In this document: positions 1-60,734 of the stretch, one piece after another
Layout of the letters: each line of letters opens with the position of its first letter
How positions within the stretch are numbered: the stretch's first letter is position 1
Assembly: GCA_017942025.1 (NCBI GenBank)
Contig: JAGAVH010000061.1
Span: forward strand, 1-60,734
Length of the DNA stretch: 60,734 nt
From: Ruminiclostridium sp.
GTDB taxonomy: Bacteria > Bacillota > Clostridia > Oscillospirales > Ruminococcaceae
Reading direction: 5' to 3'
Program-made: the position numbers and the translations under genes
Notes under the pieces: generated by a model
Seen by the model: only the letters and a program-made list of their open reading frames with translations
The model's database searches: none
What the model was told of the DNA's origin: nothing

Positions 1-172
1 CTTTGTTGTGCATCGTCGTGATGCACTTTTGGTGTTCGCTTTACGGCGTCCTTGCCGTATGTATGCCTGTCGGGGCGGTTGACGATTTTGACCGAACAGG
101 TCAAAATCAATGGCTGACGTGCGTTTTTCATCGTCTGACAGCGTGTAGACAAATAACTTTGTCTACACGCTG
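1..172 (-). repeat. Dispersed hairpin element, copy 1 (partial)
   Basis: Left-end part of the element described at 38474-38783, here in minus orientation and cut by the window start. Read on the minus strand from 172 it begins CAGCGTGTAGACAAAG, forms a 14-bp stem with the segment ending near 141, and contains two more hairpins at 84-108 (stem GATTTTGACC) and 8-26 (stem GTGCATC). It abuts the terminator palindrome at 173-200. Long stretches are nearly identical to 60498-60734 and 38474-38690. No coding sequence is visible in it. Confidence 0.85.
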
Positions 173-206
173 AAACCCCATCGGAAAACCGATGGGGTTT
201 GTTTTA
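173..206. terminator. Terminator hairpin at the 3' end of metH
   Basis: A perfect 12-bp stem with an AAAA loop (173-184 and 189-200) lies directly after the metH stop codon. The T-tract (GTTTTAT) follows on the plus strand; on the metH side the stem runs straight into the repeat element (CAGCG) with only TTT. It therefore looks like half of a bidirectional terminator whose minus-strand tail was displaced by the element. Confidence 0.7.
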
Positions 207-2588
207 TCATCCTATAACCTTTTTCGCTATATCCACAGCCTCTTTGGCGTCCTTTGCATAATAGTCTGCGCCGATTTTCTCCGCATAATCGGGAGTCAGT
301 ACCGCGCCGCCGACCATGATTTTACACTCGGGTAGCTTTGTCTTGAAAAGCTTAATGGTATCCTCCATAGATTTTAAGGTGGTAGTCATAAGTGCGCTCA
401 GTCCCACAAGTGTTGCACCATGCTTTTCTGCCGCGTCCACTACCGCCTCGGGAGGTACGTCCTTGCCAAGGTCTATTACCGTATAGCCGTAGTTTTCAAG
501 CAGTACCCTTACGATATTCTTGCCGATATCGTGGATATCGCCCTTGACGGTTGCAATAACTATTTTGCCCTTGCTGACGGGAGTATCACCCGATTTTGAT
601 AAACTTTCCTTTATAACATCAAAACAGCTCTGGGCAACGCCAGCCGATAATATCAGCTGGGGCAGGAATATCTTCCCCTGCTCAAAGAGAGTGCCGGTTT
701 TATCAAGAGCCGGAATCAGCCGCTCGTTCACTATATCCATAGCGTCATTATCGGAAATCAGCTGACGGGTTATGTTTGCCGCCGCCTCTTTAAGTCCGTT
801 GTCTATGGCGTATTCGAGAGTTATATTTTCTGCCTTCTGCACAGGCTTCTGCGCTGTCATATCGGAATAAGCGGCAATATACTGTGCGGAATTGACGTCT
901 ATATTATGCAGTAATTTAAAGGCTCTTACAGTCCCGGTCATAGCCTCGATATTGGGATTTATGATAGGTAAATCAAGTCCGTTTTCGAGGGCAAGACTTA
1001 AAAAGATATGATTTAAAAGCTCACGGTTTGGCAGACCGAAGGATATGTTCGAAACACCGAGTACGGTCTTTACTCCGTACTGCTCCTTTACCATTCTTAC
1101 AGCCTTTAAGGTTTCCTTTACCGCTTCCTGCTCTGCGGATGCAGTAAGAGTAAGACAGTCTATATAGATATCCTCTCTTGCAATTCCGATGCTTTCAGCT
1201 CTGTCTATGATGCGCTTAGCTATAGCCACTCTTTCCTCGGCTTTTTTGGGGATTCCGTTATTGTCAAGAGTAAGTCCGACAACCGCCGCACCGTATTTCT
1301 TTACAACAGGCAGAATTTTTTCAAGGCTTTCCTCTTCTCCGTTTACCGAGTTTACGATAGCCTTACCGTTATATATACGCAGTGCCGCTTCGATTACCTC
1401 AGGATTTGTAGAATCTATCTGTAAAGGCGTGTCAGTAACACTCTGTATGCTCTTTACCACCTTTACCATCATAGCTTTTTCGTCGATTTCGGGCAGTCCC
1501 ACATTGACGTCAAGTATATCAGCGCCTGCATTAACCTGCTCGATAGCCTGATTTAAGATGTAGTTTATATCGTCGTTTTTAAGCGCCTCTTTAAAGAGCT
1601 TTTTACCTGTGGGGTTTATTCTTTCACCGATTATTCTCGGCTGATCTACACAGCAGATTCTTGTACCACTGCATACGAAGCTTTGCTTTTTAACACTTCT
1701 TGCTATGGGTTTTCTGTCTGCAAGCTTTTCGGCTACCGCCTTGATAAATGCAGGGGTTGTACCGCAACAGCCACCGAAGATGTTTACTCCGTAATTTATC
1801 ATCTGCTCTGTGTAGATAGCAAATTCCTCTGCGGTGATGCTGAATTTTCCCGTTTCCGGATCGGGCAGACCTGCATTGGGCATAACTATAACGGGGAGCG
1901 TGGTGGAGTTGCAGAGCTTTTCTACTACAGGCATAAGCTCCTTCGGACCCAGAGAGCAGTTTATACCTGTCGCATCAGCACCGAGAGCCTCGCAGAGTAT
2001 AGCCTCCGCTTCAACGGGTACACCGGTAAAGGTACGGAAGTTTTCCTCATAGGTCATACTGCAGATAACGGGCAAGTCTGAATTTTCCTTAACTGCAAGT
2101 AGTGCCGCTTTAAGCTCGTATAAATCGGTCATTGTTTCGATTATGAATAAATCGCTACCTGCTTTTACGCCTGCAACTACCTGCTCTTTGAATATATCGT
2201 ATGCCTCTTCAAAGGTAAGTGTACCGGTAGGCTCTAAAAGCTGTCCTACAGGGCCTATATCCTGTGCCACAAAAGCAAAGGACTTACCGCTTTCGGCTAC
2301 CGCCTCCTTCGCAATTTTTACTCCTGCAAGAATAATTTCCTCAACAGATTTTCCACAACCCTCCAGCTTGTAGCGGTTTGCTCCAAAGGTGTTGGCGGTT
2401 ATCACATCCGAGCCTGATTTCAGATAATCAAGATGTACTGATTTTATGATATCGGGTGCAGTAAAGTTTAAAAGCTCGGGAGTTTCTCCGGTTTTAAGAC
2501 CTCTCGCCTGAAGCTCTGTACCCATACCGCCGTCAAATATGATAAATCTGTTTTTTGTAAGCTCTTTTATATTAAGTTTATTTTCCAC
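207..2588 (-). CDS. metH: Cobalamin-dependent methionine synthase, three-domain form
   Basis: Transfers the methyl group of methyltetrahydrofolate to homocysteine through cobalamin, in the cytoplasm. The 793-residue protein has the homocysteine-binding barrel (about 1-300) with zinc ligands Cys211 and Cys274/Cys275 (GGCCGT), the pterin-binding barrel (about 318-580, starting IIGERINPTG), and the B12 cap and binding domains (about 590-793) with the base-off motif Asp684-x-His686-x-x-Gly689. The C-terminal reactivation domain of the 1200-residue E. coli enzyme is missing and is supplied by the overlapping upstream gene. The start is a GTG preceded by AAAGGA; it overlaps the upstream gene's end by 11 bases, so translation is probably coupled. 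Last gene of a metF-reactivator-metH operon. Confidence 0.96.
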   Translation of the reverse strand: MENKLNIKELTKNRFIIFDGGMGTELQARGLKTGETPELLNFTAPDIIKSVHLDYLKSGSDVITANTFGANRYKLEGCGKSVEEIILAGVKIAKEAVAESGKSFAFVAQDIGPVGQLLEPTGTLTFEEAYDIFKEQVVAGVKAGSDLFIIETMTDLYELKAALLAVKENSDLPVICSMTYEENFRTFTGVPVEAEAILCEALGADATGINCSLGPKELMPVVEKLCNSTTLPVIVMPNAGLPDPETGKFSITAEEFAIYTEQMINYGVNIFGGCCGTTPAFIKAVAEKLADRKPIARSVKKQSFVCSGTRICCVDQPRIIGERINPTGKKLFKEALKNDDINYILNQAIEQVNAGADILDVNVGLPEIDEKAMMVKVVKSIQSVTDTPLQIDSTNPEVIEAALRIYNGKAIVNSVNGEEESLEKILPVVKKYGAAVVGLTLDNNGIPKKAEERVAIAKRIIDRAESIGIAREDIYIDCLTLTASAEQEAVKETLKAVRMVKEQYGVKTVLGVSNISFGLPNRELLNHIFLSLALENGLDLPIINPNIEAMTGTVRAFKLLHNIDVNSAQYIAAYSDMTAQKPVQKAENITLEYAIDNGLKEAAANITRQLISDNDAMDIVNERLIPALDKTGTLFEQGKIFLPQLILSAGVAQSCFDVIKESLSKSGDTPVSKGKIVIATVKGDIHDIGKNIVRVLLENYGYTVIDLGKDVPPEAVVDAAEKHGATLVGLSALMTTTLKSMEDTIKLFKTKLPECKIMVGGAVLTPDYAEKIGADYYAKDAKEAVDIAKKVIG

Positions 2589-3249
2589 AGTAGTTATTTT
2601 CCTTTCTGTATCGGCAGGAATTTTTCAGATTGCATTCATCACAGCTTCTGTGTGCTGATATCAGCTCATTTTCTGACAGTCCGATTATTGCCGTTACCGA
2701 TTTTTTCGGGGTAAGCAGCATATTGTCGGTAGCGCACAGACCGATTTTTTTTTGTGCGTCAAGTAAAAGCAGAAAGTCCTTCTGCTGTTCTATCGGTAAA
2801 TCGCCGTAGCCGGGCGAAAATCTGTCGGTGAGCGAAAAACCGATAGCGGACTTTTTTATTTCACCTTCTGCATAGTCGCAGACCTGCTCAATAAAAGCTG
2901 ATGAAAGAGCGTCGGTGATTACCGCCCTTGCCATATCGGTTATCTGCATTTTCCTTATCAGAGTGTCTGCTCCGGTTCCGAGTGTGGCGCACATAAGCAC
3001 TGCTTTTTTACAGCCTTTAAGGTGATTTCTGATATCCTTGCCGTATAACACCAAACTGCAATCACGAAGCTTTATGTTGTCTTCGGAAATCTCTGATATG
3101 TCAAAATTCCTGAAAAGAAATTTCGGACTTGCCGATTTTAATAGCTCCTTTTCGCATATATCCAGAAGCTCTCTTGTACTGTCGTCAGGCTCGCCCTTTA
3201 TACCAAGATAGCGTAACGCCTCTTTTTTATCAATACTGTCTATCATCAT
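2578..3249 (-). CDS. Methionine synthase reactivation-domain protein
   Basis: A 223-residue stand-alone version of the MetH activation domain, which binds S-adenosylmethionine for reductive remethylation of inactive cob(II)alamin. The signature RFSPGYGDLP (143-152) corresponds to the SAM-binding motif of that domain. The C-terminus adds a cysteine cluster (Cys203, 206, 212, 221) not present in E. coli MetH, possibly a metal or Fe-S site (inference). Its start overlaps the metF stop as ATGA and its end overlaps metH, so the three proteins are likely made in fixed ratio. Function is well supported by motif plus its position beside a metH that lacks this domain. Confidence 0.88.
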   Translation of the reverse strand: MMIDSIDKKEALRYLGIKGEPDDSTRELLDICEKELLKSASPKFLFRNFDISEISEDNIKLRDCSLVLYGKDIRNHLKGCKKAVLMCATLGTGADTLIRKMQITDMARAVITDALSSAFIEQVCDYAEGEIKKSAIGFSLTDRFSPGYGDLPIEQQKDFLLLLDAQKKIGLCATDNMLLTPKKSVTAIIGLSENELISAHRSCDECNLKNSCRYRKENNYCGK

Positions 3250-4106
3250 AACAGCTTTTTTATAGCCTCGTAAACTTTTTTTGCGACATAGGGATTATTC
3301 ATCGAATAAAGGTGAATACCCTCAATGCCGTTTGAGATAAGATCGATTATCTGATCTACCGCATAGGCAATACCTGCGTCAATAAGGGCCTCCCGGTTAT
3401 TTTCATATCTCTGTATCATCTTTACGAATTTAGGCGGCAGACTTGCACCACACATTGAAACCATTCTTTCAATTTGTTTTTTGCTGGTGATGGGCATAAT
3501 GCCTGCCGATATCGGAACCTCTATTCCCGCGATAGCCGCCTTTTCACGAAAATCATAGAAGGCGTCGTTATCAAAGAAAAGCTGGGTAACAAGGTGAGAA
3601 ACGCCGCTGTCTACCTTCTTTTTAAGATTCAGGATATCCTCTTTTTGATTCTTTGCGTCAATATGTACTTCGGGATAGCAGGCACCTGCTATGTCGAAAT
3701 CACCTTTTGATAAAATATAAGCGGCAAGGTCGCTGGCGTGGGGAAATTCGTTCTTAGGCTCTTCATCGGGCTTTACATCGCCTCTCAAAGCAAGAATGTT
3801 TTCTATCCCGTTTGCTTTTAAATCAGCAAGAACAAAATCAATATCTGCTCTTGTGCTGTTGATGCAGGTCAGATGTGCCATTGCTTCAATGCCGCACTTG
3901 TTCTTTATATGCGAAGCTATCTCGCAGGTAGAGCGGTTAGCTGTATTTCCGCCTGCACCGTAGGTAACGCTGAAATAATCAGGTCTTATTTCTGCAATTT
4001 CGTTTACCGCATTATATACGGTATCTATGGTAAAATTCTTGTTGGGAGGGAATACTTCAACCGAAAATACCACTCTGTCCTTGCCGTAAAGCTCTGCAAT
4101 CTTCAT
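3246..4106 (-). CDS. metF: 5,10-methylenetetrahydrofolate reductase
   Basis: Reduces methylenetetrahydrofolate to 5-methyltetrahydrofolate, the methyl donor for the MetH encoded two genes downstream. The 286-residue FAD-dependent TIM barrel has the usual family length, with the N-terminal FSVEVFPP strand (substrate/FAD region), TYGAGG and a conserved LALRGD segment. ATG start with an AAAGGA-type site upstream (minus strand, GAAAGGAATG). The stop overlaps the next start as ATGA. No SAM, T-box or cobalamin riboswitch was recognised in the 87 bases between metG and this gene. Confidence 0.95.
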   Translation of the reverse strand: MKIAELYGKDRVVFSVEVFPPNKNFTIDTVYNAVNEIAEIRPDYFSVTYGAGGNTANRSTCEIASHIKNKCGIEAMAHLTCINSTRADIDFVLADLKANGIENILALRGDVKPDEEPKNEFPHASDLAAYILSKGDFDIAGACYPEVHIDAKNQKEDILNLKKKVDSGVSHLVTQLFFDNDAFYDFREKAAIAGIEVPISAGIMPITSKKQIERMVSMCGASLPPKFVKMIQRYENNREALIDAGIAYAVDQIIDLISNGIEGIHLYSMNNPYVAKKVYEAIKKLL

Positions 4107-4154
4107 ATGATAACATTCCTTTCTGAAAATAAATGGAATTTACTACGTTCAGAT

Positions 4155-4180
4155 ATAGGGCGATTATAAAACCGCCCTAT
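4155..4180. terminator. Weak hairpin between metG and metF
   Basis: A short GC-rich inverted repeat (ATAGGGCG ... CGCCCTAT) lies just downstream of metG. There is no good U-tract on the minus strand, so it may only partly stop metG transcription; readthrough into metF is possible. Confidence 0.4.
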
Positions 4181-4193
4181 TGTCGTTTATTAT

Positions 4194-6122
4194 TTATCTT
4201 ATTGCACTGCCGTTGGGCGTATCCTTGTCTAAGAATACAACCTGTACCTTATCACCGCAGTCGCAGGCAAGGAGCATACCGTTGCTGTCCTCGCCGCAGA
4301 GCTTTGCAGGAGAGAGGTTTGCAACAAATATTACCTTCTTGCCGATAAGCTCTTCGGGAGTGTAGTACTGGGCGATGCCGCTTACTATCTGTCTGCCGCC
4401 TCTGCCGTCGTCTACCTGTAACTTCAGAAGCTTCTTGGCCTTCTTTATCTTTTCGCAGGCTGTGATTTCACCACTTCTGAGCTTAACCTTTGCAAAATCC
4501 TCAATAGAGATTATTCCTGCCTTATCAAGGTCTTCATCTTCCTTATATTCCTTTTTGGGAGTGAGCATTTCGTTAAGGGCTTCGATTTCCTTATCCATAT
4601 CAATTCTGGGGAAGAGAACTCCGCCCTTTGAAACGGTAACTGTCTGAGAAAGTACATTTATATTGCCTGCCGCTTCGTAGGTAACATCGTCAGCGGTTGC
4701 GCCTATCTGCTTCCATACTTCGGGCATTGTTGTGGGCATAAAGGGATAGAGAAGGGCAGAAGTTATACGGATAACTTCAAGCAGGTTGTAAAGAACTGCA
4801 CAGAGTCTTGACTTGTTTGCTTCGTCCTTTGCCAGTACCCAGGGAGCAGTTTCGTCGATGTACTTATTTGCACGGGAAACTACCTTGAATATCTCTTCGA
4901 GAGCCTTTGAAAGCTGGGCGTTGTCCACCGCTTCTTCAACCTTTGCTCTGAGTTCCTTTGCCATACCGATAAGCTCGTCGTCGAATTCGCCGCTTGTCTT
5001 ATCGCTGATAAGTGTGCCGCCGAAATACTTATCCACCATGGCAACCGTACGGGAAACAAGATTGCCGAAGTCGTTGGCAAGGTCGGTGTTTATTCTGCTT
5101 ATCATTATTTCATTTGAGAAGTTGCAGTCAGAGCCGTAGGGCATATCACGGAGTATCTGATAGCGTACAGAGTCAACGCCGTAACGCTCTGCTAAAACAA
5201 AGGGGTCGATAACGTTGCCCAGAGATTTACTCATCTTCTGACCGTTGAAGTTGATCCAGCCGTGGCCGTAAAGGCGCTTGGGCAGGGGGAGTTCAAGCAT
5301 CATAAGTATGATAGGCCATACAATGGAGTGGAAGCGCACGATTTCCTTTGCAGTCATATGCATATCTGCAGGCCAGTATTTGTCATAATCATTATATGCA
5401 CTGTTCTTGTAGCCGAGAGCACTGATATAGTTTGTAAGAGCATCAACCCATACATAAACTACGTGACCTTCGTCAAAGTCAACCGGTACGCCCCATGTAA
5501 AGGTTGTACGGGATACGCATAAATCCTCAAGACCTGCGTTGATGAAGTTGTTTACCATCTCGTTTACACGGGTAGCAGGCTGAAGGTAATCCGTTTCTGT
5601 AAGGAACTTACGGATTTTGTCCTCGAAAAGGGAGAGCTTTAAGAAATAAGCTTCTTCATCAGCCTCGATAACGTCTCTTCCGCAGTCGGGGCACTTACCG
5701 TCTACAAGCTGAGATTCTGTCCAGAAGCTTTCGCAGGGTGTGCAGTATTTACCTGTGTACTTGCCCTTGTAGATGTAGCCTCTGTCATAAAGCTCGCGGA
5801 ATACCTTCTGTACTGTTTCAATATGATAATCGTCAGTGGTTCTGATATATCTGTCATAGCTTACGTTCATAGTTTTCCATAAGCGCTTGAAATTGTCAAC
5901 GATGGGGTCAACATATTCTTTAGGTGTAACGCCCTGCTCCTTGGCTTTGAGCTCAATCTTCTGACCGTGCTCGTCTGTACCGGTGAGGAACATTACGTCG
6001 TAGCCCTGCATTCTCTTGAAGCGGGCGATAGTGTCACAGGCTACAGTTGTGTAGCAGTGACCTATGTGGGGATTACCCGAGGGGTAATATATAGGGGTTG
6101 TTATATAGAATTTCTTGTCCAT
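4194..6122 (-). CDS. metG: Methionyl-tRNA synthetase with C-terminal tRNA-binding domain
   Basis: Charges tRNA-Met. The 642-residue class I enzyme shows the HIGH motif (PHIGH, near 18-22), a Cys4 zinc knuckle (Cys127, 130, 144, 147), KMSKS (296-300), the anticodon-binding helical domain, and from about 535 an OB-fold tRNA-binding domain of the Trbp111/EMAP type. Start ATG follows AAGGAG. It lies upstream of metF in the same direction, grouping methionine synthesis with its use, but has its own promoter at 6307-6335. The same OB-fold is fused to LysRS at 12549-14519. Confidence 0.97.
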   Translation of the reverse strand: MDKKFYITTPIYYPSGNPHIGHCYTTVACDTIARFKRMQGYDVMFLTGTDEHGQKIELKAKEQGVTPKEYVDPIVDNFKRLWKTMNVSYDRYIRTTDDYHIETVQKVFRELYDRGYIYKGKYTGKYCTPCESFWTESQLVDGKCPDCGRDVIEADEEAYFLKLSLFEDKIRKFLTETDYLQPATRVNEMVNNFINAGLEDLCVSRTTFTWGVPVDFDEGHVVYVWVDALTNYISALGYKNSAYNDYDKYWPADMHMTAKEIVRFHSIVWPIILMMLELPLPKRLYGHGWINFNGQKMSKSLGNVIDPFVLAERYGVDSVRYQILRDMPYGSDCNFSNEIMISRINTDLANDFGNLVSRTVAMVDKYFGGTLISDKTSGEFDDELIGMAKELRAKVEEAVDNAQLSKALEEIFKVVSRANKYIDETAPWVLAKDEANKSRLCAVLYNLLEVIRITSALLYPFMPTTMPEVWKQIGATADDVTYEAAGNINVLSQTVTVSKGGVLFPRIDMDKEIEALNEMLTPKKEYKEDEDLDKAGIISIEDFAKVKLRSGEITACEKIKKAKKLLKLQVDDGRGGRQIVSGIAQYYTPEELIGKKVIFVANLSPAKLCGEDSNGMLLACDCGDKVQVVFLDKDTPNGSAIR

Positions 6123-6306
6123 TTTTCTTTCTCCTTGAGTTTATTTACTTAATTTGTCGTTTGGTGATATAGTAGTCATATGTGCAAAGTGCACATTCGC
6201 AGACTGATATATCCCGTCTTGAAGCTATAGAATTTTTTCAAAATACATCAGTCCTTTCTTATGTGTCTGTGTAATTATATGTTTTTTGCTATTTACATAC
6301 CAATTT

Positions 6307-6335
6307 ATTATATCACTTTCTTCATTTTTTTGCAA
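6307..6335 (-). promoter_or_regulatory. Promoter of metG
   Basis: On the minus strand: TTGCAA (6330-6335), a 17-base spacer, and a perfect TATAAT (6307-6312). This predicts a leader of about 175 bases before metG containing one small palindrome (ATGTGCA/TGCACAT near 6180-6196). No T-box specifier or antiterminator sequence was recognised in that leader. Confidence 0.8.
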
Positions 6336-6383
6336 CATATCAGAAAAATTTTCAGTAAATTTTGCAATTTATCTAAAAAACAC

Positions 6384-6412
6384 TTGATTTTTCCGAATTT
6401 TTTTAGTACAAT
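6384..6412 (+). promoter_or_regulatory. Promoter of the CdaR-type regulator gene
   Basis: TTGATT (6384-6389), a 17-base spacer, TACAAT (6407-6412). Together with the metG promoter it fills the 425-base divergent region 6123-6547. A short imperfect hairpin (TTTTCGG/CCGAAA, about 6449-6471) follows in the leader. Confidence 0.7.
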
Positions 6413-6547
6413 ATATTTGGTGTATTATTTTTAATCATTTCACGATGCATTTTCGGTGATTTTGCCGAAAGCATAACAAGTGACAATAAAGGCAGGGTAA
6501 CACCCGACTTAAATAGCAACAAAGAAAAATCAAAAGGGGTAAAGAAA

Positions 6548-7633
6548 ATGTCTAACAGATTATTTCAGGGCGTAGTTCATCAGATGAGGGATACGATAGG
6601 CAGAGTTATCGGCGTAATCGACGAAAACTCAACCATTGTAGCCTGCAGTGAGCTTTCCAGAATAGGAACCAACAGCGACTTTTTTGCTGTGGAGCTTGGC
6701 GAGTCACACGATGCTTTTATTCGTGACGGCTATACATACAAGCCCTTCGGAGTTCATGTAAAGCCCGACTATGCAGTATTTGTAGAGGGTACTGACGATC
6801 AGGCGTCAAAGTATGCTTCACTTCTTGCTATTTCACTTTCCAGCATAAAGCAGTATTACGATGAAAAATATGACAGAAACAATTTCGTAAAGAACATCAT
6901 TCTTGATAATGTGCTCCCCGGAGATATCACTTTAAAGGCGAGAGAGCTGCATTTCAATGCTGAGATAAACAGAGTTGTATTCCTTATCAGCGTTGTTTCA
7001 TCCAACGAGATGTCACCCTATGATGTAATTCAGAATTTATTCCCTGATAAGAATAAGGACTTCGTTTTCAATATCACAGAAACTGAAATAGTTCTTGTAA
7101 AGGAAATAAAGGCAAACACAGACAACAAGGACCTTGAAAAGCTTGCCCGCTCCATATCCGATACATTATCCGCTGAATTCTTTACAAAGGTTAATGTAGG
7201 TATCGGTACACCCGTTACAGGCATAAAGGATCTTGCCCGTTCCTTCAAGGAGGCTCAGATAGCTATTGAAGTAGGTAAGGTATTCGATACGGACAAGACA
7301 ATAGTAAGCTATGACAATCTCGGTATCGCAAGACTTATCTATCATCTGCCCACAACACTCTGTGAAACCTTCTTAAAGGAAGTTTTCAAGAAGGGCTCTA
7401 TCGAATCTCTTGACCACGAAACATTATTCACAATCCAGAGATTCTTTGAAAACAACCTCAACGTATCTGAAACCTCAAGAAAGCTCTTTGTTCACAGAAA
7501 TACACTGGTTTACAGACTTGATAAGATAAAGAAGCTTACAGGACTTGATTTAAGAGAGTTCGACCATGCTATAATCTTCAAGATTGCGCTTATGGTAAGA
7601 AAATACCTCTCAGCAGACCCCGTAAAGTTCTGA
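6548..7633 (+). CDS. CdaR/PucR-family transcriptional regulator
   Basis: A 361-residue regulator whose C-terminus (about 300-355, with NLNVSETSRKLFVHRNTLVYRLDKI) is the PucR-type helix-turn-helix. The middle part resembles the GGDEF-like domain of the CdaR family and the N-terminus a small sensory domain. Family members respond to small ligands such as sugar diacids or purines, but nothing here identifies the ligand. AAAAGGGG lies just before the ATG. It precedes ftsEX without an obvious operon link (233 bases with a hairpin between them), so the target may be unrelated to division. Confidence 0.85.
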   Translation: MSNRLFQGVVHQMRDTIGRVIGVIDENSTIVACSELSRIGTNSDFFAVELGESHDAFIRDGYTYKPFGVHVKPDYAVFVEGTDDQASKYASLLAISLSSIKQYYDEKYDRNNFVKNIILDNVLPGDITLKARELHFNAEINRVVFLISVVSSNEMSPYDVIQNLFPDKNKDFVFNITETEIVLVKEIKANTDNKDLEKLARSISDTLSAEFFTKVNVGIGTPVTGIKDLARSFKEAQIAIEVGKVFDTDKTIVSYDNLGIARLIYHLPTTLCETFLKEVFKKGSIESLDHETLFTIQRFFENNLNVSETSRKLFVHRNTLVYRLDKIKKLTGLDLREFDHAIIFKIALMVRKYLSADPVKF

Positions 7634-7719
7634 TTAAAGGGAAAAGGAAATTGATTTCAGGATTCCACCATTAAATGTTGTATGCATTTTCCCCTTATAA
7701 AATTTGACATTTCTAATGA

Positions 7720-7753
7720 CTACACAGCAATCTTAATAAAAGTTGCTGTGTAG
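7720..7753. terminator. Hairpin between the regulator and ftsE
   Basis: A perfect 11-bp inverted repeat (CTACACAGCAA / TTGCTGTGTAG) with a 12-base loop. No U-tract follows directly, so a terminator role is uncertain; it may be a structured leader of ftsE instead. Confidence 0.4.
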
Positions 7754-7866
7754 CTGTCAGTTTATGGGCTGTGAAAACGCAAAAGCCCCGGCTATGATAA
7801 CCGGACAGAAGCTGCCTTTTACCGTTTTATTGTCAGGTATAAGGTACAAACAGAAAGGTAATGAAA

Positions 7867-8553
7867 ATGGTAGAACTCAAGAATGTCAGCGTTCACTATA
7901 AAGAGGGCGTTGACGCACTAAACAATGTAAATTTACGAATAGAAGACGGCGAATTCGTTTTTATCGTAGGTGACAGCGGTGCGGGAAAATCCACACTTTT
8001 AAAGCTTATCACAAGAGAGGCTGTACCTACCCAGGGCCGTGTATTTGTCAACGGATACAATCTTACAAACATAAAGAAAAGCAAAATACCTTACTTCAGA
8101 CGCTCTGTTGGTATGATATTCCAGGATTTCAGACTGATACCCGATCTGAATGTTTATGATAACGTAGCCTTTGTAATGAGAGTTACAGGCAAGACCAAGC
8201 GACAGATAAGACACAGAGTGCCTTATGTTCTTGATCTTGTAAAGCTTGCCGACAGAGCAAAGGCATATCCCGATAAGCTGTCAGGCGGTGAGATGCAGAG
8301 AGTTGCTATTGCCCGTGCCTTTGCCAGCGACCCGGGACTTATAATCGCAGACGAGCCTACGGCAAATATCGATCCTGCTTTATCCTATGATATCGTAAAG
8401 CTCCTCAAGGAGATAAACAAATGCGGCACTACCGTTATAATGGTAACACACGAGCACAGCCTTGTAGAATACTTCGGCGGAAGAATAATCAGCCTTAAAT
8501 CAGGCGAGATTGTCTTTGACGATGTGGTGGGAGGTGCCGGCGAAGATGAATAA
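7867..8553 (+). CDS. ftsE: Cell-division ABC transporter ATPase FtsE
   Basis: ATPase partner of FtsX; ATP hydrolysis drives a conformational change that activates peptidoglycan hydrolases. The 228-residue protein has Walker [10 protein letters not shown], the signature LSGGE, Walker B LIIADEP and a downstream switch histidine (MVTHEH). An ATG at 7861 in the same frame is only 2 bases from AAAGG; the ATG at 7867 has an 8-base spacing and gives the usual family length, so it is preferred. The stop overlaps the ftsX start. Confidence 0.95.
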
Positions 8554-9433
8554 TTTTTCATATCTTTTAAAGCAGGGACTTTCCTCTGTATGGAAAAACC
8601 GACTTATGTCCTTTGCCAGCCTTTGCATACTTACAGTAAGCTTACTGCTTGTGGGACTTTCCGCATTTATTATGCTGGACTGCGGCATAATTCTTGACAA
8701 CGTTTCGGATAAGAATGAAATAAGCGTATATATGGAAGATGACGCGGATATAAATCACATAAAGGATGTGCTTGACAGCAACAGCCTTGTGACCGCAATA
8801 AGATATATATCCCCCGAAGAGGGACTTGAAACCATGAAGGAGCAGTATAAGGAACAGACTGAGCTTTTTGACAGCCTTCCCTATAATCCTGTACCGCCTA
8901 CATATATGGTTACTATAAACGACCTTGATAAGATAGATATGGCAGTAAGCCAGTTCCAGGCTATACAGGGAGTCTATAAGGTAAATGCACCTATGGATTT
9001 TGCAGGCTTTATCGAGGATATCCGCAATACCTTTACAATTATCGGCATTGCACTTATGGTATCTCTTGGCGCAGTAAGCATAATTATAATAGCGAATACC
9101 ACACGACTCAGCGTATTCGCACGTCGTAAGGAAATCGCAATAATGCGTATAGTAGGTGCGACCAACAGCTTTATCAGAACACCCTTCTTTATAGAGGGTA
9201 TGTCTATAGGTCTTGTATCAGGCCTTGTGTCATGGATACTGACAAAGTTCATATACGAAGGCGTATTTACACTCTTCTCAGAAAATCTGGGTATGTGGAG
9301 CGCTCTCGGAATGGACAACGTTATAAACTTTTCGGATGTGGCAGTGCTTACTCTGCTCATATACTGCGGAGCAGGCGCACTTTTAGGCGCTATAGGTACA
9401 GTATTCAGCATGGGCAAGCACCTGAAGATATAG
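8546..9433 (+). CDS. ftsX: Cell-division membrane protein FtsX
   Basis: Permease-like partner of FtsE. The 295-residue protein has one N-terminal membrane helix (about 22-46), a large extracellular loop (50-165), then three helices (about 175-200, 222-245, 262-288), the FtsX topology. The extracellular loop normally contacts a coiled-coil hydrolase, which is the next gene. Start ATG at 8546 follows GGGAGG inside ftsE and overlaps its stop as ATGAATAA; a longer in-frame start at 8510 has no ribosome-binding site. Confidence 0.95.
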   Translation: MNNFSYLLKQGLSSVWKNRLMSFASLCILTVSLLLVGLSAFIMLDCGIILDNVSDKNEISVYMEDDADINHIKDVLDSNSLVTAIRYISPEEGLETMKEQYKEQTELFDSLPYNPVPPTYMVTINDLDKIDMAVSQFQAIQGVYKVNAPMDFAGFIEDIRNTFTIIGIALMVSLGAVSIIIIANTTRLSVFARRKEIAIMRIVGATNSFIRTPFFIEGMSIGLVSGLVSWILTKFIYEGVFTLFSENLGMWSALGMDNVINFSDVAVLTLLIYCGAGALLGAIGTVFSMGKHLKI

Positions 9434-9457
9434 GCGAAGAAAAGAAAGGATAAAACA

Positions 9458-10771
9458 ATGAAAATAAAGCGTTTACTCCGTACTGTTCTTTCCTTCGTTA
9501 TGGTTGCTGCTTTAAATATCGTCGTTGTGTCATCCTATACACCTGCGTCAGCCTCAAACAGACTTACACAGCAGGAAATACGTGACGAGATAAACCGTAT
9601 CGAGCAGGAAAATGCGGACAGACAAGAAGAAATAGACAAGCTTGACGGTGAAATTACCGATACTCAGAAGTTTGCAGAAGAAGCCGACGCATTACTCGGA
9701 AATCAGAAAAACGAAGTAGACTATTACAATAACCTTGTTTATTATAAAAACGAGGATATCAAGGCAATGCAGTCGGAAATAGATAAAAAGAATGACGAAA
9801 TAAAAGAACTTGACGACAAGCTTGCAAAAGCAGACGCTGACATAAAGGCGGCTGAAAAGAATAATGCTGAGAACCTTGAAAAGTTTGCTCAGATAATCCG
9901 TACAATGTACACCAGCGGCAACAGCGATGTTTTCGGTGTCCTGTCAGGCGCAACAGATTTTTATCAGCTTATGGTAAGCTCTGAAATCGTCGGCAATATC
10001 ACAGAAAAGAATTACGAATTCATGAATCAGCTGAAGGCTGACATAAAACAGCTTGAAGCGGATAAAAATACCTTTGAAACAGACAAGAAGGCTCTTGAGG
10101 ATAAGCGTACCGCTCTTGAAGCTGATATGAAGATTCTGGAGGGCGAAAAGGCTGATCTTGTAACGCTTCAGGACGAGGCTCAGGATAAAGCCGATGAGTA
10201 TCAGGCAAGCTACGATAAGTATCAGAGCATTTTAAACGATCTTCAGTATGAGCAGGATAATCTCAAGTATCTTGTATCTGTAGGCGAAGCTGAGATAGAA
10301 GCCTTTGAAGAACAGTTAAAACAGCTTATTATTGAAAACACCCAGCAGGGCACAACCCTTCAGGAGGGTGACTGGATATGGCCTGTACCGGGCTTTGGAT
10401 ATATCTCCTGCTATTACGGCTGGGACTATGATTTCGGCAGATTCCACAAGGGTATAGACGTAGGTGACTGGGGAATCTGGGGCAGTAACATCTACGCCTC
10501 AAAGGGCGGCACTGTAATTATTGCCGAGGACTGGTACATACCCGGTTACAGCTACGGCAAGTATGTTACCGTCGATCACGGCGGTGGATATACTACTACT
10601 TATGCTCACATGGATACTGTAAATGTATATGTGGGACAGGTGGTTGAAAAGGGAGATGTACTCGGAACAGTAGGCAACACAGGCTTCTCTACAGGTCCTC
10701 ATCTGCACTTTGAGATAAGAATTGACGGTGAACCTGTTGATCCCTTCGGATATGTGGAAATATACAGATAA
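9458..10771 (+). CDS. Secreted M23 peptidoglycan hydrolase with coiled coil (EnvC/PcsB-like role)
   Basis: A 437-residue exported zinc endopeptidase. Signal peptide about 1-32; a long charged coiled coil about 36-295; LytM/M23 domain about 310-437 with zinc ligands His330, Asp334 and His417 and catalytic His384 (HKGID, YAHMD, HLH). The domain order and position right after ftsX match hydrolases regulated by FtsEX, whose coiled coil docks on FtsX, so it probably cleaves cross-links at the septum (inference from context). AGAAAGGA lies before the ATG. Confidence 0.93.
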   Translation: MKIKRLLRTVLSFVMVAALNIVVVSSYTPASASNRLTQQEIRDEINRIEQENADRQEEIDKLDGEITDTQKFAEEADALLGNQKNEVDYYNNLVYYKNEDIKAMQSEIDKKNDEIKELDDKLAKADADIKAAEKNNAENLEKFAQIIRTMYTSGNSDVFGVLSGATDFYQLMVSSEIVGNITEKNYEFMNQLKADIKQLEADKNTFETDKKALEDKRTALEADMKILEGEKADLVTLQDEAQDKADEYQASYDKYQSILNDLQYEQDNLKYLVSVGEAEIEAFEEQLKQLIIENTQQGTTLQEGDWIWPVPGFGYISCYYGWDYDFGRFHKGIDVGDWGIWGSNIYASKGGTVIIAEDWYIPGYSYGKYVTVDHGGGYTTTYAHMDTVNVYVGQVVEKGDVLGTVGNTGFSTGPHLHFEIRIDGEPVDPFGYVEIYR

Positions 10772-10794
10772 AAAATTAAAACAGAGGAATTCTT

Positions 10795-11985
10795 ATGAAT
10801 AAAAAGGTTTCGCTCGGCGTAGCTATAAGCCTTGTGGCGGTTGCCTGTGCAATCACCTTCGTGCTTACTATGACGGTATCGCTCAATATGTACAATTCCA
10901 TGGTAACGGGTGTGCAGGAGAGAGAAACCATCAACGCCAAAATCAAGGAGATAGATACCTTCGTCAGAGGCTCATCCATTTATGATATGGATGAAACGGA
11001 TGTTCTGAACGGTATTATGGATGGTTATATCTCAGGACTTGAAGACAAATACGCAAGGTATTATACTACAAGTGAATACTACAAAAAACAGCAGAGAGAC
11101 AGCGGTGAAATAATCGGTATCGGTGTGGAAACCGTTATCGAGGGAGACTATCTTAAAGTTACCGAGGTCTACGAAAATTCTGCGGCAGAGGTTGCTGAAA
11201 TCCGTAAGGATTACGTTATTACAAAGGTCAATAACAGAGATATCCTTAACATCGGAGCACAGCAGGCTCAAAAACAGCTGGAGGGTGAAGAAGGCACAAA
11301 GGTGACTATCACTACAAAGGCGCCTGACGGCACAGAAAATACCGTAACCCTTGTAAGACAGGTTATCGAACTGCAATCGGTAAAGGGTGCTATGGTAGAG
11401 GGATATGCCTATATAAAGATATCAACCTTCAACGCTCTGACAGACGATCAGTTTACACGGCTTATAGATAAGTACGAATCCCAGTCGGTGCTCGGATACA
11501 TCTTTGATTTAAGAAATGTATCAGAGGGCGATATTGCTCCTCTTCAGAATATACTCAGCAGAATTATGCCGAAGGCAACTGTAGCAAAGAAGGTGCTTTC
11601 GGATGGTTCTGAAGAAGAAATTCTGATAACAGACGGTTCGGGTGAGATAAAAAAGCCTATGGCGGTTATAGTAAATAATACAACTGCTTGTGCGGCGGAG
11701 CTTTTTGCGGTGGCACTGAGAGACTTCTCAGGTGCGGCGATTGTAGGCTCTGTTACGGCTGGCAAGGCAGAATTGCAGACTGTCAGAAGCTTTAAGGATG
11801 GTAGTGCGGTGTCAATTTCTACCGCACTGGTTTATCCCTTGAATTCGGAAAGCTTCCATAACAGCGGCTTAAAGCCCGGATACATCATCGATATCACGCA
11901 ACAGCAGGAAATGGCAATAAAGTTTGCCGATCCTACTACTGACCCTCAGCTTCAGAAGGCAGTTGAAGCGGTCGCATCATTATGA
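10795..11985 (+). CDS. S41-family C-terminal-processing protease with Cys in place of the catalytic Ser
   Basis: A 396-residue membrane-anchored protein: N-terminal helix (about 8-32), PDZ domain (about 108-185), S41 domain (about 200-380). Aligned by eye to Tsp/CtpA, the segment NTTACAAE puts Cys299 where the nucleophilic Ser lies; Lys324 (TAGK) is conserved at the correct 22-residue spacing from Glu302. The DLRN-x-GG loop, which supplies an oxyanion-hole glycine, reads DLRNVSEGD. It may be a cysteine variant or an inactive scaffold. It follows the M23 hydrolase by 23 bases, so a role in turning over wall enzymes is plausible. Confidence 0.88.
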   Translation: MNKKVSLGVAISLVAVACAITFVLTMTVSLNMYNSMVTGVQERETINAKIKEIDTFVRGSSIYDMDETDVLNGIMDGYISGLEDKYARYYTTSEYYKKQQRDSGEIIGIGVETVIEGDYLKVTEVYENSAAEVAEIRKDYVITKVNNRDILNIGAQQAQKQLEGEEGTKVTITTKAPDGTENTVTLVRQVIELQSVKGAMVEGYAYIKISTFNALTDDQFTRLIDKYESQSVLGYIFDLRNVSEGDIAPLQNILSRIMPKATVAKKVLSDGSEEEILITDGSGEIKKPMAVIVNNTTACAAELFAVALRDFSGAAIVGSVTAGKAELQTVRSFKDGSAVSISTALVYPLNSESFHNSGLKPGYIIDITQQQEMAIKFADPTTDPQLQKAVEAVASL

Positions 11986-12044
11986 CAACAAGCCTTTAAG
12001 GCATATTACAACGCGTAAGCGTAATTAACGGAGGTAACAAACCA

Positions 12045-12521
12045 ATGGCAACTAAGCAGACAGTATTAACAAAAGAAGGTCTTAAAAATTTAGAGAACGA
12101 ACTGGAACACTTAAAGTCCGTTACCAGAAAGGAAATTGCTGAAAAAATCAAGGTAGCACTCTCTTTCGGTGACCTTTCAGAAAACTCTGAATACGATGAA
12201 GCCAAGAACGAGCAGGGTATTGTAGAAGCAAGAATTGCAGAAATTGAAGCTACTCTCAAGAATGTAAAGGTGCTTGACGAAGAAGAGCTTACAACTGAGC
12301 ACGTAAGCCTTGGCAACAAGGTAATATTAGAATCCCTTGACACAGGCAAGGTGCTTAAAATATCCCTTGTAGGTTCTAAAGAGGTTGATGTCAAGAAGAT
12401 GAAGCTCTCTGATGAATCTCCTATAGGAAAGGCATGCATCGGCAAGAAGCTCGGCGACGAAATTACAGTAGAAGCGCCCAAGGGCATTATGAAGTATATT
12501 ATAAAGGAAATTGATAAGTAA
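12045..12521 (+). CDS. greA: Transcription elongation factor GreA
   Basis: A 158-residue protein of normal GreA length. The N-terminal coiled-coil finger (about 1-75) holds the acidic tip sequence DLSENSEYDEAK, used to rescue backtracked RNA polymerase; the C-terminal FKBP-like domain follows, ending with SPIGKA and a short tail. A strong site ACGGAGGT precedes the ATG. It lies 28 bases before lysS, a common pairing in Firmicutes. Confidence 0.96.
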   Translation: MATKQTVLTKEGLKNLENELEHLKSVTRKEIAEKIKVALSFGDLSENSEYDEAKNEQGIVEARIAEIEATLKNVKVLDEEELTTEHVSLGNKVILESLDTGKVLKISLVGSKEVDVKKMKLSDESPIGKACIGKKLGDEITVEAPKGIMKYIIKEIDK

Positions 12522-12548
12522 TTTTTAAAAGGGAAAGGAAAGACAACA

Positions 12549-14519
12549 ATGGCAAACAACCAGACAGAAGAAATTCTGCTGACTGAGGAAGAGGCTTTAG
12601 CACAGCTTGACGAACAGCACAGAATAAGAATAGAAAAGCTGAACGAATTAAAGCTCAGCGGTAAGAATCCTTACGAAACAACAAAGTTTGACGTAACTCA
12701 CAAGGCAGAGCAGATAAGAGAAAATTTTGACGCTCTTGAAAATACAGATGTAACCATCGCCGGCAGAATTACAAGCTGGAGAGATATGGGTAAGGCAAAC
12801 TTTATCGATATCCGTGACGACAGCGGCAGAATGCAGGTATATGTAAAGATTGACGATATCGGCGAGGATAACTTCAAGGAATTCAAGAAGTGGGATTTAG
12901 GCGACATCGTAGGTCTTACAGGTCTTGTATTCAAGACAAGAAGAGGTGAAATCTCGGTACACGCAAAGAGCATCAAGCTCCTTGCAAAGTCCCTTCTCCC
13001 ACTGCCTGAAAAGTGGCACGGCCTCAGAGACAAGGAAGAACGTTACAGAAAGCGTTATCTTGACCTTATCGCAAATCCTGAAGTAAAGGATACCTTTGTA
13101 AAGCGTTCAATGATTATCAGAGAAATCAGAAGCTTCCTTGACAGTAAGGGCTATATCGAAGTAGATACACCCGTTCTGCACACACTTGAAATCGGTGCGG
13201 CGGCTCGTCCCTTCGTTACACACCACAACGCTCTTGATATCGATATGTATCTGCGTATCGAAACAGAGCTTTACTTAAAGCGTCTTATCGTAGGCGGCTT
13301 TGACAGAGTTTACGAAGTAGGCAGAATCTTCAGAAATGAAGGTATGGACGCTACTCATAACCCCGAATTTACCTCCATCGAAATGTATCAGGCATACACA
13401 GATTACTACGGCATGATGGACCTTATCGAAGAGCTTTACCGTACGGTAGCAATCAAGGTATGCGGTACAGATACGGTTATGTATCAGGGTAAGGAAATCG
13501 CAATCGGCAAGCCCTGGGAACGTCTTACAATGATCGATTCCGTAAAGAAGTACGCCGACGCCGACTACAACACCTGGGCAGACGATGAAGCTGCTCGTGC
13601 AGTAGCAAAGGCAAAGAATGTTGAAGTAAGCGAAACCGCTACAAAGGGCGACGTACTTATCGCATTATTCGAAGAATTTGTAGAGGATAAGCTTGTTCAG
13701 CCTACAATCATTTACGATTACCCCGTAGAAAACTCTCCTCTTGCAAAGAGAAAGCCCACAGATCCTGCATTTACAGAAAGATTTGAATACTTCATCAACT
13801 GCTGTGAATTCGGTAACGCCTTCTCCGAGCTTAACGATCCTATCGATCAGAGAGAACGTTTCACAAAGCAGGTTGAAGAAAAGAGAAAGCAGGGCGCAAA
13901 CGCTGAAATCGATGAAGACTTCATCACAGCTCTCGAATATGGTCTGCCTCCAACAGGCGGTCTTGGTATGGGACTTGACAGATTTGTAATGCTTCTTACT
14001 GACAGCGCTTCTATCCGTGATGTTTTATTATTCCCCACAATGAAGCCTGAAGTAACCGCAAAGAAGAACAACACTCCCGTAGCTACACCCGTAGCAACAG
14101 CAACCGCAGCCGCTCCAGAAGCTGAAGCGGTAGCAGAAGTCATCGACTTTTCAAAGGTTGAAATCGAGCCTTTATTTGAGGATGCAGTAGATTTTGAAAC
14201 CTTCTCAAAGTCAGACTTCCGTGCAGTAAAGGTCAAGGCATGCGAAGCAGTAAAGAAGTCAAAGAAGCTCTTACAGTTCACACTTGATGACGGTACAGGC
14301 ACTGACCGTACAATTTTAAGCGGTATCCACGCTTATTATGAACCTGAAGAACTTGTTGGTAAGACTCTTATTGCTATCACAAACCTGCCCCCCAGAGCGA
14401 TGATGGGCATCGAATCAAACGGTATGCTCCTCTCCGCAGTTCACACAGAGGAAGGCGAAGAAAAGCTCCACTTACTTATGGTTGACGACCATATCCCCGC
14501 AGGTGCGAAGCTGTACTAA
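12549..14519 (+). CDS. lysS: Lysyl-tRNA synthetase fused to a C-terminal tRNA-binding domain
   Basis: Charges tRNA-Lys. The class II core (about 1-505) has an N-terminal OB anticodon domain (about 65-165), motif 2 (FRNEGMDATHNPEF) and motif 3 (GLGMGLDRF). An Ala/Pro/Thr-rich linker (about 508-545) then leads to a second OB fold (about 545-656) closely resembling the C-terminus of the MetG at 4194-6122 (shared KKSKKLL, DDG, YYxPEEL, SNGMLL). Ordinary bacterial LysRS is about 500 residues and lacks this part. AAAGGAAAG lies before the ATG. Confidence 0.95.
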   Translation: MANNQTEEILLTEEEALAQLDEQHRIRIEKLNELKLSGKNPYETTKFDVTHKAEQIRENFDALENTDVTIAGRITSWRDMGKANFIDIRDDSGRMQVYVKIDDIGEDNFKEFKKWDLGDIVGLTGLVFKTRRGEISVHAKSIKLLAKSLLPLPEKWHGLRDKEERYRKRYLDLIANPEVKDTFVKRSMIIREIRSFLDSKGYIEVDTPVLHTLEIGAAARPFVTHHNALDIDMYLRIETELYLKRLIVGGFDRVYEVGRIFRNEGMDATHNPEFTSIEMYQAYTDYYGMMDLIEELYRTVAIKVCGTDTVMYQGKEIAIGKPWERLTMIDSVKKYADADYNTWADDEAARAVAKAKNVEVSETATKGDVLIALFEEFVEDKLVQPTIIYDYPVENSPLAKRKPTDPAFTERFEYFINCCEFGNAFSELNDPIDQRERFTKQVEEKRKQGANAEIDEDFITALEYGLPPTGGLGMGLDRFVMLLTDSASIRDVLLFPTMKPEVTAKKNNTPVATPVATATAAAPEAEAVAEVIDFSKVEIEPLFEDAVDFETFSKSDFRAVKVKACEAVKKSKKLLQFTLDDGTGTDRTILSGIHAYYEPEELVGKTLIAITNLPPRAMMGIESNGMLLSAVHTEEGEEKLHLLMVDDHIPAGAKLY

Positions 14520-14523
14520 TAAA

Positions 14524-14560
14524 AATCAGGGACTACGAATTTTTCGTAGTCCTTTTTGTA
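14524..14560 (+). terminator. Terminator of greA-lysS
   Basis: Stem GGACTACGA/TCGTAGTCC followed by TTTTTG, directly after the lysS stop. Confidence 0.85.
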
Positions 14561-14645
14561 TATAAAAACAGGTGAGACTTTTTGTGGTTTATTCCGTTTA
14601 ATAAGTGAAAGGGCAGAGAAACACCTTTCGGAAAGGAGCATATCA

Positions 14646-15203
14646 ATGGACAACGGTGCAAGTAGCTACCGCCGTTTCCTTGATGGTGATGACAAAGGCT
14701 TGGCAGAAATCGTAAGGGATTACAGCGACGGCTTAACTCTCTATCTTAACGGTATCGTTAATAATATATCCGTTGCCGAGGAATTGATGGAAGAGACCTT
14801 TTTCAAAATCATAACACGAAAGCCAAAGTTTAAAGCAAAATATTCTTTTAAAACCTGGCTTTATACCATTGGACGAAACGTGGCTATTGATTATATCAGA
14901 CATAATTCAAAGCGTCTGAATACACCCTTTGATGATATAGAGAATACCCTTCAGGATGAGTATGACCTTGAAAAGCTCTATATTATTGAAGAACGCAGAA
15001 TTATTGTACATAGAGCCTTGAAAAAATTAAACGTCGAGTACAGACAAGTATTATGGTTGCTCTATTTTGAAGGATTATCAAATGCCGAAACAGCTATTGT
15101 TATGAAAAAGAATGCTCGTCAGATGAAAAACCTCGTTTATCGTGCCAAAAATGCTTTGAAATCAGAACTTAACAAGGAGGGCTTTGTTTATGAAGAATTA
15201 TGA
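14646..15203 (+). CDS. ECF-type RNA polymerase sigma factor
   Basis: A 185-residue sigma-70 family protein with region 2 (about 25-90, including AEELMEETFFKI and the -10-contacting WLYTIGRNVAIDYIR) and region 4 (about 125-175, with a helix-turn-helix around LSNAETAIVMKKNARQMKN). The frame is open from 14556, but only the ATG at 14646 has a good site (GGAAAGGAG). It overlaps the next gene, a membrane protein, as in sigma/anti-sigma pairs. Confidence 0.9.
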   Translation: MDNGASSYRRFLDGDDKGLAEIVRDYSDGLTLYLNGIVNNISVAEELMEETFFKIITRKPKFKAKYSFKTWLYTIGRNVAIDYIRHNSKRLNTPFDDIENTLQDEYDLEKLYIIEERRIIVHRALKKLNVEYRQVLWLLYFEGLSNAETAIVMKKNARQMKNLVYRAKNALKSELNKEGFVYEEL

Positions 15204-15987
15204 TGAATTAACCGACAATCTGTTGAAACGCAGAGATTGCTACGTTACTGAGCAAAAGAAAAAGAAAAAAACTGCAATTAACGTAACAGCTTCAATGTGC
15301 TGTTTGTGCTTTGTTGCATTACTCGGATTTGGTATATGGCATAGCGGAATGATTGAAACCGTATCACCTGATACGTCAGAAGGTTCCGTTATTACTGGTA
15401 ATCCCGATAGTGAAAACTCATTACAGCAGACAACAGATTCTGATGGTGAAACGGTCAATAATTCAAGCAATATTGAGCAAGCGGATAAAACCACAAATGA
15501 TAATGAAATACGTATTCAGGAAATCGGAGAACTGCCAACTATTCCGGAAAAAATGTTTATTGCTCTTATGACTGACGATTTTATAACTATGACGGATGAT
15601 GAAGTCATCGAATATTATGGAGTAAACATCTTCCCGACTGTACCGACCGATGTTGAAAGCAAGGATAATCAGCGTTTGGGTATCTATAAAGGAAAAACAA
15701 GCGGAGAGATATACTTTGATGGCAATAAGATACAGTATTCAAACGAAGACTCTTCGAGAGGTCTGGCGGTTAATGTTGACAAGAATTGTTTGCCGTTTGT
15801 ATTTTGCGATTTATTTGCAGATAATCAGACAAAATCTATTGTTAATGGTGTTGAAGTAGGAATTGCACAGACACCGACACGAGAAATGTATGCAGAATTT
15901 ACGTATCAAAACGTTGGCTTCCGTATTTATGCTTGCGGATTGACACAGGATGAGTTTGTCAGAGTTATCACATCAATCGTTAAGTAA
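15190..15987 (+). CDS. Single-pass membrane protein, probable anti-sigma partner
   Basis: A 265-residue protein with a short cytoplasmic N-terminus, a basic stretch (KKKKK), one membrane helix (about 27-49), a Ser/Thr/Asp-rich linker and an external domain. AAGGAGG lies 9 bases before the ATG at 15190, inside the end of the sigma gene; a TTG at 15184 is too close to that site. No zinc-binding anti-sigma motif is visible. Position and topology suggest control of the sigma factor by an external signal; no family was recognised. Confidence 0.75.
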   Translation: MKNYDELTDNLLKRRDCYVTEQKKKKKTAINVTASMCCLCFVALLGFGIWHSGMIETVSPDTSEGSVITGNPDSENSLQQTTDSDGETVNNSSNIEQADKTTNDNEIRIQEIGELPTIPEKMFIALMTDDFITMTDDEVIEYYGVNIFPTVPTDVESKDNQRLGIYKGKTSGEIYFDGNKIQYSNEDSSRGLAVNVDKNCLPFVFCDLFADNQTKSIVNGVEVGIAQTPTREMYAEFTYQNVGFRIYACGLTQDEFVRVITSIVK

Positions 15988-16005
15988 AAAATTGAATAAC
16001 AATCA

Positions 16006-16042
16006 TCCGCCCACTATACAAAGTGGGCGGACTTGCTTTTTG
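16006..16042 (+). terminator. Terminator of the sigma/membrane-partner pair
   Basis: Stem CCGCCCACT/AGTGGGCGG with a 6-base loop, followed by ACTTGCTTTTTG. Confidence 0.8.
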
Positions 16043-16090
16043 TCCGTTACTGTGATATAATTATCTGTAGCTTTATCCTTACGGAAAAGC

Positions 16091-16118
16091 TTGGAATTGT
16101 TTAAATTCTCTTTATATT
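16091..16118 (+). promoter_or_regulatory. Promoter of the 16156-19356 cluster
   Basis: TTGGAA (16091-16096), 16-base spacer, TATATT (16113-16118). No other promoter-like sequence is seen before the next four genes, which are tightly spaced. Confidence 0.6.
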
Positions 16119-16155
16119 AAAAAAGTAAAATAAGTATGCTGAAAGGGGTGCTGTA

Positions 16156-16839
16156 ATGTCAATCGATAATGATAAGAGAGAGCTTTTAAAATTAAAGCAG
16201 GGACTTATAGAGGAAAGCGAAGCTATATACGAGAGCGGCTACGAGGTAGCTATGCCGGATACCTTTATGGGAAAGCTTAAAAATTTTCTCTGGCATAATA
16301 AGCTTGGCATAATCATCGGCTTTGCGCTGATTATAATAGCTGTTATCATCTGCTGGTTTTTTATTTTCTATGAAAAGCCCGATATCGCGATATATTCTGC
16401 AGGAAATTATAATGTTACCATGCGACAGTTTTTAGAAAGCGGCACCGAAAAGCATTGTCCCGATTTTGATAAAAACGGCAAGGTAAAGGTAAGCATAAAG
16501 CAGGTGGGAAATGACGCTGTTATGGGCTTTGCTGACCTTTATGCAGAGGTGGATAACGGAAATGCCTCAATTTTTATCGGTACAAGGGAAAAGCTGACCT
16601 CTTTGTATGCCGATTACAAGAATGCGAAAAATCAGGAAATATTTGCTGACTTAACAGAAATTACAGGCACAGATACCTATCTTATCGATATGACAAAAAC
16701 CAAATTCGGTGAGGATAACAAGCTGCTCACCACAGAAATTTTCATAGCTGTAAAGAAAACAGATAGAGAAAGTGAAAAGCAGGCTATGGAGTTTGTATCA
16801 AATCTTTACAGCGGCAAAACTTATTTAAGAGATAACTAA
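16156..16839 (+). CDS. Single-pass membrane protein, paralogue of the next gene
   Basis: A 227-residue protein of unknown function. The N-terminus carries KRELLKLKQGLIEESE, nearly identical in the next protein, then a membrane helix (about 50-72) preceded by HNK, then a mixed external domain that contains CPDFDKNGKVKVSI, matching CPDYNKDGNVHVDV in the paralogue. No catalytic motif is visible. AAAGGGG lies before the ATG. First gene of a compact four-gene cluster. Confidence 0.8.
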   Translation: MSIDNDKRELLKLKQGLIEESEAIYESGYEVAMPDTFMGKLKNFLWHNKLGIIIGFALIIIAVIICWFFIFYEKPDIAIYSAGNYNVTMRQFLESGTEKHCPDFDKNGKVKVSIKQVGNDAVMGFADLYAEVDNGNASIFIGTREKLTSLYADYKNAKNQEIFADLTEITGTDTYLIDMTKTKFGEDNKLLTTEIFIAVKKTDRESEKQAMEFVSNLYSGKTYLRDN

Positions 16840-16861
16840 GTCCCGAAAGGAAAAATATTCA

Positions 16862-17647
16862 ATGGCAAGCTACAACGATGAAAAAAGAGAACTGCTCAAA
16901 ATGAAGCAGGGACTTATAGAGGAAAGCGAGATAATCGAAACCGAAGCGGACAAGGTGGTGCTTGAAAAGCCTACGGGTATGGCGGCGGTGGAGAATTTTA
17001 TCTACCACAATAAATGGTTTCTTATAGTGGGAGCATTTTTCGCCTTTGTGCTTATCTTCCTTATACATCAGACTCTTACAAGAGAAAATTCGGATATGAC
17101 GGTGGTGCTGGTTACCTCCGACAGTCAGAAGGCACCCAATCTTTATCATAAGGTGAAGGATGTGGAGCTGGCGCTTGAAAAATACTGCCCCGACTATAAT
17201 AAGGACGGCAACGTGCACGTTGACGTATATATGATAGACCTTACAAAGTCCAATCCCGATCCCCAGTATGTAAATTCAAACGCCACAAAATTCTTCGGTG
17301 AAATGCAAAGAGGCGTGGCACAGCTCTTTATCTGCGATACGGGTATTTTAAGCTCTGACGAGCAGGGAAACGAAGTGAGCTTTGACTCAATGTTCAAGGA
17401 TCTGGGAAAGGTTACAGGCGCCGACAGATATCTCGGAAAGACCTTTATAAGTCTAAAGGATACCGGATTTGTAAAGGATGCAAAGTGGGAAAATTCCTGC
17501 CCCGATGTTTTAGGCTTCGCTATCAGGAATATGACCAGCGACCTGCTGGGTTATAACGAGGATGCATTGCTCCGTAATGAGCAGGCAGGCGAGGTGCTTA
17601 ACAATATTCTCACAGGCAAGGTTATAAACGAAGTCACAAAGGAGTAG
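16862..17647 (+). CDS. Single-pass membrane protein, paralogue of the preceding gene
   Basis: A 261-residue relative of the preceding protein: KRELLKMKQGLIEESE at the N-terminus, a membrane helix (about 56-78) and a soluble external domain. The two genes are 22 bases apart, and CCCGAAAGGAAAAA lies before this start, so this is a tandem duplication that has diverged while keeping the cytoplasmic motif and membrane anchor. Function unknown. Confidence 0.8.
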   Translation: MASYNDEKRELLKMKQGLIEESEIIETEADKVVLEKPTGMAAVENFIYHNKWFLIVGAFFAFVLIFLIHQTLTRENSDMTVVLVTSDSQKAPNLYHKVKDVELALEKYCPDYNKDGNVHVDVYMIDLTKSNPDPQYVNSNATKFFGEMQRGVAQLFICDTGILSSDEQGNEVSFDSMFKDLGKVTGADRYLGKTFISLKDTGFVKDAKWENSCPDVLGFAIRNMTSDLLGYNEDALLRNEQAGEVLNNILTGKVINEVTKE

Positions 17648-17655
17648 GCAGATAT

Positions 17656-18216
17656 ATGGATTATTTCAATAAATCGGAAAGACAGTCCTTCTTAAAGCTG
17701 TTACTGTCGGGCGGATTATATATGCTCTTCGGCAATATTCTGTGCGCTATTATGACTCTTTCAACTGCGCCCTTTATCGGCAACGACTTTATGAAGGTGC
17801 TGATTTTCATACTGGCGATGGCGATATTCTATTCATTGATGTTCACCGTAGCCTATAAGGACGGCAACAGAGAAAAGCGCTATGTAACCCTTCACAAATG
17901 CGAAGAGCCTGATATGAAAAAATGGGTGAAGATAGGTGCGGCGCTTATGGGTATAATGTTTGTACCCTCCGTGGTACTGCTTATAGCAAAGCTCACAAGC
18001 TGGTATTTTGATATCACTCTTATCCACAGAATAGTGGATGGTATGATATATCCCTTATCTCTTTTGCTTGTGCCTGACAGCAATATAGACAGTATGCAGA
18101 TATTTGTACCCTTTATCTATATGCTCTGTTATGCGCTTATTCCCGTAATAACTCATCTGGGCTTTTATTACGGCTATACCGGAAAGCTGGAAAAGGGAAA
18201 TATAATGTACGAATAA
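17656..18216 (+). CDS. Four-helix membrane protein of unknown function
   Basis: A 186-residue integral membrane protein with hydrophobic segments at about 13-35, 42-66, 93-115 and 150-172. It starts 8 bases after the preceding stop, so it is in the same transcript. No family was recognised. It may form a complex with the two anchored paralogues upstream (inference from gene order only). Confidence 0.75.
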   Translation: MDYFNKSERQSFLKLLLSGGLYMLFGNILCAIMTLSTAPFIGNDFMKVLIFILAMAIFYSLMFTVAYKDGNREKRYVTLHKCEEPDMKKWVKIGAALMGIMFVPSVVLLIAKLTSWYFDITLIHRIVDGMIYPLSLLLVPDSNIDSMQIFVPFIYMLCYALIPVITHLGFYYGYTGKLEKGNIMYE

Positions 18217-18231
18217 GTTTAAGGGGAAATT

Positions 18232-19356
18232 ATGAAAATTTATTGCATCAGCGAGGGTGAGCTGAATTTTATCGAAAACGGCAAGAGCCGTATAATCAGC
18301 TGTGACAGGATAAAGAATTACATCGATACCGTTACCAAAATGAAGCAACGCGACGAATGGAAGACCACAGGCAAGGGCGCAAAATTTATGGGAGTAGCAC
18401 CGAAGGAGTACGAAACCGGCAACAGAATGCTGTATCTGCGTTCTGTCGGAAATTACGACGGAAAGCTTATCTACAGCACCTATATTGACGGTATGGGCGG
18501 TATGTATTTAAAGGATTCTGATAGCGGAGACGAAACCTATGTTTTCGCAAATAAAGAATTTGATATCACCGATATCTGTGCCGACAGCGGCAAATGCGTA
18601 ATTGTTGCAGGTCTTGGAAATTATGAAAGGCATATAGGCATTGCCGATATAGCTACAGGCGGCGTAAATCAGCTAACGGAAGGCTTTACAAGTGAAACCC
18701 ATCCCTTTATATCGAAGGCTGACAGTAGTAAGATTTATTATACCGCTATGGGGTACGCAAGAGATAATGTCGGAAATGTAGTTGAAAAAAGTCCCTGCTC
18801 CATATGCTGCTATGATGAAAGCACAGGCGAGCTTGACGATATAATATCTGATGATAATTTTGATTACATAAAGCCGTCAGATGATAAGGACGGTAATCTT
18901 TATTACATAAAAAGAGAGTATCAGCCTACAAAGAAAAAGAGTAATCTTTTAATGGACATTCTTTTATTCCCTGTAAGGATAGTTAAGGCTATAGGCGGAT
19001 TTCTGAGCGTATTCTCGATGGCGTTCGGCGGTGAGCCTTTGCGTACAGGCGGCAGAAATCCTTCTAAAACAAAGAATCCCGATGAAAGGGAGCTTTTTGT
19101 AGAGGGTAATATGATAAAGGCGCAAAAACAGCTTAATGATAACAGCGAGGAGGGAATCATCCCTTCGGACTGGGAGCTTATAAAGAACGAAAACGGCAGG
19201 GAAACCGTGCTTAAAAAGGGCGTTATGGACTATCATATCACCGATAAGGGAGAGATAGTATATTCCGACGGCAGCTTTGTACGCATCATCCATACAGACG
19301 GCAAAACCGAAAAGCTCTGTAAGATAAAGCTTGCCGCTTCTATAACAGTAATATAA
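18232..19356 (+). CDS. Probable beta-propeller (TolB/WD-like) protein
   Basis: A 374-residue protein with repeated short strand pairs ending in patterns such as GKLIYSTY, SKIYYTAM, GNLYYIKR and GEIVYSDG, suggesting a propeller of the TolB or DUF5050 kind. There is no signal peptide; a hydrophobic stretch (about 239-264) may bind the membrane. Last gene of the cluster, 15 bases after its neighbour, with AAGGGGA before the ATG. Function unknown. Confidence 0.65.
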   Translation: MKIYCISEGELNFIENGKSRIISCDRIKNYIDTVTKMKQRDEWKTTGKGAKFMGVAPKEYETGNRMLYLRSVGNYDGKLIYSTYIDGMGGMYLKDSDSGDETYVFANKEFDITDICADSGKCVIVAGLGNYERHIGIADIATGGVNQLTEGFTSETHPFISKADSSKIYYTAMGYARDNVGNVVEKSPCSICCYDESTGELDDIISDDNFDYIKPSDDKDGNLYYIKREYQPTKKKSNLLMDILLFPVRIVKAIGGFLSVFSMAFGGEPLRTGGRNPSKTKNPDERELFVEGNMIKAQKQLNDNSEEGIIPSDWELIKNENGRETVLKKGVMDYHITDKGEIVYSDGSFVRIIHTDGKTEKLCKIKLAASITVI

Positions 19357-19400
19357 AAAATCCGAGGAAGAGTATATCAATCTGCTCTTCTTCGGATTTT
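19355..19400. terminator. Bidirectional terminator
   Basis: Inverted repeat AATCCGAGGAAGAG ... CTCTTCTTCGGATT (one bulge) with A-rich and T-rich flanks, between the convergent genes ending at 19356 and 19404. Confidence 0.85.
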
Positions 19401-19403
19401 ATT

Positions 19404-20570
19404 TTATTCGTTTATTACTGTATCCTTATAGGCTACACAGTTTCCGCCTGATTTTTTAGCTGTGTAAAGGCTTCTTGCCGCCTTTTCATATACTGTATCA
19501 AAGTCGTCCCTGAGTCCGCTTTTTGCTACGCCTACAGAAACAGTCAGCGCATGGAAGGTCCTGTTTTCGGCAAAGGTGATATCCATTGTTCTGACAGCGC
19601 TTCTTATATCTTCTGCCAGTCCGACAATCTCACGGTCGTTATCCGCATAGGTACAGACCATTATCTTATCGCTGTCGATATGGCATATTATATCGGTATA
19701 GGGCTTTGATACAATCTTTATTGCATTTGCAATCTGTACAAGCACCTTGTCAGCCTTGCTTGCGCTGTAGTATCTGTTGTATTCCTTGAAGTGATCTATA
19801 TCAATTACAAGTACGGCAATGTCTTTTCCCTTGCTTATCATTTCGTTGGTCTTTTCTGCGCCGTAGTGACGGTTGTATAAGCCGGTATGCTTGTCGATTA
19901 TCGAATTCAGCTTTATTATCTGTTGGTCGTCCTTTATCTGCTTGGAATTTATAATCCTTGTGCAGAAAAGTGAGTAGTTGGCTACTGACAGGAAGAATCC
20001 CAGCACACCTGCGCAAAGGGTAAGAAGATAATAGTAGGAATATACGTCGTTGGTACAGCAAAGGATTGTATAGAACAGCGGAACGCTGAGCGTCATTATT
20101 GACGACGCACCATAATTCATAACGGGCACGGTGCATAATACCATTATCGTTATGACGGTAAGGGCAAGCCCCTCAGCAGATTTCACACAGTCTATAACTC
20201 TTATGAAATAGGAGAGGATGAAAAGTCCCCAGAATATGTAGTGATAGAAGGGCGGATATTTGCCGCCGAAATAAAAGCCGAACCCTATTCCACAGCCTGC
20301 GGTTACTACAGCAAGACACATACCTGCGATTTCAAGCGGCGTCAGGGGTCTGAATATACCGCTGATTATCGCCGACGCAACGGTGAATATTATTATGAGC
20401 ACCGAGAAAAGCGGAATTATGCGGCAATTATATCTTGCAATGCATGAGGAAAGTATCTGCTTTCCTGTGGTTGTGCCTATCTTCTGCGATTTGAAACGGG
20501 ATACTGTGGATATGGGTATTCTGTTTCTCAGTTCGCAGACTGCCGCTTCAATAAGTTCAGTAGGCTTCAT
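19404..20570 (-). CDS. Membrane protein with a degenerate GGDEF domain
   Basis: A 388-residue protein with about six membrane helices (about 50-205) and a C-terminal GGDEF-type domain (about 222-385). The fold markers are present (HTGLYNRHYG, IDIDHFKEYN, LTVSVGVA, LYTAKKSGGN), but the active-site signature is DSDKI (299-303) where diguanylate cyclases have GG(D/E)EF. Synthesis of c-di-GMP is therefore unlikely; nucleotide binding or a regulatory role is possible. It is the last gene behind the Rnf operon and the adjacent membrane protein. Confidence 0.82.
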   Translation of the reverse strand: MKPTELIEAAVCELRNRIPISTVSRFKSQKIGTTTGKQILSSCIARYNCRIIPLFSVLIIIFTVASAIISGIFRPLTPLEIAGMCLAVVTAGCGIGFGFYFGGKYPPFYHYIFWGLFILSYFIRVIDCVKSAEGLALTVITIMVLCTVPVMNYGASSIMTLSVPLFYTILCCTNDVYSYYYLLTLCAGVLGFFLSVANYSLFCTRIINSKQIKDDQQIIKLNSIIDKHTGLYNRHYGAEKTNEMISKGKDIAVLVIDIDHFKEYNRYYSASKADKVLVQIANAIKIVSKPYTDIICHIDSDKIMVCTYADNDREIVGLAEDIRSAVRTMDITFAENRTFHALTVSVGVAKSGLRDDFDTVYEKAARSLYTAKKSGGNCVAYKDTVINE

Positions 20571-20574
20571 TCTA

Positions 20575-21150
20575 TCACTCTTTTCCTTTATTTTTTCTTT
20601 TTGTGTCCTTTGAGCAGCTCTGCTCTGAAAAGATATAGCTTCTCTTTTTCAGATATTTCAGATTGAGCATTACAAATGCCGCAAGTGTAATTGCGGTAAA
20701 TCCGCAGAAGGTAAATTCACTTTCATAGTTTACTCTTTCGGGAAAGCATTGAATACGCATAACCGTTGTAGCAAGCTCGGTAATCATTGATACTGTAGAG
20801 CGGATTATAATAAAGCTCACAAGCTCCTTTTTAGTCTGTTCGGTGAGCATCGGCTGTCTTAACCGCAGTATTACACAATATACAATCGTAGCCGCACATA
20901 CGAGAATGACGAATATTTCTATACAGATTAAAAGTGCGATCTTGTCGGAAGCTAAAGTCTTTGACACTTCTTCAGAAAGTGTGACTGATATTGTGACCGA
21001 GTTCATAATGATACTGATAACAGACATTATTATGACAATTATCGGGTAGGCATAGATTAAGAATTTAAGCCACTTTACCGGTAACGGCGACATAATGAGC
21101 TTTTTTCTGCCCTGTTCTATGAGTTTTTCTTTTTCGTTCATTTCTGTCAT
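20575..21150 (-). CDS. Four-helix membrane protein downstream of rnfB
   Basis: A 191-residue membrane protein (helices about 26-50, 70-95, 110-132, 142-162) with charged cytoplasmic ends. The ATG at 21150 overlaps the rnfB stop as TGATG, so it is translationally coupled to the Rnf operon; it ends 4 bases before the degenerate GGDEF gene. Its topology roughly resembles the sensor half of that neighbour. No family was recognised. Confidence 0.75.
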   Translation of the reverse strand: MTEMNEKEKLIEQGRKKLIMSPLPVKWLKFLIYAYPIIVIIMSVISIIMNSVTISVTLSEEVSKTLASDKIALLICIEIFVILVCAATIVYCVILRLRQPMLTEQTKKELVSFIIIRSTVSMITELATTVMRIQCFPERVNYESEFTFCGFTAITLAAFVMLNLKYLKKRSYIFSEQSCSKDTKRKNKGKE

Positions 21151-21956
21151 CACACCACGTTGCAGTTGGGTAGCTTTTTAAGACACTTCTGGGGGCAGGC
21201 GTCAACGCAGGTGCCGCAGGAGGTGCACTTGTTATAGTCAATTACCGCACGGTTTTCCGATACTGTGATAGCGCCCTCAGGACACTTCTTTTCGCATATC
21301 TTACAGCCGATACAGCCGTTCTTACAAGCCTGTCTTGTAACCTTGCCCGTATCCTTTGAGTTACATTGGAGCAGTACCTTTTCTGTTTCGCGGCGCAGAG
21401 AAATCATTTTGTTGGGACAAGCGGCAATACATTTGCCGCAGGCGGTACACTTTGCAGGTGTAACCTTTGCAACTCCGTTTACTATATTTATAGCTCCGAA
21501 ATCACATACTGCCACACAGTCGCCGAGACCTGCACAGCCGTAGATGCACTTGCCCTTGCCGTTGTAGAATTTTTCTACCGCCGCACAGGACTGGGTACCG
21601 ATATATTCGTATTTGTCCTCTGTGGCATTGCAGTTTCCGTTGCAATGCACATAGGCGATTTCTCGCACAAACTCGCCTGTTTCTTCGCCAAGTATTTCGC
21701 TTATCTTTTTGAGGCAATTTGCACCGCCGGGCTTACATAAGTTCTTGGGGGCGTTTCCGCTTGCTACTGCGTTTGCATAACCCTCACAGCCTGAATATCC
21801 ACAGCCGCCGCAGTTAGCACCGGGCAGAGCCTCAAGTATCTGTGACGCAGTTTCATCTGCCTCTACGTGAAGAAATTTTGAGGCTATCAGCAGAAGTATG
21901 CCTGAAACTGCACCAAAGCCTAAGAATATGGCTATTGGTATAATGTATTCATTCAT
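21150..21956 (-). CDS. rnfB: Rnf complex Fe-S subunit RnfB
   Basis: The ferredoxin-accepting subunit of the ion-translocating ferredoxin:NAD+ oxidoreductase. The 268-residue protein has an N-terminal membrane helix (about 4-26), a 4Fe-4S domain with CGGCGYSGC (near 49-57) and a further Cys, then several ferredoxin-type motifs (CTACGKCIAACP, CIGCKICEKKCP, CTSCGTCVDACP). Preceded by AAAGGATA on the minus strand. Sixth gene in the order rnfCDGEAB. Confidence 0.95.
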   Translation of the reverse strand: MNEYIIPIAIFLGFGAVSGILLLIASKFLHVEADETASQILEALPGANCGGCGYSGCEGYANAVASGNAPKNLCKPGGANCLKKISEILGEETGEFVREIAYVHCNGNCNATEDKYEYIGTQSCAAVEKFYNGKGKCIYGCAGLGDCVAVCDFGAINIVNGVAKVTPAKCTACGKCIAACPNKMISLRRETEKVLLQCNSKDTGKVTRQACKNGCIGCKICEKKCPEGAITVSENRAVIDYNKCTSCGTCVDACPQKCLKKLPNCNVV

Positions 21957-21980
21957 ATGATATTATCCTTTCTTTAGGGC

Positions 21981-22583
21981 TCAGACACCGAATATGCCGT
22001 CAATTACACCGCCGAAGCCGATGAAGGCGAGAGAAACGATGGATGCCGCCATAAGGGTGATAGGTGCGCCACGGAGTGCTTTCGGAATATCGCAGGTTTC
22101 AAGTCTTGAACGCACACCTGAGAAGATTATCATAGCTATCATAAAGCCGAGACCTGCGCCAAAGGAGTTTACAACCGATTCTAAAAGGTCATATTCCTTT
22201 GAAAGGTTTAAGAGTGTTACACCGAGTACCGCACAGTTTGTAGTGATAAGAGGAAGATATACGCCAAGGGATTTGTATAAAGGCGGCATATACTTCTTCA
22301 TTACCATTTCAACCAGCTGTACAAACAGAGCGATTACTAAGATAAACGCAATGGTGTTCATATATTCGATATGAAGCGGAACTAAAATACCGTAGTATAT
22401 CGGCCAGGTGGCAAGAGTAGCGCAGACCATTACGAAGGTAACGGCGGCGCCCATACCGATAGAGCTGTTGAGCTTTTTGGATACGCCTAAAAAGGGACAG
22501 ATACCTAGGAATTTTGATAGTACGAAGTTTTCTGTCAGAATGCCTGTCAGAAGGATTATCATAAGGTTTTTAGCTATTTCCAT
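21981..22583 (-). CDS. rnfA: Rnf complex membrane subunit RnfA
   Basis: A 200-residue integral membrane subunit with six hydrophobic helices, homologous in architecture to RnfE and to NqrE. LSKFLGICPFLG carries the conserved Cys used by the family for the Fe-S centre in the membrane. The start overlaps the rnfE stop as TAATG. Confidence 0.94.
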   Translation of the reverse strand: MEIAKNLMIILLTGILTENFVLSKFLGICPFLGVSKKLNSSIGMGAAVTFVMVCATLATWPIYYGILVPLHIEYMNTIAFILVIALFVQLVEMVMKKYMPPLYKSLGVYLPLITTNCAVLGVTLLNLSKEYDLLESVVNSFGAGLGFMIAMIIFSGVRSRLETCDIPKALRGAPITLMAASIVSLAFIGFGGVIDGIFGV

Positions 22584-23272
22584 TACGCTTTTCCTCCTTC
22601 CTTTTTGTCACAGGCAGGTGCTGTAGAACAGCTTCCGTGACAGCTTTCTGCGTTGGGGCAGTTGTGACAGCCGATTTCTCTGGGCTTCATATTCATAAGC
22701 CTGTTTACTACAGCGATTACAACACCGAGTACGAAGAAGCCGCCTGCAGGAAGAATGAATATAGTCATAGGCTCTAAGAATTCGGGAGCAAGCTGAATGC
22801 CGAACCACTGACCTGAGCCTAAAATCTCTCTTACTGAGCCGACAAGTAAAAGGGATAAGGTAAAGCCGAGTCCCATACCAAGACCGTCAAGGATGGAGGG
22901 CAGCACCTTGTTTTTAGATGCAAACATTTCTGCTCTGCCGAGGATTATACAGTTTACTGTGATAAGGCTTAAAAACATACCAAGACTGTCATATATCTCG
23001 GGTGCGGCAGACTGAAGCACAAGGCTTATAAAGGTTACGAAGCCTGCAATGATAACGATGTAAGAGGGGAGTCTTACAGTATCGGGTATAACCTTTTTAA
23101 GCAGTGAGATAACAATATTTGAGCATACAAGTACGAAGGTGGTGGAAAGTCCCATACCTAAAGCATTTGACGCCATTGTGGTAATAGCGAGAGTAGGGCA
23201 CATACCAAGGAGAGTTACCATATTGGGGTTTTCCTTGATAATACCTTTTGTAAATTCCTTCATATAACTCAT
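22583..23272 (-). CDS. rnfE: Rnf complex membrane subunit RnfE with Cys-rich tail
   Basis: A 229-residue six-helix subunit paired with RnfA; TLLGMCPTLA holds the conserved membrane Cys. After the last helix (about 171-193) there is a hydrophilic tail with five cysteines (202, 205, 211, 215, 221) and two histidines, which could bind a metal or Fe-S cluster (inference). The start lies directly after the rnfG stop (TAAATG). Confidence 0.94.
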   Translation of the reverse strand: MSYMKEFTKGIIKENPNMVTLLGMCPTLAITTMASNALGMGLSTTFVLVCSNIVISLLKKVIPDTVRLPSYIVIIAGFVTFISLVLQSAAPEIYDSLGMFLSLITVNCIILGRAEMFASKNKVLPSILDGLGMGLGFTLSLLLVGSVREILGSGQWFGIQLAPEFLEPMTIFILPAGGFFVLGVVIAVVNRLMNMKPREIGCHNCPNAESCHGSCSTAPACDKKEGGKA

Positions 23273-23842
23273 TTACTGCACCTCCTTTACTGTCTTATCA
23301 GCGGCAATAGCAAGATTTACCGCTTTTGCAAGTCCCTTTGAGGAATAGGTGGCGCTGGTGATAGCCTGCACCTCGTTATCCTTTGAGGGGGGATTCTTTG
23401 TTATTGTAATATCGGAACTTGCTCCGACAAACTTATCGAGGAATGTCTTGTCGTTTATCTTTGTGCCAAGACCGGGAGTTTCCTGAAGAGCCATTATTGA
23501 TATACCCTTTACTGCTCCCTTGTCATCTATTCCGACAACCACATCTATACCGTCATCGGCATAGCCGCTGACAACTACCTCGTAAAGGTATGTGTTTGTA
23601 TTTTTGTTCTTTACTATCTTTGTTATTTCTTCGTATTCTTCTTTGTCAAGACCGACAGAAGCTCTGTCTGTGATAAGCTCGTACTCAGCTTCTCCGTCTA
23701 TGCTTACGCAGGCATTGTTCAGCTTATCGGTGATAACACCGGAGGTGTCTACGTAGGTAAGATTGTAGGTTACAATCAGCAATGCACATACAAGTGTACA
23801 GATAGCGGAAAGTACCAGTACTGGTTTGATATTTGAAATCAT
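23273..23842 (-). CDS. rnfG: Rnf complex FMN-binding subunit RnfG
   Basis: A 189-residue subunit with one N-terminal membrane helix (about 8-28) and an external FMN-binding domain. ITSATYSSKGL near the C-terminus contains the threonine to which FMN is attached in RnfG/NqrC (S-x-A-T signature). The start overlaps the rnfD stop as ATGA. Confidence 0.94.
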   Translation of the reverse strand: MISNIKPVLVLSAICTLVCALLIVTYNLTYVDTSGVITDKLNNACVSIDGEAEYELITDRASVGLDKEEYEEITKIVKNKNTNTYLYEVVVSGYADDGIDVVVGIDDKGAVKGISIMALQETPGLGTKINDKTFLDKFVGASSDITITKNPPSKDNEVQAITSATYSSKGLAKAVNLAIAADKTVKEVQ

Positions 23843-24783
23843 TTCTTACCTCCGTTCTGCTTTACCGCACCGAATGCCTTGGGGACTGTAAAGCGGTCAA
23901 TGAGGGGAGAGAGAATATTCATCAGCAGTATCGAATAGGATACGCCCTCGGGCATTGTACCGAAGCTTCTTATAAGTAATGTTATAAGACCACAACCGAT
24001 ACCGAAGATTATTCTGCCTGTAGTTGTGATAGGAGTTGTTACATAGTCGGTTGCCATAAATATAGCACCGAGTAAGAGTCCGCCTGAAAGGATAGCGGCG
24101 GTAGCCTCTGTAATATCACCTGTTGAAATGAGTGTTATTACAAATACAGTACCGATAAAGCAAAGGGGAGTTGCAGGAGAAATTATCTTTGCAACAACCA
24201 GGAAGATGCCGCCTATGATAAGCGCTATAGCGCAGGTTTCGCCGATACAGCCGCCCGTTGTACCCAGTAAAAGGCTTAATAAATCGGGAGCGTTCTCACT
24301 TACAAGGGGTGTTGATGTAGTTATTATCTCACCGCTCTTCTGATAGTAAAACGGTTCTGCCCAGCTTGTCATATAAGAGGTGAAGGAGAGCATAAGCACG
24401 ATTCTTGCAGTAATGGCAGGGTTTGCGAAATTCTGACCGAGACCGCCGAAGAACTGTTTTACTATAACTATCGCCACAAAGCAACCGATAACCGCCATAT
24501 AGAAGGGAAGTGTTACCGGCAGGTTGAAGGCAAGAAGCATACCTGTAACTATTGCTGATAAATCGCTTATCGTATTCTTGCGCTTTGTTATCTTTTCAAA
24601 TATCCACTCAAAGATAACACAGCAGGTACAGCAGATAACGGTCATCAGAAGTGCTCTCAGACCGAATATCCATATTGACGCCGCAAGAGCGGGAACAAGA
24701 GCAAGTATCACGCATAACATAATCTTCTGGGTAGAAACCGCAGACTTTATATGTGGTGATGGCTCAATTTTAAGCTTTGACAT
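23839..24783 (-). CDS. rnfD: Rnf complex membrane subunit RnfD
   Basis: A 314-residue, roughly ten-helix subunit homologous to NqrB. It has the family start EPSPHIKS, GGLGQNFANPA and DYVTTPITTTG. The flavinylation site is probably the Thr of TSTPL (near 158-162), where other RnfD proteins have SGATPL; the match is partial. It follows rnfC by 18 bases. Confidence 0.93.
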   Translation of the reverse strand: MSKLKIEPSPHIKSAVSTQKIMLCVILALVPALAASIWIFGLRALLMTVICCTCCVIFEWIFEKITKRKNTISDLSAIVTGMLLAFNLPVTLPFYMAVIGCFVAIVIVKQFFGGLGQNFANPAITARIVLMLSFTSYMTSWAEPFYYQKSGEIITTSTPLVSENAPDLLSLLLGTTGGCIGETCAIALIIGGIFLVVAKIISPATPLCFIGTVFVITLISTGDITEATAAILSGGLLLGAIFMATDYVTTPITTTGRIIFGIGCGLITLLIRSFGTMPEGVSYSILLMNILSPLIDRFTVPKAFGAVKQNGGKK

Positions 24784-24801
24784 ATATTTATATCCTTTCT
24801 G

Positions 24802-26103
24802 TTAGTCTTTTTTCATTTTCTGCTGCTGTTCGCGGACAAAACTCTTTGCCAGCTGATTCTTTTCTGCTATGTTACGCTTTGCAGGGCAGACATACGAGCA
24901 GGCACCGCAGTTTACGCAAAGGTGCACCTTGAGGTCGTTCAGCTTTTTTACATCACCTGCGTCAAAGGCGTGTTCAAGCTCGGTGGGGAGAAGATTCATA
25001 GAGCAGGCTCTGACGCATCTGCCGCATCTTATACAAGCGGAGGGCTGATGGTTGGGTGTATCTGCAAATAACAGCACCGCATTATTTGTCTTTGACAGGG
25101 GATAATCAAGGTCAAAGGCGCACGAACCCATCATAGGACCACCTAAAATTATTCTGTCAGGCTCTTTTTTAAGCTCTGCAAAGGATACAATCTCTGAAAG
25201 GGATGCGCCTACAGCCACCATTACGTTCTGGGGTTTTCCGACAATGTTTCCGTCTATCGTGATACGGCGGCGTACAAGGGGCATACCCGTTTTTATATAC
25301 TGAGCTATGAAGGCAACGGTTGAAGAGTTAAGTACTATACATCCGCTGGAGATAGGGAGCATACCCTCCTTTACCACTCTCTTGGTGGTGCTGTAGATAA
25401 GAGTTTTTTCTGCACCCTGGGGGTAGCTTGATTTAAGTCCCATTACTGTGATTTCGGGATTATCCCTGCACAGCTTTGTCATTTTTTCGATAGCCTTGGG
25501 TTTGTTCTTTTCAATACCGATTATGCATTTAGGAATTGAAAGCCATTTCATAATGAGCTTTATGCCGTCAAGCACGCTTTCGCCATCCTCCATAAAGCAA
25601 CGATAGTCGGAGGTGATATAAGGCTCGCATTCCGCACCGTTTATGATAAGTGTATCGGGCTGTTTTTCCTTGGGGTCAAAGCCGAGCTTCATTGATGTGG
25701 GGAAGCCTGCACCGCCAAGACCGATAGAGCCGCTTTCACGCACAGCCTTTAAAAAGTCCTCGCGGCTTTCTATTACGGGAGGCTTTATCTTTTCGCTTAT
25801 CTCTCCCAGTCCGTCACTTTCTATAACGATGGATTTGAGATACTTACCTGATATATGAAGTACGTCGGTAATAGCTGTTACCGTACCCGAAATACTACTG
25901 TGAACGGGAGCTGACATAACAGCGTCGCTGCTTGCTATGACATCACCTATCTTTACCTTGTCGCCGATACTTACGGCAGGGGCACAGGGAGCGCCCAGGT
26001 GCTGTGCCATGCTTATCGTTACCTTACCCGGTAAAGGGAGCTCTATTGTTTCATTTTCAGCAGAATGCTTGTGGTGGGGCAGATGTATCTGATGTACGAA
26101 CAT
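24802..26103 (-). CDS. rnfC: Rnf complex NADH-binding subunit RnfC
   Basis: The soluble electron-output subunit that reduces NAD+. The 433-residue form starting at 26103 has GGAGFPTSMK and GAECEPY (flavin/NAD region) and two 4Fe-4S motifs, CIRCGRCVRAC and CVNCGACSYVC, near the C-terminus. A longer in-frame start at 26157 is possible, but AAAGGAGG lies 8 bases before 26103 and the protein then begins with the family-typical N-terminus. First structural gene of rnfCDGEAB. Confidence 0.95.
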   Translation of the reverse strand: MFVHQIHLPHHKHSAENETIELPLPGKVTISMAQHLGAPCAPAVSIGDKVKIGDVIASSDAVMSAPVHSSISGTVTAITDVLHISGKYLKSIVIESDGLGEISEKIKPPVIESREDFLKAVRESGSIGLGGAGFPTSMKLGFDPKEKQPDTLIINGAECEPYITSDYRCFMEDGESVLDGIKLIMKWLSIPKCIIGIEKNKPKAIEKMTKLCRDNPEITVMGLKSSYPQGAEKTLIYSTTKRVVKEGMLPISSGCIVLNSSTVAFIAQYIKTGMPLVRRRITIDGNIVGKPQNVMVAVGASLSEIVSFAELKKEPDRIILGGPMMGSCAFDLDYPLSKTNNAVLLFADTPNHQPSACIRCGRCVRACSMNLLPTELEHAFDAGDVKKLNDLKVHLCVNCGACSYVCPAKRNIAEKNQLAKSFVREQQQKMKKD

Positions 26104-26136
26104 CCTTTTATCCTCCTTTGTAATAATTAAACAGAA

Positions 26137-26178
26137 AAGGACTTTATCATTCAGCAAAGTGAAGATTAAAGTCCTTTG
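26137..26178. promoter_or_regulatory. Long hairpin in the rnf leader
   Basis: AAAGGACTTTA and TAAAGTCCTTT form an 11-bp stem (about 26137-26147 and 26167-26177) with a loop of about 20 bases. It overlaps the end of the leader ORF and ends about 35 bases before the rnfC start. On the minus strand it is followed by TCTGTTTAATT, so it is at most a weak terminator and could act as an attenuator or stabiliser. Confidence 0.55.
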
Positions 26179-26306
26179 TTAATTTTTTGCCAATCCGTAG
26201 CGGCAAAGCTGTCTGTTTTATTGCAGGAAAAAATTTCGTTTAACTGTGAGCCTTGTTTTATAAGCTCATCTATTATAAGAATTATTTTTTCTGCGGTCTG
26301 GCTCAT
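26166..26306 (-). CDS. Possible 46-residue leader ORF ahead of rnfC
   Basis: A 46-codon ORF from ATG at 26306 to TAA at 26168-26166, between the rnf promoter and rnfC. The predicted product begins MSQTAEKIILIIDELIKQGS, an amphipathic helix-like segment, and ends DWQKINKGL. GAAAGGCGGT lies about 12 bases before the ATG. The stop is inside the hairpin at 26137-26178. Codon choice looks like that of neighbouring genes. It could be a small regulatory or membrane-surface protein, a leader peptide, or chance; no family was recognised. Confidence 0.5.
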   Translation of the reverse strand: MSQTAEKIILIIDELIKQGSQLNEIFSCNKTDSFAATDWQKINKGL

Positions 26307-26345
26307 AATAGCTTGTGCACCGCCTTTCGGAATTTAATATATTAT

Positions 26346-26374
26346 ATTTTAACATATTTTTATGCATTCGGCAA
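26346..26374 (-). promoter_or_regulatory. Promoter of the rnf operon
   Basis: On the minus strand TTGCCG (26369-26374), a 17-base spacer and TAAAAT (26346-26351), followed by a further ATAAT. Predicts a leader of about 235 bases before rnfC, which contains the small ORF and the hairpin. Confidence 0.7.
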
Positions 26375-26433
26375 GTGTTTTTTGTGATTTTCTTCTTATT
26401 TTAATATATTTTTACCGATTATAGGACGATGAC

Positions 26434-26462
26434 TTGAAAAAAATCTGCTTTCGTGCTATCAT
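26434..26462 (+). promoter_or_regulatory. Promoter of the 1-phosphofructokinase gene
   Basis: TTGAAA (26434-26439), 17-base spacer, TATCAT (26457-26462), about 30 bases before the ATG. Divergent from the rnf promoter. Confidence 0.75.
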
Positions 26463-26494
26463 TATAGACAGATTTGAGCGAAAAGAGGAATTTT

Positions 26495-27397
26495 ATGATA
26501 TATACCGTAACCTTCAATCCTGCCATAGATTATGTAGTGCATACCGATAATATAGCGGCAGGCAGAGTAAACAAATACAGCGATGAAAAAATATATTTCG
26601 GCGGTAAGGGGATAAATGTATCCCTTGTGCTGAAGGAGCTTGATATAAGCTCTGTGGCGCTGGGCTTTACAGCAGGCTTTACAGGTGACGCAATCGAAAA
26701 GGGCGTTTGTGACGCCGGAATAACAACGGATTTTGTAAGGCTTGACAATGGCTTTTCACGTATAAATTTCAAGATAAAATCCGCAGAAGAAACCGAGCTT
26801 AACGGCAAGGGACCGGATATTGACGAAAAGGCTCTCCGAAGCCTTTTTGAAAAGCTGGACAAATTGACCGGCGGAGATATACTCGTACTGGCAGGAAGCA
26901 TCCCTGCAAGTCTGCCTGATGATATTTATGAGAAGATACTGGAAAGGCTTTACGGTAGAAATATTAAGTCGGTGGTAGACGCTACCGGAAATCTGCTTCT
27001 TAATGTGCTGAAGTACAGACCATATCTCATAAAGCCCAATAACTTTGAGCTTGCAGAGATGTTCGGTACAGAGCTTTGCAGTAACGATGATATTATAGTT
27101 TATGCAAGAAAGCTACGGGATATGGGCGCCCAGAACGTACTTGTTTCTATGGCGGAAAACGGTGCAATTCTCGTGGATGAAAATAATGAAGTACATATAT
27201 ATCCTGTATGTAAGGGAGAGGTTAGGAATTCTGTCGGTGCAGGGGATTCTATGCTGGCAGGCTTTTTGGCAGGTATGATTAAAGAGGATGATTACAACTA
27301 TGCTTTAAAGCTGGGCACAGCTTCGGGTGGTGCAACAGCCTTTTCCGACGGACTCTGCACAAGAGAAAAAATAGAAGAATGCCTGAAGCAGTTATAA
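26495..27397 (+). CDS. fruK: 1-phosphofructokinase (PfkB family)
   Basis: Phosphorylates fructose 1-phosphate to the 1,6-bisphosphate; related tagatose-6-phosphate kinases cannot be excluded by eye. The 300-residue protein has the PfkB N-terminal motif NPAIDYVV, the substrate glycines FGGKGINVS, and the C-terminal anion hole with catalytic Asp in VGAGDSMLAGF. The ATG at 26495 follows AAGAGGA; the in-frame TTG at 26474 is less likely. No fru PTS or regulator gene is adjacent; it stands as a single gene. Confidence 0.88.
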   Translation: MIYTVTFNPAIDYVVHTDNIAAGRVNKYSDEKIYFGGKGINVSLVLKELDISSVALGFTAGFTGDAIEKGVCDAGITTDFVRLDNGFSRINFKIKSAEETELNGKGPDIDEKALRSLFEKLDKLTGGDILVLAGSIPASLPDDIYEKILERLYGRNIKSVVDATGNLLLNVLKYRPYLIKPNNFELAEMFGTELCSNDDIIVYARKLRDMGAQNVLVSMAENGAILVDENNEVHIYPVCKGEVRNSVGAGDSMLAGFLAGMIKEDDYNYALKLGTASGGATAFSDGLCTREKIEECLKQL

Positions 27398-27403
27398 AAA
27401 TAT

Positions 27404-27438
27404 CAGGGAAGCACACTGAGGTGCTTCCCTTGTTTTTA
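27404..27438 (+). terminator. Terminator between fruK and the MntR-like gene
   Basis: Stem GGGAAGCAC/GTGCTTCCC followed by TTGTTTTT; convergent genes lie on both sides. Confidence 0.85.
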
Positions 27439-27448
27439 TCTTATTCGT

Positions 27449-27808
27449 TTATTTTTTCAGATTCTTTATTGCTTCAAAGCTTTCTTCACTTATAACGTGC
27501 TCAATGCGGCAGGCGTCCTCAGCGGCAGTTTTTTCGTCTACGCCTATTGAGATAAGCCATTCGGTAAGTAGTGTGTGACGCTCGAACATCTTCTGAGCAA
27601 TGGCAAGACCTTTTTCTGTAAGGGTAATATAGCCCTTGCTGTCCATTTCGATGTAGTCATCCTCTCTCAGGTGCTTCATCGCTACGCTTATACTGGGCTT
27701 TGAATAATCAAAATAATTTACTATATCTATAGAACGAACATTGCCGAGCTTGTTTTTCAGTATCAGTATGCTTTCGAGATAATCTTCTGCGGATTCTTTT
27801 ATCTTCAA
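27449..27808 (-). CDS. DtxR/MntR-family metal-dependent repressor
   Basis: A 119-residue regulator with an N-terminal winged helix-turn-helix (about 8-62; the segment VRSIDIVNYFDYSKPSISVAM is recognition-helix-like) and a short dimerisation domain with candidate metal ligands (ERHTLL, DACRIEHVISEE). It lacks the C-terminal SH3 domain of DtxR, like MntR. It probably senses Mn2+ or Fe2+, but no metal transporter gene is in the window. Confidence 0.88.
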   Translation of the reverse strand: MKIKESAEDYLESILILKNKLGNVRSIDIVNYFDYSKPSISVAMKHLREDDYIEMDSKGYITLTEKGLAIAQKMFERHTLLTEWLISIGVDEKTAAEDACRIEHVISEESFEAIKNLKK

Positions 27809-27847
27809 GTCGTATCAGTCCTTTCGTATGTGAATATCTGTAGTATA

Positions 27848-27876
27848 AGTATAGCAGAAATTTTAAAAAAATTCAA
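27848..27876 (-). promoter_or_regulatory. Promoter of the MntR-like gene
   Basis: Minus strand TTGAAT (27871-27876), 17-base spacer, TATACT (27848-27853). Confidence 0.7.
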
Positions 27877-27894
27877 GTCTGTTTCCATTACATA

Positions 27895-27923
27895 TTGAAC
27901 ATTTTGGTGGAATGTGTTAAAAT
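27895..27923 (+). promoter_or_regulatory. Promoter of the HD-domain gene
   Basis: TTGAAC (27895-27900), 17-base spacer, TAAAAT (27918-27923), 30 bases before the ATG at 27953. Confidence 0.75.
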
Positions 27924-27952
27924 ATGTACATAATATGAAAGGAACAACAGAT

Positions 27953-28639
27953 ATGAGTTTACTTACTTACGAATACATAAAGCAGAACAAAGATGTACAG
28001 ACCTATATAAATCACGCAGACGCGGCACTTCTGAGCATAGGATATACCGAGCATTCGAACGCACACGTGGAGCGTTCCGCAAGTATAGCATATATGGTGC
28101 TCAGCACACTGGGCTATGATGAAAGACAGTGCGAGCTTGCACGCATAGCCGCCTATATGCACGATATAGGTAATGTGGTAAACCGCAGCGATCATGCTCA
28201 TTCGGGCGCGCTGATGGCATTCCGTCTGCTTGACAAGCTTGGTATGCCTGCAGAAGAAATAGCTGTGATAATCTCGGCTATAGGAAACCACGATGAAAGA
28301 ACAGCCGCACCTGTAAATCCTGTTGCGGCGGCGGTAATTATAGCAGATAAATCAGATGTGCGCCGTTCAAGAGTAAGACTTGCAGGAAACGTCAGCAAGG
28401 ATGAAATGATAAACGTAAATGACATCCACGACAGAGTTAATTATGCGGTGGAAAAGTCGGATATCTATTTTTCTGAGGATAAGAAATCCCTGATACTTGA
28501 TCTTATAATTGACCTTGATATCTGTTCTATAATGGACTATTTCGAGATATTTTTAGGAAGAATGAGCCTTTGCAGAAATTCGGCAAAAACTCTCGGTGTA
28601 GATTTCAGCGTTGTCATTAACGGTAGCAAAATTCTCTGA
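27953..28639 (+). CDS. HD-domain metal-dependent phosphohydrolase
   Basis: A 228-residue soluble protein with an HD domain: the N-terminal H of HSNAHVERS, the HD pair in YMHDIGNVV, and further histidines in GNHDERT. HD proteins hydrolyse nucleotides or other phosphoesters; the substrate cannot be told from sequence. GAAAGGAA lies before the ATG at 27953, so in-frame starts at 27914 and 27935 are less likely (27914 overlaps the -10 box). Its stop codon touches the first hairpin of the repeat array. Confidence 0.85.
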   Translation: MSLLTYEYIKQNKDVQTYINHADAALLSIGYTEHSNAHVERSASIAYMVLSTLGYDERQCELARIAAYMHDIGNVVNRSDHAHSGALMAFRLLDKLGMPAEEIAVIISAIGNHDERTAAPVNPVAAAVIIADKSDVRRSRVRLAGNVSKDEMINVNDIHDRVNYAVEKSDIYFSEDKKSLILDLIIDLDICSIMDYFEIFLGRMSLCRNSAKTLGVDFSVVINGSKIL

Positions 28640-29404
28640 GAGGCGTGCCGCCTCAGTCAATTCCTGCCTTTTACAATGTCGTACTATGCTCAGGCAAGTG
28701 AAACGGCAGGGACAACGAAACTGCTGTGTTTTATCCGTATCAAGGCGTGCCGCCTCGGTCAGTTCCGCCGCACGATAAAAAGCAGTATACCTCACCTTGC
28801 CTGTGCGGCGGTATAAAAACAGCTATGTTTTGTTTATAACAAGGCGTGCCGCCTCAGTCAATTCCTGCCTTTTACAATGTCGTACTATGCTCAGGCGAGT
28901 GAAACGGCAGGGTTTACAGTACAGGTTTACAACACCTGTTTATGGCGTGCCGCCTCGGTCAGTTCCGCCGCACGATAAAAAGCAATATATCTCACCTTGC
29001 CTGTGCGGCGGTATAAAAAACAGCTATGTTTTGTTTATAACAAGGCGTGCCGCCTCGGTCAGTTCCGCCGCACGATAAAAAGCAATATACCTCACCTTGC
29101 CTGTGCGGCGGTATAAAAAACAGCTATGTTTTGTTTATAACAAGGCGTGCCGCCTCAGTCAATTCCTGCCTTTTACAATGTCGTGCTATGCTCAGGTAAG
29201 TGAAATGGCAGGGTTTACAGTACAGGTTTACAACACCTGTTTATGGCGTGCCGCCTCAGTCAATTCCTGCCTTTTACAATGCCGTGCTATGCTCAGGCAA
29301 GTGAAACGGCAGGGTTTACAGTACAGGTTTACAACACCTGTTTATGGCGTGCCGCCCCGGTCAATTTCTGCATTTTTGCGGTGCGTGAGTTTGTCTTCAG
29401 CCTG
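28640..29404. repeat. Array of ~100-bp hairpin units, types A and B
   Basis: Eight copies of the core GGCGTGCCGCCTC start at 28642, 28744, 28843, 28944, 29044, 29144, 29245 and 29346, spaced 102, 99, 101, 100, 100, 101 and 101 bases. Each core is a mini-hairpin with a TGC loop, followed by (A/G)GTCA(A/G)TTCC. Units at 28642, 28843, 29144 and 29245 are type A (imperfect CCTGCC...GGCAGG stem; most also ACAGGT/ACCTGT). Units at 28744, 28944 and 29044 are type B (stem CCGCCGCAC/GTGCGGCGG). The eighth unit is cut and joined to the right end of the 310-bp element. This fills the gap between the HD gene and rtcB; no credible gene is seen in it. Confidence 0.9.
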
Positions 29405-29405
29405 A
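29370..29405 (+). repeat. Right-end fragment of the dispersed element
   Basis: Thirty-six bases identical, with one mismatch, to 38749-38784, the right end of the 310-bp element (GCATTTTTGCGGTGCGTGAG and onward to CTGA). It is followed at once by a terminator hairpin, as at the other copy. Confidence 0.8.
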
Positions 29406-29432
29406 AGCGGAGAATTTTTTCTCCGCTTTTTT
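29405..29432 (+). terminator. Terminator hairpin after the repeat array
   Basis: AGCGGAGAA/TTCTCCGCT stem followed by TTTTTT. It would stop transcription coming from the HD gene through the array. Confidence 0.85.
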
Positions 29433-29464
29433 ATATGCTGTTTTACACTCGCAGCTTTTTTTCC

Positions 29465-29493
29465 GTGAAAAGCCTTTTGTTATCTGCTAAAAT
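29465..29493 (+). promoter_or_regulatory. Promoter of rtcB
   Basis: GTGAAA (29465-29470), 17-base spacer, TAAAAT (29488-29493). Confidence 0.6.
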
Positions 29494-29532
29494 ATCATCG
29501 AGGGCAGAGAAACACGAAAGGAAAGATTTATT

Positions 29533-30744
29533 ATGACACAGATTATAGGAAAATACAATACAGCAATATGCTTTACTGATAATATCGAGCAGACTGCGAC
29601 AGAGCAGATAAAGACAGTTTGTGACGAGTCAGCCTTTGCAACCTCTAAAATCCGCATAATGCCTGACGTTCACGCAGGAAAGGGTTGTACTATCGGTACT
29701 ACTATGACTATAACAGATAAGGTAGTACCCAATATGGTGGGCGTTGACATCGGCTGTGGAATGCTTACTGTTCTTTTAGGTAAAATTGATATCGACCTTC
29801 CCGCCTTTGACAAGGCGGCACATACCATCCCCAGCGGCAGAAATGTATGGGAGGGCAGACAGGAGCATTTCGACCTGACCACTCTTCGTTGCTACAGAAA
29901 TCTGAAGGACACAAAGCGACTTGAAAGAAGCCTCGGTACTCTCGGCGGCGGCAACCATTTTATCGAAATCGATACCGACGATGAGGGCAATAAGTATCTT
30001 GTCATCCATTCGGGTAGCCGTAATTTAGGCACTCAGGTAGCGGAGCACTACCAGAATATAGCCGTTGACCTTAATATGGGTAAGGCGGAAAACTATTATC
30101 AGAAGAGAGAAGAGATAATCCGTACATATAAGGAGCAGGGAAGAAGAACAGAAATCCAGAGCACCTTAAAGGCGCTTGATAAGGAATGGGAGCTCAAAGA
30201 ACCCACAATGCCCCGTGAGCTTTGCTATCTTTACGGCTCCTTTATGGAGGATTATCTGCACGATATAGAGATATGTCAGCAGTTTGCAAAGAGAAACCGT
30301 GAAAAGATGGCGGAAATCCTGCTTTCAAAAACGGGACTCAATGCCTGTGACAGCTTCCAGACTATTCACAACTATATCGATATCGATGAGATGATTTTAC
30401 GAAAGGGCGCAGTATCCGCAAAGGCTGGAGAAAGACTGCTCATCCCTATCAATATGCGTGACGGCAGCCTTATCTGTATCGGTAAGGGCAATCCCGACTG
30501 GAACTATTCCGCACCCCACGGTGCAGGCAGACTGATGTCGAGAAATATGGCATTCGAGCGACTCACAATGGAGGAATATACCGAACAGATGAAGGGTATA
30601 TATTCCACCTGTATAAACACCTCTACCCTTGACGAGTCCCCTATGGCATACAAGAGCATTGACGAGATTATTGCCAATATAGAGCCTACCGCCGATATAA
30701 TGACAAGAATAAAGCCTATCTATAATTTTAAAGCATCCGAGTGA
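29533..30744 (+). CDS. rtcB: RNA-splicing ligase RtcB
   Basis: Joins RNA 2',3'-cyclic phosphate or 3'-phosphate ends to 5'-OH ends using GTP and Mn2+. The 403-residue protein has the metal ligands in PDVHAGKGCTIG, GVDIGCGM (Asp72, Cys75), GGNHFIE (His142) and VIHSGSRNLG, and the guanylated His329 in APHGAGRLMSR. Shorter than archaeal forms but typical of the bacterial short clade. AAAGGAAAG lies before the ATG. No archease gene is adjacent. It is flanked on both sides by type A/B hairpin repeats. Confidence 0.95.
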   Translation: MTQIIGKYNTAICFTDNIEQTATEQIKTVCDESAFATSKIRIMPDVHAGKGCTIGTTMTITDKVVPNMVGVDIGCGMLTVLLGKIDIDLPAFDKAAHTIPSGRNVWEGRQEHFDLTTLRCYRNLKDTKRLERSLGTLGGGNHFIEIDTDDEGNKYLVIHSGSRNLGTQVAEHYQNIAVDLNMGKAENYYQKREEIIRTYKEQGRRTEIQSTLKALDKEWELKEPTMPRELCYLYGSFMEDYLHDIEICQQFAKRNREKMAEILLSKTGLNACDSFQTIHNYIDIDEMILRKGAVSAKAGERLLIPINMRDGSLICIGKGNPDWNYSAPHGAGRLMSRNMAFERLTMEEYTEQMKGIYSTCINTSTLDESPMAYKSIDEIIANIEPTADIMTRIKPIYNFKASE

Positions 30745-30886
30745 AGGGTGCCCCTTCTGGTAATTCCGCCGCACGATGAATAGTGCTTTACACAGTCTTA
30801 CTGTGCGGCGGTCTCAAAATAGCGTGAGAAAAAAGAGAGAAGGATGTTCCTTCAGCCAATTCCGCCGCACGATGAATAACACCATT
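30743..30886. repeat. Two type-B repeat units downstream of rtcB
   Basis: Two hairpins, GAAGGG-TGC-CCCTTC (30743-30757, overlapping the rtcB stop) and GAAGGA-TGT-TCCTTC (30839-30853), each followed by an AATTCCGCCGCACGATGAATA-like segment as in the type-B units of the upstream array. The first has the complete B stem, the second is cut by a terminator. Spacing is 96 bases. Confidence 0.8.
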
Positions 30887-30922
30887 ACCCGAAAAAGCAA
30901 AAGCTTCTTCGGGTGTTTTTTT
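30887..30922 (+). terminator. Terminator after rtcB
   Basis: ACCCGAAAAAGC/GCTTCTTCGGGT stem with one mismatch, then seven T. It may also serve the convergent DUF4363 gene. Confidence 0.85.
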
Positions 30923-30923
30923 A

Positions 30924-31301
30924 TCAGAATATATTGGCAAGGGTAGGCGTCTGCTTATCTATAAAGGAATCAAGCAAGGTGAAAAGTACCCTGCTTTCTT
31001 CATAGATATCATCATCCCTTTGCTTTGCCATTTCGGATATTCTGGCAAGAGTCATTTCTATTTCAATATCGTTCTGAATATCTTCAACAAAAACAGTCCT
31101 GTCCGACAGCTTGTGCCACATATCAATGGCTCTATCGGAAAATTCGATGGCGGTATCATAATCCTCTTTTTTAAAGCATTCTGCCGCTGACAGTATTTCC
31201 TGCTTTATATCTTCTGCGCATTCCCTGCAATTTGAATAAGCATAAGCACCGAATAATGACATCAGCAGTATCAGGGTAAGGCAGAGTGTAAGTCTTTTCA
31301 T
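30924..31301 (-). CDS. DUF4363-family exported protein
   Basis: A 125-residue protein with an N-terminal signal or membrane helix (about 4-22) and an all-helical soluble part. Size, topology and coupling to a DUF421 gene match the DUF4363 family, found mostly in spore formers; molecular function is unknown. The start overlaps the DUF421 stop as ATGA. Confidence 0.8.
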   Translation of the reverse strand: MKRLTLCLTLILLMSLFGAYAYSNCRECAEDIKQEILSAAECFKKEDYDTAIEFSDRAIDMWHKLSDRTVFVEDIQNDIEIEMTLARISEMAKQRDDDIYEESRVLFTLLDSFIDKQTPTLANIF

Positions 31302-31975
31302 TTTTTCTTATCCTTTAATATTATATTTACTCCCTTGTCGTCGGAATAGGTCATTATAAATACATTCTTCATCGAAAGCTTCTTTTCTGAAAGAAGCTTT
31401 TTTATTCTCAACTCGCCGCCTTCAAAACGGGCGAGGGCAGGAACATTTATTTCTCCGTCCTTTATAAGAAGTGAGGGCGGATTGCAGTTTATCTGCTTTA
31501 TATCAAGATCGCCCTTTTCCACATTTCTGTAACAGCTTTTCTGGAAGAAATTTATCTTCCCCGTGGTTTCAACAATGGCATACTGCACCTCGGATAAATC
31601 GAATATCATACATTCTCTCATTGCTTCCATCAGCTCGTCTATGGTATAGCGAAGGCGCTTCATCACCTGCTGATCTATCTTGCCGTCGGAAATTATTATC
31701 TGAGGAGTGCCTGTCACCATCCTTCTGATATTTGTGCTTTTCAGCATCACGTGGGACATGATGACATCCATACTGACCACCATCAGAATAGGAATAACCC
31801 CGTATATCATAGGTACTGAAAGGTCCTCAAGAGAAAGGGTAGCGATATTTGAAATCAGAATAGTAGTCACAAGCTCCGAGGGTTGTAGCTGGGCAAGCTG
31901 TTTTTTACCCATAAGCCTCAGTGACAGCACGATTATAAAATACAGAAGCACCGACCTTATTATAACAATAAGCAA
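31298..31975 (-). CDS. DUF421 (YetF/YdfS-like) membrane protein
   Basis: A 225-residue protein with three N-terminal helices (about 3-22, 36-54, 58-78) and the DUF421 domain (LRLMGKKQLAQLQPSELV, then the soluble half with IINDGK-like and PSLLIKDGE segments). Such proteins are common in Bacillus and Clostridia, often near sporulation or germination genes; here they are divergent from gerABC by about 100 bases. Possible role in spore membrane or germination, by context only. Confidence 0.88.
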   Translation of the reverse strand: MLIVIIRSVLLYFIIVLSLRLMGKKQLAQLQPSELVTTILISNIATLSLEDLSVPMIYGVIPILMVVSMDVIMSHVMLKSTNIRRMVTGTPQIIISDGKIDQQVMKRLRYTIDELMEAMRECMIFDLSEVQYAIVETTGKINFFQKSCYRNVEKGDLDIKQINCNPPSLLIKDGEINVPALARFEGGELRIKKLLSEKKLSMKNVFIMTYSDDKGVNIILKDKKK

Positions 31976-32021
31976 TATATCACACCCTTAAAAAAATTAC
32001 CTGATTTATTATTTCTTCTGC

Positions 32022-32050
32022 GGATAAAAAAATACATAAAGGGGAAAATA
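32022..32050 (+). promoter_or_regulatory. Forespore-type (sigma-F/G-like) promoter of gerABC
   Basis: GGATA (32022-32026), a 14-base spacer, and GGGGAAAATA (32041-32050), which fits the sigma-F -10 consensus GGNRANANTW in full; the -35 fits GYWTA at 4 of 5 positions. No sigma-A promoter is evident. Germinant-receptor operons are forespore-expressed in Bacillus. Confidence 0.5.
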
Positions 32051-32077
32051 TACGAAGAATGAAAAAAAGGAGATAAT

Positions 32078-33610
32078 GTGATGAAGGATAAAATCCCTGA
32101 TTTTTCTGAAAAATCGGTAGGTAATATATTAAAGGATATAAAGCTTTCAGCCTCTCTTGAAGAGAACTGTGTAAATATAAGAGCGATGATAAATAACAGT
32201 ACGGATTTAATTATAAAGCCTGCCGTTATCGAAGGAAGAAAAATAGTATTCGTGACCTGCGAGGGTATGATAGATAAAATGAAGCTTGCCGACCTTATCT
32301 ACAGACCGCTGACTGAAAATCCACCGAGGGACTGCCACACGGCAAAGGAACTGTTTGACAAGATTGCTTCCACTATGCTGATAGCGGAGGAACAGCGCCA
32401 GCTCTATTCCTGCGACGAGGTACTGCAGGCGGCAATGTCAGGCTTTGCGGTGATGCTCTGCGATGAAGTGAATTATGCAATAGCGATAGGTATTCAGGGT
32501 TTTTCCTTCAGAGGTATAGATGAGCCGAGTACCCATATAAATTTAAGAGCCTCAAGAGAAGGCTTTATAGAGGTCATCAGAATAAATATCTCAATGGTAA
32601 GGCGCAGAATGAAATCCCCCACCTTAAAGACCGAGCTTATGAAGGTGGGAGAGCGCAGTAATACAGATATATGTATATGCTATCTTACCGACAGAGCAGA
32701 TTATAAAACGGTAAATGCGGTAAAGGACAAGCTGAAGAATATTCCGCTCAACACCATTTTGAGCAGCGAATTTCTGCAATCCTTTTTAGAGGAGGATACC
32801 CCGGGACTTTTTCCGCAGGTTATGACCAGCGAGCGCCCCGACGTGTTCGTGTCAAAGCTCTACGAAGGCAGAATCGGCATAATAGTTGACGGCACTCCCT
32901 TTGCCCTTATACTGCCGACTCTTTTCATAGAGAATTTTCACACAATGGACGACTATACCCACAAGCCTTATTTTTCAGCCTTTATGCGCATACTGCGCTT
33001 TACCGCTTTTATTTTAGCGGCTATACTTCCGGGACTTTACGTAGCACTCTGCAACTTCAACCCCGAGATGTTAAGGAGCAGTCTTCTGCTTAATATCTAT
33101 TCGTCGGTACAGACTACCGCCTTTCCTGTATTTGGTGAATGCCTTATAATGTATTCTCTTTACGAAATTATGAGAGAGGCAGGACTTCGCCTGCCTAAAA
33201 GCGTAGGTCACGCAGTAAGTATCGTAGGCGGTCTTGTTATAGGGGAGATTACAGTTTCTGCAGGACTTATGAGCGCTCCTGTGGTGCTTATTATAGCCGC
33301 CACGGGACTATGCTCCTTTGCGGTGCCCGACTTATACGAAAGCCTTATGATAATGCGCCTTGTCTTTATTTTAGCTGGCGGTATCTTCGGACTTTTCGGG
33401 ATAACGGTAGTCGGTACGCTCCTTCTTTTCAGGCTTTGCTCAAAGAACGCCTACGGAGTACCCTATATGGCTCCCTTTGCTCCCTTTACTTTGAAAAGCA
33501 TACTCCGTGACACCTTTGTCAGAATAAGCTGGAGAAATCTTTCCCGTAGTGATGTAACCTTATCCCAGCTTTCAGGAAGAGCAAAAAGAAAAACAGAAAA
33601 GGAGAACTAA
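32078..33610 (+). CDS. gerA: Spore germination receptor subunit A (GerA family)
   Basis: A 510-residue subunit with a soluble N-terminal half and five or so membrane helices in the second half (about 300-470). Family markers include DGTPFALILP, RILRFTAF and PKSVGHAVSIVGGLVIGE. With the GerB permease and GerC lipoprotein it forms the inner-membrane germinant receptor of spores. AAAAAGGAG lies before the ATG. The germinant cannot be predicted. Gene symbol is the family name; the paralogue is not determined. Confidence 0.94.
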   Translation: MMKDKIPDFSEKSVGNILKDIKLSASLEENCVNIRAMINNSTDLIIKPAVIEGRKIVFVTCEGMIDKMKLADLIYRPLTENPPRDCHTAKELFDKIASTMLIAEEQRQLYSCDEVLQAAMSGFAVMLCDEVNYAIAIGIQGFSFRGIDEPSTHINLRASREGFIEVIRINISMVRRRMKSPTLKTELMKVGERSNTDICICYLTDRADYKTVNAVKDKLKNIPLNTILSSEFLQSFLEEDTPGLFPQVMTSERPDVFVSKLYEGRIGIIVDGTPFALILPTLFIENFHTMDDYTHKPYFSAFMRILRFTAFILAAILPGLYVALCNFNPEMLRSSLLLNIYSSVQTTAFPVFGECLIMYSLYEIMREAGLRLPKSVGHAVSIVGGLVIGEITVSAGLMSAPVVLIIAATGLCSFAVPDLYESLMIMRLVFILAGGIFGLFGITVVGTLLLFRLCSKNAYGVPYMAPFAPFTLKSILRDTFVRISWRNLSRSDVTLSQLSGRAKRKTEKEN

Positions 33611-33611
33611 C

Positions 33612-34694
33612 TTGAACAGAATAAGCAGTAAACAGCTTACCCTGGCATTCATAGCGTCAAGACTGACAACTGAAATGATAATGATACCCGGGGAGCTTAT
33701 CCGCTACGGCTCCGAAAGATTTGTTGCAATCTTAATTGCAAAGCTGTCTGTATTGATTCTTTATCTGCCGCTTTTGTTTCTGACAGCAAAATTCAAAGGT
33801 GACAACTTTCTTACGGCGGCAATCAGAAAAAACCGCATCTACGGGATAATATTAGGCGTTCTTTTCGGCATCGTTCTGTTATCCGTAACAGTAAACTCCG
33901 TTCTTAATCTTCAGCTTTATATAACCGACACCCTTATAGGAGAATTACTGCTGATAAGCGGTACAGCTCTTATAATTGCAGTTTCTCTTTACGGGGCAAT
34001 AAAGGGTGCAAGCGCTATAACAAGAACAGCGGTTTTTGGCACAGCTATATTTGTTTTTCTCATTCTGATGATTTTTGTAACTATGGCGGATAAGCTGGAT
34101 TTTTCCTATCTTTATCCTGTGTATATTGATGACAGCAATTATCTTTTCCGTGCGGTGATATCAGAAATAAGCTGTAATAGTGAGATGCTCGTTTTTGCGG
34201 TGCTTTGCAAAAATATAACCGATAAGCCGGGTAGAACGGTATATTATTCCCTTGTGGTGATATTTGTTGTTTTAGAGGTCGTTAATCTGCTTTACAACCT
34301 TGTTTTCGGGCCGTATTTAAATGAGCTTGAATACCCCTTGTACGTTATATCATCCCTTTCGGACGTGGTGGTATTTCAGCGGCTTGACGGCATAGATGCG
34401 ATAGTCTGGCTGCTTTGCGGAATTATAAAAATCTCTCTTCTTTTCGCCTCGGCAGGCGAGCTTTATAAAACCTCCTCGGGCAAAAGCGAAAAGGGCTGGT
34501 TTCTTGCTATATACGGCGCTGTGACACTTGCTTTATGTATGTTTATAGGCTCTGACAGAAGATATTATGACGCTCTGCAAAGCATACTCCATACCGCATT
34601 GCCTCTTGTTTTTGCAGGAACCGTAATTCCTCTTATAGTATTGTTTACAGGGAAAAAAGCGCCACGAAAGGAAAAAGAAAATGAAGAAAATTAG
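33612..34694 (+). CDS. gerB: Spore germination receptor permease subunit B (GerB family)
   Basis: A 360-residue integral membrane protein with about ten helices, of the amino-acid permease-related endospore germination family; it forms the germinant-binding channel component. It starts with TTG (no upstream ATG in the short gap), supported by AAAGGAG 9 bases before it and by conserved N-terminal SSKQLTLAFIASRL. It overlaps the next gene by 14 bases. Confidence 0.92.
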   Translation: MNRISSKQLTLAFIASRLTTEMIMIPGELIRYGSERFVAILIAKLSVLILYLPLLFLTAKFKGDNFLTAAIRKNRIYGIILGVLFGIVLLSVTVNSVLNLQLYITDTLIGELLLISGTALIIAVSLYGAIKGASAITRTAVFGTAIFVFLILMIFVTMADKLDFSYLYPVYIDDSNYLFRAVISEISCNSEMLVFAVLCKNITDKPGRTVYYSLVVIFVVLEVVNLLYNLVFGPYLNELEYPLYVISSLSDVVVFQRLDGIDAIVWLLCGIIKISLLFASAGELYKTSSGKSEKGWFLAIYGAVTLALCMFIGSDRRYYDALQSILHTALPLVFAGTVIPLIVLFTGKKAPRKEKENEEN

Positions 34695-35880
34695 TATAGC
34701 TTTTATACTTTCTCTTGCGCTGTCTGTTTCGCTGTCAGGTTGTGTAAGATATGTGGAGCTTTCTGACAGAGCGATAGTGCAGGCACTCGGAATAGATTAT
34801 ATCCCCGAAAGAAATATCTACAGAATCAGTATGCAGTATTTCTCCCAGACAAGTGAGGGAGGACAGAATCAGATTGATAAAACGCAGCCTAACGTGCTGA
34901 AATCCGTGGGCGAGGGTGACAGCATACTGACAGCGGCAAAAAACGCTTCTATTCTGTCCGGAAAAGACCTTCTGCTCAGCGAAAACCGACTTATTATAAT
35001 CGGTTCGGAATTGTGTAAAGATGACCTTATGAAAACTCTGCAGTTTTTTATTTCAAACTATCATTCCCATCCGAAAACATATGTGTGTGGTGCTGAAAAT
35101 ACCGCAGAGGAGCTTATAGATATCCGCTTTAAAGAGGGCTATGTATCGTCGCAAAGGCTTATAAATCTTATTGAAAACGCCTCGTCGGAAGGAAACACCA
35201 TAGCAGATTATGCCTATCAGATAATGAGTAGTCTATGCAACAGTACAGGCAGTGCTTATCTGCCAAGACTTAGAATATCCGAGCAGAAAACCGACGGTAC
35301 AGTACCGAAGGAATCGGGAGAAGAGCAGAAGGGCGGAGGCGAGGAGCAGGAAACCGAAAAGACTATAGTTCTTGATGGTGGAGTAGTGTTTTCGGATAAG
35401 AGAAAAAGCGGAATTATTGATTCTGCATCCTGCATCGGTTTGCAGTTTTTAAGTAACAGAATGGCGGAATACTCCGTTACGGTAAAGGATAACGATAACC
35501 GTTCTACTATCACATTTTTCAGCGTAAGAACAGCCATCACTCCAAGGTTTAACGAAAAATCAGAGCTTTATTTTGATATCTCGGTAACGGCTGACGGCAG
35601 ATTCGATGAAAGGGGCGGAATATCAGAAACCGATACCGCAAGGATAATGGCAGTAAAAAACAGAGCAGAACAGGAGGTCACCGCACTTATGGAAAAAGCG
35701 GTAATCGATATAAGAGAAAACTGCCACTCTGATATATTCGGACTTGAAAAGGCGCTCCGTCATCACTATCCTGAATTTGTTGCACAGAACAAGGAAAATA
35801 TCACAGATATTCTGCTTTCTGCACCCTGTGTTATAAAAGTAAAGTGCAATACCTTCAGCTTAGGTCTTGAAAGCTATTAA
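34681..35880 (+). CDS. gerC: Spore germination receptor lipoprotein subunit C (GerC family)
   Basis: A 399-residue lipoprotein: signal peptide with lipobox SLSGC (Cys21), then VELSDRAIVQALGIDY, the GerC opening motif, and the three-domain GerC fold. A hydrophilic Glu/Gly/Lys-rich stretch (about 205-222, with EEQKGGGEEQE) is inserted between domains. GAAAGGAAAA precedes the ATG inside gerB. Confidence 0.92.
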   Translation: MKKISIAFILSLALSVSLSGCVRYVELSDRAIVQALGIDYIPERNIYRISMQYFSQTSEGGQNQIDKTQPNVLKSVGEGDSILTAAKNASILSGKDLLLSENRLIIIGSELCKDDLMKTLQFFISNYHSHPKTYVCGAENTAEELIDIRFKEGYVSSQRLINLIENASSEGNTIADYAYQIMSSLCNSTGSAYLPRLRISEQKTDGTVPKESGEEQKGGGEEQETEKTIVLDGGVVFSDKRKSGIIDSASCIGLQFLSNRMAEYSVTVKDNDNRSTITFFSVRTAITPRFNEKSELYFDISVTADGRFDERGGISETDTARIMAVKNRAEQEVTALMEKAVIDIRENCHSDIFGLEKALRHHYPEFVAQNKENITDILLSAPCVIKVKCNTFSLGLESY

Positions 35881-35895
35881 ATAATCTTTGCTTTA

Positions 35896-35924
35896 TTGTA
35901 ATTTTCCTTATTCAGTGGTATAAT
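35896..35924 (+). promoter_or_regulatory. Promoter of the GH2 gene
   Basis: TTGTAA (35896-35901), 17-base spacer, TATAAT (35919-35924). Confidence 0.8.
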
Positions 35925-35962
35925 TGATTTACAATAAAGATATCACAGTGAGGTGATTTAAG

Positions 35963-37669
35963 GTGAGATTGTGTGAGCTTTCAACACCCTTTGAAAAAGA
36001 CGGATACGACTGGACAGAATATCCCAGACCGCAGATGAAAAGGGATTCCTATCTTTCCCTTTGCGGAAAGTGGGAATTGTCCGTAGCAAAAGATAAAAAA
36101 GAAACAGCTCTTGGTGAAATAATTGTACCCTATCCGCCCGAATCGAGAATTTCGGGTATAAGCAGACCTTTGGGAAAAGATGAACAGTATGTATATCGCA
36201 GAAAATTCAACCTGCCAACGGAGTTTGACAGCGAAAATATCATTCTGCATTTCGGTGCGGTGGACCAGTTCTGCGAGGTGAGGTTAAACGGTACTGTCGT
36301 AGGCGGACATAATGGCGGTTATCTGCCCTTTTCCTTTGATATTTCCGACTGTGTAAAGTCAGGAGAAAATCTTATCGAAGTAAAAGTCACGGATACTCTT
36401 GATACCGACTACCCCTACGGAAAGCAATGCTTTAAGAGGGGTGGTATGTGGTACACTCCCATCAGCGGAATATGGCAGGCAGTATGGCTTGAAGCACTTC
36501 CTGACGGATATTTTACCGATTTAAAGCTCACCTCCTCTCTTGACAGCATTACCATTGAAACCGCAGGCGGCAAGGAAGAAAAGACCGCAGTTATCCATAC
36601 GGAAAACGGCGATATCATCCACAAGTGGACGGGAAATGCTACTACGGTAAAAATCCCTTCGCCAAGGCTATGGAGTCCCGATAATCCCTATCTTTATACC
36701 TTTACCATCACAGACGGAACTGATGAGATAGAGTCCTATTTTGCATTAAGAACAATAGATATAAAAAAAGAAAAAGACAGGAGCTACATCTGCCTTAACG
36801 GCAAGCCTTATTTTTTCCATGGGGTGTTGGATCAGGGCTATTTCAGCGATGGAATATATACTCCCGCTTCCCCGAGAGGCTACGAATACGATATCCTGAC
36901 TATGAAGAAGCTGGGCTTTAATATGCTCAGAAAGCATATCAAAATCGAGCCGGAGCTTTTCTATTATTACTGCGATAAATACGGAATGATAGTCTTTCAG
37001 GATATGGTAAACAGCGGAAAATATAATTTCCTTATCGATACCGCTTTGCCTACTATCGGACTACGCAAGGGAATAAAGCACAGAGCCTCAAAGCGAAGAA
37101 GAACAATGTTTGAGCGTTTTGCGGGAGAAACTGTAAAGCATCTTTATAATCATCCGTCGGTATGCTATTACACTATCTTCAACGAGGGCTGGGGGCAGTA
37201 TGACGCCGACAGAATCTATACTGAAATGAAAAAGCTTGATTCTACCCGTATATGGGACGCTACCTCAGGCTGGTTCAAGGGAAAATCAAGTGATGTGGAC
37301 AGCGAGCATATCTATTTCAAAAAAATAAAGCTTTCGGCAAGAGCTGAAAGACCGCTGGTGTTATCCGAATTCGGTGGTTATTCCTGCAAAGTAGAAAATC
37401 ACAGCTTCAATCTTGATAAGAATTACGGTTACAAGACCTTTGCAGGCGAAAAGGAGCTTTGCAAGGGAATAAAGGCGCTTTATACCGAAGAGATAATCCC
37501 TGCAATAAAGGACGGACTTTGCGCCGCAGTGCTTACCCAGCTCAGCGATGTAGAGGATGAAACCAACGGACTTGTGACCTATGACAGACAGGTGATAAAA
37601 ACGGGTGAAGCTGTTATGCAGGAGCTGTCGCAAAGGATCAGGCAGGAGTTTGACAAGGTCGCATATTGA
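35963..37669 (+). CDS. Glycoside hydrolase family 2 protein
   Basis: A 568-residue cytoplasmic glycosidase (no signal peptide): N-terminal jelly-roll sugar-binding domain (about 30-180), immunoglobulin-like domain (about 182-270) and TIM barrel (about 275-565). Acid/base Glu408 (FNEGWG) and nucleophile Glu469 (LSEFGG) are both present. Beta-galactosidase, beta-glucuronidase and beta-mannosidase all occur in this family; the barrel sequence does not settle it by eye. GTG start behind GTGAGGTGA. With the neighbouring GH26 mannanase, a role in mannan or galactomannan use is possible. Confidence 0.9.
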   Translation: MRLCELSTPFEKDGYDWTEYPRPQMKRDSYLSLCGKWELSVAKDKKETALGEIIVPYPPESRISGISRPLGKDEQYVYRRKFNLPTEFDSENIILHFGAVDQFCEVRLNGTVVGGHNGGYLPFSFDISDCVKSGENLIEVKVTDTLDTDYPYGKQCFKRGGMWYTPISGIWQAVWLEALPDGYFTDLKLTSSLDSITIETAGGKEEKTAVIHTENGDIIHKWTGNATTVKIPSPRLWSPDNPYLYTFTITDGTDEIESYFALRTIDIKKEKDRSYICLNGKPYFFHGVLDQGYFSDGIYTPASPRGYEYDILTMKKLGFNMLRKHIKIEPELFYYYCDKYGMIVFQDMVNSGKYNFLIDTALPTIGLRKGIKHRASKRRRTMFERFAGETVKHLYNHPSVCYYTIFNEGWGQYDADRIYTEMKKLDSTRIWDATSGWFKGKSSDVDSEHIYFKKIKLSARAERPLVLSEFGGYSCKVENHSFNLDKNYGYKTFAGEKELCKGIKALYTEEIIPAIKDGLCAAVLTQLSDVEDETNGLVTYDRQVIKTGEAVMQELSQRIRQEFDKVAY

Positions 37670-37735
37670 CGGTTCTTGTTGTGAGAGTGCATATATCGTA
37701 CGTGAAAGCAATCGTTTTTTTGTTGAGTTTTCGTA

Positions 37736-37764
37736 TTGAATTTTAAATATTTTGTATGTATAAT
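37736..37764 (+). promoter_or_regulatory. Promoter of the 37815 lipoprotein gene
   Basis: TTGAAT (37736-37741), 17-base spacer, TATAAT (37759-37764). Confidence 0.75.
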
Positions 37765-37814
37765 AATAAAGTCGGACAAGATTTTAATATAATTCAGTCA
37801 GAGAGGAAAAGCTT

Positions 37815-38414
37815 ATGAAGAGAAAAATTGCGATGCTACTGGCGGCAGTTATGACTGCAAGTATGTTATCAGGATGCGTTGTAAAAGCGAAAGATGGTTA
37901 TTTACCTGGTGCAGGATATGACACATCCAACAAAAAGCCTTCGGTTTTAGTACCCGAGGTACCTGCTACAACTACAACAAAAAAGCCTGTAGTTGTAGTA
38001 CCTGAAACAACAACTACAAAAAAGCCTGTAGTTGTAGTGCCTGAAACAACTACTACAAAAAAGCCTGTAGCAACAGCGACACCAAAGCCTGCGGCACCCA
38101 CAGCAAGCCAGATTTCAAGTCAGCTTACAGAAGCGCTTTCAGGTGAAAAGCTTACTAACGCCAAGGAATATCTTATCGGTTGCGGAATCCGTGAAGCCAA
38201 GATTTCTATGTTCACAGACTCAGGAGAAACTCTTGACGGAGTGCTCAATGCACCTTCTACATACGATCTTACCAAGGTTGTATATAGCGCCAACGGCTCT
38301 ATTGCCTTATACGGTAAGAAAGTAAGATTCGTGCCTGACGCATTCAAGGACTTTATCAAGGACGCGGCAAGAGAAGCGGCTCTTCAGAAGGTTGTAGATT
38401 CTATTCTTAACTGA
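37815..38414 (+). CDS. Lipoprotein with a Thr/Lys/Val/Pro repeat linker
   Basis: A 199-residue lipoprotein with lipobox MLSGC (Cys21), a linker (about 45-97) made of tandem 13-residue units PVVVVPETTTTKK, and a C-terminal domain (about 98-199) that holds STYDLTKVVYSANGS. The linker probably spans the wall. The C-terminal domain was not recognised. AGAGAGGAAAAG lies before the ATG. Its linker composition resembles that of the convergent GH26 enzyme. Confidence 0.82.
   Translation: MKRKIAMLLAAVMTASMLSGCVVKAKDGYLPGAGYDTSNKKPSVLVPEVPATTTTKKPVVVVPETTTTKKPVVVVPETTTTKKPVATATPKPAAPTASQISSQLTEALSGEKLTNAKEYLIGCGIREAKISMFTDSGETLDGVLNAPSTYDLTKVVYSANGSIALYGKKVRFVPDAFKDFIKDAAREAALQKVVDSILN
37980..38070 (+). 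repeat. 39-bp in-frame tandem repeat
   Basis: Two full units and one partial unit of a 39-base repeat encoding PVVVVPETTTTKK inside the lipoprotein gene. Units differ at a few third positions. Such repeats can change in number by slippage, altering linker length. Confidence 0.8.
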
Positions 38415-38442
38415 TAATTACTTTTTAACTGAATAAGTTCAA

Positions 38443-38473
38443 TAAAAAAGCGTTGCACATAAGTGCAACGCTT
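38443..38473 (-). terminator. Left terminator palindrome
   Basis: AGCGTTGCAC/GTGCAACGCT stem. The A-tract lies on its left (AAAAAA, 38444-38449), so the U-tract is read on the minus strand. The 25 bases 38449-38473 recur exactly at 38784-38808. Confidence 0.8.
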
Positions 38474-38694
38474 CAGTGTGTAGACAAAGTTATTTGTCTA
38501 CACACTGTCAGACGATGAAAAACGCACGCAGACGAGGAAACTGACGCCGTCGGCGTACGAACGGCAAGGATGCCGTAAAGCGAACACACAAGGTGCGTCA
38601 GGACGACGCACGACAAGGTGTTCGCATAAGGTACAGTTGAGGGGCGGTTGACGAAGTAAGCAAAAATGCTTTAGAGAGCCGTTTAAGGCTCTCT
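38446..38694 (-). ncRNA. Candidate structured RNA within the 310-bp element
   Basis: On the minus strand a promoter (38701-38730) is followed by the hairpin AGAGAGCC/GGCTCTCT, further hairpins, and a terminator with six U at 38449-38444, giving a predicted RNA of about 250 bases. Three stems show compensatory changes when compared with copies 1 and 3. I do not recognise the RNA family. It could instead be only the folded body of a mobile element. Confidence 0.45.
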
Positions 38695-38783
38695 AAATCT
38701 TTTATATCATTATTTCGTGTATATTCACAAATTCGTTACAAGTTCCCGGCATTTTTGCGGTGCGTGAGTTTGTCTTCAGTCTG
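38474..38783. mobile_element. 310-bp MITE-like hairpin element, copy 2 (complete)
   Basis: Lies between two identical 25-bp terminator palindromes. The ends are imperfect inverted repeats: left CAGTGTGTAGACAAAG, right (reverse complement) CAGACTGAAGACAAAC, 12 of 16 identical including AGACAAA. The interior holds a series of hairpins: 38475-38506, 38593-38611 and 38671-38694. No ORF of meaningful length is present, so it would be non-autonomous. Copies 1 and 3 lie at the window ends. This 400-base region (38415-38815) otherwise holds only terminators. Confidence 0.7.
38701..38730 (-). promoter_or_regulatory. Promoter inside the 310-bp element
   Basis: Minus strand TTGTGA (38725-38730), 18-base spacer, extended -10 TGATATAAA (TATAAA at 38701-38706). 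It points into the hairpin series. Confidence 0.55.
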
Positions 38784-38811
38784 AGCGTTGCACATAAGTG
38801 CAACGCTTTTT
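38784..38811 (+). terminator. Right terminator palindrome
   Basis: Exact copy of the 25-base palindrome at 38449-38473, here followed by T-rich sequence (CTTTTTAC) on the plus strand. It lies just beyond the stop of the minus-strand GH26 gene. Confidence 0.8.
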
Positions 38812-38815
38812 ACTA

Positions 38816-40552
38816 TCAGTATTTTGGCAACTCGTCAAGGGTTATTACATACTTGCTGTCGTATGCCTTTTTGATTATACTTTTTTCTGTGAACTTTTCG
38901 CTGTATTCTGTTCCGTAGGAGGCAAACTCGCCGCCCCAGGTGCAGAACCACGCCCACATAGTGTTTGTAGCAACCGCCTGGTCAATATCGAAAATACAGC
39001 CGTTTTCGGTAAGTGCGACAATTTTGTTGCTGTCGCTGTACTGTGCCGCTTCTTTGAATTTTGCTGTCTGAGGAGCATACACACGTTCGCCGGGATAGAT
39101 ATCCTCGCCCACTATATCAACGTATTCATCACCGGGGTACCAGCTGTCGTTCTGACCGTTGAATACCCAGATAAGATTGTTACAGCCGTACTTGTATGTA
39201 AGCTCTTCGTAAAGATATATCCAGAGCTTTTTATATGCGTCGGCACCCTTTGCGCCCCACCAGAACCAGCCGCCTGACGCTTCGTGAAGAGGTCGCCATA
39301 ATACGGGTACGTCCGCGTCGGCAAGGCGTTTGAGCTGTTTTGCTATTTCCTCTATATCACGGTCGATAAGCTCTTTGCCTGTCTTGTCGGTACCGTTCAT
39401 AACCTTAGCTATATCAAAGGTGCTGTTACGTGAGTAGAAGCCGCCCCACCAGCGAGGATTTCCGTTGTCGCTGTCGTTTCCGTCCTTCAGGTATTCCGTA
39501 GGCGCGTTCCAGTGCCAGCAGAAGGTAACTATTCCGCCCTTGTTGCTGAATTCTATCGCTTTGTCAACTGCGTGGGATCTTGCTCCCAGAGCGGTTCTTG
39601 ACGGTGTGTAATCCATAAAATCCAGTCCCAGGATAGCAGGTGTTTTTCCTGTTACCTTACGTATAGCGGTGATTTCCTTGCCGTTATATCCGTCGTCGCA
39701 TACCTGACCTGAAAGAACATATTTACCGTAGCTGTCACAAAGATAGCTGAAAAGCGATCTGGTGCGTGGAGTTGAATTCTTGTTTATGAGAGTATCGGAA
39801 ACCTTGTAGATTTCATCGCTTATGCCCTCTGCCTTGATTACCTTGATGCAGTCCAGCTTTATCCAGCCCCAGGAAGGGGTGATCTTTATTTTGTGACTGC
39901 CCTTGGTAAGACTTATACTGGGTACGGTGTTTTCACTAAGCACATCCTTTTCGCTTTTGAAAACGCCGATGGGAGTGCCGTCGATAATCAGGTTGTTTTC
40001 CTTGTATGAGCCGATGCCTGAGGAAACAAAGGTTATATCATACATTCCGTCAGCCGAAACAGTAATATCAAAGGTCAGATAATCTGTTTTTCCGCCGAAG
40101 TTCTCAACTGCCTTGCCGCCTGAAAAATCCTTGCCGTCGCATATCCTGAGAGTGCCTGAAAGCTTGGCGTCTTCTGCCTCGTAAACAGTCTGTGATAAAG
40201 GTGCTTCTTCCTTTGGCACAGTTGTATCAGCGGTGGTTGATGTGGCTGATGTAGTGGTTTCGACAGGTACGGTGCTTCCTGTAGTTGTAGTAACCTCCTG
40301 CTTTGCAGTGGTGGTAGCGGATGTGGTTGTAGTATTTTCTGTGGTTGTCGTGGTTGCAGTGGTTTCTTCCGATGCCTCAGGGACGGAGGATATTTCTTCA
40401 TCAGGGGACCCGGGTTCGGGTGCCTTGATGGTTGTGCCTGCGGTTGTAGTTGTGGTATCAGCCGCAGATGATGCCGAAGGCTCGCCGCCGTTACATCCCG
40501 AAAGGGATATCAGAAGCGAAACCGTCAGAAATACAGATAAAAACTTTCTCAT
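38816..40552 (-). CDS. Lipid-anchored GH26 beta-mannanase with CBM35
   Basis: A 578-residue exported enzyme: lipobox SLSGC (Cys20), a Thr-rich linker (about 30-115), a CBM35-type carbohydrate-binding module (about 121-241, starting YEAEDAKLSG), and a GH26 barrel (about 258-570) with acid/base Glu424 (WRPLHEASGGWFWWG) and nucleophile Glu516 (ALTENG). GH26 enzymes mostly cleave beta-1,4-mannan; a few have other beta-glucan activities. No dockerin is present, so it is held on the cell membrane rather than in a cellulosome. Confidence 0.93.
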   Translation of the reverse strand: MRKFLSVFLTVSLLISLSGCNGGEPSASSAADTTTTTAGTTIKAPEPGSPDEEISSVPEASEETTATTTTTENTTTTSATTTAKQEVTTTTGSTVPVETTTSATSTTADTTVPKEEAPLSQTVYEAEDAKLSGTLRICDGKDFSGGKAVENFGGKTDYLTFDITVSADGMYDITFVSSGIGSYKENNLIIDGTPIGVFKSEKDVLSENTVPSISLTKGSHKIKITPSWGWIKLDCIKVIKAEGISDEIYKVSDTLINKNSTPRTRSLFSYLCDSYGKYVLSGQVCDDGYNGKEITAIRKVTGKTPAILGLDFMDYTPSRTALGARSHAVDKAIEFSNKGGIVTFCWHWNAPTEYLKDGNDSDNGNPRWWGGFYSRNSTFDIAKVMNGTDKTGKELIDRDIEEIAKQLKRLADADVPVLWRPLHEASGGWFWWGAKGADAYKKLWIYLYEELTYKYGCNNLIWVFNGQNDSWYPGDEYVDIVGEDIYPGERVYAPQTAKFKEAAQYSDSNKIVALTENGCIFDIDQAVATNTMWAWFCTWGGEFASYGTEYSEKFTEKSIIKKAYDSKYVITLDELPKY

Positions 40553-40590
40553 TTTTCGCAGCTCCTGTACGTTGTGTTATTTTTACAGCT

Positions 40591-40619
40591 ATTATATCAC
40601 GATAAGGCTTTAAATGCAA
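40591..40619 (-). promoter_or_regulatory. Promoter of the GH26 gene
   Basis: Minus strand TTGCAT (40614-40619), 17-base spacer, TATAAT (40591-40596). Confidence 0.8.
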
Positions 40620-40710
40620 CAATTTTTCGGATATATTGCGGTAAGTCCGGTTTATGCCTGAAAACACCGGTAAATTTGCTTTTATTTGTGATTATAATCG
40701 TATTCTGCTA

Positions 40711-40739
40711 TTGAAATTTCCAATATTATATGATATAAT
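40711..40739 (+). promoter_or_regulatory. Promoter of the large surface-protein gene
   Basis: TTGAAA (40711-40716), 17-base spacer, TATAAT (40734-40739). Predicted start near 40746, giving a leader of about 240 bases. Confidence 0.85.
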
Positions 40740-40818
40740 ATTTATATTAAATTAGGTTGAGAGCAGAATTTGCAGTTATAGTTGATGCTGATATGTCAGA
40801 AAACGTTCATCGTATCAG

Positions 40819-40915
40819 AGCGGATGACTTATAATGCATCTGTCCGCATTTCCGTGAATAAACGGAGTGCGTCTGCAGACAGGCGATATGCCGGCGTGAC
40901 ATATCGGATGCAGAC
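40819..40915 (+). promoter_or_regulatory. Structured 5' leader of the surface-protein gene
   Basis: Three consecutive inverted repeats: GCGGA...TCCGC (about 40819-40846), CGCA-TCCG...CGGA-TGCG (about 40845-40870), and GTCTGC-CGATATG...CATATCG-GCAGAC (40871-40915). Together with the rest of 40740-40984 it forms an unusually long, hairpin-rich leader. I do not recognise a known riboswitch; c-di-GMP class I and II core motifs were not found by eye. Confidence 0.5.
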
Positions 40916-40984
40916 CTTACGTTGTCAGGCTTTACGGACCGATAAGTGCAGAATGCAAAACGATCTAAATGTGAGGTAAGTAAT

Positions 40985-43900
40985 ATGAGAAAAACAAGTT
41001 TTAAGAAAATCGCAGAATCCTTTGCAGGTACAATCACTATGTGCTTTGTTGCTATTGCAAGTGCGATCAGAAGCGGATGTAAAAAGCTGAGTAACCCCAT
41101 CGGGAAAGTGGCGGCAGTTTGCCTTTCAGCTGTGTTAGCTGTTGCGGTTATGCCTGCTGACGCTTTTGCGGCACCCGTAACCACAGATATCTACTGGTCG
41201 GTTGTTCAGTCGGGTGTTGATGTAATTTTATATCTGGGTAATTCCGAGCACGTACCCAGTGCGGAAGAATCTATGTATCCCGACGGCAACGTAAGTCCTT
41301 CAAACAAGGGACAGGACGGCCTTGCGTATTCAAGCGTTTCTGACGCTCCCTACTATGCTCACAGCGCATACATAACAAAGGTCGTTCTCGAATCCGATAT
41401 TGCACCTTCTTCCTGCTTCGGCTGGTTCAGCGGCTTTACAGCTTGTACAGCTATTGAGGGACTCAGTTACCTTGATACATCCAATGTTGCAAGTATGGCA
41501 GGAATGTTCCAGGACTGCTCTTCTCTGACTGAGCTTGACCTGTCAGGCTTCAACACAGCAAATGTAAATAATATGTCCGAGATGTTCAAAGGCTGCTCTG
41601 CTCTTACAACAGTTACCTTCGGTGCGGGCTTTGATACATCCGAGGTAATTTATATGCAGAATATGTTCCAGGGCTGTTCTGCACTCACTGCCCTTGATCT
41701 GTCGGGCTTTGATACAGCAAACGTTACAAATATGACAAGTATGTTTGATCGTTGTACTTCTCTTGGCTCTGTTACCTTCAGCGCAGATTTTGATACTACA
41801 AAGGTTCAGTATATGCCTAAGATGTTCAATAACTGTAAATCACTCACAGCTCTCGATCTGTCATCCTTCGTTACTACCAATGTTACAGATATGACAAGTA
41901 TGTTTGACAGCTGTTCTTCTCTGACTCAGCTTGACCTGTCCTCATTTGATACAGGCAAGGTTACAAATATGTCAAATATATTCGAGGATTGTTCATCTCT
42001 TGCTGTACTCAACATATCCGGCTTCAATACATCAAGCGTAAAGGATATGCAGTATATGTTCAGCGGATGCTCCTCCCTCACTTCACTTGATCTTTCAAAC
42101 TTTGTAACAACAAGTGCAACAGATATGCAGAGTATGTTCAAGGGTTGTTCATCCCTGACCAGTCTTGTTCTGACAAGCTTTGACACCTCAAAGGTACAGG
42201 ATATGTCAAGTATGTTCAATGATTGTTCCAAGCTCCCTGAGCTCGATTTATCAAGCTTTGATACATCAACAGCAAGATATGTTGAAGATATGTTTACACA
42301 CTGCTCAAAGCTGAAGAATATCAAAACACCCAAGAAAAACAATAAGATTACTATAGTTCTTCCCGTTTTTGCTACATACTACGACGCTGAGGGAAATGGT
42401 TATTCAAATCTTCCTACAACAAGCGGTACAAGCATAGCTCTTGTTGCTATGCATGATGTTATCATCAACTACGGTAATATCTTCACTAATGAATCACAGC
42501 TTGTTGCAGACGGCGAAACAGTAGTGCTTAAAGACCCTGTAGCCGACGGCTACATCTTTATGGGCTGGTTCAAGGATGCCGAATTTACAAACGAATTCGA
42601 TGTAAAGACTCCCGTAATAAAGGATACTACAATCTACGCAAAGTTCGTTGACTACGATGATGATATGAAGGATATCGCTGACGCTATCGGCAAGCTTGAA
42701 ACAGCACTCGATAATGTCAACGATGCCCTTGATAATAAGGCGGACGCAAATAAGCTTGCTTCTGTTATTTCTGACCTTGATAATGCAAAGCAGGATATCC
42801 AGTCACTGCTTAAACAGATAGACGATTATGAAGATGCAGACGCAAATCTTGAAAACAGACTCAATTCAAAGATAGATGCCGCTGACGCTCTTATCAATAA
42901 GGCTGTCAAGGATTTATCCGACAGAGTAACCTTCCTTGAAACTGAGATTGCTTATGCAAAGTCAAATATCACTACAAATGCGGGCGGTATTGCTACACTT
43001 GCAACCAATCTTGTAACTCTCAATACTGTGCTTAACGATTTAAGCGATACAGTTACAGCGGATTACGCTACAAAGAAGGAGCTGTCAGACGCAATCAAGT
43101 CAGCGACAGACACCATCAATAAGACCATCGATTTACTCACAGGACGTGTAACCACTCTTGAAAAGGATATGGCTACCGCAAAGACTGATGTCAAGGCAAA
43201 TGCTGATAAGATAGCAAAGCTTGCGGCAGACCTTGCAACTCTCAGCAATTCACTTTCATCGCTGAGCGATACAATGACAAAGGACTATGCAACAAAGAAA
43301 GAGCTGGAAGACGCAATCAAGTCTGCGAATGATACTATCAGCACTGCAGTTGATGATCTTTCTGCAAGAATCCTGACTCTTACAACAGGCCTTGCAAATG
43401 CAAATGACAGTATCAATACAAATAAGAGCGATATAAACACTCTTAAAAACGATGTAAGCAATATCAAATCCTGGAAGGCTGATGCACAGAAGCTGATTTC
43501 CGCACTTCAGGGACTTACCTCTGCACAGGGCGCAGACATCCACGAGCTTAAAAAATCCGTAAAGGATTTACAGGCTCAGATTGATGCGGCAAATGTAAGA
43601 ATAGACGCCGCAGAGCTTAAAATTGCCGCTTTAGAGGGCAGAGTAGATGTTCTTGAAATTGCAGACCAGAATATCGAAGCCGCTATCGACGCATTAGAAA
43701 AAGCCAAGGCTGATAAATCAGATATTGCAACTCTTAATGAAAAGATTGCAGAGCTTAATGCCGCTATTGCAGCCGCAGAAGCTATTGCAAAGGCATATAC
43801 CGACGAAAAGGCGGCAGAGCTTGTAAGCTCCATTGAAACCGCAAAGAATCAGGCAATCAATGCCGCTGAGGATATGGTAAACAAGGCAAAGGCTGACCTG

Positions 43901-44878
43901 CAGGCGGCAGTTGACAAAAAGGCTGATACCGCAACTCTCAACCAGAAGGTAAGCGCACTCAACGACGCTATTGCAACAGCAGAAGCTACAGCAAAGGCAT
44001 ATACCGATCAGAAGGTAACCGACCTTAAAGGCGCTATCGCTGATGCAAAGAAGGATGCCGTTGACGTGGCAAAGGATCTTGTAAATAATGCAAAGACAGA
44101 GCTCAAGGATGCCATTGATAAGAAGGCTGACGGCACAAAGGTAAACTCATCTATCGCAAATCTTCAGAATGCAGTTCAGGCTCTGCAGAAGGCAAGCGAC
44201 GATTACATCGACGCTGACGCAAAGCTCAAGGCTGAGCTTGAAAATGCTATTGCAAGTGCAAAGCAGGAAGCTATTGACGCCGCTAAGGGCTACGCACCTT
44301 ACATCGGTATGAACGGCAACTGGTGGGTTGGCGACACAGATACAGGCGTTAACGCCAGCGGCATAAAGGGTGACACCGGTAACGGAATCGAAAACGTTAC
44401 AACCAAAAAGGAAAACGGTATAACAACAGTTACCATTACCTTTACAGATACTACAAAGGATCCCGTAATATTCACTATTGCAGATGGTGCAAAGGGTGAA
44501 AAGGGTGAGCAGGGTGTAGGTATTGCAAAGATTGAAAAGACTTCAAGCGAAGGCAATATCGATACATACACAATCACCTTTACAAACGACAAGACCTTTA
44601 CATTTACAGTAACCAACGGTAAGGACGGTAAGGACGGACTTACACCCTATATCGGCGATAACGGAAACTGGTGGATAGGTGACAACGATACCGGTGCAAA
44701 GGCGGCGGCTAGTACATTCTTCGGATCAGGCGGAATGGATATATTCGTAATTGTTGCAATCGCTATCGCAACACTGGCGCTTATCGGTAATATCGTACTT
44801 GTTGTATGGCAGCTTAAAAAGAAAAAGTCCAATACAGTAACTGTAGCTCCTTCTACAACTACAAACGACGGTGAATAA
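40985..44878 (+). CDS. Giant BspA-like surface protein with coiled-coil stalk
   Basis: A 1297-residue protein: long signal sequence (about 1-62, cleavage near ADAFA), a tandem array of DUF285/BspA-type leucine-rich units (about 130-440; repeated MxSMFxxCSSLTxLDLSxFDT), a Listeria-Bacteroides beta repeat (about 475-555, GYIFMGWFKDAE), a long Ala/Lys/Asp-rich coiled coil (about 560-1110), collagen-like Gly-x-y segments (GIKGDTG, GAKGEKGEQG, GKDGKDG) with two NGNWW(V/I)GD motifs, and a C-terminal membrane helix (about 1255-1280) with a basic tail. There is no LPxTG. It is probably an adhesin held on a stalk. The ATG at 40985 follows GTGAGGTAAG. Confidence 0.9.
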   Translation: MRKTSFKKIAESFAGTITMCFVAIASAIRSGCKKLSNPIGKVAAVCLSAVLAVAVMPADAFAAPVTTDIYWSVVQSGVDVILYLGNSEHVPSAEESMYPDGNVSPSNKGQDGLAYSSVSDAPYYAHSAYITKVVLESDIAPSSCFGWFSGFTACTAIEGLSYLDTSNVASMAGMFQDCSSLTELDLSGFNTANVNNMSEMFKGCSALTTVTFGAGFDTSEVIYMQNMFQGCSALTALDLSGFDTANVTNMTSMFDRCTSLGSVTFSADFDTTKVQYMPKMFNNCKSLTALDLSSFVTTNVTDMTSMFDSCSSLTQLDLSSFDTGKVTNMSNIFEDCSSLAVLNISGFNTSSVKDMQYMFSGCSSLTSLDLSNFVTTSATDMQSMFKGCSSLTSLVLTSFDTSKVQDMSSMFNDCSKLPELDLSSFDTSTARYVEDMFTHCSKLKNIKTPKKNNKITIVLPVFATYYDAEGNGYSNLPTTSGTSIALVAMHDVIINYGNIFTNESQLVADGETVVLKDPVADGYIFMGWFKDAEFTNEFDVKTPVIKDTTIYAKFVDYDDDMKDIADAIGKLETALDNVNDALDNKADANKLASVISDLDNAKQDIQSLLKQIDDYEDADANLENRLNSKIDAADALINKAVKDLSDRVTFLETEIAYAKSNITTNAGGIATLATNLVTLNTVLNDLSDTVTADYATKKELSDAIKSATDTINKTIDLLTGRVTTLEKDMATAKTDVKANADKIAKLAADLATLSNSLSSLSDTMTKDYATKKELEDAIKSANDTISTAVDDLSARILTLTTGLANANDSINTNKSDINTLKNDVSNIKSWKADAQKLISALQGLTSAQGADIHELKKSVKDLQAQIDAANVRIDAAELKIAALEGRVDVLEIADQNIEAAIDALEKAKADKSDIATLNEKIAELNAAIAAAEAIAKAYTDEKAAELVSSIETAKNQAINAAEDMVNKAKADLQAAVDKKADTATLNQKVSALNDAIATAEATAKAYTDQKVTDLKGAIADAKKDAVDVAKDLVNNAKTELKDAIDKKADGTKVNSSIANLQNAVQALQKASDDYIDADAKLKAELENAIASAKQEAIDAAKGYAPYIGMNGNWWVGDTDTGVNASGIKGDTGNGIENVTTKKENGITTVTITFTDTTKDPVIFTIADGAKGEKGEQGVGIAKIEKTSSEGNIDTYTITFTNDKTFTFTVTNGKDGKDGLTPYIGDNGNWWIGDNDTGAKAAASTFFGSGGMDIFVIVAIAIATLALIGNIVLVVWQLKKKKSNTVTVAPSTTTNDGE

Positions 44879-44887
44879 ATAAAAAAA

Positions 44888-44920
44888 GAGGCTGAACCGA
44901 ACAGGTTCAGCCTTTTCTCT
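44888..44920 (+). terminator. Terminator of the surface-protein gene
   Basis: AGGCTGAACC/GGTTCAGCCT stem followed by TTTCTCTTT. Confidence 0.85.
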
Positions 44921-44934
44921 TTAACAGACAATAA

Positions 44935-44966
44935 CCGCCAACCGACTTTCATCGGTTGGCGGTTGC
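44935..44966 (-). terminator. Hairpin beyond the 44995 gene
   Basis: Strong ACCGCCAACCGA/TCGGTTGGCGGT stem downstream of the minus-strand gene, without a clear U-tract. Confidence 0.55.
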
Positions 44967-44994
44967 CATTGTGTGTTACAGATAGCTGTACTTA

Positions 44995-45417
44995 TTAAGC
45001 TACGGTCTTTTCAGTACTGTAAACTGTTATCGTTTCTGTCTGATCGCCATAATAGAATGTGAAGTCTGTAACCATACGATATGTACCGCTTTCAAGATTG
45101 TATTTCCTGTTTGTTACTGAGGCAGTATTTGAATATTTAGTGGTTGTCCAGCTTCCGTTATCTATTCTGAAAAATATACCTAAAGCCCAATGCTTTTCTA
45201 TGGTCTGCACCATAGTAATCTTTGTTACACCTGTCATTCCTCTTGCTATACTTTCGCAGATTCCTGTTGTTCCATCTATTGATAAATAGGATTCAACGGA
45301 TGTTGCGTACTGGTAACAAGGAGCAACTTCATAATCATTATTTGTTTCCGCAGAAGCGCTTACACAAAAGCAGAAAATCATTGATAATGAAAGAATAATG
45401 GATAATAATCTTTTCAT
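44995..45417 (-). CDS. Small secreted protein of unknown function
   Basis: A 140-residue protein with a classical signal peptide (about 1-23, ending SASA) and a beta-rich mature domain of about 115 residues (segments such as GTYRMVTDFTFYYGDQTETI). GAAAGGAGG lies before the ATG on the minus strand. Its promoter region is shared with the divergent sigma gene at 45657, which may control it (inference). No family was recognised. Confidence 0.75.
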   Translation of the reverse strand: MKRLLSIILSLSMIFCFCVSASAETNNDYEVAPCYQYATSVESYLSIDGTTGICESIARGMTGVTKITMVQTIEKHWALGIFFRIDNGSWTTTKYSNTASVTNRKYNLESGTYRMVTDFTFYYGDQTETITVYSTEKTVA

Positions 45418-45592
45418 TACATTACCTCCTTTCTTTTATATTGAGATAATCCTCATATTTAAACAACGCTTTTTAATAGTAAAATGTTAGATGAAAATCA
45501 AAAAAATTTAATATTTGTAGATTTTCCACAATTTTCACATTGATAAATTGTTGAAATAACCTATGGCGTCCAATTCCTTTACTATGGATTTA

Positions 45593-45621
45593 TTGACTTT
45601 GCTATCTGTATATGTTATTAT
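45593..45621 (+). promoter_or_regulatory. Promoter of the second ECF sigma gene
   Basis: TTGACT (45593-45598), 17-base spacer, TATTAT (45616-45621). This puts the transcript start near 45628 and rules out the in-frame start at 45612. Confidence 0.75.
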
Positions 45622-45656
45622 TTACTCAGAGTACCCGTTATAAAGGAAGTGTAATT

Positions 45657-46187
45657 GTGCTTGCATTTTATATGTCCCTTGTGGATGATGAAAATGAGAA
45701 AAGTATCATAGAAGAATTATATAAATCAAATAAGAAGAAAATGTATTCCATCGCCTTCAGCTGTCTGCGTAATTCTCAGGACGCCGAGGATGTTGTTCAC
45801 GAGGCTTTTTTAGTTGCTATTGAAAAAAATAAAAAAATTTTTTCAATTCCATCTAACAAAAGGGCACCTTATCTCGATGTTATAGTTAGGAACATGTGTT
45901 ATTCCATTCTGAGAGAAGATAATCCGGTGGAGCTTTCAGGTGAAGAGGACGTGCCGATGGAAGAGGTTTTTCCTGAAGAAGAAGCTATCTCCAATATGGA
46001 GTGCGAACGTCTAATTGAGCTTATAAACAGTCTGCCCGAAGGACAGAGGGACGCTATGTATCTCAGATGTCGCTTCGGCTTTACCGAAGCAGAAATAGCG
46101 ACCTCTCTTTCAATAAGCGAAAATGCTGTAAGAAACAGAATTTATAACGCACGTAAAGCTATGAAGGAAAAACTGGGTAAGGATTAA
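45657..46187 (+). CDS. ECF-type RNA polymerase sigma factor
   Basis: A 176-residue sigma-70 family protein: region 2 with NSQDAEDVVHEAFLVAI and YLDVIVRNMCYSILRE, an acidic linker (EEDVPMEEVFPEEE), and region 4 with LPEGQRDAMYLRCRFGFTEAEIATSLSISENAVRNRI. GTG at 45657 with AAGGAA 9 bases upstream is the best start; ATG at 45672 is an alternative. It lies 11 bases ahead of its probable anti-sigma gene. Confidence 0.88.
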   Translation: MLAFYMSLVDDENEKSIIEELYKSNKKKMYSIAFSCLRNSQDAEDVVHEAFLVAIEKNKKIFSIPSNKRAPYLDVIVRNMCYSILREDNPVELSGEEDVPMEEVFPEEEAISNMECERLIELINSLPEGQRDAMYLRCRFGFTEAEIATSLSISENAVRNRIYNARKAMKEKLGKD

Positions 46188-46198
46188 AAGGAGGATAT

Positions 46199-46876
46199 AT
46201 GGACGATTTGTTATGTAAAGCATTTGACGAAGTATATGAGCACGAATTTGATAAATACAAGGTGAAAAAATTTCACATTTTCTCATTAAGACATCGCAGA
46301 AAAATGAAGGAGCTTTTCAGACAACTTGAAGTAAAGGAAGAGGATAAAAACGTTTCTCAGGGTTACAGACTACATGCGAAAAAGAAACGTCCTGCACTCC
46401 TTATTGTAGCAATTATTTTTTCAATATTACTGTCTGTAACTGCGGCGGCATATGCGGTTTACAGCTTCGGTTTTAAGAAACAGCCTGATCATACCATTGT
46501 TTTTTCGGAAAACATTGAAAAATCTCCGTCAAAAATAGAGTGCCTGTATGTAATATCACCTCTGCCTGACGGATACACCAAAAAAGAAAATAGCAAAGGG
46601 TATATATCAAATGCCATCCGTTATAACAACGAAGAAAAATATTTTATCCTGACTCAGAAGGTGAAGAAAGAGTATATTTGCCGATACAATACAGAAGGAT
46701 ACGAAATTGAAAAGCTAGACGTTAACGGATGTGATGGATTCCTTATAAAATTTAAGGATGATAACTTACTTGTCTGGGATAATGGTGACTATATTCTTGA
46801 ATTGCAAGGTACATTAGATAAAAACGAACTGGTGGAGCTTGCGAAAAACGTAAAAGCTCAGGAGATTGAAAAATAA
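46199..46876 (+). CDS. Membrane anti-sigma factor with DUF4367-like domain
   Basis: A 225-residue protein with a cytoplasmic N-terminus (1-64), one membrane helix (about 66-90) and an external domain that resembles DUF4367 (LPDGYTKKEN, a mid-length beta domain, and EKLDVNGCDGFLIKF). Such proteins follow ECF sigma genes in Firmicutes and hold the sigma factor at the membrane. AAAGGAGG lies before the ATG. The RHS toxin gene follows; regulation of it by this pair is possible but not shown. Confidence 0.8.
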   Translation: MDDLLCKAFDEVYEHEFDKYKVKKFHIFSLRHRRKMKELFRQLEVKEEDKNVSQGYRLHAKKKRPALLIVAIIFSILLSVTAAAYAVYSFGFKKQPDHTIVFSENIEKSPSKIECLYVISPLPDGYTKKENSKGYISNAIRYNNEEKYFILTQKVKKEYICRYNTEGYEIEKLDVNGCDGFLIKFKDDNLLVWDNGDYILELQGTLDKNELVELAKNVKAQEIEK

Positions 46877-46884
46877 GGTGTAAA

Positions 46885-46951
46885 AACCGCTTTTTCTTAT
46901 TTTGTAGATAGATGATAACGATTCTTCTCTTACAAATAAGGAAAGGCGGTT
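46885..46951 (+). terminator. Imperfect hairpin after the sigma/anti-sigma pair
   Basis: AACCGC...CTTATTTTGTA pairs imperfectly with ACAAATAAGGAAAGGCGGTT; then TATTTGCGTTTTGC. A plausible terminator. Confidence 0.55.
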
Positions 46952-47047
46952 ATTTGCGTTTTGCAATAAGGCATATTAAACAAATATAGAGCACGGAATT
47001 TGGCAATGTTCACAAAAATAAAAAATTTTCAAATTTCATCTAACAAA

Positions 47048-47075
47048 TTGACCTTTATTTTCGTTGTCTTATATA
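47048..47075 (+). promoter_or_regulatory. Promoter of the RHS gene
   Basis: TTGACC (47048-47053), 16-base spacer, TATATA (47070-47075). It lies inside the longer open frame that begins at 47000 and so supports the start at 47153. Confidence 0.7.
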
Positions 47076-47152
47076 GAAGAGCAAAATTCTTCTTTTTTAT
47101 CAGTAGATTCTTGTTGATAAGCTCTGTAGCAGGAGCAGAAAGGAAACTTGTT

Positions 47153-50100
47153 ATGAAAAGGAAGCTGAAAAAGGTCATAAGCGTTTTTCTTGCTGTGTCT
47201 ATGGCACTGCAGATTGCTGTGACCTCCTATGCCGAATCTGGCGTGGACTTTTCTTCGGCGTTTTCCTCGGATGATGCAGTAATATCGGATGACGGAAATA
47301 CCGAAGCGGAAAAGACGCTTATCGGCGAACTGAAAGAAAAGCGTACAGAAAATACAAAGCATTTTTTGTACAGCGATGGTACTATTGTAGCCGCACAGTA
47401 CGACACAGCGGTACATTATCTTGACGAAAGCGGTATCTGGCAGGATATTGACAACAGTCTAACAGAACAAGCCGCAACCGATGATGAAGATGATTTTGCA
47501 GGCTACGTAAACAAAGAAAATAACGTAAAAATCAAGTTCTCGGACGGAAACGCCTCAGGCAAATTCTTCAAATACGAAAAGGACGGCTGCAAGCTGACCT
47601 GGGGACTTGATAAGGCTGATTTAAGCGGAAAGTTCAGTATAGCTCCCGAGGTGCTTTCTGAAGCTGTAAATGAATATGCTCTGGATAATATAACATCATC
47701 CGTCAGATATAACTCTGTTATGGAAGATGTTGATATTTCCTACGAAATCAGCGGTAACAATATAAAAGAAAACATCATAATAAATGACGAGCTTTCTTCC
47801 TACAGCTTTACCTTTGATATAAAGGCGAAAAAGCTTGACCTTGAACTATGCGAGGATGGAAGTGTTTCTATCACTAAAGAGGACGGCACTCCCTTTGCAC
47901 AGATTCCCGCTCCCTTTATGTATGACAGCAACAATGAGTACAGTACAGATGTCAGCTTTTCTCTTGAAGAATATAAGGATGACAGATACTACCTTACTGT
48001 GACTGCAGACAAGGAGTGGATGAACGAAGAGGGCAGAGAATTTCCTGTTGTTATCGACCCTCCGATAGTACAGAACGGCTCTGCGATTTCAAGTACCTTT
48101 ATTTCCTCTGCCAATCCTAATGCAGGCTATAGCTCATGGGACAATCTCCTTGTCGGCAACAGTGAGACCCTGGGTAGTGTAAGAGCATACTTTAAGCTTA
48201 CTCTCCCCATACTTGAAAAAAGCGATGTAGTAGTAGACGCTCAGTTTAACATCTATCAGGGTTCTTCTGTGCCCAGCTCATTTACGGAAGGAAGAATATA
48301 CGCCTACAGAGTGAACAGCGACTGGAACGCCTCTGAACTGACCTGGAATCTAAGACCATATTTTCAGGTGACCATATCGGATTATACAACTTTTAGTGCG
48401 GGTAGCGACAGCAAAAATGTAAATATAACAGGTATGGTAAGAGAGTGGTACAACGGTATCGCAAATTACGGCTTTTTGCTGAAGGCTGATAACGAAGGCG
48501 GCAGAATTGCCACCGTCTCTTTTGCCAAGACCTACACATCATATAGCAATGCCTACGAGCCTTATCTTGTGATTAACTACAGAAGCAACAAGGGACTTGA
48601 AGGCTACTGGGGCTATCATACGGTAGGTGCAAGTGCGGCTGGCACAGCATACATAAACGATTTTTCAGGCAATCTTGTATTTACAAATACTATAGTAGCC
48701 GATAACGGAAACCGTATGCCTTTGTCTATGGGACTCGTGTATGACGGCTACAGAGCGAACGAGCAGTATCGTGTTTATGCAGACTCTTCAGCTGTAAAAT
48801 TCGGCAATATGAATTTCGGCCTTGGCTGGAAGCTGAGTATGGAAGAGTGCATATTGCCTGTAACAGACGAAGATATAGTTGATACCTACAAGTATATATA
48901 TGTAGATTCTGACGGTACGGAGCATTATCTTTATGAGGACGAAGCCGAGGACGGCAGTACCGTATATCTTGATGAGGACGGACTCGGACTTACACTCACC
49001 GTAATATCAGGTATCTACAGACTTACAGATAAAAGCGATAATTACAAGCAGTTCAATTCTTCGGGACTTCTTACCTATATTTCTGCCGCAAATGGTAATA
49101 AGAATATCCTTACATATACAAACGGACGAATTACGAGCATATCGGACGGTGCAGGAAGAAGCACCACTCTTACCTATAATTCATCGGGTTATCTTACAAG
49201 CGTAACCAATGTGGCAGGAAAAACTATCTCCTTCACTTACAACGACTCGGGATATCTGACAAGAATAACCTATCCTGACGGAACATACGCCAGCTACTCT
49301 TATGATACGGATGGTATGCTGTCGGGAACATATTCCTCTGAGGACGCATATCTTATTGCTTTCGGCTACTCGGCGAGCGGTAGCTTCAGACGTGTGGCTT
49401 CTTACGAGGAAAAAACAATAAGCTCGGCACCTGCCGTTGTTTCGGGACAGTCGGTAAAAATCGAATACGGCATAAACGACCTTTATACCGTTTATACCTC
49501 TATGGGTAAGGATAATACTATTGATACCGACGACGATATCAGAACGGTATATATCTTTGACAATTTCAGCAGAACCGTATCCTCATATTCCACCAATAAG
49601 GACGGAAAGAAAATCTACGGTGCAGGTGCAGTCACCTACGAAAGCGCAGTAAAGAGCGGCAAGACCAATAAAATAACCACTCAGTCGGTTATCGGCGGTG
49701 TGAATCCCAATCTTCTTACGGGACATCAATGCGAAGGTACGACGGGCTGGACTTCAGCCACCGTCGGCACGGCAAATAATGCAACATCTAAAACTGTAGA
49801 CAGTAACACAAAATATCTTGGTTCAAAGTCTATCAGAATATCCTCAGGACTTGCGGTAGCAGATTCTCTTACAGGATACAGGCAGACTGTAACTCTTGAA
49901 GCGGATACAAATTATATTCTCAGCGGATACATTCGCACAGATAACGTTTCAGGTACGGGCGCATGTCTTGCTGTATCAAATCCCAACACAACCTCAAGTA
50001 TAGCTTTCACTTCCGAATACGTAAGCGGCACAACAGATGAAGCTATCAATAGCGGATGGCAGAGGGTAAGTCTTTCCTTTGTCGCTCCTACATCAGGCAA

Positions 50101-53100
50101 TTACACAATAATTTTCGGTCTTGAAAACTGCACTGGTGTGGCATATTTCGACTGCTTACAGCTTGAAAAGAGCGAATATTTAAGCAATGCAAATCTGCTG
50201 GAAAATGCAGGTATGGAAAGTGCTTCAAACTGGACTGTTACGGGTAATTGCACCGTTTCCACAGGTCTTGACGGCAACGGTCTTGCATTAACGGGCAACC
50301 CCGACAGTAATTGCTCTCTTTATCAGGAGGTACCTCTCTACTCCTCTTCAAATACTACCTTCGTGCTTTCAGGCTGGGTAAAGGCAAGCTCAGTAAAGCT
50401 CAAGGGCACTCGCAGATTGAGACTGAGAGCGATAGTCTGCTATACTAACGGTGTAGGTGAGACCCATACCGCAAGCTTCCTCGGTAGCACTACAGACTGG
50501 CAGTTTGTAAGTATGAATATCGTTCCAAAGCAGAATTATGACATAGGAGCAATAAGAGTATATTGCGACTATGACCATAACTGCAATACGGCTATATTCG
50601 ACAACATTTCTCTTATCAAGGATACAGTAAAGAGTTATACCTATGACGATGATGGAAATACAGTTTCAGCTATCGACAGAGCGCAGAACAAATCCACCTT
50701 CGAATATCAGGATAACGACCTCGTAAAGCAGAATAACCCCACAGGCAACAGCTATAGCTATACCTATGACAGTAAGCATAATCTGCTGACAGCTACAAGC
50801 GAAAATAACGTAAAGTACAGCTTTAGCTATGATGTATTCGGTAATCCGCTGACTATGAAGCAGTCGGATTCTGAGGGTGGTTTAAGCATTAACAGCTCCG
50901 CCACATATACACCGGACGGCAATTATCTGAAAACGCTGACCGACAGCAGAGGAAATACCTCGGCGTATGTGTATAACACCTCTATGGGACTGCTTGCCAA
51001 GTTTACCGACGCCCTTGACAACAGAACGCTTTACGGATATAATGGAAATAACAACCGACTTATAGCGGTTGCAAACGATTCAAATAAAAACGGCAGCTTT
51101 GATACCTCCGATATCATGGTAAGTTACAGCTATTTAAGAGGCAGGCTCAGTACAATAACCCACAATGGCTTCAATTACGCTTTTACCTATGATAATTTCG
51201 GTAATATGCTGACCACCTCCGCAGGCGGAAACACTCTTGTAACAAACACCTATCAGGATAAAAACGGTCTGCTTACAAAGTCAGCCTACGGCAACGGTTA
51301 TAATATACTTTACCTTTATGACGAGCTTGGTCGTGTGTATTCCGAAAAGCACGGCTCTGACCCGATTATCCGCTATTATTATGATAACAACGGCAATCTT
51401 GCACGTCTTACAGGCGGTCAGGGCGGATTTGAGTACAAGTACGAGTACGACTTTATCGGACGACTTGTAAGAAGCTTTGCTACAAAGGATTCAGCGGATT
51501 ATCTCACCTCGCAGGTAAGATATGACGCCTATAACCGCATTTCACAGCAGAAATTTATTCTCGGTGACGGTACAAATCAGAGTTATCTGTATTATTATAA
51601 AAAAGATAATCTTGTGGGCGGTATGGTTCTGCCCTACAGCAGAAATCTTGCATATACCTATGACAGCTTAAACCGCCTGGTTTCAAAAACGCTCGGCGGC
51701 GGTACAGCGGATATATCCGAAAGCTATACATACCTTGCAGGGGCAGGCACAAATACAACTACGCCGCTTGTTTCAAGGATAACCTACAGCGACGGAAAAT
51801 ATCTGCAATATAGCTATGACGCGCTGAACAATATCTCCGCTGTTGTGGACAGCAACGGCGGCAAGCGCACAACCTACAGCTATGACGGTCTTGGACAGCT
51901 TATAAGGGAGAATAACCCTTATACAAATAAGAGCTATGTCTACGCCTACGACAAGGGCGGAAATATTACTTCGGTAACTACCTATGCTTATACAACGGGT
52001 ACATTAGGCACAGCTACAAGTACCGTAACCTATACCTACGGCGACACAGCCTGGAAGGATAAGCTGACAAGCTACAACGGTACAAATATAACCTACGACA
52101 GCATAGGCAATCCTTTAAACTACCGCAATGGTACGCTTGGTTGGGCTGGCAGACAGTTAAAGTCTTATACAAGTACAAACGGTACAACAACGATATATAC
52201 CTACAATTCTGATGGCGTTCGTATTGGTAAAAAGAGCGTATATCAGGGTAATACTTCTGAGACCTCTTATGTTGTATCGGGCACTACAATACTGAGTGAA
52301 ACCAAGGGTACAAGCACGATATATTATATCTATGACGATAAAGGTTTACCTATAGGTATTGTTTACAATGGTACAACTTATACTTACCGCAAGAATATTC
52401 AGGGTGACATTATTGCTATCCTTGATAGTGCAGGTAATGAGGTTGTAACCTATACCTATAATGCCTGGGGTGCGGTAGAAGATATAAGCGGTTCGCTTGA
52501 AACAACGTTAGGTGCGAAAAACCCCTTTAGGTACAGAGGTTACTATTACGATACTGAGACAGGATATTATTATCTTAATTCAAGATATTATGACCCTGTG
52601 ACGGGTAGGTTTTTGAATGCGGATACAACCGCTGTTCTGTTTGCTTCTCCAATGGGATTGACTGACAAAAACCTTTACGCTTATTGTGATAATAATCCTG
52701 TAATGCGTGTGGATGTTGGTGGAGAGTTTTGGAATGTTATAATAGGTGCTGTTATCGGTGGAACAATAAATATGGTTTCCTCGATAATTTCTGAAGTTAT
52801 AGAAGGCGATTTCACATTGACTGATATAGGTCAAATAGCATTATCAACTGCAATTGGAGCGGTAGAAGGCGCAGCAATCGCACTATGCCCAGCAGCTTCA
52901 GTGGCGTTTAGTGCAACCGCAAGTGCGCTCGATACTGCTGTAAATGGAATTATTGATGGTGATAGCGTTGGTGAAATAGTAACAAACTCGCTTTTGTCTG
53001 GAGCGATAGGTGCAGTTGCTGGATCTGGGGGCAGTGACTTCGTTAAAGGCGGTAAACTAATAAATGAGACTGCAGGCTCATTAGGTAATGCTGTGAAAAA

Positions 53101-53275
53101 GGGTGTTCATCCAGTTGTCAAAAAAGCAGCGAAAAAAACGATAAAAAAAGCAGCAAAAAGCATTGCAAAGTCGTATGTTTCTGGACAAGTGGAGGATATT
53201 GCTTACGGTGGCTTATATGAGTTTAGTTCGTTCTATATAAGAGCTTCAATGCCGTGGTATAGCGGGAGACAATAA
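47153..53275 (+). CDS. Secreted RHS/YD-repeat polymorphic toxin (WapA-like)
   Basis: A 2040-residue exported protein. Signal peptide about 1-29; a DNRLRE-type domain (about 300-485); two carbohydrate-binding-like jelly-roll domains (about 860-1155, each opening with N-L-L and a Trp); YD repeats (about 1160-1790); the RHS core RYRGYYYDTETGYYYLNSRYYDP followed by GRFLNADT and NNPVM; then a variable tip (about 1860-2040). The tip is Gly/Ala-rich and hydrophobic with a Lys-rich segment (KKAAKKTIKKAAK), and matches no toxin family I know. AGAAAGGAAA precedes the ATG at 47153. The next gene starts at the base after its stop and is the likely immunity gene. Confidence 0.92.
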   Translation: MKRKLKKVISVFLAVSMALQIAVTSYAESGVDFSSAFSSDDAVISDDGNTEAEKTLIGELKEKRTENTKHFLYSDGTIVAAQYDTAVHYLDESGIWQDIDNSLTEQAATDDEDDFAGYVNKENNVKIKFSDGNASGKFFKYEKDGCKLTWGLDKADLSGKFSIAPEVLSEAVNEYALDNITSSVRYNSVMEDVDISYEISGNNIKENIIINDELSSYSFTFDIKAKKLDLELCEDGSVSITKEDGTPFAQIPAPFMYDSNNEYSTDVSFSLEEYKDDRYYLTVTADKEWMNEEGREFPVVIDPPIVQNGSAISSTFISSANPNAGYSSWDNLLVGNSETLGSVRAYFKLTLPILEKSDVVVDAQFNIYQGSSVPSSFTEGRIYAYRVNSDWNASELTWNLRPYFQVTISDYTTFSAGSDSKNVNITGMVREWYNGIANYGFLLKADNEGGRIATVSFAKTYTSYSNAYEPYLVINYRSNKGLEGYWGYHTVGASAAGTAYINDFSGNLVFTNTIVADNGNRMPLSMGLVYDGYRANEQYRVYADSSAVKFGNMNFGLGWKLSMEECILPVTDEDIVDTYKYIYVDSDGTEHYLYEDEAEDGSTVYLDEDGLGLTLTVISGIYRLTDKSDNYKQFNSSGLLTYISAANGNKNILTYTNGRITSISDGAGRSTTLTYNSSGYLTSVTNVAGKTISFTYNDSGYLTRITYPDGTYASYSYDTDGMLSGTYSSEDAYLIAFGYSASGSFRRVASYEEKTISSAPAVVSGQSVKIEYGINDLYTVYTSMGKDNTIDTDDDIRTVYIFDNFSRTVSSYSTNKDGKKIYGAGAVTYESAVKSGKTNKITTQSVIGGVNPNLLTGHQCEGTTGWTSATVGTANNATSKTVDSNTKYLGSKSIRISSGLAVADSLTGYRQTVTLEADTNYILSGYIRTDNVSGTGACLAVSNPNTTSSIAFTSEYVSGTTDEAINSGWQRVSLSFVAPTSGNYTIIFGLENCTGVAYFDCLQLEKSEYLSNANLLENAGMESASNWTVTGNCTVSTGLDGNGLALTGNPDSNCSLYQEVPLYSSSNTTFVLSGWVKASSVKLKGTRRLRLRAIVCYTNGVGETHTASFLGSTTDWQFVSMNIVPKQNYDIGAIRVYCDYDHNCNTAIFDNISLIKDTVKSYTYDDDGNTVSAIDRAQNKSTFEYQDNDLVKQNNPTGNSYSYTYDSKHNLLTATSENNVKYSFSYDVFGNPLTMKQSDSEGGLSINSSATYTPDGNYLKTLTDSRGNTSAYVYNTSMGLLAKFTDALDNRTLYGYNGNNNRLIAVANDSNKNGSFDTSDIMVSYSYLRGRLSTITHNGFNYAFTYDNFGNMLTTSAGGNTLVTNTYQDKNGLLTKSAYGNGYNILYLYDELGRVYSEKHGSDPIIRYYYDNNGNLARLTGGQGGFEYKYEYDFIGRLVRSFATKDSADYLTSQVRYDAYNRISQQKFILGDGTNQSYLYYYKKDNLVGGMVLPYSRNLAYTYDSLNRLVSKTLGGGTADISESYTYLAGAGTNTTTPLVSRITYSDGKYLQYSYDALNNISAVVDSNGGKRTTYSYDGLGQLIRENNPYTNKSYVYAYDKGGNITSVTTYAYTTGTLGTATSTVTYTYGDTAWKDKLTSYNGTNITYDSIGNPLNYRNGTLGWAGRQLKSYTSTNGTTTIYTYNSDGVRIGKKSVYQGNTSETSYVVSGTTILSETKGTSTIYYIYDDKGLPIGIVYNGTTYTYRKNIQGDIIAILDSAGNEVVTYTYNAWGAVEDISGSLETTLGAKNPFRYRGYYYDTETGYYYLNSRYYDPVTGRFLNADTTAVLFASPMGLTDKNLYAYCDNNPVMRVDVGGEFWNVIIGAVIGGTINMVSSIISEVIEGDFTLTDIGQIALSTAIGAVEGAAIALCPAASVAFSATASALDTAVNGIIDGDSVGEIVTNSLLSGAIGAVAGSGGSDFVKGGKLINETAGSLGNAVKKGVHPVVKKAAKKTIKKAAKSIAKSYVSGQVEDIAYGGLYEFSSFYIRASMPWYSGRQ

Positions 53276-53800
53276 ATGAGCAATACAACAAATAAAAAAC
53301 AATTTGTTCGAGGTTTAATTATATTTATTGTTGTTCAAGTATTAATAACTGTGTTTTTTTTCTTCTTATTAATCGAATGCAGCCCTGTTGATTTGAAAGA
53401 TATGAAACAGCTTGACATTGTTGTCGAAAGTATCGACTATAAAAGAGTGATTTCCGAATACAGAATGGATATATATTCCGATTCGGTAAGGTATTCGTTT
53501 AATAGTCGTTCTACTATTTCAGAATGTTCCGTCAGTGAGTTATATGATAAAATTAAAGTTGGCGACAGATTGTCTGTAATCTTTTATGAAAAAAACAGTA
53601 TTTTCGATAAACAAAACTTAATTATAGATGCACGGGTTGAAACGGAAATATACCGTTCAGTCGAAGAATACAACAATGGAAAAAGCACTCTTAAGACAGT
53701 TATTATATTTGTTTTGTGTATAGTTGAGATTCTTTTTTTAAGCATTTTAGCGTTGTTTATTTACATTAATAGAAATGTGATAAAATGTCTACACCTATAA
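53276..53800 (+). CDS. Two-helix membrane protein, probable immunity protein
   Basis: A 174-residue protein with membrane helices at about 11-35 and 141-166 and an external domain between them, matching the DUF3592-like layout. It starts directly after the RHS stop (TAAATG), the position of an immunity gene; a membrane immunity fits a membrane-acting tip (inference). Its last codons (53793-53800) lie in the RHS-homologous sequence that begins the next module, so its C-terminus was set by recombination. Confidence 0.78.
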   Translation: MSNTTNKKQFVRGLIIFIVVQVLITVFFFFLLIECSPVDLKDMKQLDIVVESIDYKRVISEYRMDIYSDSVRYSFNSRSTISECSVSELYDKIKVGDRLSVIFYEKNSIFDKQNLIIDARVETEIYRSVEEYNNGKSTLKTVIIFVLCIVEILFLSILALFIYINRNVIKCLHL

Positions 53801-54851
53801 CTCCGACGGTGTTCGTATAGGTAAAAAGAGCGTATATCAGGGTAATACTTCTGAGACATCTTATGTTGTATCGGGCACACAGATTCTGAGTGAGACTAAA
53901 GGCTCTTCAACAAATTATTACATTTACGATGACAAGGGATTACCGATAGGTATAGTTTACAATGGTACTACTTATACTTACCGCAAGAATATTCAGGGTG
54001 ACATTATTGCTATCCTTGATAGTGCAGGTAATGAGGTAGTAACCTATACCTACAATGCGTGGGGCGTTGCAACAGTTGGCGGCACTATGGCTTCAACACT
54101 TGGTGCTAAGAATCCTTTCAGATACCGTGGATATTATTACGATACCGAGACAGGATATTACTACCTGAACAGCAGATATTATGACCCTGTGACGGGTAGG
54201 TTTTTGAATGCGGAGCCAAACGTTGATATTGGTGGCTTTGACAGCGGAGCTGGATTACTCGGTTATAACGTGTATGCGTATTGTGCGAATAATCCGGTTA
54301 TGTATAAGGACGAAAACGGAGAGTTTTTACTAAGTGCTCTTATTATTGGTGCTGCTGTAGGTGCTGTTATTGGAGGTGCGGTTTCTGCAATTTCACAACA
54401 GGTAACAACAGGAGAAATAAATGTGGGTGTAGTTGTAGTTAATGCCGTAGCCGGTGCTATATCTGGCGCTTTGGCTACTACCGGCATCGGTCTTGGATTA
54501 TCTGTTGGAGCGAACGCAGCTTTGGGTGTGGCAACATATGTTGGTGAGCAAGTTATAAAAGGTGAGGAGATTACACTTGGAGGTGTAGCTGTCAGTTTTA
54601 TCGCTGGCGGTGCAGCTGGAGCGATTGGTGGTCGTGGTTTAAATGCAGAAGGTCTTCGCAGTGCGTGGAAAAGCGCTTCCAAGGGTTTAATCAAAGAAGG
54701 ACACAGAGCCAATACTAAATATGCAGCTAAACAGATTGTAAAATATACCGCAGAACAAGAAGCTGTAAAAGATGCAATTAAAATATCATTCGGTCGGTTT
54801 GTTTTGGGTACAATCGGTGGTACATATACCCGATTTAAACTTGGATATTAA
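53793..54851 (+). pseudogene. Displaced RHS core plus second toxin tip
   Basis: Open without a start codon from 53793 (TYNSDGVRIGKKS), near-identical to the main RHS gene from about 52199, through the core (RYRGYYYDTETG, GRFLNAEPN, NNPVMYKDENG) to a different tip of about 175 residues (Gly/Ala-rich helices, then a basic soluble end GHRANTKYAAKQIVKYTAEQ). An internal ATG at 54087 could give 254 residues but has no good ribosome-binding site and no signal peptide. It is best read as a silent tip cassette that recombination could place onto the main gene. Confidence 0.85.
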
Positions 54852-54866
54852 AAGGGGGACAACTAA

Positions 54867-55403
54867 ATGGAGAATTTTATAGTGCGTTTAACAATCCCCG
54901 TGCTTGTATCGGTTGTTCTTGGTTTAATTTCCTTTGTTGACATACGTAATCACGGCGAAGAGCTAATAAAGAATTTAGGAAAAGAGCATATTGTTGTACG
55001 GTATCCCAGATCTTATTTAGTGGTTGGATACGCCGACATTTTGTTTTTTCTGATATTATTCGCTTATATGGTTTTATTTCCAAATGATTCGGTACAGCCT
55101 TGGGTTGTGATTTCAGTCAGTTTGTTTTTAGCACTTGGTCTTTATATTGTTTTGCTTGCAAAAATCTGGAGAATCGACGTTTATAAAAGTAAGCCTTACT
55201 TTATTTACAGGACTTTCTTTAAAAAAACAGAAATACAGTATAGCGATTGTATAAGCTACAAATATGAGTCTAACTGTATCGCAATCAAAACGAAAAAAGG
55301 GACTATCCGTATTGCCGAAAATGCAACAAATTACGAATTTCTGTTAGGCATAATAAAACAAAATGGAGCGGTTGAAATAAAAGGAGAAAATGACAAACGA
55401 TAA
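54867..55403 (+). CDS. Membrane protein with PH-like C-terminus, probable immunity protein
   Basis: A 178-residue protein with helices at about 6-26, 49-69 and 76-97 followed by a beta-rich domain (IQYSDCISYKYESNCIAIKTK) that resembles bacterial PH domains. AAAAGGGGG precedes the ATG, 15 bases after the second tip ends, so it is the expected immunity gene of that tip. No named family is claimed. Confidence 0.75.
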   Translation: MENFIVRLTIPVLVSVVLGLISFVDIRNHGEELIKNLGKEHIVVRYPRSYLVVGYADILFFLILFAYMVLFPNDSVQPWVVISVSLFLALGLYIVLLAKIWRIDVYKSKPYFIYRTFFKKTEIQYSDCISYKYESNCIAIKTKKGTIRIAENATNYEFLLGIIKQNGAVEIKGENDKR

Positions 55404-56151
55404 AATGATGAACAATATGGTTGTGGCAGAACTTATAAAAAATGAAAAAGCAGGAAAAGGCTATGCGGTACCCGGCGAAGACAGAGCGGTATTCGACGCA
55501 ATGCTTGACGAGCTTAACAAGGCGACAGGATTAAACATAAAATATCTGGCACAAATAGATAGTTATACAATTCCCGGATCAGGAGAGGTTTTTGACAAAT
55601 ATATAGATAGAATCAAATCGGAAAGTGTAAGAGCGTTTTTGTTGCCAAATATGTGTATTGATGGTATCTCCGATAAGGACAACAGAATACTTGATTTATA
55701 TCTGCATTTTAAAAATTCAGATGAATACACTTCGTTGCCGGGGATACCTAATCCGGCACATATATATGTCCGTTATGACAATATGCTATGTAAATCCAAA
55801 AGCAAGAAATTTGCCAAAAAAATGATAGAGCTTATCAAAAGTCCGAGAGATGTGTTTTATTTGCCGTTTACGACAAGAAAAATTGCATCGTGGAAGTTTC
55901 CTGAGGTTAAGGATATATTGATTTCTTATTTAAAGGAAGATAGTATCACAGAGGAAAACTTCAAACTTACAGAATCAGCTGAATTCTTTGAGTGGGCGAA
56001 AAAACAAATTACAATAGGCGCTATCCTTGATTTAAAATATTATTCTGAGACAGATGTATTATCTGTTATAGAACCCTTTGTAAACAGTGGAGACAAGGGT
56101 ATTTCTTTAGCTGCAAAAAAATCACGGGACTATATATTAAAGAAGATATAG
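55390..56151 (+). CDS. Helical soluble protein, possible second immunity protein
   Basis: A 253-residue, mostly helical protein without signal or membrane segment. It starts inside the end of the preceding gene (AAAAGGAGAAAATG) and is therefore coupled to it. The C-terminal half (VKDILISYL, SVIEPFVNSGDKGISLAAKKSRDYI) resembles HEAT-like repeats used by some immunity proteins. It may be the partner of a lost toxin or work with the preceding gene. Confidence 0.7.
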   Translation: MTNDKMMNNMVVAELIKNEKAGKGYAVPGEDRAVFDAMLDELNKATGLNIKYLAQIDSYTIPGSGEVFDKYIDRIKSESVRAFLLPNMCIDGISDKDNRILDLYLHFKNSDEYTSLPGIPNPAHIYVRYDNMLCKSKSKKFAKKMIELIKSPRDVFYLPFTTRKIASWKFPEVKDILISYLKEDSITEENFKLTESAEFFEWAKKQITIGAILDLKYYSETDVLSVIEPFVNSGDKGISLAAKKSRDYILKKI

Positions 56152-56158
56152 TTATTGT

Positions 56159-56236
56159 CTCGTAAAGCAGAATAACCCCACAGGCAACAACTATAGCTAT
56201 ACCTGTGACAGCATAGGAAATCCTTTAAACTACCGC
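56159..56236 (+). pseudogene. Short mosaic RHS fragment
   Basis: About 50 bases match 50728-50775 of the main RHS gene (CTCGTAAAGCAGAATAACCC and onward) and are joined directly to about 25 bases matching 52103-52128 (GCATAGGAAATCC and onward). It starts 8 bases after the preceding stop codon. A remnant of recombination between YD repeats. Confidence 0.8.
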
Positions 56237-56286
56237 CCGGACCGATTAAAGTTATCAGTGCATATATCGTAAAGTGAGGTGTAAAA

Positions 56287-56913
56287 ATGCAAACAAACAT
56301 AAAAAACGGATTTTCAATAACTACATACGATGGATTTGTACATTGCAGGTCATCTCGCTATACCTGCTACACAGCTATAAATAACGAAGAATTTCATTTC
56401 TCGCCGGGACTTAATGTTCTGAAGGGAGATATAGATGAAAGCTGGGCAATAAGCTATCTTTTATCTATGTACAGCGAAAGACCAAAGGATTTCGCACTTG
56501 ATTCCGAGCCTGAAATTGTTGCTAAAGATAAAAGGATTCCCTTAAACGAACTTTCCGAGTCTGTATGCTATATTGATGAATGTTATAGCCTGTTCAAAAG
56601 CAAAAAGACTGTGTTAAAGCTTATAGAAAGGGGCATAGCATCAACAGGCAATAAAATGACTGCAGATGAAATTGTACAGGCGTTCTCTCTGGAACGGCTT
56701 GACAGACGGATAAAATATTGCGGCAATGAAAAATGGCGTTCTATGTGTGCGATAGGCTGTGCTTACTCAAAGGATGTATTCTGCTTTCCATGGATAAGTA
56801 AAAAAATGGGCAAGTACTATCAGGGACACTTTAAAAAAGCGATAAGTGCGCTTTGTAAACTGCAAAAAATAATATTATTTCCAACAAATTGCGACGAATC
56901 AGATTTTCTGTAA
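56287..56913 (+). CDS. ABC-ATPase-like protein lacking Walker motifs
   Basis: A 208-residue protein laid out like an ABC ATPase (GLNVLKGDIDESWAISYLLS at the P-loop position; KAISALCKLQKIILFPTN at the end), but the Walker A lysine is absent (GDIDESWA) and no LSGGQ-like or Walker B motif is clear. GTGAGGTG precedes the ATG. Found within the RHS cassette array; it may be an immunity or regulatory protein. Function unknown. Confidence 0.65.
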   Translation: MQTNIKNGFSITTYDGFVHCRSSRYTCYTAINNEEFHFSPGLNVLKGDIDESWAISYLLSMYSERPKDFALDSEPEIVAKDKRIPLNELSESVCYIDECYSLFKSKKTVLKLIERGIASTGNKMTADEIVQAFSLERLDRRIKYCGNEKWRSMCAIGCAYSKDVFCFPWISKKMGKYYQGHFKKAISALCKLQKIILFPTNCDESDFL

Positions 56914-56925
56914 GGCACATCAGAC

Positions 56926-57078
56926 ATGATACAAATCGGTGTAAACTGTTTCACGGGTAAAGTGTATACTAATAATCCACAAGGGATTTTTGGAAAACAG
57001 TCATTTGATGAGTTTTTTAATATGTATGCCGGTGGAAACGACAGCGTGCCGTTGTCCTATGTGTACAGAATTATGTGA
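56926..57078 (+). CDS. Short ORF, possible remnant
   Basis: A 50-codon ORF (MIQIGVNCFTGKVYTNNPQG...) with no strong ribosome-binding site, 8 bases before the next lipoprotein gene. The sequence looks protein-like rather than random (NPQGIFGKQSFDEFFNMYAG). It may be the tail of a lost toxin tip or immunity gene. Confidence 0.4.
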   Translation: MIQIGVNCFTGKVYTNNPQGIFGKQSFDEFFNMYAGGNDSVPLSYVYRIM

Positions 57079-57086
57079 GGTGTCTT

Positions 57087-58025
57087 ATGAAAAAATATGT
57101 GTGGACTATATTTTTATGTATGTTATTGACATTGTTCGGCTGCGTGAATAACCCTACTTCCAGTAATACGCAACACACGGTTCAAACAGAAAAGTCAATT
57201 TCAGTTTATGAATTGACTTACGAACAATATCTTAAATTTCTCGAGTTGCCATCTATTCATTATTTGGAATCAAATACAACGAAATATGAATACTCTGCTG
57301 ATAAACAAAACAATAAAAAAATCATTCGAAAAAAAATAGATGATGCTGATTCTGTTGTGAGTGTGAACGAAGGGGTGTTTAGGATTTCTCATACGCCTGT
57401 ATATTTATCGTTAATTGATTTTTGGGGTGACATATCTCAAGTTCAGCAATACTTACAAAGCAACAGTATCTCTGGTGATGTTAATGATGTTGTGTTTTTA
57501 TCGTGTTATGTATTGCCGTGTAGCATTGGGATTTGTGTAGAGTCGGAGTGGTATTTCGTCACGGTTGATGAATACGATGAAGATTATCAACAAAATATCC
57601 ATAGCAATTCATATGTTTATCGTTTATACACTCATAACGAAATTCTAGAAAAATATAAAATCGTAGATGCGGATTTGTTTGTCAATAGTGAAAAGACAAT
57701 GTCGGTAAGAATGCGCTACGATTATGCGGAAATTCCGATGTTGTATCTTTTCATACGTCTCGGCGCCAATGTTCAATGGTGCGGTGATGTAGTGACGATC
57801 GAATACAATGAAAAAAGTGCAAAAATTTGTACAGCAACACAAATGATAGAACTTGAAAATAAGGTTTGGTATGGAGAAGAACCTCCCGGAGGGGTTTCCT
57901 GTTTCTTTGTGCAGGGAACGGAGATTTATCTTGATACATTTATGGCAGCTGATGTATTGCGCGAATTTGGTATAGAAATGACATGGAGTCGAGAAGAAAG
58001 TATGGTGTGTGTGAATATAAATTAA
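57087..58025 (+). CDS. Lipoprotein with copper-amine-oxidase-like stalk domain
   Basis: A 312-residue lipoprotein: lipobox LFGC (near residue 19), an unrecognised central part, and a C-terminal region (about 205-312) with the pattern of the copper amine oxidase N-terminal-like domain common in Firmicutes surface proteins (MRYDYAEIPMLYLFIRLGANVQW, then FMAADVLREFGIEMTW). GTGAGGTG lies before the ATG at 57087. The stop is 2 bases before the next RHS fragment, so it is probably an orphan immunity protein or passenger. Confidence 0.7.
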   Translation: MKKYVWTIFLCMLLTLFGCVNNPTSSNTQHTVQTEKSISVYELTYEQYLKFLELPSIHYLESNTTKYEYSADKQNNKKIIRKKIDDADSVVSVNEGVFRISHTPVYLSLIDFWGDISQVQQYLQSNSISGDVNDVVFLSCYVLPCSIGICVESEWYFVTVDEYDEDYQQNIHSNSYVYRLYTHNEILEKYKIVDADLFVNSEKTMSVRMRYDYAEIPMLYLFIRLGANVQWCGDVVTIEYNEKSAKICTATQMIELENKVWYGEEPPGGVSCFFVQGTEIYLDTFMAADVLREFGIEMTWSREESMVCVNIN

Positions 58026-58026
58026 C

Positions 58027-58431
58027 TTGAACAAATCCACCTTCGAATATCAGGATAACGACCTCGTAAAGCAGAATAACCCCACAGGCAACAGCTATAG
58101 CTATACCTATGACAGTAAGCATAATCTGCTGACAGCTTTAAGCGAAAATAATGTAAAGTACAGCTTTAGCTATGATGTATTCGGCAATCCGCTGACTATG
58201 AAGCAGTCGGATTCTGAGGGTGATTTAAGCATTAACAGCTCCGCCACATATACACCGGACGGCAATTATCTGAAAACGCTGACCGATAGCAGAGGAAATA
58301 CCTCGGCGTATGTGTATAACACCTCTATGGGACTGCTTGCTTATTTCGTAAACGTAGGTGTACCTTTTCTTACATTAAATATTTTGCGAAGATCCAGTAA
58401 AAAGGGCGGAAGAAAGAGGTTATGTTTTGAT
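58027..58431 (+). pseudogene. RHS YD-repeat fragment joined to a tip remnant
   Basis: Bases 58027-58340 are nearly identical to 50690-51000 of the main RHS gene (a few substitutions) and then, after SMGLLA, switch to YFVNVGVPFLTLNILRR and a short basic tail. There is no signal peptide, and no convincing start. The join is at a YD repeat, not at the usual core/tip border. Confidence 0.85.
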
Positions 58432-58677
58432 ATGAATGAAATAATGAGTAACATTTTTTTGATTATATTTATTGTTTTTGCTGTGATAAGTTCACCTTTT
58501 TGGATATTTGAATTTTATGCTTATCTGGATTATAAAAAGGATAGACCAAAAGAGTTTTTAAAAAAAATAAAATGTCCTCTTTCGGTAAAACAGGTGAATT
58601 ATTGGTTTATAGTTTTAAATGTGATAGCAGGATTAGCATATCTTCTGCATTTTATCTTCAAAAGCAATTATGTGTAA
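58432..58677 (+). CDS. Small two-helix membrane protein, possible orphan immunity protein
   Basis: An 81-residue protein starting at an ATG behind AAAGAGG (12-base spacing), with helices at about 6-28 and 56-76. The frame is continuous with the upstream RHS fragment, so a fused product is formally possible, but the internal start and membrane topology suggest a separate immunity-like gene. Confidence 0.5.
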   Translation: MNEIMSNIFLIIFIVFAVISSPFWIFEFYAYLDYKKDRPKEFLKKIKCPLSVKQVNYWFIVLNVIAGLAYLLHFIFKSNYV

Positions 58678-58693
58678 TATTAACACCTAATAA

Positions 58694-59020
58694 ACCTATA
58701 CCTACGGCGACACAGCCTGGAAGGATAAGCTGACAAGCTACAACGGCACAGCAATAACCTATGACAGCAGAGGAAATACCTCGGCGTATGTGTATAGCAC
58801 CTCTATGGGACTGCTTGCTTATTTCGTAAACGTAGGTGTACCTTCTCTTACATTAAATATTTTGCGAAGGACAGGAAATTTGAATTATGATTACTATGGT
58901 GCGCCTTGGGAATCGGAAGCTGATAAATTGGGTGATGTTACCAGAATAACTGATAATACACCATGGCCTGATTCTGCATATAATTCGTATTTAGATTTAA
59001 TTGCAATGTTTTTCCGGTAA
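58694..59020 (+). pseudogene. Mosaic RHS fragment with toxin-tip tail
   Basis: About 60 bases match 52029-52090, then from about 58772 the sequence jumps to that of 50945-50995 and continues as a near-copy (two or so mismatches) of 58290-58392, including YFVNVGVPxLTLNILRR. It then ends in a different tail with APWESEADKLGDVTR and a stop at 59020. It is a decayed tip. Confidence 0.8.
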
Positions 59021-59030
59021 GGAGGATGTA

Positions 59031-59486
59031 ATGAAGAAAATCAGGATTACATTAATACTACTGATAATAGCTGTTTGCTTCATTTTTTCTGCCTGCAAAG
59101 TCAGATTCAGCGAAAAATATCAGTTTATAGATTCTGAAGAAAACATAGACGCTATTTCCATAGTAAAAATTTCGTATAATGATAGCTCAGAGCTTATTCA
59201 GACCGATATAAAAACCATAGACGATAAAGATGGTTTTTTAGAGAAATTCCGTTCAGTAGGATGTTATATCTATTTTGGAGATCCTGTCGGTCCGGATTCT
59301 ATAGAAGCTGAGGACAAGGTTATTAAGATAAATTACAAAAATGGAAACTATGAGCTGATAAATTATTGCGGACAGTCTGAATATATAAGTGAAAAAAACA
59401 AGCTCTCGTTCTATGCCGGATTCAATGTGTTTGATAAAGAGCAGTTTGAGGCATTGATTTCTGAATATGTAACAGAAGAGCAATAA
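59031..59486 (+). CDS. Small lipoprotein, probable orphan immunity protein
   Basis: A 151-residue lipoprotein (lipobox FSAC, Cys19) with a mature domain of alternating strands and charged loops. TAAGGAGG lies before the ATG at 59031, right after the toxin-tail remnant. Its stop codon lies in the first bases of the next RHS-homologous segment. Family not recognised. Confidence 0.7.
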   Translation: MKKIRITLILLIIAVCFIFSACKVRFSEKYQFIDSEENIDAISIVKISYNDSSELIQTDIKTIDDKDGFLEKFRSVGCYIYFGDPVGPDSIEAEDKVIKINYKNGNYELINYCGQSEYISEKNKLSFYAGFNVFDKEQFEALISEYVTEEQ

Positions 59487-59794
59487 CCTATGACAGCATA
59501 GGAAATCCTTTAAGCTATCGTAACGGTACGCTTGCCTGGGCTGGCAGACAGTTAAAGTCTTATACAAGCACAAGCGGTACAACAACGATATATACCTACA
59601 ACTCCAACGGTGTGCGTATCGGTAAAAAGAGCGTATATCAGGGTAATACATCAGAAACCTCTTACGTTGTATCAGGTACACAGATTTTAAGCGAGACTAA
59701 AGGCACAAATACAATCTATTATATCTATGACGATAAAGGTTTACCTTTAGGCTTAGTATATAACGGTACAACCTATACTTACTGCAAGAAATAA
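59483..59794 (+). pseudogene. RHS core fragment without tip
   Basis: Nearly identical to about 52087-52396 of the main RHS gene (ITYDSIGNPL through TYTYRK), ending YCKK and a stop. The tip that should follow is absent; a lipoprotein gene follows instead. Confidence 0.85.
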
Positions 59795-59811
59795 GACATG
59801 GTGGTGGTAAA

Positions 59812-60282
59812 ATGAGAAAAACGCTGTCTTTTATTATTCTGATTTTTAGTTCCTGTTTCTTCTTTACAAGTTGCAATGTTTATAGAGATTTTTTTCAAAA
59901 TAACAATTGTGATGACTGTCCTCTTTGGCACCATGAAAGCGAATGGGAATGCACAAATCCGGATATAACCTTTTTCGTATACGAAGAACCGAAAGATGAA
60001 AACTCGTCATATTGGCCGTCAGGAGTCATTGAGTATCAGGGAGAACAATATTATTTCACTTTAGAGTTTGATTACTTGCGAACAATTTATTTTGTACCAT
60101 CTGAAAAAGATACGATGAAGAAAAAGCATTATTGTGTTCCGGAAAAGCTGTATTTTAGCGGAATTTGCATTTATTCCGAAGACCAGTTTACAGTAGAAAT
60201 CGATAAAAATACGGACAGTATTTTCGATGGGAAATATGATACCATTCTTTTTACGAAGGTAGAAGCTGAACAAAATGAATAA
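59812..60282 (+). CDS. Small lipoprotein, probable orphan immunity protein
   Basis: A 156-residue lipoprotein (lipobox FTSC, Cys21) with a Cys-containing N-terminal part (NCDDCPLWHHESEWEC) and a beta-rich remainder. GGTGGT is a weak ribosome-binding site; the ATG at 59812 is the first in frame after the RHS remnant. It is the last clear gene in the array. Confidence 0.7.
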   Translation: MRKTLSFIILIFSSCFFFTSCNVYRDFFQNNNCDDCPLWHHESEWECTNPDITFFVYEEPKDENSSYWPSGVIEYQGEQYYFTLEFDYLRTIYFVPSEKDTMKKKHYCVPEKLYFSGICIYSEDQFTVEIDKNTDSIFDGKYDTILFTKVEAEQNE

Positions 60283-60463
60283 AATCGTCTTGTTTTCAAG
60301 TGATTTTGAAAGGTTTGTGACGGGGAAAGGAAGAACTTCAAAATTAAAAAGATTCCAACGAACCAAATGTATTCTAAGAAGAGAGAAGAACAGTAAAACG
60401 AATCCGATACAAACCACGAAAAGAGAAATCTTATGAAAAATCTACTAAAAAATTCATAAGCAT

Positions 60464-60497
60464 AATAAAAAGCCGTACCTACGTAACAGGTACGGCT
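60464..60497. terminator. Terminator palindrome at the right window end
   Basis: AGCCGTACCT/AGGTACGGCT stem (60471-60480 and 60488-60497). As at 173-200 and 38449-38473, the A-tract precedes it and the repeat element (CAGCG) follows it directly. The 180 bases 60283-60463 before it hold nothing I can assign. Confidence 0.75.
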
Positions 60498-60734
60498 CAG
60501 CGTGTAGACAAAGACTTTGTCTACACGCTGTCAGACGATGAAAAACGCACGTCAGCCATTGTTTTTGACCTATTCGGTCAAAAACGTCAACTGCGCCGTC
60601 GGCGTACGAACGGCAAGGATGCCGTAAAGCGAACACCAAAAGTGCATCACGATGATGCACAACAAAGTGTTCGCATAAGGTACGTTAGGCGTCAGTTGAC
60701 GAAGTAAGCAAAAATGCTTTTAGAGAGCCGTTTA
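60498..60734 (+). repeat. Dispersed hairpin element, copy 3 (partial)
   Basis: Left 237 bases of the 310-bp type of element in plus orientation, cut by the window end within AGAGAGCCGTTTA. Hairpins at 60499-60529, 60561-60585 and 60642-60660 correspond to those of copies 1 and 2. Confidence 0.85.

Follow-up and report, generated by a model that had tools for sequence, protein, structure and literature searches.

Between a lipoprotein-like gene and a convergent GH26 gene in the window (the whole stretch of 60,734 nucleotides that was analysed), the 25-bp palindrome AGCGTTGCACATAAGTGCAACGCTT occurs twice, with an insert of 310 bases lying between the two identical copies. The locus raises the question of what the insert is and how an entire terminator stem came to stand on both sides of it. 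The original prediction was that a non-autonomous mobile element had entered a bidirectional terminator and duplicated the whole stem as its target site. Both palindromes fold, with stems of 11 (left) and 10 (right) pairs, a loop of ATAA and z scores of −6.85 and −6.23 relative to shuffled sequences. Read as inverted repeats, the 16-nucleotide ends of the insert match at 12 of 16 positions by an eye count. The A-tract stands solely to the left of the left palindrome, and the T-tract, which runs through 38811, solely to the right of the right one. A terminator scan of 38380–38860 gave five terminator-like sites compared with a shuffle mean of 0.4, and called the right palindrome on the plus strand and the left palindrome on the minus strand. 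The predicted anatomy, namely identical palindromes, imperfect inverted ends and an A-tract and T-tract divided between the two copies, was confirmed by these measurements. The coordinates are collected in Table 1. Tandem KKPVVVVPETTTT-like repeats were also observed inside the lipoprotein-like open reading frame, at 37968–38070.

Table 1. Coordinates of the insertion locus, its neighbours and the partial element copies in the window.
Feature	Position	Strand	Basis
Non-autonomous MITE, 310 bp	38474..38783	+	Boundaries as in 34 full genome copies; no ORF of at least 60 aa inside
Duplicated target hairpin, left copy	38449..38473	.	Identical to 38784–38808; folds alone
Duplicated target hairpin, right copy	38784..38808	.	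Identity with left copy; folding
A-tract, the T-tract of the GH26-gene terminator	38444..38448	-	Sequence and terminator scan
T-tract, outer part, of the lipoprotein-gene terminator behind the right copy	38809..38811	+	Sequence and terminator scan
Left terminal inverted repeat CAGTGTGTAGACAAAG	38474..38489	+	16/16 with pattern CAGYGTGTAGACAAAG, which also marks the end of the L144 IS1182 element
Right terminal inverted repeat, reading inward CAGACTGAAGACAAAC	38768..38783	-	14/16 with right end of the L144 IS1182 element, CAGATTGCAGACAAAC
Left-end hairpin (terminal repeat and its inverted copy)	38474..38507	+	15-bp perfect stem; fold z = −7.82; covariation
Central hairpin, T-rich tail on each strand	38670..38697	.	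Terminator-like in both directions (scan); covariation
Left neighbour, ORF of 199 aa with lipoprotein-like start	37815..38414	+	No Pfam match
Right convergent neighbour, GH26 glycoside hydrolase with CBM35	38816..40552	-	ORF list, domain search
Partial element copy cut by contig start	1..172	-	Its hairpin next, at 173–200
Partial element copy cut by contig end	60498..60734	+	Its hairpin just before, at 60471–60497

The source genome assembly (2.53 Mb, 80 contigs, 83% complete) gave 97 match rows with the window region, and 34 full copies of 239–337 bp could be defined in it, with three main size classes of about 240, 310 and 335 bp. These were compared with 22 copies from seven congeneric genomes, sampled via best matches and selected ends rather than exhaustively, and with one copy from a human faecal contig (L162). 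The resulting set of 57 was reduced from 62 end pairs by removing duplicates of one place; copies cut by contig ends were excluded, as were unpaired or degenerate ends (e.g. L032, L033, L072, L073, L076, L094, L096, L102, L106 and L107). Further units sharing these boundaries occur in the genome, each lying between a different hairpin pair, which places the arrangement in the window beyond chance.

A hairpin with a score of at least 6 abutted the element on both sides in all 57 copies, compared with 77 of 784 control positions taken from the same flanks 45–75 bases further out. The sequence of the hairpin varied from site to site. The same hairpin, defined by an identity of 0.75 or more, was found left and right in 51 of the 57 copies and was identical to the base in 21. 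The duplications were 16–37 bp long, and their length followed that of the left hairpin (r = 0.98); the first base was A in 40/51 and the last base was T in 35/51. The T fraction over the eight nucleotides after the right copy was 0.58 against a background of 0.31, and A made up 0.61 of the positions preceding the left copy against 0.32. This enrichment outside the duplicated hairpins is the pattern of bidirectional terminators. A mobile element that doubles a whole terminator stem is therefore what the copies describe, as had been predicted, and full copies were found between duplicated hairpins at 51 places, with six exceptions that have unlike hairpins on the two sides. In one respect the prediction was overturned: a target duplication comprising an entire terminator had been called unusual, and it is instead the rule for this element and for related IS1182 transposons, as shown for a subgroup of the IS1182 family.

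The six exceptions carried two different hairpins, one per side (L026, L029, L030, L056, L058 and L066). For two of them the partner hairpins were located beside other copies: the left hairpin of L003/L058 is the right hairpin of L024, the right hairpin of L003/L058 is close to the left hairpin of L010, and the right hairpin of L026 is close to the left hairpin of L007. The mismatches at L058 and L026 are therefore attributed to recombination between copies or to misassembly, and those at the other four are unexplained. As a separate observation, the base adjoining the left end of the element differed between the hairpin copies in 6 of 44 equal-length pairs (from 51 duplicated pairs), compared with 24 of 932 stem positions; the donor site may be the origin of this base.

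Joined flanks were built for 14 sites, and seven of these were searched in two genomes, G040 and G066. A single hairpin with both flanks aligned was found in four comparisons at three sites (L005 and L012 in G066, L020 in both G040 and G066), as had been predicted for places that lack the element. At the L019 site in G066 there was one hairpin with alignment of the right flank only, the L022 site in G066 was also occupied, by an element of 241 bp instead of 335 bp, and at the L025 site in G040 there was other DNA. The empty counterpart of the window insertion was not found among relatives, as their GH26 loci (seven examined) have other neighbours. At one site shared by two genomes (L082 in G000, contig C21; L109 in G040, contig C50) the elements were 241 and 336 bp long and lay in opposite orientation, flanked in both genomes by the same two mutually different hairpins, which indicates that the element occupying a site can be swapped or turned around. 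At three of the four sites compared, strains differed by an inversion of the target-hairpin loop, with unchanged stems (L005, L019 and L020 against G066; compared loci L276, L277, L279 and L283), and the loop was uninverted at L012 against G066 and at L020 in G040. Among hairpin pairs that are not identical, 2 of 30 (L014 and L035) matched better when inverted; at L035 the loop is inverted between its own two hairpin copies, which amounts to hairpin flipping.

The ends of the element led to a transposase family. A scan of viral contigs gave 39 stretches (28 + 11), of which five were an element within a duplicated hairpin (L137, L140, L144, L158 and L160, with the flanks of L158 and L160 being alike), and the remainder were taken as chance 16-mers rather than inspected singly. 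L144 is 1535 bp long and has MITE-like ends, the duplicated hairpin GAACGGGACAACCTGTCCCGTTT and an IS1182 transposase. L137 (5537–8615) is a nested arrangement spanning 3079 bp: an IS1182 element has entered the end hairpin of a second one, and that hairpin is duplicated. Against NF033551 (cut-off 270 bits) the L144 transposase scored 478.1 bits and those of L137 475.1 and 484.7 bits, and the transposases of both loci also matched PF13751, PF05598 and PF01609.

A survey of IS1182 relatives covered the best 80 of 265, in named genomes, using a query chosen for its ends; 14 of the 80 loci had flanks under 150 bases and were dropped, leaving 66. Both ends and a direct repeat were found in 45/66 loci, the repeat being 12–42 bp long and correlated with hairpin length (r = 0.91). 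The repeat scored as a hairpin in 44 of the 45, and the last one (L174), whose 10-bp stem encloses a loop of 10 nt, exceeds the limit of the scorer. These duplications began with A in 43/45 and ended with T in 40/45. Hairpin duplication was present further out at two more loci (L187 and L213), the hairpins differed between the sides at another two (L177 and L209), and 17/66 had no recognisable end pair. Given these last two groups, and a query picked for its ends, the survey establishes the rule for a subgroup of the family. The hosts surveyed include Bacillus, Romboutsia, Streptococcus, Serratia, Vibrio and Lachnospiraceae. The same behaviour in many relatives suggests that DNA shape governs how this group of transposons selects and measures a target.

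The shared ends, the duplicated hairpins and the transposase-bearing IS1182 elements together assign the window insert. By its ends and target behaviour, as read from sequence, it is an IS1182-type MITE, and an IS1182 transposase is its presumed mover. The source genome assembly, which is 83% complete and may be missing repeats, gave no IS1182 transposase match by PF13751 or NF033551. Across the genus NF033551 matched 24 of 71 genomes, five of them over the cut-off; there was no match in G000, in six other carriers (G022, G025, G026, G028, G040 and G044) or in G066, and weak or partial matches only in G014 and G019. Unpaired element ends occur in G000, G028, G039, G040, G063 and G066, and the four of these loci with listed ORFs contained no transposase. 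The IS1182 partner may have been lost, may be unassembled or may act from other genomes. A MITE may outlive its partner, so the absent transposase is not defining and membership is decided by ends and target only.

Our preferred reading, to which we assign a probability of about 0.88, is that the MITE depends for its movement on an IS1182-family DDE transposase acting in trans, which recognises a hairpin, mostly an intrinsic terminator, and joins the element to the edges of that hairpin, after which repair doubles the hairpin. The transposase would pick a DNA hairpin that would be extruded as a cruciform, or folded as a single strand, at the time of attack. Each 3′ end of the element would then be joined at one 5′ foot of the hairpin, and gap repair of the single-stranded arms would leave a whole hairpin on both sides. 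Comparison of the copies shows that the element inserts with its ends at the two hairpin edges and that doubling of the hairpin is independent of its length. The inversion of target loops between strains is as expected if such hairpins extrude in cells.

Several other explanations were considered. Tandem terminators could have pre-existed, with the element inserted between two hairpins, and the 6/57 copies with two different hairpins fit this, as does the site common to G000 and G040, where both genomes show the same differences between the two hairpins. The single hairpin in the empty site, seen in all four comparisons at the three sites, led to its rejection, and the 21/57 hairpin pairs identical to the base also speak against it; it is very improbable. 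The insert could also be a group IIC intron, a REP/BIME element or a conserved RNA gene favouring terminators. Such elements do occur at terminators or palindromes. However, no Rfam match was found within the window, on which ground a conserved RNA gene or intron was rejected, and the target duplication, the DDE-type ends and the lack of a reverse transcriptase or any other ORF of at least 60 aa inside the insert reduce the chance of this explanation to almost nothing.

The remaining two explanations retain the family and alter the reaction. A replacement of the stem-loop, as in IS1272, would remove the target hairpin; the family and the kind of target are shared (PMC4923244, PMC5678879), and a genome of the same genus (G043) contains an IS1182 copy from a different subgroup (L114/L247) that has the half-stems GTAACG and CGTTAC outside its ends with no direct repeat found, like IS1272. 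The MITE copies, however, retain two full hairpins, and replacement was rejected for the window element as its hairpins are doubled and not lost, which makes this explanation extremely unlikely. A less easily dismissed alternative is that the same transposase and MITE are involved and that the palindrome is read as double-stranded half-sites, not as an extruded hairpin. The closing A.T pair is favoured (A first in 43/45 and T last in 40/45 of the IS1182 duplications), which indicates that some sequence is read at the hairpin edge. Against this, the stagger tracks the hairpin over 16–37 bp in the MITE and 12–42 bp in the IS elements, and half-sites at such varied spacing and helical phase would be hard for one rigid dimer to bind; moreover, the loop inversions at 3/4 sites are expected from hairpin extrusion in the cell. 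Recognition of double-stranded half-sites is therefore considered unlikely, although it keeps an appreciable share of the probability.

Several systems already described come close to this element. IS1182-family direct repeats range from 0 to 60 bp in ISfinder, which suggests that its curators have met long repeats. The family shares with the window element the ends, the palindromic target and, in 45/66 loci, the duplicated hairpin, and differs in that the window element has no transposase gene. Palindromic targets for some IS1182 members were noted by Siguier et al. (2015), as cited in PMC5678879 and PMC4923244. IS1272 and TnSha1, IS1182-family elements of Staphylococcus, insert at hairpins that vary in sequence and include several terminators (PMC4923244), and IS1272 deletes the target hairpin and leaves no duplication (PMC5678879, PMC4923244). 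Hairpin targets are thus shared with these elements, while the window MITE keeps and doubles the hairpin that IS1272 removes. The route proposed here corresponds to pathway b of the model in PMC5678879, drawn beside pathway a (hairpin removal) for IS1272; the legend of Fig. 13 offers hairpin duplication as a possibility and gives no case. Hairpin targeting by IS1182 is therefore already published, and whole-hairpin duplication was met, in the portions of these papers covered, only as a model (PMC5678879).

Bacterial MITEs, as treated in the portions of the review PMC10969869 covered here, are likewise short, free of ORFs, bounded by terminal inverted repeats, multi-copy, intergenic and structured. 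The term IS1182 has no occurrence in the text of that review, and the same portions name neither an IS1182 MITE nor a whole-hairpin duplication. The BrickBuilt MITE of Porphyromonas gingivalis resembles the window MITE in being intergenic and near rho-independent terminators, but in the case described it lies outside the terminator, and its duplications are short and of differing length (PMC4596501). Searches of an open-licence collection of papers gave neither whole-hairpin duplication as a rule nor a MITE family that relies on it.

The anatomy of the locus suggests how transcription of the two neighbours would be affected. Insertion would split the bidirectional terminator such that each convergent gene now has its hairpin and T-tract at the far side, and the central hairpin of the MITE would add a further terminator in both directions. 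With the far hairpin and its T-tract in place, and a central hairpin besides, terminators would be tolerable landing sites. The original prediction that termination is left intact for both genes held for the far hairpin, which keeps its T-tract, and failed for the near hairpin, which has lost it; each transcript would therefore have to cross the element, gaining about 335 nt, before it reached the far copy, unless stopped by the MITE's own hairpin.

Two hairpins inside the MITE had gone unremarked in the original prediction, the 15-bp hairpin of the left end and the central hairpin, which the terminator scan called terminator-like on both strands. When 28 of the 57 copies were aligned, these two hairpins proved to covary, with 16/28 pairs changed on both sides. 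Paired cells amounted to 96.8%, compared with 83.5% in shuffles and 33–46% when the pairing was slid. None of 500 shuffles was as high on any of five measures, a comparison in which relatedness alone can exceed shuffles. The covariation indicates that selection, or else the mode in which the element is copied, maintains the two hairpins.

The whole element was matched in 9 of 60 genomes of the genus, and each exact end pattern in 5 of 71, with G066 as an additional carrier among them. In a search for the wider family, with two candidates scored per genome, 3 of 297 genomes matched, two belonging to the same genus; G234, of another genus, contains a shorter relative of the element in a duplicated hairpin (L296). 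A plasmid collection searched for the element gave no match, and a phage collection gave one matching record, L162, which is an element copy in a duplicated hairpin. At L102 (G066, contig C14, about 4895–4927) a lone 33-bp left-end palindrome was observed with no remaining element and two different hairpins around it.

In most known DDE transposons the length of the duplication is fixed or nearly so and is set by the enzyme. A duplication length that follows the target hairpin over 16–42 bp provides a clean and testable case for a transposase reading DNA secondary structure, and the duplicated hairpins would form a natural record of hairpins extruding in living cells. As a hairpin-doubling counterpart to the hairpin-deleting IS1272 in one family, the element allows the choice between duplication and deletion to be compared across relatives. 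The use of terminators as safe sites would explain how a repeat can spread through a compact genome without damage. Extended more widely, structure reading would hold for a large branch of the IS1182 transposases, with hosts ranging from Bacillus and Streptococcus to Serratia and Vibrio. These enzymes would cut at both feet of any extruded hairpin, giving a duplication of the hairpin's length, and their MITEs would find safe sites in intrinsic terminators and, once inserted, insulate convergent genes through a conserved bidirectional terminator of their own; we regard this extension as evenly poised.

The contig that forms the window starts and stops inside copies of one element, which indicates that the assembly broke there. 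Matching hairpins can serve as labels for joining contigs broken inside such a repeat, as at both ends of this one. The hairpin at 173–200 matches, with its loop inverted, the hairpin beside copy L006 on contig C67, and this match could label the two contigs as neighbours.
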